Positions 1 through 37,444 of a stretch of DNA of 37,444 nucleotides are shown here, in pieces. The notes beneath the pieces were generated by a model, which was not told where the DNA came from, searched no databases, and was given only the letters and a program-made list of their open reading frames with translations. Source of the stretch: an uncultured Acetobacteraceae bacterium (lineage in GTDB: Bacteria; Pseudomonadota; Alphaproteobacteria; Acetobacterales; Acetobacteraceae); the NCBI GenBank assembly GCA_903895595.1, contig CAITUP010000051.1:1-37444 (forward strand). Direction: 5' to 3'. Each line of letters opens with the position of its first letter. The stretch's first letter is position 1. The position numbers and the translations under genes are program-made.

Positions 1-379
1 GATCACCGGGGAAGATGGGAACACAGACCGTAAAAGCGGGACGCGGGAGGAGCCGCGATAGCGCCAAGCACCGAACCTGGACTCACGATGGCCGAAAAAT
101 ACTAAAAGATCGATGAAAGCCGGATATTTTTAGAAGTGCCCATATGAAACGGACTGGTGGAAAGACAAAACTAAAATCCGATAATTATATTCCGGTCGCT
201 TCGATTGTACGGCCTCTGCCGTACCCTTCGTCATCGAGCTCGGGCGTACGGCTTATCGCGGGCTCAATTTCCAGGAGCGTTACTTCGGCACGAATCACCG
301 TGTCATCGGGTTCGAACATGGCACGATAGTGTCGAACCGGACCAACCAAGGCAATCGGTCCCGACCGGATGGAAGATCG
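1..379. other. Leading intergenic stretch without a supported gene
   Basis: This stretch lies downstream of the leftmost minus-strand gene. It is more AT-rich than the rest of the window, especially at about 100-200. A 61-codon plus-strand frame at 144-329 has no convincing ribosome binding site, no recognisable domain and a low-complexity serine run, so I do not call it. I see no tRNA, terminator or clear repeat. It could hold the promoter of a gene outside the window. Confidence 0.6.
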
Positions 380-1081
380 TCACCCCACATCCACCACTAG
401 CATCGAATGATCGGAAACCCCGGACTCCCGCGCCCCGTGGGCGTAGCCGATCCCGCGCACCCGCCCCGCCAGCCGCGGCGAGAAGAACGCATGGTCGATC
501 CGGAACCCGTTTTGCCGGTGGCTGAACCAGCTGAACTCCCGCGTTTCCGGATTGCGGTCGCGCCAGACGTCGCGGAACCCGGCTGCTTGGACCTTATCCA
601 GAAAGCCGGCCGTCGCATCGGTCGCGCCGGCTTCATCCAGATACGGCCGGCAGGTGTTGAAATCCCCGATGGCCAGAGCGGAACCGTCCACCCGCCCCGC
701 CAAGGCCGCGATCAACGCCTGCCAGTACGGGATTTTGACCCGGAGATTGGGCATATAGACACCCGTCAAGCGGGTGCGGCCGACAACAACATCGAGCAGA
801 CGCCAGGGTTCTTCCACCTCCGCACTCACGGGTCCGATCTCCCGGAATTTGCGCCGGGCGGCGATCAGCACACCGTTGCGCCCTCGGGGCGGCGTGTGCG
901 CCGTCATCCAGCGGTAGCCCAGCCGTTCGAGTTCGGCGCGAAGGGCCGGGGCGGCTGGGCCGTCGCGGTATTCGGTCAAAACCAGGATATCGGCATCCTG
1001 TTCGGCCAGCGCGGCGCCGATGGCTGGGATGCGGGAGCCTCCGCCGGCGCGGATGTTCCAGGTGAGGAGCCGCAACGTCAC
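380..1081 (-). CDS. Endonuclease/exonuclease/phosphatase (EEP) family protein
   Basis: About 233 aa, matching a single EEP-fold domain (exonuclease III / DNase I / sphingomyelinase superfamily). The start has the typical strand LRLLTWNIR. A metal-binding glutamate follows in VLTEYRDG, then the catalytic AIGDFNT motif and a C-terminal GVSDHSMLVVD in which Asp-His closes the active site. No signal peptide is seen, so the protein is probably cytoplasmic. The GTG start at 1081 is chosen because it places the LRLLTWN strand at the N-terminus and forms a GTGA overlap with the stop of the upstream SDR gene. A longer frame reaching 1147 adds only an arginine-rich tail read inside the SDR gene. It is the last gene of a four-gene operon. 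The substrate (nucleic acid, phosphoester or lipid) cannot be told from sequence. Confidence 0.85.
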   Translation of the reverse strand: MTLRLLTWNIRAGGGSRIPAIGAALAEQDADILVLTEYRDGPAAPALRAELERLGYRWMTAHTPPRGRNGVLIAARRKFREIGPVSAEVEEPWRLLDVVVGRTRLTGVYMPNLRVKIPYWQALIAALAGRVDGSALAIGDFNTCRPYLDEAGATDATAGFLDKVQAAGFRDVWRDRNPETREFSWFSHRQNGFRIDHAFFSPRLAGRVRGIGYAHGARESGVSDHSMLVVDVG

Positions 1082-1851
1082 ACCGCCGTCCGACCGCCGT
1101 CGACGAACAGGTTCGTGCCACTGATGTACCGCCCGGCGTCGGAGCACAGGAGCAACGCCGCCCCGGCCAGATCGTCCGGCGTGCCGAGCCGCCCCGCGGG
1201 GATTCGGGCGGCCAGAGCCTCCCCTTCCGTCTTCATCTGCTCCCGGTTGCGGGCGGTCAGGATCGCACCGGGCGCGAGGTTGTTCACCGTCACCCCCTGG
1301 CCGCCGAACTGGCGGGCAAGGTTCAGCGTCCAGTTCAACTGCGCGGCTTTGGTGCCGGCGTAGACCAGCATCGAGGGATGCGGCCGTTCCTGCTGCACGC
1401 TACCGATCGTGACCACCCTGCCCCACCCGCGTTCCGCCATCGCCGGCACCAGTGTTTGCAGCAGTTCCAGCGTGGTGCGCAGGTTCACCGCGATCTGGCG
1501 GTCGAAGTGTTCGCGGGTGATGGCGCGATAATCCTCCACCAGTTCGATGGAAGCGTTCAGCACCAGAATATCGACCGGGGACCAGGCAGTGACGGCGGCC
1601 GCGAGCGACAGGCCGGCATCGTCGACGGCGAAATCCTGCCCGAATGCCTCCGCCTGTCCACCCGCGTCGCGGATTTCCGCCACCACGGTGGCGGCATCGC
1701 GGGCTTCCTCGGCGGTGCCGGCATGATGCACCGCGACGCGCGCGCCAGCCCCGGCCAGGATCAGCGCGATGGCGCGGCCGATTTCGCGGCGGGCGCCGGT
1801 CACCAAGGCGGTGCGGCCGTTCAGGCGAAACGCGGCGAAGGGGTCGGTCAT
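1078..1851 (-). CDS. Short-chain dehydrogenase/reductase (FabG-like SDR)
   Basis: 257 aa, the usual classical SDR length. The cofactor motif TGARREIG lies near residues 18-25. LNASIE stands where NNAG is usual, and the catalytic Ser plus YAGTK (YxxxK) follow. The C-terminus has the common GTNLFVDGG motif. It should be an NAD(P)-dependent oxidoreductase acting on an alcohol/ketone pair, probably cytoplasmic and tetrameric. The ATG at 1851 overlaps the stop of the DUF3445 gene as ATGA, and its own stop overlaps the next start as GTGA, so the genes are probably translationally coupled. The substrate is unknown. The context with an N-demethylase-like heme protein and a hydrolase suggests small-molecule oxidation. 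Confidence 0.88.
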   Translation of the reverse strand: MTDPFAAFRLNGRTALVTGARREIGRAIALILAGAGARVAVHHAGTAEEARDAATVVAEIRDAGGQAEAFGQDFAVDDAGLSLAAAVTAWSPVDILVLNASIELVEDYRAITREHFDRQIAVNLRTTLELLQTLVPAMAERGWGRVVTIGSVQQERPHPSMLVYAGTKAAQLNWTLNLARQFGGQGVTVNNLAPGAILTARNREQMKTEGEALAARIPAGRLGTPDDLAGAALLLCSDAGRYISGTNLFVDGGRTAV

Positions 1852-2681
1852 GATGCTTGTCCTTGTCGGTCGAGCCACGCCAGCAGCGGGGCCTGGATGG
1901 CGGGAAGGCTCTTGTAGCGCACGATCGCATCCGGCAAGGCACGCACCGCCGCCGCCACGCGCGCGGCCGAGATGGCAAAACGACGCAGCGGGTAAACATG
2001 CACGCGGATGCCGAACAGGACGGCGCCGGAGACCGGAAGAAGCCGCAGCGTCTGGCGCTCGACCCGCACGAACAGGGTATCTCCAGCATTGTCCGCGGTG
2101 ATGGCGTCGTTACGCTCGCTGCGCCATTTGCCTTCGGGCTGAAACAGCGCGGAATCGTCGAGGATCGACCAGTTCAACCGCATCGCGATCCGGTCCGGTT
2201 TCAAATGCCGCATGAAACGATCCACCGGGTTGGCGAGCCGCTCGGCGTAGACCGGGACCGGACCGTGGACCTCCGCCAAGGGCTTGCCGATCTTATCGCG
2301 CAAGCGCCAGCGGCTGGGGAAACAGACCACGCCAGCGGTGAACACGGCGTCCTGGATCAGGCACATATCCTCCTGCACCAGACGGGCAGCCTGTTCCAAC
2401 GGATCGGCGTCGGTCTCGGTCAGCAGGTCCGGATGGTGGGTGCGGAGGTTGGCCAGCACCATCGCGAGCGCTTCCCGCCGAGCGGCTTCCGATCCAGGGG
2501 TCAGGGCGACGACATCGGCGTGGCGTTCGGTCAGCAGGCGGGACTTTTCTGCGGTTTCCGTGGGGTAGAGCGCATCGACCTCGAACCACGCGGCCTCGGG
2601 CACGATGGTCAGGCCCATGGCCATCCGGTAGGGGCCGGGCTCGATCGGATCGTGCAGGACCTCCGGCGGAAACGGCCGCAC
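1848..2681 (-). CDS. DUF3445 / heme-dependent oxidative N-demethylase-like protein
   Basis: 277 aa. The opening EPGPYRMAMGL followed by an acidic 'WFEVDALYPTETAEKSRLL' stretch is characteristic of the DUF3445 family. Members include the alpha subunit of heme-dependent oxidative N-demethylase (HODM), which removes methyl groups from amines such as dimethylamine using a PAS-like heme domain. The central part (FPSRWRLRDKIGKPLAEVHGPVP, interrupted here only for reading) and the RLNWSILDD / LFVRVERQTL segments also fit. The start is a GTG only 4 bp after the hydrolase stop, and I see no strong Shine-Dalgarno. The flavin and iron-sulfur partner subunits of true HODM are absent nearby, so the real substrate and electron donor are open. 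Confidence 0.75.
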   Translation of the reverse strand: MRPFPPEVLHDPIEPGPYRMAMGLTIVPEAAWFEVDALYPTETAEKSRLLTERHADVVALTPGSEAARREALAMVLANLRTHHPDLLTETDADPLEQAARLVQEDMCLIQDAVFTAGVVCFPSRWRLRDKIGKPLAEVHGPVPVYAERLANPVDRFMRHLKPDRIAMRLNWSILDDSALFQPEGKWRSERNDAITADNAGDTLFVRVERQTLRLLPVSGAVLFGIRVHVYPLRRFAISAARVAAAVRALPDAIVRYKSLPAIQAPLLAWLDRQGQAS

Positions 2682-2684
2682 GGC

Positions 2685-3539
2685 TCAACCCAACAGGAAC
2701 GCTCGGACCGCCGCGATCTGGGCAGGGTCCATCAGCGCGGGGGCGTGGCCGGTGTCGGGGACGGTCAAGGTCTGAGCGCCGGAAGCCTCCATGCGCGCCA
2801 ACGTGTCCGGCAGCAGCAGGTCGCTGACCTCTCCCCGGATAGCGAGCACGGGCACGCGGATGCGGTCCCATAGGGGCCACAAATCGACCGCGACGGGCGT
2901 ATGATCGCGCAGCGGGGCGGCGATGTCGGGGTCGTAATGCATGGTGAACAAGCCGTCCGGCAGGCGGCGGGCGGAATGCGCCGCCAGATGCGCCCATTGC
3001 GCATCCGTCAACTGCCCGAAGGGTGCATGGATCAGCCGCAGATGTCGCTCGATCCCCTCCACGTCGGGGAACCGCTCCATCAGCTTCGAGGCCGAGGACG
3101 CCACCATGTAGTCGCGAATGCGCGTCAGGGCGTCGGCCGGGATGAGGGGGCCGACATCGTTCAGCACCAGCTTCGTCAACGGCGCGTTCGGCGTGGCGGC
3201 GGCAACCATGCCGCAAATGCCGCCGAGCGATGTGCCGATCCACGCGACATCCCGCCCGATCGCCGCCAGCAGGTGCCCGAGCGCGGTGACGTAGTGCTGG
3301 GCTTGATAGAGCATGGGGTCGGGAAGCCAGTCCGATGCGCCTCGCCCCGGCAGGTCGGGGCAGATCACCCGGAAGCTGTCGGACAGGGCTTCGCCGAGAG
3401 CGTCGAAATCGCGGCCGTTGCGGGTCAGGCCGTGCACGCACAGGACGACCGGCGCGTTCGGATCGCCCCATTCCGTGTAGGCCATGCGGTGGAAGCCGCC
3501 GGACAGAAGATACAGAACGCTATGGTGAGACGGTTGCAT
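2685..3539 (-). CDS. Alpha/beta hydrolase
   Basis: 284 aa, a complete alpha/beta hydrolase fold. It has the oxyanion motif VHGLT near residue 36, the nucleophile elbow GTSLGG with Ser104, a likely acid Asp240 in GEVSDLLL, and His265 in DTGHAPAL. There is no signal peptide. It is the first gene of the minus-strand operon ending at 380. The ATG at 3539 follows an AAGGGG-like ribosome binding site. It is divergent from the mmsA-type gene, the two starts lying 86 bp apart. A TTGACG hexamer sits in that gap on the minus strand, but no good -10 follows at normal spacing. The family covers esterases, C-C bond hydrolases and haloperoxidase-like enzymes. The acyl or ester substrate is not predictable. 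Confidence 0.85.
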
Positions 3540-3625
3540 GGTGGCCCCTTCGCTCCGACGAGACTAGCCGAGCGCGTCAATTCGTCCTATCCCGCCCGCA
3601 TCAGTGGAAGGCGAAGGGACGGACC

Positions 3626-5122
3626 ATGCGCGAGATCGGACATCACATCGGCGGCAAACCCGTCGCCGGCACCAGCGGCCAATTCGGGAACGTGTTCAAC
3701 CCGGCCTCTGGCGAGATCACCGGCAAGGTCGCGCTGGCCGATGCGAACGAAATGGGCGCCGCCATCGCCACCGCCAACGCCGCCTGGCCGGCCTGGGCCG
3801 CCACCCCTCCCCTCCGCCGCGCACGTGTGATGTTCAAGCTGAAGGAACTGATCGAGCGGGATCGCGCGATCATGTCCGCGATCATCACCGCCGAACACGG
3901 CAAGGTGCTGTCGGACGCCGATGGCGAGGTGCAGCGCGGGCTGGAAGTGGTGGAATTCGCCTGCGGCATCCCGCATCTGCTGCGCGGCGAATACACAGAC
4001 GCCGTGGGTACCGGCATCGATGCGTGGTCCATCCGCCAGCCGCTGGGCGTGGTCGCGGGCATTACCCCGTTCAACTTCCCGATCATGGTGCCGCTGTGGA
4101 TGATCCCGGTCGCATTGGCTACCGGTAACTGTTTCATTTTGAAGCCGTCGGAGAAGGATCCCTCGGTCGCGCTGCATCTGGCGGCGCTGTTGAAGGAAGC
4201 GGGCCTGCCGGACGGCGTGTTCAACGTCATGCAGGGTGGCAAGGAAGCCGTCGAGACCATCCTGGCGCATCCGGGGATTGCCGCGATCAGTTTCGTCGGC
4301 TCCACCGCGATCGGGGAGATGATCTACAAGTCGGGGACCGGCAACGGGAAGCGCGTGCAGGCGCTGTGCGGCGCGAAGAACCATTTGGTGGTGATGCCCG
4401 ACGCCGATCTGGACGATGCGGTGGACGCTCTGATGGGTTCGGCTTACGGCGCCGCCGGCGAACGCTGCATGGCGGTGTCGGTGGCCGTGGCGGTCGGCTC
4501 GATCGGCGACGCCTTGGTGGAAAAACTGGCCCCTCGGGTCCGCGCGCTGAAGGTCGCGCCGGGCGTCGATAAGGAAGCGGAGATGGGGCCGCTGGTCACG
4601 GGCGAGCATCTGGCGAAAGTGCGCGGCTACGTGGACCTCGGCGTCAAGGAAGGCGCCAATCTGGTGGTCGACGGGCGCGGGCTGAAGCTGCAGGGATACG
4701 AGAACGGCTTCTTCCTCGGCGGCTGCCTGTTCGACAACGTCACCACCGATATGCGCATCTACCAGGAGGAAATCTTCGGGCCGGTGCTGAGCGTGGTGCG
4801 CGCCCCGGACATCGCCACCGCGACACGGATGGTCAACGATCACCAGTACGGCAACGGCGTCGCGCTGTTCACCAACGACGGCGGCACGGCGCGCGACTTC
4901 ACCCAGGCGATCCAGATCGGCATGGTGGGGATCAACGTGCCCATTCCGGTGCCGATGTCGTTCCATTCATTCGGCGGTTGGAAGCAGTCGCTGTTCGGCG
5001 ATCACCACATCTACGGGATGGAGGGCGTGCGCTTCTACACCCGCTACAAGGCGGTGACGCAGCGCTGGACCGCCGGCGCCAAGCGCGGGCCGGAGTTCAT
5101 CATGCCTGTTTTAGGGCGGTAA
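3626..5122 (+). CDS. mmsA: Methylmalonate-semialdehyde dehydrogenase (CoA-acylating)
   Basis: 498 aa, the usual length of the MmsA branch of the aldehyde dehydrogenase superfamily. Family marks are [20 protein letters not shown] in the cofactor-binding part, catalytic Cys281 in GERCMA, and [13 protein letters not shown]. The enzyme converts methylmalonate semialdehyde (valine, thymine and inositol breakdown) or malonate semialdehyde to propionyl-CoA or acetyl-CoA with NAD+ and CoA. The ATG at 3626 follows an AAGGGA-type ribosome binding site; the open frame continues upstream to 3335 without support. The gene ends 23 bp inside the convergent brnA gene. Its placement upstream of the acyl-CoA dehydrogenase and enoyl-CoA hydratase genes suits branched-chain acid catabolism. 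Confidence 0.92.
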
Positions 5123-5414
5123 GCTCGGCAAGCATCCTTTCGCGGAGGATGCGGTTGATCTCGGTCTGGTATCCCGGCCCTTTGCGCCGGAGCCAGTCGA
5201 GGACATCCATATCCATGCGAATGGAGATGGCTTCCTTGCGGGGCTTGTAATGCTTGCCGCGGACGGCGGTCGCCCACTGCTCTGGAGTGGTCTCGGAGAT
5301 TTCGAGGTCGTCGCCGAACACGGCTTCGATCTGGTCCAGCCGCGCGATTTCCGCTGGGGTCAGTTCACGGCCGGTACTGACGTAGTACTTGTGTTTCGTA
5401 GTCGCGTCTTTCAT
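5100..5414 (-). CDS. brnA: BrnA-family antitoxin
   Basis: 104 aa. The C-terminal half has the BrnA signature: [17 protein letters not shown], then [16 protein letters not shown]. This is a ribbon-helix-helix-type DNA-binding segment that in known members neutralises BrnT and represses the operon. The ATG at 5414 lies inside brnT and is preceded by a strong GGGAGG sequence 9-10 nt upstream, which decides the start. The 50-bp overlap with brnT is longer than usual. The 3' end overlaps the convergent mmsA gene by 23 bp. The N-terminal part ([12 protein letters not shown]) is less typical of the family. Function is inferred from family and from the toxin neighbour. Confidence 0.82.
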
Positions 5415-5676
5415 GGTTGGATGCCTCCCATATGCTGACAATGTGAATGCAATCGACGTCGTCGCCGGCCGGGTAGGTATGGATGACGACAATCAGCTTG
5501 AACGACCGCCCCTGTACAATGCACCCTATCGTGCGCCACCGCTCCTCATGGCCGACGACGCGATCGAACGTCGTCACCGCGAACGGATCGGCGAAAACCG
5601 CCTCGGCCACGGTGAATGGCACACCGTGCTTGCGAATGTTCTTCCGAGCCTTGAGCTCGTGCCAAGTGAACTCCAT
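5365..5676 (-). CDS. brnT: BrnT-family toxin (RelE-like ribonuclease)
   Basis: 103 aa, the normal BrnT size. Family features are the N-terminal FTWHELKARKNIRKHGVPF with a following AVFADPFA, the strand FKLIVVIHTYP, and the C-terminal [13 protein letters not shown], which places basic residues in the RelE-like active site. In known pairs BrnT cleaves RNA and slows growth until BrnA binds it. The ATG at 5676 follows GGAG with about 7 nt spacing. An upstream in-frame ATG at 5781 would start before the mapped promoter, so it is rejected. The toxin comes first in the operon, as is standard for brnTA. The pair sits between two catabolic genes and may have been inserted there. Confidence 0.85.
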   Translation of the reverse strand: MEFTWHELKARKNIRKHGVPFTVAEAVFADPFAVTTFDRVVGHEERWRTIGCIVQGRSFKLIVVIHTYPAGDDVDCIHIVSIWEASNHERRDYETQVLRQYRP

Positions 5677-5750
5677 GCGACTGCTCCAGATGTCGGGGCA
5701 GTGTGCGGGAGGAGTGGTTAAGAAATCGTAAACGGCCGGAAGATTTTTCC

Positions 5751-5788
5751 ATATGCAATTTTGTATATGCAAATTCGTCATACGTCAA
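5751..5788 (-). promoter_or_regulatory. Putative brnTA promoter with overlapping operator
   Basis: On the minus strand TTGACG (5783-5788) and TACAAA (5760-5765) are separated by 17 bp, giving a sigma-70-like promoter with a predicted start near 5753. Two copies of ATATGCAA lie 14 bp apart on the plus strand (5751-5758 and 5765-5772) and flank the -10 element. The TTGTATATGCAA part is itself a near palindrome (10 of 12 positions). BrnA is known to repress its own operon, so these repeats are natural operator candidates. The AT-rich run stands out from the local GC-rich DNA. The hexamers and repeats are seen directly; the regulatory role is inferred. Confidence 0.5.
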
Positions 5789-5858
5789 GCCCAAACGCCT
5801 TGACCGCCCTCGCCCCTCGCGCTACCGCCCGTTGACCCCACCACAGGAAACGCCGCCG

Positions 5859-7007
5859 GTGTCCGCATTCGCTTTTCCGCCCCCGCCGCCCTCCCCGGAA
5901 GCCGAGGCGCTCCGCCAGGAAGTCCGCGACTTCCTGAAAACCGCTTTGGCCACCCGCAAACCGGTGGAGCGGGCGGAGTCCTGGACCGGCCTCGACCCCG
6001 AATTCAGCAAGGCCATGGGCGCGCGCGGCTGGATCGGCATGACCTGGCCCAAGCAATACGGCGGACACGAACGATCGGCCCTCGAACGCTACGTGGTGCT
6101 GGAAGAAATGCTCGCCGCCGGGGCGCCGGTCGGACTGCACTGGATCGCCGACCGACAATCCGGCCCGCTTATTCTCCGGGTCGGGACCGAGGAGCAACGG
6201 CAGACCATCCTGCCTCGGATTGCCGCCGGGGAGGCTTATGTCTGCATCGGCATGTCGGAACCGGACATCGGATCCGACCTCGCATCCGTTCGCACGCGGG
6301 CGGCGAAGGTGCAGGGCGGCTATGTCGTCAACGGGACCAAGGTCTGGACCAGTTTCGCGCATTTGTCGCAGTACATGATCCTGTTCTGCCGCACGGGATC
6401 GTCCGAGGAACGGCACGGCGGCGTCAGCCAGTTGCTGGTCTCGCTGCACGACAATCCCGGCATCGCCGTGCGCCCGATCCTCGCGATGACAGGCGAGCAC
6501 CATTTCAATGAGGTCGTCTTCCAGGACGCCTTCATTCCCGACACCGCGCTGCTGGGCAAAGAGGGCGACGGGTGGAACCAGGTCACCCGGGAACTGGCCT
6601 TCGAACGTTCCGGCCCCGAGCGGTTTCTGTCGTCGTTTCAGGTTCTGGTGGAGCTTTGCCGAGCGCTGGGGTCAAGTCCGAGCGATGCGGGGCTGGTGGC
6701 GCTGGGGCGGTTGTCGTCGCATTTGATCGTGCTGCGGCGGTTGTCGCGGTCGGTCGCGGGGATGCTGCAACAAGGCGAGAACCCGGCGTTGCAGGCCGCA
6801 TTGGTCAAAGACCTCGGCGCATTGGTGGAGCAGGAAATTCCCGAAATTGCCCGTCAGTTGGTCGATGCGGAACCGGATGCGAAATCCACCCGCGATTTCT
6901 CCGCCGTGCTGGCCCACACGATGATGCATGCGCCGTCGTTTTCGTTGCGCGGCGGCACGCGGGAAATCCTGCGCGGCATCATCGCCCGCGGGTTGGGGCT
7001 TCGTTAA
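5859..7007 (+). CDS. Acyl-CoA dehydrogenase
   Basis: 382 aa from the GTG at 5859, the normal size for the family. It shows the N-terminal helical domain, the FAD/substrate region (CIGMSEPDIGSD, then VNGTKVWTSFAH), and a C-terminal RGGTREILRGIIARGLG. FAD-dependent alpha,beta-dehydrogenation of an acyl-CoA with electron transfer to ETF is expected in the cytoplasm. The GTG is chosen because AGGA lies about 10 nt upstream and the homologous fold begins there. The frame is open back to 5703, but that part runs through the brnT promoter region. The expected general-base glutamate may be in LAFERSGPERF, which I cannot place with certainty. The next gene starts 21 bp downstream, so the two form an operon. 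Confidence 0.88.
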   Translation: MSAFAFPPPPPSPEAEALRQEVRDFLKTALATRKPVERAESWTGLDPEFSKAMGARGWIGMTWPKQYGGHERSALERYVVLEEMLAAGAPVGLHWIADRQSGPLILRVGTEEQRQTILPRIAAGEAYVCIGMSEPDIGSDLASVRTRAAKVQGGYVVNGTKVWTSFAHLSQYMILFCRTGSSEERHGGVSQLLVSLHDNPGIAVRPILAMTGEHHFNEVVFQDAFIPDTALLGKEGDGWNQVTRELAFERSGPERFLSSFQVLVELCRALGSSPSDAGLVALGRLSSHLIVLRRLSRSVAGMLQQGENPALQAALVKDLGALVEQEIPEIARQLVDAEPDAKSTRDFSAVLAHTMMHAPSFSLRGGTREILRGIIARGLGLR

Positions 7008-7028
7008 CTCCTTCAAGGAAACAACATT

Positions 7029-7829
7029 ATGACCGATAAAGTCCTCTACGAGCAGGATGGCGCCATCGTCACCATCACGCTGAACGACCCCGGCATGCGC
7101 AACCCCATCTCCGAAATGGATATGGTGGATGGCATCGTCGACGCGTTGGACCGGCTGAACGCCGACACCTCCGTCCGTGTCGCGATCCTGACCGGCGCCG
7201 GCAGTGCCTTCAGCTCGGGGGGCGATCTGCGCAAGATGCGGGACGATTTCGAGGTTCGGCAGCAACAGCCGCAGCTGACCACGCGCTATTACAAATACGG
7301 CATCCAGCGCATCCCGATGGCGTTCGAGAAGCTGGACGTTCCCATCATCGCCGCCGTCAACGGCCCGGCGATCGGGGCGGGGCTGGACCTCGCCTGCATG
7401 TGCGACATGCGCATCGCCGCCGAGACCGCTCGGTTTGCCGAGAGCTTTGTTAAAGTCGGCATCGTGCCGGGCGATGGCGGGGCCTGGCTATTGCCGCGGG
7501 TCGTTGGGTTCTCCAAAGCCGCGGAAATGGCGTTCACCGGCGACATGCTGAACGCGGCGGAGGCTCTGGCCTGCGGGCTGGTGTCCCGCGTCGTGCCGGA
7601 CGCCGAGCTGCTGGATGCCGCGCGGGCGCTCGCGCAACGGGTGGCGGTGAATCCGCCGCAAGCCGTGCGCATGGCCAAGCGCCTGCTGCTGGAAGGCCGT
7701 TCGGTGAAGCTGGACACGCTGCTGGAGATGTCGGCCGCGATGCAGGCCCTGGCACATGCGACGGGGGACCACCGGGAGGCTGTAAACGCGTTCCTGGAGA
7801 AGCGGAAGCCGGTGTTCCGGGGGGAGTGA
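7029..7829 (+). CDS. Enoyl-CoA hydratase/isomerase family protein
   Basis: 266 aa, a crotonase-fold protein. The two oxyanion-hole segments are SAFSSGGDLRKM and GPAIGAGLDLACMCD. Downstream ESFVKVGIVPGDGGAWLLPR holds one of the positions where hydratases carry a glutamate, while the canonical second one is less clear. The enzyme may therefore be a hydratase, isomerase or other crotonase. The ATG follows AAGGAA with about 9 nt spacing. It lies 21 bp after the acyl-CoA dehydrogenase gene, which suggests consecutive beta-oxidation-like steps on the same acyl-CoA. The substrate is unknown. Confidence 0.88.
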   Translation: MTDKVLYEQDGAIVTITLNDPGMRNPISEMDMVDGIVDALDRLNADTSVRVAILTGAGSAFSSGGDLRKMRDDFEVRQQQPQLTTRYYKYGIQRIPMAFEKLDVPIIAAVNGPAIGAGLDLACMCDMRIAAETARFAESFVKVGIVPGDGGAWLLPRVVGFSKAAEMAFTGDMLNAAEALACGLVSRVVPDAELLDAARALAQRVAVNPPQAVRMAKRLLLEGRSVKLDTLLEMSAAMQALAHATGDHREAVNAFLEKRKPVFRGE

Positions 7830-7868
7830 TTCGGTCCAGCGTCTTGCTGCGTCGGCGGTCTGCGGCGG

Positions 7869-7882
7869 TTGACCAGGATCAA
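7869..7882 (+). promoter_or_regulatory. FNR/FixK-type binding site
   Basis: TTGACCAGGATCAA fits the Crp/FNR-family pattern TTGA(T/C)-N4-ATCAA with only the T-to-C change common in FixK/FnrL boxes. Its centre lies 77 bp upstream of the ATG at 7953. With the usual -41.5 placement, transcription would begin near 7917, leaving a leader of about 36 nt. That suggests the small downstream gene is induced under low oxygen. The motif is seen directly; the regulator and the oxygen response are inferred. Confidence 0.6.
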
Positions 7883-7913
7883 TGCGACTGTGCGGGAGAA
7901 CCTTGAGAACCCT

Positions 7914-7928
7914 GTGGGAATATCCCAC
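7914..7928. repeat. Short inverted repeat at the predicted transcription start
   Basis: GTGGGA-ATA-TCCCAC has perfect 6-bp arms and a 3-nt centre. It sits where transcription from the FNR-type box would start, 25 bp before the small gene's ATG. It could be an operator for a second regulator or a leader hairpin. There is no T-run after it, so it is not a classical terminator. Confidence 0.4.
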
Positions 7929-7952
7929 CGCCGTCCTCCAGGAACCCCGCAC

Positions 7953-8216
7953 ATGACCACCGCCACGGACCACGACACAGCCAAGGACGTCCATGAACTC
8001 GCGCAGCATCTGCGGGAGCAAGGGCACCACGACGCCGCCGATCGGTTGGACCAGCGCCTGAGCGTGCGGGAGGTGGAGCGCGATCTGCTGTTCGTATTGC
8101 GGGAAGCTTGCGAGACGTTCCTGACCGCGATCGAGGCGATCGATCCGGTCAGTCAGACGATGATCGAGAAGTTGCGGTTGAGTGTCGAAAGCAGGCTCCG
8201 GCTGGCGGACGGGTGA
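7953..8216 (+). CDS. Small hypothetical protein (87 aa)
   Basis: I do not recognise this protein. It is predicted almost entirely helical. Its first half is rich in His, Asp and Gln (VHELAQHLREQGHHDAADR), followed by an amphipathic stretch (VEREDLLFVLRE-like, then ETFLTAIEAIDP) and a basic C-terminus. There is no signal peptide or membrane segment. The ATG at 7953 has AGGAA about 9 nt upstream, and an in-frame start at 7869 would begin inside the FNR-type box. The box and palindrome upstream suggest its own promoter rather than read-through from the hydratase gene. A role in low-oxygen adaptation is possible but rests only on the box. Confidence 0.6.
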   Translation: MTTATDHDTAKDVHELAQHLREQGHHDAADRLDQRLSVREVERDLLFVLREACETFLTAIEAIDPVSQTMIEKLRLSVESRLRLADG

Positions 8217-8372
8217 GTTTGGCGCTTCGGGTTCATGGGGCGGGGCCAGTTTTGGGAACCGCGAACGAACGCGATTAATCGCAAATGCCGCGTGTGTTTT
8301 GCCGGCCGGTTGCTTTCAGATTTTTTTCAATTTCGAAATATTAAAGATATCCGAATCCGGCGCGAATTGGGA

Positions 8373-8384
8373 CACAATATTGTG
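8373..8384. promoter_or_regulatory. Perfect 12-bp palindrome, candidate operator
   Basis: CACAATATTGTG is an exact palindrome in an AT-rich island about 210 bp upstream of livH. Its symmetry and size suit a dimeric helix-turn-helix regulator. No regulator gene is in the window, and the assignment to the liv operon is by position only. Confidence 0.35.
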
Positions 8385-8512
8385 CACACATGCCCGGCAT
8401 CCGGGCGCGCGCAGCGTCCGACCGGTTTCGCACCGAGGACAATGAGGCAGACAAAGCCACCGAGCTTCCATCCCCCTGGGCACCGCCCCCGCATCGAGCC
8501 CAATTCCCCCAA

Positions 8513-8542
8513 TTGACGCCCCGCTCCCCCCCACCCTATACC
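8513..8542 (+). promoter_or_regulatory. Candidate liv operon promoter
   Basis: TTGACG (8513-8518) and TATACC (8537-8542) are separated by 18 bp, in a C-rich stretch just upstream of livH. A start near 8549 would give a leader of about 46 nt that contains the AAGGGAGG ribosome binding site before the GTG at 8595. Confidence 0.4.
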
Positions 8543-8594
8543 CCACCCAACACAAACCGGGGCCGGACGGCCCCCACAAGGGAGGCCGCCCAAA

Positions 8595-9476
8595 GTGGAA
8601 GACGCTGCGCGCCTGTTGCAGCTTGTCGTGAACGGTGCAGCCGCTGGCTGCATCTATGGCCTCATCGCGCTCGGCTTCGTGCTGATCTACAAAGCCACCG
8701 AGATGGTGAACTTCGCCCAAGGCGACGTCATGATGCTCGGCGGATTCGTCGCGTACAGCCTGATCGCGCACTACGGCCTGAATTATTGGGTCGGAGCACT
8801 GCTCGCCATCGCTATCACCGCCGCCTTCGGCTTCGTCCTCGATGCCCTCGTGCTGCGACGAGTCATAGGACAACCGCAATTCGCCGTGGTCATGCTCACG
8901 CTCGGCTTGGGATTCATCTTCCGAGCCTATGCCGGCATCGCTTGGGGCTATGATTCGGTGGGTTTCAACACCCCGTTCACCAACAAAACCGCCAAAGTCG
9001 GTCTGCTGGTGCTGGGCCAGGACAACCTGTCCATCATCGTCGGGACGGTGCTGCTGTGTGCGGTGCTGTATGTGTTCTTCAGCAAAACCCGCCTCGGCGT
9101 GGCGATGCAGGCGTCCTCGCAGAACCAGCTCGCAGCCTATTACATGGGCATCCCGGTCCGCACCGTGTTCAGCCTGATCTGGGCGATCTCCGCCGGAGTC
9201 GCAGCCGTCGCCGGCATCCTGCTCTCCCCGGTGTCGATGATCGACGTGAACATGGGCTTCCTCGGCATCAAGGCCTTCGCCGCCGCGGTCATCGGGGGCT
9301 TCGGCAGCATCCCGGGATCGCTGGTCGGCGGCGTCATCGTCGGCGTCGTGGAGCAGTTGGCGGGCTACTACCTCCCCGCCGGATTCCAGGAAGTCACCTC
9401 CAACGTCGTCCTTCTCGCGATGCTGATCCTGCGACCGCAGGGCCTGTTCGCCGAGGGCATGGGAAAGCGAGTCTAG
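8595..9476 (+). CDS. livH: Branched-chain amino acid-type ABC transporter permease (LivH)
   Basis: 293 aa with about eight hydrophobic segments typical of LivH. Family marks are the early GLIALGFVLIYKATEMVNFAQGD stretch, here noted by its ALGFVLIYK and NFAQGD parts, and a late GGFGSIPGSLVGG cytoplasmic loop that contacts the ATPases. It forms the inner-membrane channel with LivM. The GTG at 8595 follows AAGGGAGG. livM begins 3 bp after its stop. HAAT-family transporters carry branched-chain amino acids, amides or aromatic/short carboxylates. The nearby CoA-dependent catabolic genes favour a carboxylate, but the sequence does not decide. Confidence 0.9.
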   Translation: MEDAARLLQLVVNGAAAGCIYGLIALGFVLIYKATEMVNFAQGDVMMLGGFVAYSLIAHYGLNYWVGALLAIAITAAFGFVLDALVLRRVIGQPQFAVVMLTLGLGFIFRAYAGIAWGYDSVGFNTPFTNKTAKVGLLVLGQDNLSIIVGTVLLCAVLYVFFSKTRLGVAMQASSQNQLAAYYMGIPVRTVFSLIWAISAGVAAVAGILLSPVSMIDVNMGFLGIKAFAAAVIGGFGSIPGSLVGGVIVGVVEQLAGYYLPAGFQEVTSNVVLLAMLILRPQGLFAEGMGKRV

Positions 9477-9479
9477 CCC

Positions 9480-10556
9480 ATGCGCTATTTGTTCCGCACC
9501 GACTACCGCCAGGACACCTCGCTCGCGCGTCATAACGGCGACCGGTTCTGGTACGGGCTGCTGCTGGCCGTCATGCTCGCCATCCCCCTGCTGATGGGCG
9601 AGTTCTACGTGGGCGAGCTTGGCGGCGTCTTCATCTTCGCCATCGCGGGCGTCGGGCTGATGCTGCTGGTGGGCTACACCGGGCTGATCAGCCTGGGCCA
9701 CGCGGCGTTCCTGGGCATCGGCGCCTATGTGAACTCCGTGCTGCTGGCAAAGGGCATCCCGTTCGCCATCACTCTGCCGGTCGCGGGCCTGTTCACCGCA
9801 ATCTGCGGCGCCGCCATCGGCCTGCCGACCTTGCGCATGAGCGGGCTGTACCTCGCCATCGCCACTCTGGCGTTCGGCAGCATTGTCGGCACGGTGTTCC
9901 AGAAATGGTCGTCCGTGACCGGCGGGTTCGACGGATTCGCGGTGCCGACGCCGAGCATCCTGGGCGTCAATCTGGATGGCGCGACGGGGATTTATTATGT
10001 GTCCCTGGCGGTGCTGATCTTCTGCCTGTGGGTCAGTGCCAACATCCTGCGCAGCCCGATGGGGCGCGCGATGGTGGCGATCCGCGATTCGGAAGTCTCG
10101 GCGCAGAGCATGGGCATCCACCTTGCCCGCTACAAAGCCATGGCCTTCGCGATCAGCGCGGGCATGACGGGCCTCGCGGGCGGGTTGTTCGCCCATTACG
10201 TGCGGTTCCTGGCGCCGGATGCGTTCGACGTGCTGCTGTCGGTGCAGTTCGTGACGATCGTATTCGTGGGCGGGCTGGGATCGATCCATGGCGCGGTGTT
10301 CGGGGCGCTGTTCGTGCGGCTGTTGCCGCAGTTCATCGCCATCGTGCGCGACGATCTTCCCTTTGGCATCGGCCGCATGCCGGGGCTGGAGCCGTCGCTG
10401 TTCGGCCTGGTGCTGGTCCTGGTGATCCTGTTCCAGCCGGGCGGCATCAACGGGTTGTGGCTGAAAACCAAGCATTGGTTCACCGCCTACCCGTTCAAGC
10501 GCCAGGAAAGCGCCCGCCGGCAAAAATCCTACGCGAAGTCGGAGCGGCTGCGATGA
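9480..10556 (+). CDS. livM: Branched-chain amino acid-type ABC transporter permease (LivM)
   Basis: 358 aa with multiple membrane segments. It has the LivM hallmark GYTGLISLGHAAFLGIGAY, the loop RDSEVSAQSMGI followed by KAMAFAISAGMTGLAGGLF, and GGLGSIHGAVFGA near the end, which is the coupling loop to the ATPase. A basic tail (KRQESARRQKSYAKSERLR) ends the protein. It pairs with LivH to form the membrane channel. Its stop overlaps the livG ATG as ATGA, a sign of translational coupling. Confidence 0.9.
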   Translation: MRYLFRTDYRQDTSLARHNGDRFWYGLLLAVMLAIPLLMGEFYVGELGGVFIFAIAGVGLMLLVGYTGLISLGHAAFLGIGAYVNSVLLAKGIPFAITLPVAGLFTAICGAAIGLPTLRMSGLYLAIATLAFGSIVGTVFQKWSSVTGGFDGFAVPTPSILGVNLDGATGIYYVSLAVLIFCLWVSANILRSPMGRAMVAIRDSEVSAQSMGIHLARYKAMAFAISAGMTGLAGGLFAHYVRFLAPDAFDVLLSVQFVTIVFVGGLGSIHGAVFGALFVRLLPQFIAIVRDDLPFGIGRMPGLEPSLFGLVLVLVILFQPGGINGLWLKTKHWFTAYPFKRQESARRQKSYAKSERLR

Positions 10557-11329
10557 GCCTGTTCGAAGCCCAAGGAATCGCCGTCCGCTTCGGCGGCATT
10601 CGCGCTGTGGACGACGTGAGCTTTCACGTCGACAAAGGCGAGGTTTTTTCCATTATCGGCCCGAACGGTGCCGGGAAGACCACGATCTTCAATCTGATTT
10701 CCCGCATCTACAATTCGACCGAGGGGAAACTGATCTTCGACGGGCAGGATTTCACCAAAATGCCGCCCTGGCAGGTCGCCGGTATCGGCATCGCCCGCAC
10801 CTTCCAGAACATCGAACTGTTTCCCAACGCGACCCTGCTGCAAAATCTGCTGATCGGGCGGCACTGCCACTCGCGCGTGGGACTGTTGTCGCAGCTGGCG
10901 TTTCTGCCGTCGGTCCGCCGGGCGGAACTGCATCACCGGGAAAAGGCCGAGGACGTCATCGGCTTTCTGGGCCTGGAACGCTACCGCGACACGCTGATCG
11001 CCAATCTGCCCTATGGCGTGCGCAAGGTCGTGGAACTCGGGCGCGCTTTGTGCATCGAGCCGAAGCTGCTGCTGCTGGACGAACCGTCCTCAGGCCTGAA
11101 CGTCGAGGAGACGGAAGGCATGGGGTTCTGGATCGAGGACATCAAGAAGGACCTCGGCATCACCGTCATCATGGTCGAACACGACATGGCGCTGGTGAAC
11201 CAGGTGTCCGACCGCGTGATGGCGCTGAACTACGGCAAGGTGCTCGCGATGGGCTCGCCGCGCGAAGTGCAGACCCATCCGGAAGTCGTGAAAGCCTACC
11301 TCGGTGGCGATATGGAGGACGCGGCGTGA
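10553..11329 (+). CDS. livG: ABC transporter ATP-binding protein (LivG)
   Basis: 258 aa. Walker A GPNGAGKT lies at residues 36-43, Walker B is LLLLDEPSSGL, and the switch histidine is in VEHDM. The signature segment reads NLPYGVRKVVELGRAL, where LivG proteins usually have LPYGQQR or LSYGxQR, so the C-loop has lost its usual Gly/Gln. It should energise transport together with LivF. ATG at 10553 overlaps the livM stop, and its own stop overlaps the livF GTG start (GTGA). Confidence 0.92.
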   Translation: MSLFEAQGIAVRFGGIRAVDDVSFHVDKGEVFSIIGPNGAGKTTIFNLISRIYNSTEGKLIFDGQDFTKMPPWQVAGIGIARTFQNIELFPNATLLQNLLIGRHCHSRVGLLSQLAFLPSVRRAELHHREKAEDVIGFLGLERYRDTLIANLPYGVRKVVELGRALCIEPKLLLLDEPSSGLNVEETEGMGFWIEDIKKDLGITVIMVEHDMALVNQVSDRVMALNYGKVLAMGSPREVQTHPEVVKAYLGGDMEDAA

Positions 11330-12099
11330 GCGAACCTCTGCTGAAAGTCACGGGGATCGAGACCTTCTACGGCCCCATCCAAGCCATTCGCGGCGTCTCG
11401 ATCGAGGTGCAGCCGAAGCAGATGGTCACCGTGTTGGGCGCCAACGGGGCCGGCAAGACGACCGTGCTGCGCACCGTGTCCGGCGTGCTGAACCCCGAAC
11501 GCGGCCAGATTTTCTTCGAGGGCCGCGACATCGCCAACATGGCGCCCGATCAGGTCATGCGCATGGGCATCTGCCACGTGCCGGAGGGACGCGAAACGTT
11601 CCCCTTCCTGACCGTGCGCGAAAACCTGATGATGGGCGCCTATACCCGCCGCGATGCGGATGGGGTGGCCAAGGATTTGGAACTCTGCTTCGGCTATTTC
11701 CCGCGTCTGCTGGAACGCCAGCACCAGCGTGCCGGCCTGTTGTCCGGCGGCGAGCAGCAGATGTTGGCGATCAGCCGAGCGCTGATGGGCAAGCCGAAGC
11801 TGTTGTTGTTGGATGAGCCGTCTTTGGGGTTGTCGCCGCTGCTGGTGCAGCAGATTTTCGGAATCATTCGGCGCATCAACCAGGAACAGGGCGTCGCGAT
11901 CCTGTTGGTTGAGCAGAACGCCCATATCGCGTTGAAAACCGCCGATTACGGCTATGTGCTGGAAGTCGGCCGGATCGTGATCGAGGATCGTTGCACCAAC
12001 CTGATCCAGCGGGACGACATCAAGGAATTCTACCTCGGCCAGAAGGAAGCGGGTGCCCGCGGCCAGCGGCGTTGGAAAAAGAAGCGCCAATGGAACTGA
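11326..12099 (+). CDS. livF: ABC transporter ATP-binding protein (LivF)
   Basis: 257 aa. Walker A GANGAGKT is at residues 38-45, the signature LLSGGEQQMLAISRAL is intact, and Walker B is LLLLDEPSLGLSP. HVPEGRETFPFLTVRENL is typical of LivF. The C-terminus carries an extra basic tail (RGQRRWKKKRQWN) created where the frame runs 10 bp into the next gene. The GTG at 11326 overlaps the livG stop. With LivG it forms the ATPase pair. No substrate-binding LivK-type gene is found next to this operon. Confidence 0.92.
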   Translation: MSEPLLKVTGIETFYGPIQAIRGVSIEVQPKQMVTVLGANGAGKTTVLRTVSGVLNPERGQIFFEGRDIANMAPDQVMRMGICHVPEGRETFPFLTVRENLMMGAYTRRDADGVAKDLELCFGYFPRLLERQHQRAGLLSGGEQQMLAISRALMGKPKLLLLDEPSLGLSPLLVQQIFGIIRRINQEQGVAILLVEQNAHIALKTADYGYVLEVGRIVIEDRCTNLIQRDDIKEFYLGQKEAGARGQRRWKKKRQWN

Positions 12100-13115
12100 T
12101 TGCAACTATCCCTGCCCTGCTGGATCGGCGCTCTTCCGATAGCCGGGTCGTGCTGCGAAAGAAGGAACGCGGTCTGTGGAAGGCCGTGACCTGGAGCGAG
12201 TTGGACGCGCACCGTCGCGCCGTCGCGGCGGCCTTGCAGGCGGCCGGGTTCCGTCAGGGCGATGTCGCGGGTCTGCTGTCGGAGACGACGCCGGATGCGG
12301 TTTACGTGGATTTGGGGATTCTGTCGGCCGGCGGCGTCAGTCTGGCGGTAAACCCGGATGCCGAGGCGGAGCAGCTTCGTTCGCAGTTGCGGGACTCCGG
12401 TTGCCGCGTGCTGTTCGTGGAGAATGAGGAGCAGCTCGATAAAGCGCTGACCGTGCGCGAGAGCTGTCCGGCGCTGACGCGGATCGTGATCTTGAACATG
12501 AAGGGTCTGCGCGATTTCTCCGACGCAGGCTGCGAGGATTATCAAGTGTTCCTCGGTCGCGGCACTGCTGGCGGGGATGCGCCGGCGATCCGGGGCGACC
12601 ATCCGGCCGTGTTGTTGCCGAGCGGTGTCCTGACCCATGCCGATGTGCTCGCCAAGGTCGCGAAAGCGGCGGAAACCCTGGGCGTTCGCGACGGCGACGA
12701 ACGTCTGGCGGTGTTGCCGATGTCCGATCCGCTGGAGCGGATTCAGGGTCTGTACCTCGCGCTACAGGCCGGGATCGTCAGCAACTATCTGGAAAGCCCG
12801 GAAACCGCGCGCGAGAACCTGCAGGAGTTGAAGCCCACGTTGTTCGGTGCCGACGCCGAGGCCTGGACTCGCCTGCACGCCCGCATCGCCGCCAGTGCGG
12901 CTGCCGCGACTCCATTGCAGCGGATGCTTTACAACTGGGCGATTCGCGCAGGCAGCGGCAATGCGGTGGCCAATTTCCTGGTGCTGGGTGCTGTGCGCCG
13001 GGAATTGGGCATGAACCGGCTTCGGGTTGCCTATGTCGCCGGGTCGAAACCCGCCGCCGACATCGCGCAATGGGCGGCGTCGCTTGGCATTCGGATCGCA
13101 ACAGTCGAGGTTTGA
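12090..13115 (+). CDS. Half-length acyl-CoA synthetase-like protein lacking the ATP-binding loop
   Basis: 341 aa. It aligns by eye with the N-terminal half of the large ANL acyl-CoA synthetases that often follow livHMGF: opening 'VTWSELDAHRRAVAAALQ', then DVAGLLSETTPDAVY, ILSAGGVSL, and a late ANFLVLGAVRRELGMNRLRVAYVAGSKP. Where the family has the phosphate loop TSGTTGxPKG, this protein reads AVLLPSGVLTHADVL, so the loop is deleted in frame. It stops just before the expected YGxTE motif and lacks the whole C-terminal lid. No frameshift is seen and the remaining half is not found downstream. Adenylation and thioester formation should therefore be impossible. It could be a decaying gene or a pseudo-enzyme with a binding or regulatory role. 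The ATG overlaps the livF end by 10 bp. Confidence 0.75.
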   Translation: MELIATIPALLDRRSSDSRVVLRKKERGLWKAVTWSELDAHRRAVAAALQAAGFRQGDVAGLLSETTPDAVYVDLGILSAGGVSLAVNPDAEAEQLRSQLRDSGCRVLFVENEEQLDKALTVRESCPALTRIVILNMKGLRDFSDAGCEDYQVFLGRGTAGGDAPAIRGDHPAVLLPSGVLTHADVLAKVAKAAETLGVRDGDERLAVLPMSDPLERIQGLYLALQAGIVSNYLESPETARENLQELKPTLFGADAEAWTRLHARIAASAAAATPLQRMLYNWAIRAGSGNAVANFLVLGAVRRELGMNRLRVAYVAGSKPAADIAQWAASLGIRIATVEV

Positions 13116-13117
13116 TC

Positions 13118-13309
13118 CTACAGGTCGGCAACCCGTATCCAGGTCGCCACGCCCGCCGACACAACCAGCCCCAGCGCCAACACCGGCACGCCGGACCATC
13201 CGATCTCCCGCGTGACCGCCAGCCACAGGACCATGCTCGCGATCCCCACGGCAATACCGCCGATCAGGCTCGCCTTGCCGGTCTTGATACGGCTCCGTGG
13301 CGAACTCAT
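13118..13309 (-). CDS. Small two-helix membrane protein (63 aa)
   Basis: A short basic N-terminus (MSSPRSRIKTGK) is followed by two hydrophobic segments, around IGGIAVGIASMVLWLAV and VPVLALGLVVSAGVATWI, joined by a short loop. This predicts an inner-membrane hairpin. No family is recognised. The ATG at 13309 overlaps the stop of the hydroxylase gene upstream as ATGA, which supports it as a real, coupled gene. It converges with the half-length synthetase gene, whose stop lies 2 bp away. Confidence 0.55.
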   Translation of the reverse strand: MSSPRSRIKTGKASLIGGIAVGIASMVLWLAVTREIGWSGVPVLALGLVVSAGVATWIRVADL

Positions 13310-14091
13310 TCCGCGGCCATCGTGCCGACATGGCCGACGCGGACATCGTCGGTCGAGTGCCGCACCCGTTTCAAATCCCGCCGCACCGCACTGGCATCGT
13401 AACCGTTGAAAATATGCTTCAACAACCCGCAGCGCAGGTCCGACGTGCCGAAGAACCAATCGGCGATCGGGTAAGTGAGATTGAAATTCCGCTCCATCAT
13501 AATCGCGGGATTATGGTGCGCGATGTGGTGCCGGCGGATCGAATTGATCAGTGGAATATGCCGCACCAGACTGTCGTTTTTCACATGACAGCAGAAGTGG
13601 AACAACTCGTAATTCAGATACAGCCCGACATTGGTGATCAGCAGCAGCCACCCCGCGTTCGCCAGACCGATCGCGCCCAGCACGAAGGCCGGAATCAGCG
13701 ACATCGCCATGAACGCCACCAGGGCGTAGGGCGGGAAGAACACGATGCGGAAATCGCGCGTGTTATCCACCGTCGGCTCGATATCCGTGAAGAACTGGTG
13801 ATGCGCCAGCGTGTGCCGCTTGTAGATGCCCATGAACCCCTTCACCGGGCGGTGCATGATGTAGCGGTGGATCCACCACTCGAACGTGTTGGACACGCAA
13901 AAGGCGAACGGGATCACCAGGAATTCGTACCAAGCCGGCGCCGCGATCTGCCGAGCGCAATACCAGATGGCGGTGCCGCCCAGGGTGTAGATCATCGCCA
14001 CATGCACCCAGCCCACATAGGCCGGCGCGATGCGGTCCCGGAAATCGGCGCGGAATGCGGCCTGACGCCGCGACATGGTGTTCTGGCTCAT
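13306..14091 (-). CDS. Fatty acid hydroxylase / sterol desaturase family membrane protein
   Basis: 261 aa from the ATG at 14091. The eight-histidine pattern of membrane di-iron oxygenases is clear: HRYIMH, then HTLAHH, HFCCH, and RRHHIAHH. About four membrane segments surround these boxes. Members hydroxylate or desaturate lipids, sterols, carotenoids or hopanoid-linked chains using oxygen and an external reductase. The start is set by the family's N-terminal length; an open frame to 14151 adds an unsupported arginine-rich leader. It is coupled to the 63-aa membrane protein and divergent from the MaoC gene. The lipid substrate cannot be told. Confidence 0.85.
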   Translation of the reverse strand: MSQNTMSRRQAAFRADFRDRIAPAYVGWVHVAMIYTLGGTAIWYCARQIAAPAWYEFLVIPFAFCVSNTFEWWIHRYIMHRPVKGFMGIYKRHTLAHHQFFTDIEPTVDNTRDFRIVFFPPYALVAFMAMSLIPAFVLGAIGLANAGWLLLITNVGLYLNYELFHFCCHVKNDSLVRHIPLINSIRRHHIAHHNPAIMMERNFNLTYPIADWFFGTSDLRCGLLKHIFNGYDASAVRRDLKRVRHSTDDVRVGHVGTMAAE

Positions 14092-14167
14092 GTGCCGACG
14101 ATAGAGCCGTGTTCCGTCGCGCGGCAAGACCCGGCATACTGCGGGCCGCAACGCGGGAGACTTGGAT

Positions 14168-14623
14168 ATGCTCGAAATCGAAACCCCCTCCGGGATGAAG
14201 GCCTATGTCGGCAAGCTGCTGGGCACCAGCGACTGGGTGACAGTGGATCAGGACCGGATCAACCAGTTCGCCGACGCGACCGGGGACCATCAATGGATTC
14301 ATGTGGACGTCGAGCGCGCGCGGACGGAGATGCCGAACGGCAAGACCATCGCGCACGGTTTCCTGACTCTGTCGCTGCTGCCGCATCTGATGGACAGCGT
14401 CTACAAGATCAAGAAAACCTCGCGCGGGATCAATTACGGGTCGAATAAGGTGCGATTCACCTCGATGGTGCCGTCCGGGTCGCGCGTTCGCCTGCATCAG
14501 ACGCTGAAAGCGTTGGAAGAAGTCGAAGGCGGCGTCCGCATGATCTTCGACTGCTCCATCGAGCTGGAGGGCTCCACCCGCCCGGCTTTGGTGTCGGAAA
14601 CCATCATCATGGCGTTCGATTGA
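14168..14623 (+). CDS. MaoC family dehydratase
   Basis: 151 aa, a single hot-dog domain of (R)-specific enoyl-CoA hydratase type. The catalytic pair lies in FADATGDHQWIHVD, with the conserved Asp and His, and IAHGFLTLSLLP follows. It should hydrate or dehydrate an enoyl-/3-hydroxyacyl-CoA. The ATG at 14168 is preceded by GGGAGA at suitable distance; a TTG six bases earlier is possible but less likely. Its stop overlaps the next ATG (TGATG). The location near SDR and acyl-CoA genes fits a side branch of acyl-CoA metabolism. Confidence 0.88.
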   Translation: MLEIETPSGMKAYVGKLLGTSDWVTVDQDRINQFADATGDHQWIHVDVERARTEMPNGKTIAHGFLTLSLLPHLMDSVYKIKKTSRGINYGSNKVRFTSMVPSGSRVRLHQTLKALEEVEGGVRMIFDCSIELEGSTRPALVSETIIMAFD

Positions 14624-14940
14624 TGGACAAGGCCGAACTCACGGCATGGGCGCTGGGCAATGGCTGGCAAATGATCGCCGGCATGCCCAGCCTGACGAAA
14701 CCGTCGGCGCCGAAGGAGGCCATCGTGCGGATGGCCCTGAAAGCGACGGTGGTGAACCTGGAAGTGAAGAAACCCGCCGGCAAATGGGAAAAGGTCGCCG
14801 GTCAGCCCTACGCCGCCGTATTAGCTGACGAGGAAGGTCTGCCGCTCGGCCTGGGTTTTGAAAATATCCCAGGCTTCCGCATGCTGATGCGCGACAACAA
14901 GGACCGGCAGGTGTTCGCGAAGATGACGGGAAAAGCCTAA
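14623..14940 (+). CDS. Hypothetical protein (105 aa) coupled to maoC
   Basis: I do not recognise a family. The protein has a helical start (ELTAWALGNGWQMIAGMPSLTK), a central beta-like stretch with VRMALKATVVNLEVKKPAGKW, and a closing FENIPGFRMLMRDNKDRQVF. There is no signal peptide or membrane segment. It begins in a TGATG overlap with the MaoC gene, so the two are probably made together. Its last 4 bases overlap the convergent SDR gene. A role as a partner or stabiliser of the MaoC enzyme is only a guess. Confidence 0.65.
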   Translation: MDKAELTAWALGNGWQMIAGMPSLTKPSAPKEAIVRMALKATVVNLEVKKPAGKWEKVAGQPYAAVLADEEGLPLGLGFENIPGFRMLMRDNKDRQVFAKMTGKA

Positions 14941-15632
14941 CCGACCTGCAACAACTGCCCCGTCACCCCGCTGGCGGCGGAGGACAGCAGGAAGGCCATC
15001 GCCTCCCCAACTTCCGTGGGCGTCACCCAGCGAGAAGTATCGGCGTCCGGCATGGCCGACCGGTTTTGCGGCGTGTCGATGGTGGTCGGCAGCACCGCGT
15101 TGACGCGGATTTTCTCGTCCCGCAGCTCATCGGCGAGGCTTTCCGTCATGCGCATGACACCGGCTTTGGAGGCGGCGTAGGCGGCAACCTGCCCGCCCGC
15201 CTTCAACCCTGCGACGCTGCCGATGCCCACCAGCGCACCGCCGCCCGCCTTCCGAATCGCTGGCACGGCGGCTTGGTAAATATTCCAAGTGGTTTTGACG
15301 TTGAGCGTGAACATCAGGTCCCACTGATCGAGGCCGGCATCCGCCAGCTTCGCCATCGCAAACCCACCAACCGTGGTGCCGACTCCGTCCAGCCTACCGG
15401 ATGTCGCGACGACATGCGCGACCAGCGCCTTGGCGGCGGCAGGGTCGGTCAGATCGTAGGACGACAGCGCCATATGGCCCTTGCCGGGTAACGCGGCGAC
15501 GACCTGATCCAGGCGAGGCTTGTAGGTATCCACCGCCGCGACGACAGCGCCCCGGGACGCGAGCAGGCCGGCCAGCGCCGACCCGACATTGCCGGCCGCC
15601 CCGGTGACGATAAAGGTTTTTCCGCTGAACAC
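14937..15632 (-). CDS. Short-chain dehydrogenase/reductase
   Basis: 231 aa, somewhat short for a classical SDR but complete. The cofactor motif TGAAGNVG begins at about residue 11, the catalytic serine lies in GIGSVAG, and YAASK gives the YxxxK pair. The adenine-contact aspartate in VAAVDTYK suggests NAD preference. The GTG at 15632 follows GGAGGAAG. The 3' end overlaps the 105-aa gene by 4 bp on the other strand. The substrate is unknown. Confidence 0.85.
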   Translation of the reverse strand: MFSGKTFIVTGAAGNVGSALAGLLASRGAVVAAVDTYKPRLDQVVAALPGKGHMALSSYDLTDPAAAKALVAHVVATSGRLDGVGTTVGGFAMAKLADAGLDQWDLMFTLNVKTTWNIYQAAVPAIRKAGGGALVGIGSVAGLKAGGQVAAYAASKAGVMRMTESLADELRDEKIRVNAVLPTTIDTPQNRSAMPDADTSRWVTPTEVGEAMAFLLSSAASGVTGQLLQVG

Positions 15633-15674
15633 GATGGCTTCCTCCGGCTTCGATACGGAGGCCAGCTTAGCAGA

Positions 15675-16280
15675 TCACGCCGCGTTTGGGCGATCCTCCA
15701 GGTGTTCGACCCGGATATTCAACTGGCGCAGCATATGCGTCATTTTAGAGAGCTGTTCAGTGATGCTTTCCATCTCGACGCGGGTCGATTTGAGGAGGCG
15801 TTCAGCCCGTTCGGCGATATCGATTTTCATGTCGTCTTCTTCCCGCTGCATGGTCATGCGGTCTTGCAGGCGGTCGATCCGGTCCATGATTTCCGCGCGG
15901 GTTTGGATGAGTTCCGCCTGTTGAGCCGCGAACCCATCGAGGGTCTCGATGCGGAATTCGCTCAATTCAAAACGAACCTTTCCGAGCTCCGACTGGAGAT
16001 CGTCAACCTCACCCTGCATGAGTCCGAACTCGGTTCGGAAGGCCCCGAACTCACTTTGGAAGGCATCCATTCTCGCGCTCAGACTGGCGATTTGGCTGCC
16101 TAGGTCCAAACGCACGTCGCCGATCTGGCCGGTCAGGTCCGTACGCACGGCCTCGATCTGGCCGGTCAGGTCCGAACGCACAGCCTCGATCTGGCCGGTC
16201 AGGTCCGAACGCAACTCGCGCATCCCAACCTGGGTTTCCACGACAATGGCAAGAATGCGTTCCAAAACGGTATCGCTCAC
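15675..16280 (-). CDS. Coiled-coil protein with tandem 11-residue repeats
   Basis: 201 aa with no globular family recognised. Residues about 22-56 hold three to four near-identical 11-residue units of the form SDLTGQIEAVR, and the rest is a continuous heptad/hendecad helix rich in Glu, Arg, Met and Gln. The protein is likely a long alpha-helical rod. There is no signal peptide or membrane segment. The GTG at 16278-16280 has a GAGAGGG ribosome binding site. Similar repeat-rod proteins can be structural, or act in chemotaxis-like or phage-tail contexts; neither is supported by neighbours here. The repeat DNA is nearly perfect, so the number of copies may vary between strains. Confidence 0.7.
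   Translation of the reverse strand: MSDTVLERILAIVVETQVGMRELRSDLTGQIEAVRSDLTGQIEAVRTDLTGQIGDVRLDLGSQIASLSARMDAFQSEFGAFRTEFGLMQGEVDDLQSELGKVRFELSEFRIETLDGFAAQQAELIQTRAEIMDRIDRLQDRMTMQREEDDMKIDIAERAERLLKSTRVEMESITEQLSKMTHMLRQLNIRVEHLEDRPNAA
16122..16220 (-). repeat. 33-bp tandem repeats inside the coiled-coil gene
   Basis: Units start at 16122, 16155 and 16188 (period 33 bp). The first two differ at only 2 positions, and the third is identical to the second for 27 bases before it diverges. A weaker fourth unit lies just below 16122. Each unit encodes one 11-residue coiled-coil repeat, so unit gain or loss would keep the reading frame. The near identity at synonymous positions suggests recent duplication. 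Confidence 0.85.
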
Positions 16281-16374
16281 GGCTTAGCCCTCTCGGTTCC
16301 AACCAGTGCGGGCACGATAACACGCCTTGCATCGAAACGCACTAACTTGTTGGAATACCTTTGTATGTTGCCGC

Positions 16375-17346
16375 TTAACGCGGCAACCGCCACCCCACCT
16401 CCGCCGCGAAGCTGTCGAAGAAATCCTGCTCATAGGCCTGTTCCGGATCCTGCCGCACCCGAGCGTCAATCGCCTGCGCGTCCGGCCCGACCAAGATGCG
16501 CCAGCGGTTGGCCTTCACCCCATCCAGAATAATCGTCGCCGCTTCCGCCGCGCTCGTCGGCGCATCCTCCACAAACCGTTGCGCTCGGCGAGCAACGACA
16601 TCCGCGATATCGGCGTCGGTCATCGCCGAAACGTCGCGACCCATCGAAACCAAACGCGCCCGTGTCTGCGCGAGTTGCGTCGCATCCATCCCGTCCGCAT
16701 CGCTGCCCGCCTGCACCCGTAACGAATTGGCCGGAATGCCGGTCCCGATATGACCCGGCATGACAACGGACACCCGGATATGCGGCGCGTTCAGACGCAG
16801 ATCGGCGATCAGCGCCTCGGAGAACCCCTTCACCGCGAATTTCGCCGCCGCGTAGGCCGTGTGCGGCACCGTCGGACCGACCGAGGCCCAGAAGCCGTTG
16901 ATGCTGCTGGTGTTGACGATATGCCCCTCATCCGCCTTCAGCATCATCGGCAGAAAGGCACGCGTGTTCAGGTAAACGCCGCCCCAGCAGATGTTGAAAG
17001 TGCGTTCCCATTCGGAACGCTCGTGCACAATCATGCTGCCGCCGCCGCCGATGCCGGCATTGTTGAACAAAAGATGGATACGGTCGGTGGCGTGCTGGGC
17101 CGCAGCCTCATCGCGGAAACGCAACACGTCCGGCTCGCTGGAAACATCGGCGACATGGGTGGTGATGCGCAGGCCCTGCGGCAGGCCGGCTTCCCGGCAC
17201 AGGCGGACCGTTTCGGCCATGCCGCGTTCGGACACGTCGCAAGTGGCGACATGGCAGCCCTCGGCCACCAATTGCCGCACCAATTCGCGACCCATACCGG
17301 ACCCGCCACCGGTGACGATCGCTGTTCTGCCAGGGAATTCTTTCAT
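16375..17346 (-). CDS. Long short-chain dehydrogenase (SDR)
   Basis: 323 aa, longer than a classical SDR by about 60 residues at the C-terminus. TGGGSGMG gives the cofactor site near residue 12, NNAGIGGGG follows, and the catalytic Ser (NTSSINGF) and YAAAK are in place. The extra C-terminal part (AATIILDGVKANRWRILVGPDAQ) is typical of SDRs that act on bulky substrates in CoA or steroid/lignin-type pathways. The ATG at 17346 has AAGGAAA about 7 nt upstream. It follows the DUF6166 and alcohol dehydrogenase genes on the same strand by 12 bp and may share their transcript. Confidence 0.85.
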   Translation of the reverse strand: MKEFPGRTAIVTGGGSGMGRELVRQLVAEGCHVATCDVSERGMAETVRLCREAGLPQGLRITTHVADVSSEPDVLRFRDEAAAQHATDRIHLLFNNAGIGGGGSMIVHERSEWERTFNICWGGVYLNTRAFLPMMLKADEGHIVNTSSINGFWASVGPTVPHTAYAAAKFAVKGFSEALIADLRLNAPHIRVSVVMPGHIGTGIPANSLRVQAGSDADGMDATQLAQTRARLVSMGRDVSAMTDADIADVVARRAQRFVEDAPTSAAEAATIILDGVKANRWRILVGPDAQAIDARVRQDPEQAYEQDFFDSFAAEVGWRLPR

Positions 17347-17358
17347 GGTCGTTTCCTT

Positions 17359-17643
17359 CTATTCTATCGCAGCGGCGATTTCGTCGGCGGTCAGGCGCCA
17401 TGCATTGTCCAGTTCCGCCACGACATCGCGCATGAATCGTTCCGTCAGAGCCATAGCCCGAGCATCGTCGCGGAGGTGATCGGCCAGCAACGCCAAGGCC
17501 AATTGCCTGGGGCCATCGCCTTCATAGGTCCACTCGAACCCCGCCGGAGAAAATCGTTTCAGATCGAACCGCGGGTTCAGCGGCGCGCCATCGACGGTAA
17601 CCACCGCCCCATCCAGGCTTCTACCGCCTTCGTAGATTTTCAT
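17359..17643 (-). CDS. DUF6166 family protein
   Basis: 94 aa. The pattern YEGGRSLDGAVVTVDGAPLNPR followed by FEWTYEGDGPRQLALALLADHL matches what I remember of the DUF6166 family, a small protein of unknown function. These occur in many proteobacteria and often near mobile or plasmid genes. No enzymatic motif is seen. The ATG at 17643 overlaps the stop of the alcohol dehydrogenase as TGATG, so it is translationally coupled. I suggest no function. Confidence 0.65.
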   Translation of the reverse strand: MKIYEGGRSLDGAVVTVDGAPLNPRFDLKRFSPAGFEWTYEGDGPRQLALALLADHLRDDARAMALTERFMRDVVAELDNAWRLTADEIAAAIE

Positions 17644-18740
17644 CAGAACATCACCACGCTGCGCACGGTTTCCCCGCGTTTCAGCGCGGCAAAACCTTCG
17701 TTGACCTGTTCCAATGGAATGCGCGCCGAGATCATCTCGTCCAGTTTCAGCTTTCCGTCCAGATACGCCCGCGCCAGCATTGGAAAATCCTGCGCCGGCT
17801 TGGCCCCGCCATAGGACGAACGGACGATCCGCTTTTCCTGCATCAGGCTGCCCCAGCGGAACGATACCTGGTCGTTCACCGCGACCTTACCCAACCAAAC
17901 GATCTGTCCGCCCGGACGAACCGCTTCGGCCGACAGGCGGAACGTTTCCGAGCGGCCGGCGGCCTCGATTATAACGTCGGCGCCGCGATTGTCGGTCAGG
18001 GAACGCGCAAGATCGACGGCCTCGGCCGGATCGCAGGCATGGGTAGCGCCAATGGCTCGCGCAAGCTGCCGGCGAGCGGGATTGGGATCGACGGCGATAA
18101 TCGAGCCGGCCCCGGCGAGGACGCAGCCCTGGATCGCCGACAGCCCGACCGCGCCGCAACCGATCACGACAGCCACATCGCCCCAGCGCAACGCCGCGAC
18201 CCGCGTCGCCGCCCCCACGCCCGTCATCACACCGCAGCCGATCAGCGCCGCCCTGTCGAACGGCATCGCGTCCGGCACGCGAATTGCGGCCTGCACCGGC
18301 ACGACGGCATATTCCGCGAACCCGCCGAGATACATCAGCTGGTGCATCGGAATGGCGTCGCAGGACAAACGCGGCCTGCCGTCGAAATGAAACCCTTTCG
18401 GTCCGTTCCCGAGGAACTGCCGGCAGAGGATCGGCTGCGCCCGCTCGCAATAGAAGCACGAGCCGCAATGCGGGTTCCACGACAGCACCACACGGTCGCC
18501 GACGGCCAAATCGGTCACGCCGGCACCGACTTCGGCGATTTCCCCAGCCGCTTCATGCCCCAACACGGCAGGGAGGTTAATGGCGATGGCACCCTCGATC
18601 GCTTCGAGGTCGGTGTGGCACAGGCTGGCCGCCTTGATCCGTACCAGCACGTCTCCGGCGGCGACGGGGCCGACGTCGATGGTCTCGATGGTCATCGGCG
18701 TGTTGGTTTGGCGAAGGACGGCGGCTTTGGCTTGCGGCAT
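17643..18740 (-). CDS. Zinc-dependent alcohol dehydrogenase (MDR family)
   Basis: 365 aa, class III/benzyl-alcohol-like medium-chain dehydrogenase. Catalytic zinc ligands are Cys41 and His62 (GHEAAGE), with a third in IGCGVMTG. The structural zinc lobe has Cys92, Cys95, Cys98 and Cys106 (NPHCGSCFYCERAQPILC). The cofactor motif GCGAVGLSA is followed by an aspartate (VDPN), which favours NAD. It should oxidise an alcohol or reduce an aldehyde in the cytoplasm. It begins only 6 bp after the BrxD-like ATPase gene and may be co-transcribed with that three-gene set, although its own ribosome binding site is weak. Confidence 0.88.
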   Translation of the reverse strand: MPQAKAAVLRQTNTPMTIETIDVGPVAAGDVLVRIKAASLCHTDLEAIEGAIAINLPAVLGHEAAGEIAEVGAGVTDLAVGDRVVLSWNPHCGSCFYCERAQPILCRQFLGNGPKGFHFDGRPRLSCDAIPMHQLMYLGGFAEYAVVPVQAAIRVPDAMPFDRAALIGCGVMTGVGAATRVAALRWGDVAVVIGCGAVGLSAIQGCVLAGAGSIIAVDPNPARRQLARAIGATHACDPAEAVDLARSLTDNRGADVIIEAAGRSETFRLSAEAVRPGGQIVWLGKVAVNDQVSFRWGSLMQEKRIVRSSYGGAKPAQDFPMLARAYLDGKLKLDEMISARIPLEQVNEGFAALKRGETVRSVVMF

Positions 18741-18746
18741 GGATCG

Positions 18747-19976
18747 TTACTCGGTTTCGTCGTTCGCCGGCGGTGGTTCCGCGAGGCCGGCATCTTCCTC
18801 GTAATTCGTCGCCATCGTTTCTTCGACGATGGCGACGCCCTCCCCGGTCAGGCGCTGCGAGTCCCACTGGGTGATCCAGGATTTGATGTATTGCCGCATC
18901 GTCCGGGACGCAGTGCGTTCGCCCTGCAACAGCGCGGGCGCGGGCCAATCGTAGGCAGCCTCGTAGATATCGCGCAGTTTCAGGCAGGTGCGCGCCAAAT
19001 CGTCGTTACCCGGGCTGCGCAAACGATGCCGACCCGTGGTGGCCGCGATGTGGCGCATCGCTTCGCGGGCGGCCTGCGCCTCCTGCAAGCGGCCTTTCAG
19101 TTGCAGACGGTCAGGCAGTTTTTCCTCATCCTGCCGCTGGTCGATCACCGCGCTGACGAAATCGTCGGTGATCGCATAGACGGCGGCAATGCCTGGAAAC
19201 ACACCGGCACCCGGCAAACCCAGCCAAGTACTCAACCACGCATAGGCCAGCGCACGCTGCAACGGGGTGTAGCGGCCGATCAGTTCCATCTCATCCAGCA
19301 ACACGCACCATCCGGCGAAACCGGCAGCGTGAAACAGCCGGGACGCGAAACGGATGCGCTGTTCCGCCAGCTCCCCCGGCGGCGGCATTTTCAGATCGAA
19401 CCGCCGCGACGCCCCGGCGGCCGACAACGCCGGCCGGATCGCCGCTGCCGTCATCCGCCCGCCCGCGAGGAACCGTTCGCATTTGCGGATCGTTTCCGGC
19501 AGCGTCGACGGCCGCCGGATCAAAAACAACACAGCCGCGAAGATCGGCGCGAACCCGGCCATCGGATCGCGCACCGCCTGTTCCAGCAGATCGGCCTTTT
19601 CGACCGAATCCCGCATGATCGACAACGCCGCCGCCAGCGGATCGTCGGTGCGGTTGGGCAGGCGCGCGCGCGAAATCGCGGCCTCGAACACGCGCGCGGG
19701 GTCGGCCAGCGGGGTTTCCTTGCTGATCACGACGCGGCTGACGACGAAATTCTGCCCCAGCGCGACCTCAGCCAAATAACCGAGGAAATGCGATTTCCCG
19801 GCCCCAAACCCGCCCGCAATCCCCATCCCAGGACGAGGCGTATCCCAGACCGAACCCAACAGCGCATCGAACGCCTGCTCGATCGCCGTTTCCTCCGACC
19901 CCATCAACCGAATCGCCGCTCGGTTCGGCACCCCAGCCCGCAGGGCTTCGATCGCTGTGCGTGCCTGCAAATTCAT
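18747..19976 (-). CDS. BrxC/BrxD-like (DUF2791) P-loop ATPase
   Basis: 409 aa. Walker A GGFGAGKS (Lys61, Ser62) is followed by FVVSRVVISKETPLADP. Walker B is VLLDEMELIG (Asp228, Glu229), continuing as RYTPLQRALAYAWL, with a sensor-like AVYAITDDF near residue 268. From memory these stretches are the hallmark of the BREX ATPase family BrxD (DUF2791). The C-terminus is acidic. The protein is probably a cytoplasmic, DNA- or complex-remodelling ATPase. It overlaps the preceding 321-aa gene by ATGA and is the third gene of a compact set. No BREX methylase, PglZ or Lon-like gene is near. Its defence role is therefore inferred only from family relatives. Confidence 0.75.
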   Translation of the reverse strand: MNLQARTAIEALRAGVPNRAAIRLMGSEETAIEQAFDALLGSVWDTPRPGMGIAGGFGAGKSHFLGYLAEVALGQNFVVSRVVISKETPLADPARVFEAAISRARLPNRTDDPLAAALSIMRDSVEKADLLEQAVRDPMAGFAPIFAAVLFLIRRPSTLPETIRKCERFLAGGRMTAAAIRPALSAAGASRRFDLKMPPPGELAEQRIRFASRLFHAAGFAGWCVLLDEMELIGRYTPLQRALAYAWLSTWLGLPGAGVFPGIAAVYAITDDFVSAVIDQRQDEEKLPDRLQLKGRLQEAQAAREAMRHIAATTGRHRLRSPGNDDLARTCLKLRDIYEAAYDWPAPALLQGERTASRTMRQYIKSWITQWDSQRLTGEGVAIVEETMATNYEEDAGLAEPPPANDETE

Positions 19977-20938
19977 GGTGTCACCGTGACCAGAGGCGCC
20001 AGCGGATTCTGCCGGTCGCCGGGGCGGACGTCGGGCCAGATGCGCATCTGCAACGCCTTGTAATTGTCCAGGGTCCGTTTCGGCTCACCCGAAATCAGCG
20101 CCTGATCGGTCAGCACCAGAACGAACAGACCGGGCAAATGCTCGATATCGTCGATCAGCTCCCGCAGCACCTCGTAAAGGTCCATCACCGTCGCGGGGCT
20201 GTAGCGGGCAGTCCCGTCGGTCTTCGGCGTGGTGCGCAAAGCGTGCCGAATATCCAACGTCAGCAGCAGGCCGGGCGTGCCGGCCTTACGCAGCCAGTGA
20301 CAAAGAGAGATCAACATGGCCCGAGCGTTGGTGCGGCCGATGCGCGTGGCGATATCGAACATGCGCAGCACCGTGGCACCGATTTTCTCCCCGTACAGCC
20401 AGCGCAGCACAGGCGATTCCTCGGCCACGACGTCCGCGTCCGGCTCTAGACGCCCAACGCAAAGATGCATCATCGCGGTACGGAAATCCTGGGCGAGATG
20501 CGGGTCGTTCCACAAATCCTGGCTCAGCCATTGATCCCGGTTGCGTGCCGCGAGGTTCGGGGCGATCCCAAAATGTTCCGCCAGTTCCGCCATCGCCATC
20601 GGCTCCCCCGGTTTCGGCCAGGGGTATCCATTGCGGTCGAACAGCGATTCAACATAGGACTGCGCGAGCTTGTCCCAGGGCAGCCAGCGCGCGAGGGCGA
20701 AGAACACGTCCTGCAACATATGCAGCCGCGTCTGGCTTGCGTCCGCGTGTGCCGCCAGCAGCCCGTAACGATGCGCCATATCGGTGACGCCGCGGGCAAT
20801 GGCGGGGCCGGTTTCTTCCCCGGCAACGACGAATTTGACCGCGCCGCCGCCGGCCGGCAGATATTCCGTGAAATATTCGCGCTCGATCGTGCTCAGCCAG
20901 TCCCCGATCGGCAAACCCTGCTGTTCGATCGTTTCCAT
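19973..20938 (-). CDS. ATPase-like protein without Walker A, partner of the BrxD-like ATPase
   Basis: 321 aa. Residues 20-80 read like the start of a P-loop protein, but the loop position is GGGAVKFVVAGEETG with no GK(S/T). A second hydrophobic strand, TPGLLLTLDIRHAL (about 222-234), looks like Walker B, but the catalytic glutamate is an isoleucine. A third strand, LFVLVLTDQALI, resembles the sensor strand of the neighbour. I infer a nucleotide-binding-fold relative that cannot hydrolyse ATP, possibly arisen by duplication of the next gene's ancestor. It starts 4 bp after the 261-aa gene and overlaps the ATPase gene by 4 bp, so the three are probably made in fixed ratio and work as a complex. 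Confidence 0.6.
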   Translation of the reverse strand: METIEQQGLPIGDWLSTIEREYFTEYLPAGGGAVKFVVAGEETGPAIARGVTDMAHRYGLLAAHADASQTRLHMLQDVFFALARWLPWDKLAQSYVESLFDRNGYPWPKPGEPMAMAELAEHFGIAPNLAARNRDQWLSQDLWNDPHLAQDFRTAMMHLCVGRLEPDADVVAEESPVLRWLYGEKIGATVLRMFDIATRIGRTNARAMLISLCHWLRKAGTPGLLLTLDIRHALRTTPKTDGTARYSPATVMDLYEVLRELIDDIEHLPGLFVLVLTDQALISGEPKRTLDNYKALQMRIWPDVRPGDRQNPLAPLVTVTP

Positions 20939-20942
20939 GGCA

Positions 20943-21728
20943 TCAATCCATCGCGAAGCGAATGGCGTAAAAATCGTGCTGCGCCCCGGTTTCGTCGAAC
21001 GCCGAAAGGCGCTTATCGCCCTTTGTGCCGGTCGAACCGCCGAGTTCGAACCGGTGGCCGCGGCCGGTGCGGGAATCCGGCAACCGATTCAGGCGCAGCA
21101 TGTCGCAGAGGAATTCCTCCACCGGGTAATCGGCGGCTGCCTGCGGCCAAAGCGTCAGCAGCGCATGCAGATCGGCCAATGCGATCAGCGGCCCCTCCTC
21201 GGTTTTGGCCGGCTGCCAGTGCGGTGCCAAGATGGCGTACGCTCGCAGCAGCCGGTCCAGGAACGACCGGGCGTTGAACCGGTTGGGGCGCGACTGCAAT
21301 TTCTTCAGTTCGCCGATCAGCACGCTGGGTCGCAGGCGTTTTTCCAACTTGTTGCCGAGCCGCACGCCTTGGGTGCGGGGTTCCAGACGGACAACGACGG
21401 GGAAGGCGGTGATGCGCCCGTCGCGCTGGATCAGCCGCACATCGGCGGCTTTTGCCGCGGCGGCGAGTTCCTCCACGTAGGCGCCACTGGCGAAGGAGGC
21501 CGCCACATCCAGTGCCGGCGGCTCGACGGTCGCGACCGCGTCGGCCAACTTCTCGGCATCCTGGCGCATGGCGGCGACCGCGGCGGGTACGCTGGCAATG
21601 GTGCCCTCTTGCGCGGCCTTGCGGAGCCGGCGCGCGGATTTCAGCGCAGCGGTGGCCTGGCGTTCCAGGATGGCGAGCTGTTCCTCCCACGCGGAGAGTG
21701 TTGCTTCCAATGTTGGGGAATCTGTCAT
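20943..21728 (-). CDS. Hypothetical helical protein, first gene of the ATPase set
   Basis: 261 aa, family not recognised. Residues about 5-70 form a predicted coiled coil (EEQLAILERQATAALKSARR). A middle domain contains LRPSVLIGELKKLQSRPNRF, and the C-terminus has a compact mixed domain (EEFLCDMLRLNRLPDS, ending HDFYAIRF). There is no signal peptide, membrane segment or nuclease motif. The ATG at 21728 lies 31 bp after the MFS stop on the same strand. A near -10 sequence (TACTCT) just before it might allow a leaderless transcript. Position and coupling argue for a structural, adaptor or DNA-recognition subunit of the ATPase complex. Confidence 0.6.
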   Translation of the reverse strand: MTDSPTLEATLSAWEEQLAILERQATAALKSARRLRKAAQEGTIASVPAAVAAMRQDAEKLADAVATVEPPALDVAASFASGAYVEELAAAAKAADVRLIQRDGRITAFPVVVRLEPRTQGVRLGNKLEKRLRPSVLIGELKKLQSRPNRFNARSFLDRLLRAYAILAPHWQPAKTEEGPLIALADLHALLTLWPQAAADYPVEEFLCDMLRLNRLPDSRTGRGHRFELGGSTGTKGDKRLSAFDETGAQHDFYAIRFAMD

Positions 21729-21759
21729 CCCTAGAGTATGCGGGGATTGCCGCGCCTCA

Positions 21760-22893
21760 TCAAGCCATCGCTCGGCGCAGCGGCCGGACCAGCAACAACG
21801 CGGAGCCGCCGATTACCGCCATCGCCAGGAATGTCAGCCCGCCGTAACGGGCATACAGAAAGCCGGACAAAAACATCATCAACCCGCCCGGCGCGCCGTA
21901 ACCCAAAGCCGCGTGCAGCGCCTGAGCCGTGGCGGCGCGCTCCGGCGGGATGGACCGCCCGAGCACCAGCATGGCCGAGAGGTGCTGCATGGCGAAAGTG
22001 GCGGCGTGGAGGATTTGGATCACGATCAGCACCGGCATCGGCGGCCCGAGCGCGGTGATGGACCAGCGGATGATCGAGGCCGCGGCAGCGCAGGCGGTCA
22101 ATCCGGCTGGACCGAGTCTTTCGATGACCCGGCGGCCTCGGGCGAACAGGAGGATTTCGACGATGATGCCCTCGGCGATCAACAGGCCGATGGTGCGGTC
22201 GCTGATTCCTTGGGACCGCCAGAACAGGGCGGCGAAACCATAATAGGCGGCGTGGGCGCCCTGGATCAGGGCGGTGGACCCAACCGCCAACCGGAACGCG
22301 GGAATACGGAACAGCGCGATGCCGGCGAAGGCGCGCGGGGCGGCGGGCGGCGTCGCGGCCTCCGGCAGAAAGCGGCTGAACACGGCGCACGACCCATAGC
22401 CGATGGCCAGCAGCCAGGGGATCAGGGTGGAACCAAACAGGTTCATCAGCCAACCAGCAGCGGCGGTCGCGAGCATGAAGGTCGCCGATCCCACCGACCG
22501 CACCGGCCCGTATTCCATCAGGCCTTGCCGCGCGAGCGACAACGCCAGCGAGTCGATCAGCGGATTGATGGCCGATGAGGCAATTCCCTGCCCCGCCGCG
22601 ACCAGCAGCAACGGCAGGAATCCGCCCAGCGGCAGGTACAACAACGCCATGGACGACGCGACGACGGCCGCGCCCGTCAGAACCGGGCGGCGTTTGCCGA
22701 TGCGGTCGGCGACACTGCCCCATTGCGGGCCGGCGAGGACGCGCAGCAGCGACGCGATACTCAGAATTTGACCGATCGCCGCCGGCGAAAGCCCCCGGTC
22801 GGCGAACCACAGCGGCATGAAGCCGTTGACCGCGTTGGCCGCGAAGTAAGCACCGAGGAACAGGGCGACTCGAGGGCCGGGACCGAACGTCAT
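21760..22893 (-). CDS. MFS transporter (phenylpropionate permease-like)
   Basis: 377 aa with about twelve membrane segments. It resembles the 12-helix 'MFS_1_like' / 3-phenylpropionate permease group: short loops, the PLWFADRGLSP opening after helix 1, and the conserved loop WGSVADRIGKRRP between helices 2 and 3. Uptake or export of an aromatic acid fits the neighbouring ring-cleavage genes. The ATG at 22893 lies inside a palindrome; another in-frame ATG at 22932 also lies in it. Neither has a good ribosome binding site, so the start is uncertain by 13 codons. Confidence 0.78.
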   Translation of the reverse strand: MTFGPGPRVALFLGAYFAANAVNGFMPLWFADRGLSPAAIGQILSIASLLRVLAGPQWGSVADRIGKRRPVLTGAAVVASSMALLYLPLGGFLPLLLVAAGQGIASSAINPLIDSLALSLARQGLMEYGPVRSVGSATFMLATAAAGWLMNLFGSTLIPWLLAIGYGSCAVFSRFLPEAATPPAAPRAFAGIALFRIPAFRLAVGSTALIQGAHAAYYGFAALFWRSQGISDRTIGLLIAEGIIVEILLFARGRRVIERLGPAGLTACAAAASIIRWSITALGPPMPVLIVIQILHAATFAMQHLSAMLVLGRSIPPERAATAQALHAALGYGAPGGLMMFLSGFLYARYGGLTFLAMAVIGGSALLLVRPLRRAMA

Positions 22894-22936
22894 GGTCCGC
22901 GAAGGCGGACCTCCCGCGCCTTCGCGGACCATGACG
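22888..22936. repeat. Paired REP-like palindrome with 18-bp perfect arms
   Basis: Arms 22888-22905 and 22919-22936 are exact reverse complements separated by 13 nt. Each begins with the tag CGTCATGGTC from its outer edge. The left arm also forms an inner hairpin GGTCCGC-GAAG-GCGGACC (22894-22911). It lies between sufE and the MFS gene and contains both candidate MFS start codons. The tag and architecture match the other REP-like copies at 24574, 24675 and 37368. Confidence 0.8.
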
Positions 22937-22948
22937 CGGAAAAGAACA

Positions 22949-23419
22949 TCACAAGCCTACAGGGGTTGGGTCAGAACCGACCACGACGGAATGCGCGACC
23001 TCCCGCACCTTGCGGGCCATGGCGGCGATGCCGTTGCCGCGGTTGGTGGACAAAGCCTCCAGCAGGCCGAGGTCCTTCAGGAAGACCGGATCCGTCGCAC
23101 GGATTTCAGCAGGCGACCGGCCAGAGTAAACACGCAGCAGCAGCGCCACCAGACCGGAGACGATGGCCGCATCCGAGGCGCCGGCGAAATACAGCTTCCC
23201 GTCGCGCCGGGTCGCCTCCATCCACACCCGGCTCTGGCAGCCGGGCACGCGATGCGCGTCGTTCGCCCATTCCTCCGGAAACGGCGGCAGTTTACGGCCG
23301 AGTTCTATGATGAACTGGTATCGTTCCATCCAGTCGTCGAAGAAATTCAATTCTTCCCCAATGGCAGCGATGGCAGCGGTGGCGGATTCTTCCTCGGGTT
23401 GGAAAAACGGATCGGACAT
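22949..23419 (-). CDS. sufE: SufE family sulfur acceptor protein
   Basis: 156 aa, the normal SufE size. The active-site cysteine is Cys61 in VPGCQSRVW, the family's key motif, preceded by RYQFIIELGRKLPPFP. SufE accepts persulfide sulfur from the cysteine desulfurase SufS and activates it for Fe-S cluster assembly. No sufS or sufBCD is nearby, so this is a stand-alone copy. Its ATG directly follows the stop of the ligB-type gene, which places it inside the dioxygenase operon. It might support Fe-S or iron-dependent enzymes made there, but that link is inference. Confidence 0.9.
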   Translation of the reverse strand: MSDPFFQPEEESATAAIAAIGEELNFFDDWMERYQFIIELGRKLPPFPEEWANDAHRVPGCQSRVWMEATRRDGKLYFAGASDAAIVSGLVALLLRVYSGRSPAEIRATDPVFLKDLGLLEALSTNRGNGIAAMARKVREVAHSVVVGSDPTPVGL

Positions 23420-24247
23420 TCAGCTCGCCAGTGCCAGCAGGCCGTAACCGGTGGTCAGCGGCGCGGTGTAGTTACGGTGGACGCGCTTGACCGTCGGTCC
23501 CATCGCGGCGCGCATCGCGAGCCACATGATCATCTCCACGCCCTCGGTGCCGCCGCGCTCCATATATTCCGTCAGCGACAGGGACGCGAGCTGTTCCGGA
23601 TCGGATTCCAGCAGGTCCATGAACTCATTGTCCCAGGCTTGGTTTTTCTGCCCGAACTGCTTGCCGTGCAATTGGTGCGTCAGGCCGCCGGTGCCGAACA
23701 CCACCACTTTCTTGTCCTTCGGGAACGACTCCACCGCGCGCCTGATCGCCGTGCCCAGCTTGAACAGCCGGCGGGCCGAGGGGACCGGGTGCTGAATGAC
23801 GTTGACCGCGAGCGGCACGACGGGGATTTTCCAATCGGTGTCGGTCAGCATCGGCAGGAACGACAGCACGCCGTGATCGACGGACATTTCCTGGCAGATG
23901 GTGGGATCGAACTCATCGTCCACCAGTGACCGAGCGAGATGCCAGCCGAATTCCGGATCGCCGGGCAGATCGGGCAGCGGGCGCTTGCCCCAGCCCTCAT
24001 CGGCCTGCTTGTGAACCGCACCGACGCCCAGGGCGAAGGTCGGCCAAGCGTCGAAGAAGAAGCGGTTGACGTGATCGTTGTAGATAATCACGAACAAATC
24101 CGGCTTGATTTCGTCCAGCCAAGCGCGCGCCGGCTCGTAGCCGGTGAACAGCGGCTCCCACATCGGGTCCTTCTGCAGGCCTTTGTCGTAGGCATTGCCG
24201 ATGGTGGGCGCGTGCGAGCTGCCGATGCCGCCAATGATGGTTGCCAT
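23420..24247 (-). CDS. ligB: Class III extradiol dioxygenase, LigB-type catalytic subunit
   Basis: 275 aa, the size of protocatechuate 4,5-dioxygenase beta chain. The Fe(II) ligands of LigB match His12 (GSSHAPTIG), His59 (NDHVN) and a glutamate in GTEGVEMIMW (235 or 238). The catalytic base is His191 in GTGGLTHQLHG. It opens the ring of a catechol-type acid such as protocatechuate or gallate. It needs the alpha chain encoded 3 bp upstream. The substrate could also be another hydroxylated aromatic acid, since only the family is certain. It is followed with no gap by sufE. Confidence 0.85.
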   Translation of the reverse strand: MATIIGGIGSSHAPTIGNAYDKGLQKDPMWEPLFTGYEPARAWLDEIKPDLFVIIYNDHVNRFFFDAWPTFALGVGAVHKQADEGWGKRPLPDLPGDPEFGWHLARSLVDDEFDPTICQEMSVDHGVLSFLPMLTDTDWKIPVVPLAVNVIQHPVPSARRLFKLGTAIRRAVESFPKDKKVVVFGTGGLTHQLHGKQFGQKNQAWDNEFMDLLESDPEQLASLSLTEYMERGGTEGVEMIMWLAMRAAMGPTVKRVHRNYTAPLTTGYGLLALAS

Positions 24248-24250
24248 GTC

Positions 24251-24550
24251 TCAGACCCTCCCCGCGGTGTGGTTGCCGATGACCGGCAGCGGATGGCCTG
24301 TGCTGCCGCCGATTTTGATGATGACGTAGATGGAGGCGCCCGCGTCCATCATGCCCTTCCAGTCGCGGTCATGCACCAACTGCCGTTCGGCGTCCGTCAT
24401 ACCGAAGGATCGCATGAACGCGTCCTCATCCGCTTTGAAGCGGTCGCGGTTAGCCGGCTCGGTCAGAGACGCCGCCATCTTGTTGATTCGGAAGCCCTGG
24501 GCGGAGCGCTCGCCGGTAAACAGCAGCGCGCCGGAGACGATGTCGTTCAT
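24251..24550 (-). CDS. ligA: Extradiol dioxygenase alpha chain, LigA-type
   Basis: 99 aa. The small helical subunit of protocatechuate 4,5-dioxygenase is recognised from RINKMAASLTEPANRDRFKADE and GMTDAERQLVHDRDWKGMMDAG-like text, given here in part. It caps the active site of the LigB subunit. The ATG at 24550 has GGGAGG at 8 nt, a strong ribosome binding site, so it is probably the first gene of the ligA-ligB-sufE operon. The REP-like pair lies upstream, between it and the monooxygenase gene. Confidence 0.85.
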   Translation of the reverse strand: MNDIVSGALLFTGERSAQGFRINKMAASLTEPANRDRFKADEDAFMRSFGMTDAERQLVHDRDWKGMMDAGASIYVIIKIGGSTGHPLPVIGNHTAGRV

Positions 24551-24573
24551 GGTGTGGCCCTCCCCTGCAATCC

Positions 24574-24598
24574 GTCATGGTCGGGCTTGACCCAACCA
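24574..24598 (+). repeat. REP-like palindromic element, copy 1
   Basis: Head CGTCATGGTC, then a hairpin GTCGGG-CTTG-ACCCAAC. It has one change from the copies at 24675 (inverted) and 37368. It lies between the ligA-type and monooxygenase genes, both on the minus strand. Confidence 0.75.
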
Positions 24599-24674
24599 TC
24601 TCCCGCGACCTTTAGCACCGGGGCGCGGCGAAGCGAAACCGAGTTGGGGTGTCGGCGGCTCATTCGCCTGAGGC

Positions 24675-24699
24675 GGTCGGGTCAAGCCCGACCATGACG
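24675..24699 (-). repeat. REP-like palindromic element, copy 2 (inverted)
   Basis: Its reverse complement begins CGTCATGGTCGGG and ends in GACCCGACC, identical to the copy at 37368. With copy 1 it forms an inverted pair about 126 bp long, like a bacterial interspersed mosaic element. The 76 bp between them (24599-24674) hold no gene. Confidence 0.75.
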
Positions 24700-24719
24700 A
24701 TGCGGGTCCGGCCTGCCGC

Positions 24720-26360
24720 CTACCGCGACATCGCAAACCCCTCGTACCCATTCGCCGCCACCGCGTCGCAGCGCTTCTTGTATCCCGCGAACCCGCCGAC
24801 ATACGGCATGAACACCCGCGGCTTGCCCGGAATGTTGGAACCCAGGTACCAGGAGTTCGCCAACGGGTACAACGTGCTATCCGCCACATCGTTCACATGC
24901 TGCACCCAATCGCGCTCGGCTTCCGGCGTCGGCTCGATCCGGGTCATGCCGCGGTCTCGCATTGTGGCGAGGCAGTCGCCGATCCAGTCCATGTGCTGCT
25001 CGATCGCGATGATCATCTGCGTCTTCACCGACGGACTGCCGGGGCCGGTGATCGTGAACATGTTCGGGTAGCCCGCGACCATCAGACCGAGATACGTCGT
25101 CGGCCCGTTGTCCCATTTATCCGCCAGCGAGGGGCCGTTGCCGACGCGGATGTCGATTTCCTTCAACGCGCCCGTCATCGCGTCGAACCCGGTCGCGAAG
25201 ACGATGGCATCGAGTTCGTATTCGCCATCCGCTGTCCGCACGCCGTTTTCCGTGATTTCCTGGATCGGCGCGCTGCGCACATCGACCAGCGTGACGTTGT
25301 CGCGGTTGTATGCCTCGTAATAATTCGTATCCAGGCACAGGCGTTTCGTGCCGATCGGATGATCCTTCGGCGCCAGCAATTCCGCGACCTTTTGGTCTTT
25401 CACGATCGAGCGGATTTTGTTCCGCACAAATTCCGACGCGGTGTCGTTGGCTTCCTTGTTCAGCAGCAGGTCGGTGTAGGAGTAAAGAAAACTGATGCTG
25501 CCGCCCTCGGCCCATTTGGCTTCGTACTGGGCCTCGCGCTCCTCGGCCGTGACGTCCAGAGCCTTTTTCGTCGGCGGCGGGAAGCCGGCGATGCCGAATG
25601 GGGTTTCGAAGGCCGCCGCGCGCCGTTCCGGGTATTGCGATTTGTGCCGAGCCTCGATGGCAGGATCCATGGGGGCGTTGCGAGCGGGGAGGCTGAAATT
25701 CGCGGTGCGCTGGAATACGTGCAGGTGCTTCGCCTGCTGCGCGATCAGCGGGATCATCTGCACACCGGACGATCCAGTGCCGATCACGCCGACCCGCAAG
25801 CCGGTGAAATCCACACCCTCCTGAGGATACAGGCCGGAGTGGTACCACCTGCCCTTGAACCGCTCGATCCCCTTGAAGTCCGGCACGCGCGGCGTCGAAA
25901 GGTTGCCGGTCGCCATGATGCAGAACGGGGCCGTGACGACGTCGCCCTTGTCGGTGCGGACGGTCCAGACGTTCTGGCCGGGATCGAAGCTCGCCGACTG
26001 AACGCGTGTATCGAACTGGATGTCGCGGCGCAGATCGAACCGATCGGCGACATGGTTGATGTAGCGCAGCAGCTCCGGCTGGGTGCCGTAACGCTCCGGC
26101 CAATGCCATTCCTGCTGTAGGTCGTCGTCGAAGGCATAGGAGTATTCCATGCTTTCCACGTCGCAGCGCGCGCCGGGATAGCGGTTCCAGAACCAGGTGC
26201 CGCCGACGCCGCTACCAGCTTCGAACGCGCGTGCCGTCAGGCCCATTTTCCGCAGGCGGTACAGCGCATACAGACCGCCGAGGCCGCCGCCGACGACGAT
26301 GGCGTCGTAATCGGTTTTCCGCAGGCGCGCGGCGGCGGGGCGTTCCATGACTTCGGACAT
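24720..26360 (-). CDS. Flavin-containing (Baeyer-Villiger-type) monooxygenase
   Basis: 546 aa, the size of type I Baeyer-Villiger monooxygenases. The FAD motif VVGGGLGGLYALYRLRKMG starts near residue 21, and VGGTWFWNRYPGARCD follows. A second dinucleotide motif GTGSSG binds NADPH. The fingerprint FxGxxxHxxxW(P/D) appears as FKGRWYHSGLYP with Tyr in place of Trp, at about residues 166-177. It should insert oxygen next to a ketone, making an ester or lactone, with NADPH and O2. AAGGAA lies about 7 nt before the ATG at 26360. Placed upstream of ring-cleavage genes, it may help degrade an alicyclic or aryl ketone. The changed fingerprint residue leaves ester-forming ability less certain. Confidence 0.88.
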   Translation of the reverse strand: MSEVMERPAAARLRKTDYDAIVVGGGLGGLYALYRLRKMGLTARAFEAGSGVGGTWFWNRYPGARCDVESMEYSYAFDDDLQQEWHWPERYGTQPELLRYINHVADRFDLRRDIQFDTRVQSASFDPGQNVWTVRTDKGDVVTAPFCIMATGNLSTPRVPDFKGIERFKGRWYHSGLYPQEGVDFTGLRVGVIGTGSSGVQMIPLIAQQAKHLHVFQRTANFSLPARNAPMDPAIEARHKSQYPERRAAAFETPFGIAGFPPPTKKALDVTAEEREAQYEAKWAEGGSISFLYSYTDLLLNKEANDTASEFVRNKIRSIVKDQKVAELLAPKDHPIGTKRLCLDTNYYEAYNRDNVTLVDVRSAPIQEITENGVRTADGEYELDAIVFATGFDAMTGALKEIDIRVGNGPSLADKWDNGPTTYLGLMVAGYPNMFTITGPGSPSVKTQMIIAIEQHMDWIGDCLATMRDRGMTRIEPTPEAERDWVQHVNDVADSTLYPLANSWYLGSNIPGKPRVFMPYVGGFAGYKKRCDAVAANGYEGFAMSR

Positions 26361-26378
26361 TGGGCGTTCCTTAATCGC

Positions 26379-26396
26379 TGGTAGGGTGGGCTACCA
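26379..26396. repeat. Small inverted repeat upstream of the monooxygenase
   Basis: TGGTAG-GGTGGG-CTACCA has perfect 6-bp arms and sits about 20 bp upstream of the monooxygenase start. It could be an operator, or the end of a dispersed palindrome, as GTAGGGTGGGC-type words recur in many proteobacterial genomes. The intergenic region 26361-26460 shows nothing else I can support. Confidence 0.4.
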
Positions 26397-26460
26397 ATGA
26401 GTAATGCACAGGCCCAGCGGTTTGCCAACCGGCGGCTGTCCCATTGCCAAGTCCTGGGTG

Positions 26461-27210
26461 TCAGACCCGAATCCGGTGCTCCACCGGCACCGACCGGCAA
26501 TCCATCTCGTATTCCAGCCCCTGCACCGGGGGACGGGCGAAATGCCAGCTTAGCCCGTGTTCGGCGGCGCCGCGGCGGACGATCTCATCGGCCAGGAACG
26601 GGTACAGGTCATGGACCGTGTAAACATGCGTGGCCGTCGTATCCCCCCAGCCCACGCCGAACGCCGCCATGCGTTCCTCCATCCGAGCCAACACGAACAC
26701 GCCTTTTTCCCGGAACGCGTCCGCGGACGTTTCCCCGAACCGGACGATGCGCTCGCGGTAACTCGCAAAACCTTCCTCGGCTTCCCCGCTGCCGGAAATG
26801 ACGAACGAACCGGTTGCTCCAGCCACCGGTCGAGCGAAGCAGAACGCGTGGAAGCTGGGTTCGGCGGGCTTGTGGAGTTCGGGGCATACGTTGCTGCGCG
26901 CCACGGGGTTCTTGTCGTCGTGCATCACCCCCCAGCGTTCCAGCGTGCCGCAATAATGGCGGTTGAACGCGATGAACCCGGCCTCGGTAAACGGCGCGGG
27001 GGACCGCAATTCGCAGGCGCAGAACGCCGTCAGCGGCACACCCTGCTCGCCCATGAATCGCTCGATGAAAGCGAACCCGTCGGCCAAAGCGAGGGGGCGG
27101 GAAAATTCCACCCGCTCGATCCGGAACCCGTCCAGCGCCTGCACGCCGCCGGAATACTGGAAGACGCCGGGCAAATAGCGATAGCCGCCGGCGGGAACGT
27201 CGATGTTCAT
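26461..27210 (-). CDS. CnbZ-like putative 2-aminomuconate-type deaminase
   Basis: 249 aa. I recognise the opening GGYRYLPGVFQYSGGV, then TAFCACELRSPAPFTEAGF, SNVCPELHKPAEPSFHAF, and THVYTVHDLYPFLADEIVRRGAA. These belong to a RidA/chorismate-lyase-like family whose characterised member, CnbZ, deaminates 2-amino-5-chloromuconate; I recall this without being able to check it. It is a cytoplasmic single-domain protein. The ATG at 27210 forms an ATGA overlap with the end of hldE. A longer frame upstream (to 27633) runs in another frame of hldE. The substrate is unknown, and coupling to an LPS gene is unexpected. It ends about 100 bp upstream of the monooxygenase, so a catabolic role remains possible. 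Confidence 0.5.
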   Translation of the reverse strand: MNIDVPAGGYRYLPGVFQYSGGVQALDGFRIERVEFSRPLALADGFAFIERFMGEQGVPLTAFCACELRSPAPFTEAGFIAFNRHYCGTLERWGVMHDDKNPVARSNVCPELHKPAEPSFHAFCFARPVAGATGSFVISGSGEAEEGFASYRERIVRFGETSADAFREKGVFVLARMEERMAAFGVGWGDTTATHVYTVHDLYPFLADEIVRRGAAEHGLSWHFARPPVQGLEYEMDCRSVPVEHRIRV

Positions 27211-28703
27211 ACCCCAACCCCCATGCGTTTGATCGTGCCGGTCGTGCTGTGGCCCTCTTCCAACGTGACCAGCTCGACCTTGCCGCCCCAGCTCATCACT
27301 TCGGCACCGCCGACCACCTGATCGACCGTGTAATCCGCGCCCTTCACCAGCACGTCGGGTTTCAGCGCGAGGATCATCTCCAGCGGCGTGTCCTCGTCGA
27401 ACAGGGTGACAAGATCGACCGACGCCATCGACGCCATCACGATCGCGCGGGCGGTTTCGCTCTGCAACGGCCGGGTCGGGCCTTTCAGGCGCTTGACCGA
27501 GGCATCGGTGTTCAGCGCCACGATCAGCCGATCGCAGGCGGCGCGGGCTTTCGCCAACAGGCGGACATGGCCGGGATGGATCAGATCGAAGCAGCCATTG
27601 GCGAACCCGACGCGCAGGCCCATGCCGTGCCACGCCTCGACCTGGATCATGGCTTGCTCCAGCGTGGCGACCTTGCTGTCGGTCGCGGCCAAATCGCGCA
27701 TGTGCAGCGCGCCCAACAGCTCCTGCCGCGTCACGGTGGCGGTGCCCTGCTTGCCCACGGAAATCCCGGCGGTGACATTGGCCAACCGAGCCGCATCGGG
27801 CAGCGACGCCCCGGACCCGAGCGCGACCGCCAAGGCGGCAACGAGCGTGTCCCCTGCGCCGGATACGTCGGCGACTTCCCGCGCTCGGGTCGGGAAATGC
27901 AGCGCCTCTTGGTCTCGCTGCACCAGGGTCAGCCCTTTGGCCGACCGCGTCACCAGTACCGCCTCCCCTTCCGTCGCCGCCAGCGCCGCTCGGCCGGCGC
28001 GGTCGGCCTCCGAATCGTGATCGGCCTCGATCCGGGTCGCGGCCCGCACCTCATGCTCGTTCGGAGTCAGAATCGTGGCACCGCGATACGCTCGGAAATC
28101 CGGCCGCTTGGGGTCGGCGATCAGCGTTTTGCCCGACCGCGCCGCGAGCGCCAGGACCTGTTCAAGAACGCCGTCGCACAGCACGCCCTTGGCGTAATCG
28201 GACAGCACGACGATGTCGGCGCGCGGCAGGATTTGCTCGATTCGGGCCACTACGGCGGCAGCCGTTGGGGCATCGAGCGGGGCAACCGTCTCTTCGTCCA
28301 GCCGCAGAAGCTGATGGGACCCGGCCATGAACCGGGTTTTCGCGGTCGTCGGACGGCCCGGCGCCACGATCAGCGCGGATTCGGTATTGGGGGACTGCCC
28401 CAGCAGTTGCTCGATCTCGGCACCGCCATCGTCGGCCCCGACGACACCAACCAGGATGGCATGGCCGCCCAAGGTCGCCACATTCAATGCCACGTTCGCC
28501 GCCCCGCCGAGGGTCGAACGCCGAGCATCCGGCCGCAGGATAGGGATCGGCGCTTCCGGCGACAGGCGGGACACCGCACCGACGACATAGCGGTCCAGAA
28601 TGACATCCCCGACGATCAGCACCCGCGCGGCCCCAAAATGGCGCACGGTCGCCGCCAGCGCCGTATCAACGTGCGGTTGTGATATCGAGGCGTTATCCGT
28701 CAT
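27207..28703 (-). CDS. hldE: Bifunctional heptose 7-phosphate kinase / heptose 1-phosphate adenylyltransferase
   Basis: 498 aa, the normal two-domain HldE length. Residues 1 to about 330 form a PfkB-type kinase (VGDVILDRYVVG, GGAANVALN, closing ADVSGAGDT). Residues about 350-498 form the nucleotidyltransferase (GFANGCFDLIHPGHVRLL, then KGADYT). It phosphorylates D-glycero-D-manno-heptose 7-phosphate at C1, and its second domain later makes ADP-heptose for LPS core and glycans. The ATG at 28703 is fixed by the family N-terminus; the open frame continues upstream without a domain. It overlaps the CnbZ-like gene by ATGA. The large protein downstream on the other strand carries a heptosyltransferase domain that could use its product. 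Confidence 0.93.
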   Translation of the reverse strand: MTDNASISQPHVDTALAATVRHFGAARVLIVGDVILDRYVVGAVSRLSPEAPIPILRPDARRSTLGGAANVALNVATLGGHAILVGVVGADDGGAEIEQLLGQSPNTESALIVAPGRPTTAKTRFMAGSHQLLRLDEETVAPLDAPTAAAVVARIEQILPRADIVVLSDYAKGVLCDGVLEQVLALAARSGKTLIADPKRPDFRAYRGATILTPNEHEVRAATRIEADHDSEADRAGRAALAATEGEAVLVTRSAKGLTLVQRDQEALHFPTRAREVADVSGAGDTLVAALAVALGSGASLPDAARLANVTAGISVGKQGTATVTRQELLGALHMRDLAATDSKVATLEQAMIQVEAWHGMGLRVGFANGCFDLIHPGHVRLLAKARAACDRLIVALNTDASVKRLKGPTRPLQSETARAIVMASMASVDLVTLFDEDTPLEMILALKPDVLVKGADYTVDQVVGGAEVMSWGGKVELVTLEEGHSTTGTIKRMGVGV

Positions 28704-28837
28704 GCGCGCGGCCCGTCCGTTGTCCGGTCTGTCCGATAGCAGCCCGCGCGGCGGCCCGCATCCCCAAAAAATAAGCATGGGCCTGTTCCAATCGCCAGGC
28801 GATGCCTGTATTGAAATCCTCGTGTTGCGTTGTGGGG

Positions 28838-28858
28838 CCAGACGGCCCGCCCGTCTGG
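28838..28858 (+). promoter_or_regulatory. Leader hairpin overlapping the ribosome binding site
   Basis: CCAGACGG-CCCGC-CCGTCTGG forms a perfect 8-bp stem with a 5-nt loop. Its right arm touches the GGAGGA ribosome binding site (28857-28862) of the next gene, whose GTG start is at 28866. Folding could reduce translation, so this is a possible leader control element. It lies in the 162-bp gap between divergent hldE and the 131-aa gene. I see no other promoter that I trust there. Confidence 0.4.
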
Positions 28859-28865
28859 AGGACCC

Positions 28866-29261
28866 GTGAAGTACCTGCCACCGTTCGACTTGGTACGACG
28901 CTCCGTCGAGATATCGACCATCCGCGGGGAGTTGCGGGTCAATGTCTCCTACGACGAATTTGTCCGATTGCTGAAGAGAATGATCGTCGGCACGGATGTC
29001 GATGAGGAATGGTACCTTAAAACCTACGAGGACATCGCCAAGGCCATCCGCGACGGCCAGACCCGTTCGGCGCAGCACCACTTTGTCGAGGACGGGTATT
29101 TCGAGGGCCGGCTGCCGTTTCCCATGAAGGTCGACGAACGCTGGTACATGAATCAATACCCGGATGTCGCCGATAGCGTCCGGCGCGGAGAGATCGCCTC
29201 CGCACAGACCCATTTCGACGAAGACGGCTACCGGGAAGGACGGCTACCCTTTGGCATGTGA
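28866..29261 (+). CDS. Hypothetical protein with two WY/GYxEGRLP repeats
   Basis: 131 aa from the GTG at 28866. The C-terminal two-thirds hold two tandem units: (DEEWYLKTYEDIAKAIRDG, ending HFVEDGYFEGRLPF) and (DERWYMNQYPDVADSVRRG, ending HFDEDGYREGRLPF). I recall such units appended to glycosyltransferases and surface-polysaccharide proteins. The N-terminal 40 residues (VRRSVEISTIRGELRVNVSY) are unassigned. No signal peptide is seen. It sits 93 bp upstream of the giant glycosyltransferase on the same strand. I infer an accessory or binding role in glycan synthesis, with no known activity. Confidence 0.65.
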   Translation: MKYLPPFDLVRRSVEISTIRGELRVNVSYDEFVRLLKRMIVGTDVDEEWYLKTYEDIAKAIRDGQTRSAQHHFVEDGYFEGRLPFPMKVDERWYMNQYPDVADSVRRGEIASAQTHFDEDGYREGRLPFGM

Positions 29262-29354
29262 TCCCGTGGCTATGACCGGATCGCGACATACCGTCGCGTT
29301 CCGCCGAAACGTCTCGGTCCGGCACTGCCCGATCCGGACCGGAAAGAACAAGGC

Positions 29355-32300
29355 ATGACTCGCAAGCCCAGAAAATCGGCCAAAAAGCCGGCCGCCGGTT
29401 CGACGGAGGCCGCCCCCATCCCAGTCGCCGAACCCGCGATGGAAACGCCGTCGCTCGAGCCTGCCCCCATCATCCGGATCGAGATCGATCCTGGGGTGTC
29501 CGGCGGATTCCTGCATGGACGCTTCGACGTTCATATCCGTGGCCGGGTCGTCTCTCAGTCCCCGGCGGAGGAAATCACCCTGTTACTGGACGGCGAAGCT
29601 GTCTGCGCCGCCCAGTACGGCGATCCCGACAAAGCCGCCACAGCGACCCTGCCCGACGGAACCCACGCCAAGCAGCGCGCCTTTCATTTCACGCTCGCGT
29701 ATCTGAACAATCGCGCCGACGGGCCCTGCCATGCGGTTATCTCCGCCCGTACCGCCGACGGTCAGGTGTACGAGGAGCCTTTCGAACTCGCCATCGATCC
29801 GCAGGGCCCGGAACCGGTCGTGTTGGTCGCCGGCCCGACCCAAAGTGCGGCGACTGGACCGGGCGTGCGCCCCCCGGTGGTCGTCTACGTCGAACGCGCG
29901 ACGTTGGACGACGACGGCCAACTGCAGCTACAGGGCTGGTCGATCGCGCTGACGACTTTGGTCACGGTGCAGGTCTTCGCCGATGAGGAACGGATCTCGG
30001 CCGCGCGCCTCGGCGGTGCCCGCGACGACGTCGCATCGGTCTACCCCGCCTACCCGAATGCTCGGACCTCCGGCTTCAGCCTGACGGTGCCGTTGGGAGA
30101 AAACCTGCGGCACGCCCGCGCCATCCGGGCGCAGGCGATCGGCATGTTCGGATTTTCCCATGAAGTGACCGTCCCGCTGGAGCGTATCCCCAGCCGAGCG
30201 CCGCGGCCCGCGTCGGCGCAACCGGCGTTCAATCCCGCGCCGGCGCCGCAAAGCTCCGGCTTTGCGCTGTCTATGCAGCAACCGGTTTACCAAATCACGG
30301 CGGACTTCCGGATCGCGAGCGACCCGTTGGGCGGCGGCCTGTTCGCAAGCGGGCTCGTCGCGTCGCCACCGCCGCCACCGGAACCTGCCAAGCAGGAAGT
30401 ACATTTGTATTGCGACACCGTCTCATTGACCGAGGACGGTTACCTGATGGCCGCTGGTTGGGCGCTGAGCGCCGCCGAAGTGGCGGCGATCTATATCTAT
30501 TTGGATGGCACACTGGTCGGGGAGGCCGAATACGGCAGTGAGCGGCACGACGTCGGCCGGCAATTCGCGGATATTCCCGGTGCGGACCGTTCCGGCTTCC
30601 TGTTCGACCGACGCGTGATCGCACTGGCGGATGCCGACCATAGTGTCCGCGTGCTGGTGCGCGCGAGGGATGGTGAGGAAAAATCGGAAGACCTGCCGAT
30701 CGCCACGATCCTGCCGCCCGTGCTCGCAGCACCCGTGACCGCCGCTCCCGCCCCCCTACCCGACTCTCCGGCGCCCGACCAATTCACCTTCCAGATCGAC
30801 AGCCCGCAAATCGGCGACGACGCCATCGCCGTCTCGACGGTCACCGGCCGCCTGACGATCGAAGGCTGGGCGCTGGCCCGATCCGGCGTCGCCGGCATAG
30901 ACGTGTTTTTGGACGACCAGAGGCTGGGCGCCGCGCATTACGGCCTCGCGCGCCAGGACGTCGGTGCGGCGTTCCCGGAATGGACCGATTCGCTGCGCAG
31001 CGGCTACGCGTTCCATTGTCCTCCGCGCAGCTTGCGCGACGGCAGCCACGAAGTTCGCCTGGTCATTCGCGCGAAAAACGGCGACGAACTGCGGCGCGTC
31101 TTCTCCATTCACGTGCGAAAATCGGAAGACGAGGATACGACCGGGTCGATCCGGCGGCGCACAAGGCGTGTCGAATCCGATCTGATGGACTCGCTGCGGA
31201 CCGATCTGGCGGCGGGTGGCATACAACCTGCTTTCGGTTTATTTTTGCGGCAGGACGGACCGGTGGACAGGCTCGCCCTTGGCCGCACGCTGAACGCGTT
31301 GTTGTCCCAATCCTACCAAGACTGGCATTTGACGATCCTGTTGGCCGATGCCGGCGCGCGCGACGATGCGGCCGAAGCGCTCGCGGATTACGGCGACGAT
31401 TTGGCCGGCCGGGTATCGATGATCGACCCCGCCGACGACGCGTGGCTACAGCCATTCGCCACCGGTGCATCGTTGACCGCCCTGCTATGCCCCGGCGACG
31501 AGCTGGGCGCCGACGCGCTGGCGGAATTCGCCATGGCCTGCCTGCAACGTCCGAACGCGGACCTGATCTACGCCGACGAATCCCGCATCAGCCCGGCCAG
31601 CCACGAGCGGGAACCGTTCTACAAGCCCGATTTCTCGCCGGACCTGCTGCTGTCCACGAATTATATCGGTCGGCCCTGGGTGGTACGTCCGGCTTTGATG
31701 GAAACTCTGGCGGCGACGCCGGCCGATCTGCTTGCGAACGGCGAGTACGATCTGGTGCTGCGCGCGACCGAAGCCGCCGGCCTCGTTTACCATATCCCGA
31801 AGCTGTTGGCCGCCCGGGGCGCGGCCGACCTCGATTCCGCGGAAACCAGTGCAGCGGCGCTGCAACGGGCCGTGGCGCGCAGCCACTTTAAGGCGGAAAT
31901 CCTGCCGGCCGCGGTCGATGGCACATGGCGGGTGAAGCGAGCCGTGCCCATTCAAGGCAAGGTGTCGATCATCATCCCGACCTGCGCGGCGCATGGCTAT
32001 ATCGAAACCTGCGTGGCGACGCTGCGCAGCAAAACCGCCTACACCAACTACGAAATCATCGTCATCGACAATATTCCCGACAGCCAGATGGCCTGGAAAA
32101 TCTGGCTTCAGCAGCATGCCGACAAAATCGTCGACATGCCCAGCGCGTTCAACTGGTCGCACTTCAACAACACGGCTGTCGATGAGGCCGACGGCGAGTT
32201 CCTGCTGTTCCTGAACGACGACATCGAAATCTGGCAGGAAGACTGGCTGGACACGATGATGGAGCACGCGCAACGGCCGGAGGTCGGTCTGGTCGGGCCG

Positions 32301-33887
32301 CAATTGCTGTATCCCGACCGCAAGGTGCAGCACGCCGGCATGTTCCTGGCGACCAGCGGGATCGGCCGCCACGCGTTCCGTTTCGCCGCCGCCGACGAAC
32401 CCGGTTATTTCGGCCTCGCGCTGACCCAGCGCAACGTCATGGCCGTGACCGGCGCCTGCATGCTGGTCAGGCGCGACGTGTTCGACAGCCTCGGCCGCTT
32501 CGACGAGGCGCATGAGATCGTCAACAACGATCTGGATTTCTGCCTGCGGGTGCACAAGGCCGGACTGCTGACGGTGTTCACGCCGTACGCGACGCTGATC
32601 CATCACGAACTCGCCAGCCGCGAGCGGATGAAGGACGTCTACGACCTCACGCATTTCAACAATCACTGGAAAACCCAGTTCGCGGCGGGGGATCCCTATT
32701 TCAACCCCAATCTGTCGCGGCACGCCGACGACTACCGGCCCGACGACGAGCCGACCGAGCTGGTGCATGCCGGCCATCCGCTGTTCCGAACGGAGGATAT
32801 CCAGCGCATTCTGGTGGTAAAACTGGATCATATCGGCGATTTCGTCACCGCGATTCCGGCGATCCGCCGGCTGAAACATCTGTTTCCGCACGCATCCATC
32901 ACGGTCCTGGCCGGTCCGGCCTCGCGCGCCTTCGCCGCACTGGAACCGGCCATCGACGAATTCATCGACTTCGCCTTCTTCCACGCCCGCTCCCAGATCG
33001 GGGAACGCGAACTGACGGCGGACGATTACGCCGAACTGGCGGACCAGCTGAAACCGCGCCGGTTCGATCTGGCGGTGGATTTGCGCAAGCATCTGTCCAC
33101 CCGCGACGTGCTGCGCCACACCGGTGCGCGTTTCCTCGCCGGGTTCGATTACATGGGCCAATTTCCGTTCCTGGACATCGCCCTGGAATGGGACGGCGAC
33201 AAAATCCCGCAACGCAAACGCGCCCATGTGGTGGACGATCTGCTGTCGCTGGTCGGTGCGATCGGCGAAGCGATGGAAGCCGACCGCATGCTGATCCAAG
33301 CGTCTCCGGTCCCCCTTCCCCTGGATGAATTCCCCGAAGCCGTCGCGGCTTTGTTCGACAAGCCTGTGGTCGCAATCCATCCCGGTGCCGGCAATATCAA
33401 CAAACAATGGCCGGAGGAGCATTTCTCGGCGCTGATCGACCTGTTGATCGAGAAAAACGACGTCAACATTCTGCTGGTCGGCGGACCGGACGAGGTGGAA
33501 ATCGCCGACGCGCTGATGGAAGCCGTTCTACACCCGGAAGCGGTGGCCTCGATGGCCGGCCAGACGTCTTTGGTCATGCTGCCGCGGGTGCTGGCTGCGT
33601 GCGTGTTGTATATCGGCAACGACAGCGGCCCCAAGCACATCGCCGCCGCCATGGGACTGCCGACGATCGGCATTCATTCCGGCGTGGTGGACGCAACGGA
33701 ATGGGGCCCCGTCGGACGGCGCGCGGTCGCGATGCAACGCAACATGACGTGCAGCCCCTGCTATCTGGCCGTCGCGGCCGATTGCCCGCGCGGACTGGCC
33801 TGCCTGAATTTGCTGGAACCCGGCGACGTGCACCGTCTGGCGGAAACGATGCTGGCGCGCCCGTTCGGCGAAACGGGAACATGCTGA
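29355..33887 (+). CDS. Giant glycosyltransferase: beta-sandwich repeats, two GT2 domains, GT9 heptosyltransferase domain
   Basis: 1510 aa. Residues about 45-600 hold four related beta-sandwich-like units, marked by repeated GW(A/S) and YG...DV...SGF words (near 184, 357 and 495). About 620-860 is a degenerate GT2 domain (ADLIYADESRI, then DFSPDLLLSTNYIG). About 869-1130 is an intact GT2 (KVSIIIPTCAAHGYIETC, FLNDDIEI as the metal motif, NNDLDFCLRVHKAGL). About 1150-1505 is a GT9 domain like ADP-heptose:LPS heptosyltransferase (ILVVKLDHIGDFVTAIPAIRRL, HPGAGNINKQWP, NDSGPKHIAAAMGLP). There is no signal peptide or membrane segment, so it probably acts at the cytoplasmic face. Its stop overlaps cysQ by TGATG. 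ADP-heptose from HldE is a likely donor for the last domain. Sugar and acceptor are unknown. Confidence 0.85.
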   Translation: MTRKPRKSAKKPAAGSTEAAPIPVAEPAMETPSLEPAPIIRIEIDPGVSGGFLHGRFDVHIRGRVVSQSPAEEITLLLDGEAVCAAQYGDPDKAATATLPDGTHAKQRAFHFTLAYLNNRADGPCHAVISARTADGQVYEEPFELAIDPQGPEPVVLVAGPTQSAATGPGVRPPVVVYVERATLDDDGQLQLQGWSIALTTLVTVQVFADEERISAARLGGARDDVASVYPAYPNARTSGFSLTVPLGENLRHARAIRAQAIGMFGFSHEVTVPLERIPSRAPRPASAQPAFNPAPAPQSSGFALSMQQPVYQITADFRIASDPLGGGLFASGLVASPPPPPEPAKQEVHLYCDTVSLTEDGYLMAAGWALSAAEVAAIYIYLDGTLVGEAEYGSERHDVGRQFADIPGADRSGFLFDRRVIALADADHSVRVLVRARDGEEKSEDLPIATILPPVLAAPVTAAPAPLPDSPAPDQFTFQIDSPQIGDDAIAVSTVTGRLTIEGWALARSGVAGIDVFLDDQRLGAAHYGLARQDVGAAFPEWTDSLRSGYAFHCPPRSLRDGSHEVRLVIRAKNGDELRRVFSIHVRKSEDEDTTGSIRRRTRRVESDLMDSLRTDLAAGGIQPAFGLFLRQDGPVDRLALGRTLNALLSQSYQDWHLTILLADAGARDDAAEALADYGDDLAGRVSMIDPADDAWLQPFATGASLTALLCPGDELGADALAEFAMACLQRPNADLIYADESRISPASHEREPFYKPDFSPDLLLSTNYIGRPWVVRPALMETLAATPADLLANGEYDLVLRATEAAGLVYHIPKLLAARGAADLDSAETSAAALQRAVARSHFKAEILPAAVDGTWRVKRAVPIQGKVSIIIPTCAAHGYIETCVATLRSKTAYTNYEIIVIDNIPDSQMAWKIWLQQHADKIVDMPSAFNWSHFNNTAVDEADGEFLLFLNDDIEIWQEDWLDTMMEHAQRPEVGLVGPQLLYPDRKVQHAGMFLATSGIGRHAFRFAAADEPGYFGLALTQRNVMAVTGACMLVRRDVFDSLGRFDEAHEIVNNDLDFCLRVHKAGLLTVFTPYATLIHHELASRERMKDVYDLTHFNNHWKTQFAAGDPYFNPNLSRHADDYRPDDEPTELVHAGHPLFRTEDIQRILVVKLDHIGDFVTAIPAIRRLKHLFPHASITVLAGPASRAFAALEPAIDEFIDFAFFHARSQIGERELTADDYAELADQLKPRRFDLAVDLRKHLSTRDVLRHTGARFLAGFDYMGQFPFLDIALEWDGDKIPQRKRAHVVDDLLSLVGAIGEAMEADRMLIQASPVPLPLDEFPEAVAALFDKPVVAIHPGAGNINKQWPEEHFSALIDLLIEKNDVNILLVGGPDEVEIADALMEAVLHPEAVASMAGQTSLVMLPRVLAACVLYIGNDSGPKHIAAAMGLPTIGIHSGVVDATEWGPVGRRAVAMQRNMTCSPCYLAVAADCPRGLACLNLLEPGDVHRLAETMLARPFGETGTC

Positions 33888-34645
33888 TGGACGACAACGC
33901 GCTGCTGGAACTCGCCGCTGGCCTCGCGCTGCAGGCGTCGGAGGTCATCCTGGAGATACGTGCCCGCGGTTTCTCGGTAGACCGCAAGGCCGACCAGTCG
34001 GTCGTCACCGAAGCCGATCGCGCGGCCGAAGTGCTGATCCTGGCCGGGCTGCGCGCAGCCGCCCCGGACATTCAGGTCATCGCGGAGGAGGAAATTGCCT
34101 CCGGGCACGTCGCCTCGGCCAGTCCCGCGTTCTGGCTGGTCGATCCGCTGGACGGCACGCGGGAATTCACCTCCGGCAGCGACGATTTCGCGGTCAATAT
34201 CGGCTTGGTGCGCGACCGGCGCGTGGTGCTGGGCGTCGTCGCGGTGCCGGCGACGGGCGAGTTGTTCGGCGGCATCGTCGGGCGCGGCGCCTGGAAACGC
34301 TGGCACGGCACGCAGACGCCGATTTCCGTGCGATCGGTGCCGGCGGAGGGCGCGACCATCGTCGCCAGCCGGCATCACGGCGCGGGACCGGAGCTGGATG
34401 CGTTCCTGGCGGGTCGCACCGTGGCCGCGATCCGCAATTACGGCTCCAGCCTGAAATTCTGCCGTCTGGCGGAAGGGATCGCCGATCTTTACCCACGGTT
34501 CGGCCGCACCATGGAATGGGACACCGGCGCGCCGCAGGCGGTGTTGGAAGCCGCGGGCGGATCGGTGTGCAATATCGACGGCACGCCTCTGTTGTACGGC
34601 AAGCCCGGCTGGGAAAACCCGCACTTCGTCTGTTCGGGGCGATAA
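33887..34645 (+). CDS. cysQ: 3'(2'),5'-bisphosphate nucleotidase (CysQ-like, inositol monophosphatase family)
   Basis: 252 aa. The metal-binding motif reads WLVDPLDGTREFTSG, where the TREF ending marks CysQ rather than inositol monophosphatase (usually TTNF). SVVTEADRAAE supplies the first metal ligands and EEE the next. Near the C-terminus EWDTGAPQAVLEAAGG is typical. The enzyme removes the 3'-phosphate of PAP/PAPS and protects sulfur metabolism. The ATG at 33887, in a TGATG overlap with the glycosyltransferase stop, has GGGA at about 8 nt. The ATG at 33881 would leave too little spacing. Some relatives act on sugar phosphates, so a glycan-linked phosphatase role is possible. Confidence 0.85.
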   Translation: MDDNALLELAAGLALQASEVILEIRARGFSVDRKADQSVVTEADRAAEVLILAGLRAAAPDIQVIAEEEIASGHVASASPAFWLVDPLDGTREFTSGSDDFAVNIGLVRDRRVVLGVVAVPATGELFGGIVGRGAWKRWHGTQTPISVRSVPAEGATIVASRHHGAGPELDAFLAGRTVAAIRNYGSSLKFCRLAEGIADLYPRFGRTMEWDTGAPQAVLEAAGGSVCNIDGTPLLYGKPGWENPHFVCSGR

Positions 34646-34655
34646 CCCAGCGCTG

Positions 34656-34682
34656 TTGACAGCGGACCAACGCTTCTATGAT
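34656..34682 (+). promoter_or_regulatory. Candidate coaX promoter
   Basis: A perfect -35 TTGACA (34656-34661) is followed after 15 bp by TATGAT (34677-34682), which matches five of six -10 positions. The spacer is 2 bp short of ideal. Transcription would start near 34689, 25 nt before the coaX ATG. It lies in the 68-bp gap after cysQ, so coaX probably has its own promoter. Confidence 0.5.
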
Positions 34683-34713
34683 GTCGGAACGGTGACAGCG
34701 GGACCCCACACGC

Positions 34714-35523
34714 ATGCTTCTTGTCGTTGACGCCGGCAACACCAATTGCGTTTTCGCCGTGCACGACCCGTCGGGTTGGCGCGGGGTTTGGCGCATCCGC
34801 ACCGATGCCCAGCGCACGTCGGACGAATACGCGGTCTGGCTGACGACGCTGATTTCCCACAGCGGGTTGTCGCGGGACGACATCCACGCCGCCGTCATCG
34901 GGACCGTGGTGCCGGCGGGCCTGTATCACCTCCGCCGCCTCTGCCGCGAATGGTTCAATGTGGAGCCCCTGGTGGCCCGCGCCGGCCTGGATTGGGGCTT
35001 CGAGATCAAGGTCGACAATCCCAACGAGGTCGGCGCCGACCGTTTGCTGAACGCGCTGGCCGGGCACAAGCAGTTCGGCGGACCGCTGATCGTGGTGGAT
35101 TTCGGCACCGCGACCACCTTCGACGTGGTGGACGAATCCGGCGCCTATTTGGGCGGCGTCATCTGCCCTGGGGTGAACCTATCGCTGGAGGCCCTGCACC
35201 AGGCCGCCGCCCGCCTGCCCCGCATCGGTATGGGCCGGCCGCAATCTGTGATCGGACGGGCGACCGTGCCGGCGATGCAGTCCGGTGTTTACTGGGGGTA
35301 CGTGGGGCTGATCGAGGGACTGCTGGTGCGGATCAAGGCCGAGTTCGGCGGTCCGATGAAGGTCGTCGCGACCGGCGGGCTGGCGCCTTTGTTCTCCGAG
35401 GGCACGAACATGATCCACCACATCCTGCCGGACCTGACATTGGACGGACTGCGGATGCTGGCGGAGCGGAACCCAGCGCCCATCATGCCGCGGGAGCGGA
35501 CACGGATGATCGAGCCGGATTGA
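34714..35523 (+). CDS. coaX: Type III pantothenate kinase
   Basis: 269 aa, the normal CoaX length. Phosphate-binding VDAGNTN is at the N-terminus, [11 protein letters not shown] gives the pantothenate-site region, and [11 protein letters not shown] is the second phosphate motif, as expected for the ASKHA fold. It catalyses the first step of coenzyme A synthesis, ATP-dependent phosphorylation of pantothenate. Type III enzymes usually need a monovalent cation and are not feedback-inhibited by CoA. In many alphaproteobacteria coaX follows the nuo-birA genes and precedes rnj; only the rnj side is kept here. I see only a weak ribosome binding site (GGGA). The start is set by the conserved N-terminus. 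Confidence 0.95.
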
Positions 35524-35645
35524 CGGTTCGGGTGTCGATTAACTCGACGCCGCCCGCCGTTTCCCTGTATAGGCGCCCCAACAAACGGCTTCGGCCCCCG
35601 TATCCTCGGCGGGCCACCTGACCTGTGGGACATCGACAGCATTTC

Positions 35646-37307
35646 ATGAACGCGGCAAGCGGCGACCTGGCGTTCCTGCCTTTGGGCGGAACGGGCGAAA
35701 TCGGCATGAACCTTAACCTCTACCGCTGCAAGACACCGAAAGGGGATCGGTGGCTGGCGGTGGATTGCGGCATCGGCTTCGGCGGTTCGGAACATCCGGA
35801 GGTCGAGGTCATGATGCCCGATCCCGTCTTCATCGCCGAACGACACAAGGACCTGCTGGGTCTGGTGATCACCCACGCGCATGAGGATCACCTCGGCGCC
35901 GTCGCTCATCTCTGGCCGCAACTGCGCTGCCCTGTCTACGCGACACCGTTCGCCGCCGCGGTGCTGAAGCGCAAGCTGGGCGAGGCCGGGCTGGTCAATC
36001 AAGTGCGACTGCACGTCATCCCCACGGGCGGGGAGATCGACCTGACCCCGTTCAAGCTGCGCTTCATCCGCATGTCGCACTCGATCCCGGAATCGCAGGC
36101 GCTGGCGATCGATACGCCCTACGGCCTGCTTCTCCACACCGGCGACTGGAAGCTCGATCCCACCCCTCTGCTCGGCCCCCCCTCCGACGAAGCCGCTTTG
36201 GCGGCGTTGGGGGAGCGCGGGGTGCTGGCAATGATCTGCGATTCCACCAATGCGATGGTCGAGGGCCATTCGGGCAGCGAATCCGACGTGCGCCGCAGCC
36301 TGACCGCGCTGATCCGCGGCATCAAACGTGGCCGCGTCGCCGTGACCTGCTTCGCCAGCAACGTCGCGCGCATGGAATCCATCGCCTACGCCGCACAGCA
36401 GGCCGGCCGCAGCACCGCACTAGTTGGGCGTTCTCTGCGCAACATGGACGCCGCGGCCCGCGAGTGCGGCTATCTGAAAGGCCTGCCGCCGTTTCTGACG
36501 GAAGACGATGTCGACGACATCTCCGACGACCGGCTGGTGATCATCTGCACCGGCAGCCAGGGCGAGGCCCGCAGCGCCCTGTCGCGCATCGCCATGGACA
36601 CGCATCCCCGCGTGGCGCTGGGCGAGGGCGATACCGTCATCTTCTCGTCACGCATGATCCCCGGCAACGAACGGGCGATTGGCACCGTGCAGGACCATTT
36701 GGTGCGCCGCGGCGTGAATCTGATGACCGATGCCGATCACATGGTGCATGTCTCCGGCCACCCCGCTCGGGATGAGCTGCGGCGTCTGTATGCGCTGGTG
36801 AAGCCGAAATACGCGATCCCCGTGCATGGCGAATGGCGGCATCTGTCGGCCCACGCCGAGCTGGCGCGCGAACTCGGCGCGATCCCGACGTTGATGGAGG
36901 ACGGCGACATCCTGTCGTTCACCGGCGGGCCGCCGGAGATTGTCGGCAGCGCGCCCGTGGGGCGCCTGGTCCTGGACGGCGCGCGAATCGTGCCGCTGAA
37001 GGGCGAGGTCATGAATGCCCGCCGGCGGATGCTGTACAACGGTGTCGTCGTGGCCAGTCTCGCGGTGGACGAGAACGGCCGCCCGATCGGGCGCGCCCAT
37101 CTGAGTGCGCCGGGTCTGTTCGATGTGGACGACGATGAGACGGATCGCGTGATCCACGCCTTTACCGAGGCGATGGAGGATCAACCCGCCTCGGTCCGCC
37201 GCGACGATGCGGCGCTGCTGGACGCGGCGAAAACCGCTTTGCGCCGAGCGCTGGGGCGGCGGCTACAGAAGCGGCCGCTGGTGGATGTGCACTTGCTGCG
37301 GGTTTGA
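35646..37307 (+). CDS. rnj: Ribonuclease J
   Basis: 553 aa, the usual RNase J length. It has the metallo-beta-lactamase motif HAHEDH (residues 77-82), LPLGGTGEIGMN at the start, the beta-CASP motifs (CDSTNAMVEGHSGSE, then TGSQGEARSALSRIA), and HVSGHPARDELRR. It acts in RNA maturation and decay as a 5'-3' exo- and endonuclease in the cytoplasm. ATG at 35646 is chosen over a GTG seven codons earlier because the family begins close to FLPLGGTGEIG; neither has a strong ribosome binding site. The 122-bp gap after coaX holds a TGTATAGG -10-like word without a clear -35. Confidence 0.93.
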   Translation: MNAASGDLAFLPLGGTGEIGMNLNLYRCKTPKGDRWLAVDCGIGFGGSEHPEVEVMMPDPVFIAERHKDLLGLVITHAHEDHLGAVAHLWPQLRCPVYATPFAAAVLKRKLGEAGLVNQVRLHVIPTGGEIDLTPFKLRFIRMSHSIPESQALAIDTPYGLLLHTGDWKLDPTPLLGPPSDEAALAALGERGVLAMICDSTNAMVEGHSGSESDVRRSLTALIRGIKRGRVAVTCFASNVARMESIAYAAQQAGRSTALVGRSLRNMDAAARECGYLKGLPPFLTEDDVDDISDDRLVIICTGSQGEARSALSRIAMDTHPRVALGEGDTVIFSSRMIPGNERAIGTVQDHLVRRGVNLMTDADHMVHVSGHPARDELRRLYALVKPKYAIPVHGEWRHLSAHAELARELGAIPTLMEDGDILSFTGGPPEIVGSAPVGRLVLDGARIVPLKGEVMNARRRMLYNGVVVASLAVDENGRPIGRAHLSAPGLFDVDDDETDRVIHAFTEAMEDQPASVRRDDAALLDAAKTALRRALGRRLQKRPLVDVHLLRV

Positions 37308-37321
37308 TGGGATTTTATCTC

Positions 37322-37356
37322 GACGACCGCCAGCAGTTCTCATTATGGCGGTCGTC
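37322..37356 (+). terminator. Hairpin after rnj
   Basis: GACGACCGCCA (37322-37332) and TGGCGGTCGTC (37346-37356) are perfect 11-bp arms with a 13-nt loop, beginning 15 bp after the rnj stop. There is no T-run directly after the hairpin, so it may be a weak or Rho-assisted terminator or an mRNA-stabilising structure. Confidence 0.5.
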
Positions 37357-37367
37357 ACCTATTCATC

Positions 37368-37392
37368 GTCATGGTCGGGCTTGACCCGACCA
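37368..37392 (+). repeat. REP-like palindromic element, copy 3
   Basis: Head CGTCATGGTC followed by GGGCTTGACCCGACC, exactly the reverse complement of the copy at 24675-24699. It lies 12 bp after the rnj hairpin. A run of eight T residues follows at 37428-37435, near the window end, without a clear stem. Confidence 0.75.
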
Positions 37393-37444
37393 ACTCTGGC
37401 GATTTGAGGCGCGTTGAAATTGCGAGGTTTTTTTTGGCGGTACC

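Follow-up and report, generated by a model that had tools for sequence, protein, structure and literature searches.

What might an ATPase with intact motifs do beside an apparently inactive relative and a third protein, and do the three belong to one system? The question was raised by positions 18747 to 21728 of a contig from an uncultured Acetobacteraceae bacterium (CAITUP010000051.1); the window referred to below is the whole analysed stretch of 37,444 nucleotides. As the preliminary description had stated, the open reading frame list contained three adjacent minus-strand genes for proteins of 261, 321 and 409 aa, designated A, B and C here, with a 4-bp gap between A and B and a 4-bp overlap between B and C. 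Relatives were collected from species genomes by a scan seeded on C only, using a C alignment and two peptide patterns, and the best 80 of 207 were kept, so that 127 weaker relatives were unseen. The 80 loci include near-copies and overlap in part with the G-series genomes; many are from bins, one (L127) belongs to Acidisphaera sp. S103, and the taxon labels are those of the submitters. Short rows (below about 300 profile positions for C, 240 for B and 220 for A) were dropped before the motifs were counted, which left 81, 75 and 73 rows, respectively, including the window. The features of the locus are as follows.

20943..21728, minus strand: gene A, 261 aa, basic, no known family
19973..20938, minus strand: gene B, 321 aa, BrxC/BrxD-family protein lacking both Walker A and the catalytic Glu
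20831..20851, minus strand: B signature GG-x-A-V-K-F, residues 30-36, at strand 1 (row conservation)
20807..20824, minus strand: B AGEETG, residues 39-44, probable site of the lost P-loop (AF2 secondary structure and column variability)
18747..19976, minus strand: gene C, 409 aa, BrxC/BrxD-family ATPase, motifs intact
19791..19814, minus strand: C Walker A GGFGAGKS, then H (G-x-GKSH invariant, 81/81 rows)
19281..19304, minus strand: C Walker B VLLDEMEL (D, E and second E invariant, 81/81 rows)

The proteins encoded by the three genes

C passed the cut-off of the Pfam family BrxC_BrxD (PF10923; 63.8 bits vs 22.2, E 1.9e-17). Against the NCBIfam BrxD model it scored 46.9 bits, and the cut-off of 350 was not reached. 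In PADLOC, the BrxD model matched at 5.9e-12 and the SngB model more weakly at 3.7e-6, and the search of the PDB with the C profile gave weak P-loop matches only (BrxC, E 0.025). The motifs GGFGAGKS and VLLDEMEL were present as described earlier, and both GKSH and the Walker B acids were kept in all 81 rows, from the best 80 of 207 relatives and the window. C is, as judged from these profiles, a predicted BrxD-type ATPase.

B also passed the PF10923 cut-off (33.1 bits vs 22.2, E 3.7e-8), and its score of 32.3 bits did not reach the cut-off of 350 for the NCBIfam BrxD equivalog. It carries GGGAVKFVVAGEETG at the GKS-equivalent place and LLLTLDIRHA with no catalytic Glu, exactly as had been read from the window. 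Among the 75 rows of B, drawn from the same best 80 of 207 relatives and the window, neither a GK[ST] P-loop nor the catalytic Glu was found in any. The absence of GKS thus stood, while the position assigned to the dead P-loop was shifted by the AlphaFold2 (AF2) model (pLDDT 89.6): strand 1 spans AVKFVV (residues 33-38) and is followed by a helix at 43-57, which places the lost P-loop, probably, at the variable AGEETG stretch (39-44). Just before it stands GG-x-A-V-K/R-F, a signature conserved within B itself, with GG in 74/75 rows and K or R in 74/75, the remaining row being gapped. Arginines 201, 254 and 294 (aligned-segment numbering) are invariant in 75/75 rows. The B and C profiles aligned by hhalign with a probability of 26.5 (E 7e-4, 114 columns); a direct blastp comparison of B with C found nothing (best E 2.4), and the sequence profile of B had no credible match in the PDB. 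The proposed relation of B to P-loop ATPases is supported by the BrxC_BrxD profile, although its model had no significant fold match. We classify B, on its motifs and profile, as a predicted catalytically dead relative of C.

The model of A (pLDDT 86) consists of an N-terminal helical hairpin, a middle beta stretch, and C-terminal helices and strands. The earlier term 'coiled-coil' fits the hairpin (residues 7-67), but not the rest of A. No family was found above the cut-off in Pfam (best 0.054, under the cut-off), PADLOC, NCBIfam or PHROGs, and fold searches of the PDB and of viral structures had no hit at E<=0.001; the A profile gave helical-bundle matches in the PDB. The pI of A is 9.0, and the median was 9.3 over its 73 rows (best 80 of 207 relatives and the window).

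Linkage and spread of A-B-C

Sixty-eight of the 69 loci with upstream room (at least 2.6 kb before C), from the best 80 of 207 relatives, have A-B-C in that order on one strand. This recurrence is far beyond chance, and homologues scattered without the same partners were thus not what we found. The suggestion of a linked active/inactive ATPase pair that forms one system with a third conserved protein is thus supported. Thirty genomes were picked for strong B matches, and A was present in 29 of them; it was found in none of five same-genus genomes without B. When genome contigs were scanned with B only, no relative was confirmed. At five loci, B is fused to C.

A-B-C loci from the best 80 of 207 relatives fall under 11 phylum labels, and these labels are mixed on the C tree. 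A strong B match was obtained in 30 of 397 genomes of the family and in 4 of 13 genus members. In the phylum sample (398 genomes), only the window's own genome gave one, the other 14 matches scoring 51 bits or less. C was matched in five genomes of the class sample (385 genomes): the cassette was present in the window's own genome and in G561, with a fragment in G210, and the other two matches were weak. The family is rare, and the cassette is accessory, since B is patchy within family and genus and the phylum labels are mixed on the C tree.

The window's own A-B-C is surrounded by metabolic-looking ORFs, as judged by eye, with an alcohol dehydrogenase-like ORF after C and an MFS transporter-like ORF before A. 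These neighbours were considered as parts of the system and dropped, because the downstream genes vary among most of the 16 loci compared; the close pairs L117/L123 and L131/L133 have the same downstream genes, and L109 shares MFS and SufE-like genes upstream with the window. An empty site was sought in 12 same-genus genomes with 8.7 kb of the window as the query. The dehydrogenase block matched by query 1769-3143 and the MFS gene at query 6166-7303 shared a contig in none of them, with or without A-B-C. The G1069 contig with the dehydrogenase block also has another gene of the right flank, about 100 kb off.

The fuller cassette and its surroundings

The fuller form of the cassette is A-B-C-(E)-D, in which D is a compact SNF2 motor and the often added protein E matches no family. 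D was scored in two ways, as a match above 60 bits within 1.5 kb or above 100 bits within 2 kb; both gave 40 of the 63 loci with downstream room (best 80 of 207 relatives), with L131 and L178 exchanged between them, and left 23 without D. Outside the Acetobacteraceae-type group (the 33 loci L100-L128 and L130-L133, some of which bear other labels), D was present in 31 of 37 loci with room, and E in many. The earlier term 'minimal', in the sense of a complete set, is therefore not supported. A D-grade match (>500 bits) was found in 13 of the 30 strong-B genomes, in 12 of these on a contig with B or a piece of B, and never above 326 bits in five same-genus control genomes; some of the 17 genomes without such a match have C close to the contig end. 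At L168, another SF2 helicase of the ResIII/DEAD type takes the place of D; by eye, L169 has the same appearance.

No D match was detected in the window (E 1e-4), and the hits of the D search in its genome were larger SNF2 proteins of 328 bits or less. The window carries a reduced form of the cassette. It appears improbable to us that A-B-C in the window is a non-functional leftover of a larger one: G068/L012 has a short D-like piece after C and the reading frames are broken in relatives L115, L122 and L132, but those of the window are intact, and 17 of the 26 Acetobacteraceae-type loci that have room carry A-B-C without D. Moreover, dN/dS was 0.15-0.24 for the window's A, B and C compared with two D-less relatives, so these D-less genes are under purifying selection.

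The best PADLOC matches of D were ZorD, DpdE and other helicases of defence systems, as one would expect from that library; among its NCBIfam matches, a pilus-regulating Snf2 family came second (246 bits vs a cut-off of 1100). The latter, the SNF2 nature of D, and a histidine-kinase-like gene seen by eye after B-C in all five fusion loci would suit a transcription or chromatin remodeller of the RapA/SNF2 kind with B-C as regulators. We regard this as distinctly improbable, since B and C are BrxC/BrxD-family proteins and the best matches of D, with the above reservation, are defence helicases.

Defence genes beside some relatives were first noticed by eye and then confirmed by search: a DUF1156 methylase and a PLD-helicase (L141), Orf5/HEC-06 and ZacA-ZacB (L138), Cas56g and Cas7g (L165), and a type I restriction enzyme (L170). 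The scan covered 105 neighbouring ORFs (150-1500 aa) at 46 loci, with 25 of 79 families listed and L152 omitted as a near-copy. The 89 proteins beside Acetobacteraceae-type copies yielded no defence-specific PADLOC matches (1e-20) except to pAgo/Aga models, one member each; the other matches, mad3 and RTasPolA, were taken as generic. A defence role is plausible on indirect evidence, namely the patchy occurrence, the mixing of phyla, and the restriction, CRISPR or Zac genes beside some copies. The earlier suggestion of defence is indirectly supported by these few relatives, but not by the metabolic-looking surroundings of the window's copy.

A phage or plasmid home of the cassette was sought and not found: C had no match in phage or plasmid records, the scan of viral contigs by two short peptide patterns confirmed no relative, and PHROGs had nothing for A. 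This result, the purifying selection, and the many Acetobacteraceae-type copies lying, by eye, amid metabolic or housekeeping-like ORFs (those of L131 and L133 between murA-like and hisG-like ORFs) are consistent with an often lost DNA maintenance module for repair, replication restart or nucleoid remodelling instead of defence. We consider such a module rather unlikely, as B was unmatched in 9 of 13 same-genus genomes, the neighbours vary among most loci, the phylum labels are mixed, and defence genes adjoin several copies. Phylum mixing and varied surroundings would also agree with an accessory of transposition or recombination having TnsC/IstB-like AAA+ regulators. By eye, tyrosine-recombinase-like and MobC-like ORFs lie near the L043 copy, and a tyrosine-recombinase-like flank cluster occurs at 4 of 80 loci (L106, L121, L148 and L152, the last two near-copies). 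However, no other recombinase-like cluster was seen by eye among the 24 largest flank clusters listed, and the L106 gene reads as xerC; this explanation is highly improbable.

Proposed mechanism and comparison with known systems

We judge it an even call that A-B-C is the core of an accessory cassette in which an ORC/Cdc6-like mixed loader sets an SNF2 motor on DNA against invaders. C would be the catalytic ORC/Cdc6-like AAA+ subunit, and B a non-catalytic, structural one forming a mixed oligomer with C, in which the invariant arginines of B probably complete the ATP site of C. A may be a basic adaptor holding DNA. With A placing B-C, ATP binding by this pair would load D on DNA or gate it there, and foreign or aberrant DNA would then be remodelled or blocked. 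Anti-invader use is probable. The loader idea is drawn by likeness to the role proposed for BrxD with BrxHI in PMC12839542. It is not the whole story, because D is absent from 23/63 loci; since no D was found in the window's genome, A-B-C there must work by itself or together with a different cellular motor. We hold more tentatively, at somewhat below even, that this is a widespread, undescribed anti-invader or DNA-surveillance system with an obligate mixed ORC/Cdc6-like ring (an active subunit and one that is dead in all relatives examined), which loads interchangeable SF2 motors on DNA and has no self-marking DNA-modification gene, motor-less in many Acetobacteraceae.

No description of the cassette was found in the literature searched, including the available part of the BREX survey PMC12839542. 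If our reading is right, a cassette under 11 phylum labels has so far gone unnamed there, perhaps because A and E are without a family match and C resembles an ordinary 'BrxD'. Type 2 BREX was rejected: the BrxD equivalog, PglZ and the large BrxC/PglY ATPase were all lacking. A PF08665 search for PglZ found nothing in the window's genome, while 2 of 14 control genomes did give a match; only B and C matched PF10923 in the window's genome. For these reasons A-B-C is, by gene content, not BREX, in agreement with the preliminary description.

BREX keeps an inactive ORC/STAND ATPase, BrxB, beside the active BrxC (PMC12839542), and our cassette likewise resembles BrxB/iSTAND partners in having an inactive ATPase beside an active one. 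Unlike these, B profiles with BrxC/BrxD, and PglZ and BrxC are absent here. A molecule named BrxC-BrxB (9zn5) is included in the PDB listing. The best fold match of B in the PDB was RADAR RdrA, at a non-significant level (E 7e-3, TM 0.40), and no sequence match to RdrA was seen in Pfam, PADLOC, NCBIfam or the profile search of the PDB. TerB was reportedly linked with ATPases and helicases in a 2012 survey of Ter systems. Shango (SngABC), as given in PMC10250203, comprises the TerB protein SngA, the BrxD-like ATPase SngB and the DEAD/DEAH helicase SngC, and shares with our cassette the three-part plan of a BrxD-like ATPase, a helicase and one more protein. It was rejected for the window, in which A matched neither TerB nor SngA in Pfam or PADLOC and, by eye, no SngC helicase adjoins the ATPase. 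The cassette further differs from Shango by its dead ATPase B and by the motor of the relatives, which is SNF2 and absent in the window.

BrxD of type 2 BREX is proposed as a loader for the helicase BrxHI, classed as Ski2-like (PMC12839542). The cassette is like this pair in linking an ORC/Cdc6-type BrxD ATPase to an SF2 helicase, and differs from it by the dead partner B, the protein A, and a motor that is SNF2 and not Ski2-like. If right, the proposed 'helicase loader' role of BrxD would become testable with small proteins, and the fixed active/dead pair would provide a compact bacterial model for dead subunits in ORC-like loaders.

Linkage of genes A, B and C

The ORF coordinates agreed with the three-gene layout of the preliminary description, with a 4-bp gap between A and B and a 4-bp overlap between B and C.

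21728-20943, minus strand: gene A, 261-aa ORF, basic protein
20938-19973, minus strand: gene B, 321-aa ORF, predicted inactive ATPase
19976-18747, minus strand: gene C, 409-aa ORF, BrxD-type ATPase

C (63.8 bits) and B (33.1 bits) exceeded the Pfam BrxC_BrxD cut-off of 22.2 bits, and with the NCBIfam BrxD model they scored 46.9 and 32.3 bits, respectively, both far below its cut-off of 350. Gene A passed no Pfam cut-off, and PADLOC, NCBIfam and PHROGs gave no match to it. With a pI of 9.0 (9.3 as the median of 73 rows), its product is basic, and B and C are acidic (median pI 6.2 and 6.3). The window also holds, at 15675-16280, an ORF of 201 aa that contains short DLTGQIEAVR-like repeats and is unrelated to the cassette, and, at 29439-33887, close to the right end, a 1482-aa ORF.

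A B-only search covered 200 genomes of the order; five of them, including that of the window, held strong relatives, and there was one weak match. Blast and gene calls gave the order A-B-C in the other four, one of which is split across two contigs. With the C profile as the only seed, a scan of the species-genome collection yielded 207 confirmed relatives, of which the best 80 were kept. At least 2.6 kb lies upstream of C in 69 of these 80 loci, and A and B matches were found there on the same strand in 68, a few in broken frames. The sole exception, L166, has only pieces of A and C. The gene-neighbourhood check suggested earlier showed the A-B-C order to be kept. Among 30 family genomes selected for strong B matches, A was present in 29, and in the remaining one B sits at a contig start; five genomes of the same genus that lack B gave no A match either.

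The catalytic and non-catalytic ATPases

In the C alignment, GKSH and the D, E and second E of the Walker B region are invariant in 81 rows. Walker A is absent from B in all 75 aligned rows; the Asp ending the corresponding Walker B strand is invariant, and the next residue is Ile, Leu, Asn, Ala or Val, never Glu. The proposed active/inactive ATPase pair was supported by these alignments. In the same 75 rows, B has a GG-x-A-V-K/R-F signature and three arginines (201, 254 and 294 in the numbering of the aligned segment) that are invariant or nearly so. Because B retains these residues of its own and lacks the catalytic motifs throughout, it is a conserved non-catalytic protein, predicted to act as a subunit, and not a decaying copy. 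The AlphaFold2 models of A and B, built from nine-row alignments, were good (pLDDT 86 and 89.6, respectively), and neither had a significant fold match in the PDB, the best for B being RdrA (E 7e-3, non-significant).

In each of five loci (L149, L151, L162, L167 and L174), a single frame encodes C together with all or most of B, and L162 contains a tandem pair of such fusions. All five carry Nitrospirota/Nitrospinota labels. By eye, a membrane histidine-kinase-like gene lies downstream of the fusion in every case, followed by a response-regulator-like gene in L149, L151 and L162; L167 and L174 end sooner.

Motor D, protein E and the surroundings of the cassette

In relatives, the gene directly after C encodes D, a compact protein of the SNF2 kind; the four D proteins scanned matched Pfam SNF2-rel_dom at 1e-38 to 8e-46. 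Protein E (~188 aa) lies between C and D in many relatives, as a separate ORF in 24 loci and fused to D in 5, the fused cases resting on weak matches; E of L135, the only one scanned, had no family match. At L178:10302-11336, a 344-aa protein is encoded between C and D, which by eye is like the nuclease portion at the N terminus of type I restriction subunits and had no match in NCBIfam, Pfam or PADLOC. Of the 63 loci with at least 2.5 kb downstream, 40 carry D: 9 of the 26 loci of the Acetobacteraceae-type group and 31 of the 37 others. No D match was found at the five B-C fusion loci. Other helicases stand in D's place as follows.

L168:11257-12885: SF2 helicase of another kind (149.5 bits with a DNA phosphorothioation restriction model, below its cut-off of 600)
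L169:11564-12868: SF2 helicase, judged by eye

The window's genome yielded no D; the best match in it was 328 bits within a 1461-aa frame. D-grade matches (525-758 bits) occurred in 13 of the 30 B-bearing genomes, and 12 of the 13 share a contig with B or a piece of it. In the sampled genome G068, C is followed by no more than a short D-like fragment, and a D-grade gene is on another contig. The D state changes at least nine times on the C tree among 69 scored rows. The dN/dS of A, B and C between the window and the D-less relatives L100 and L109 was 0.15-0.24, a rough ratio with synonymous divergence near 1, and this suggests that A, B and C still do something without D.

Of 397 family genomes, 30 had strong B matches (at least 373 bits), as did 4 of 13 genomes of the genus; weak or fragmentary ones were found in 18 further genomes. 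In a 398-genome sample across the phylum, the sole strong match was in the window's own genome. On the C tree, a quick tree with SH-aLRT support only, the phylum labels, which form 11 groups, change 19 times, against a minimum of 10 and a mean of 36.7 after shuffling. The labels are mixed yet clustered, and close pairs cross labels; bins and wrong labels may be behind part of the mixing. Searches of phage and plasmid records with C found no match, and viral contigs gave no confirmed one. In none of 12 same-genus genomes did a single contig match both the dehydrogenase block and the MFS gene of the window.

The 24 largest flank clusters were by eye mostly common families, such as ABC ATPases, short-chain dehydrogenases and histidine kinases. 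Copies outside the Acetobacteraceae-type group sometimes adjoin defence genes, given here as individual instances.

L141: DUF1156 methylase and PLD-helicase, upstream of A
L138: Orf5/HEC-06 on one side, ZacA-ZacB on the other
L165: Cas56g and Cas7g genes
L170: type I restriction enzyme, after D
L159: ZorD/DpdE-like helicase

Among 89 proteins near the Acetobacteraceae-type copies, defence-specific matches were confined to pAgo/Aga models. At L138:14013-20468, ZacA and ZacB follow D within ~50 bp on the same strand, and then a 1097-aa ORF; this is possibly a composite defence operon.

Proposed function and comparison with known systems

PMC12839542 (sections 21 and 24) places BrxD among the ORC/Cdc6 AAA+ ATPases, proposes that it loads BrxHI, and describes BrxB as an inactive relative retained next to BrxC. 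For the present cassette, B and C would form a mixed ring or arc, in which the invariant arginines of B could complete the ATP site of C. A would hold the DNA, and motor D would be loaded or gated according to the ATP state of C. A role against invaders is consistent with the patchy and moving distribution and with the neighbouring genes; the cassette may instead serve DNA maintenance.

The literature searched, including parts of PMC12839542, contained no description of the cassette. Membership of type 2 BREX was rejected, since C and B miss the BrxD cut-off and PglZ has no match in the window's genome; B and C are also the only BrxC_BrxD matches found there, and the earlier view that this is not BREX was thus upheld. 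Membership of Shango was likewise rejected by membership tests. Like type 2 BREX and like Shango, the cassette joins a BrxD-like ATPase to a motor. It is new relative to both in its fixed catalytic/dead pair, its proteins A and E, and its SNF2 motor.
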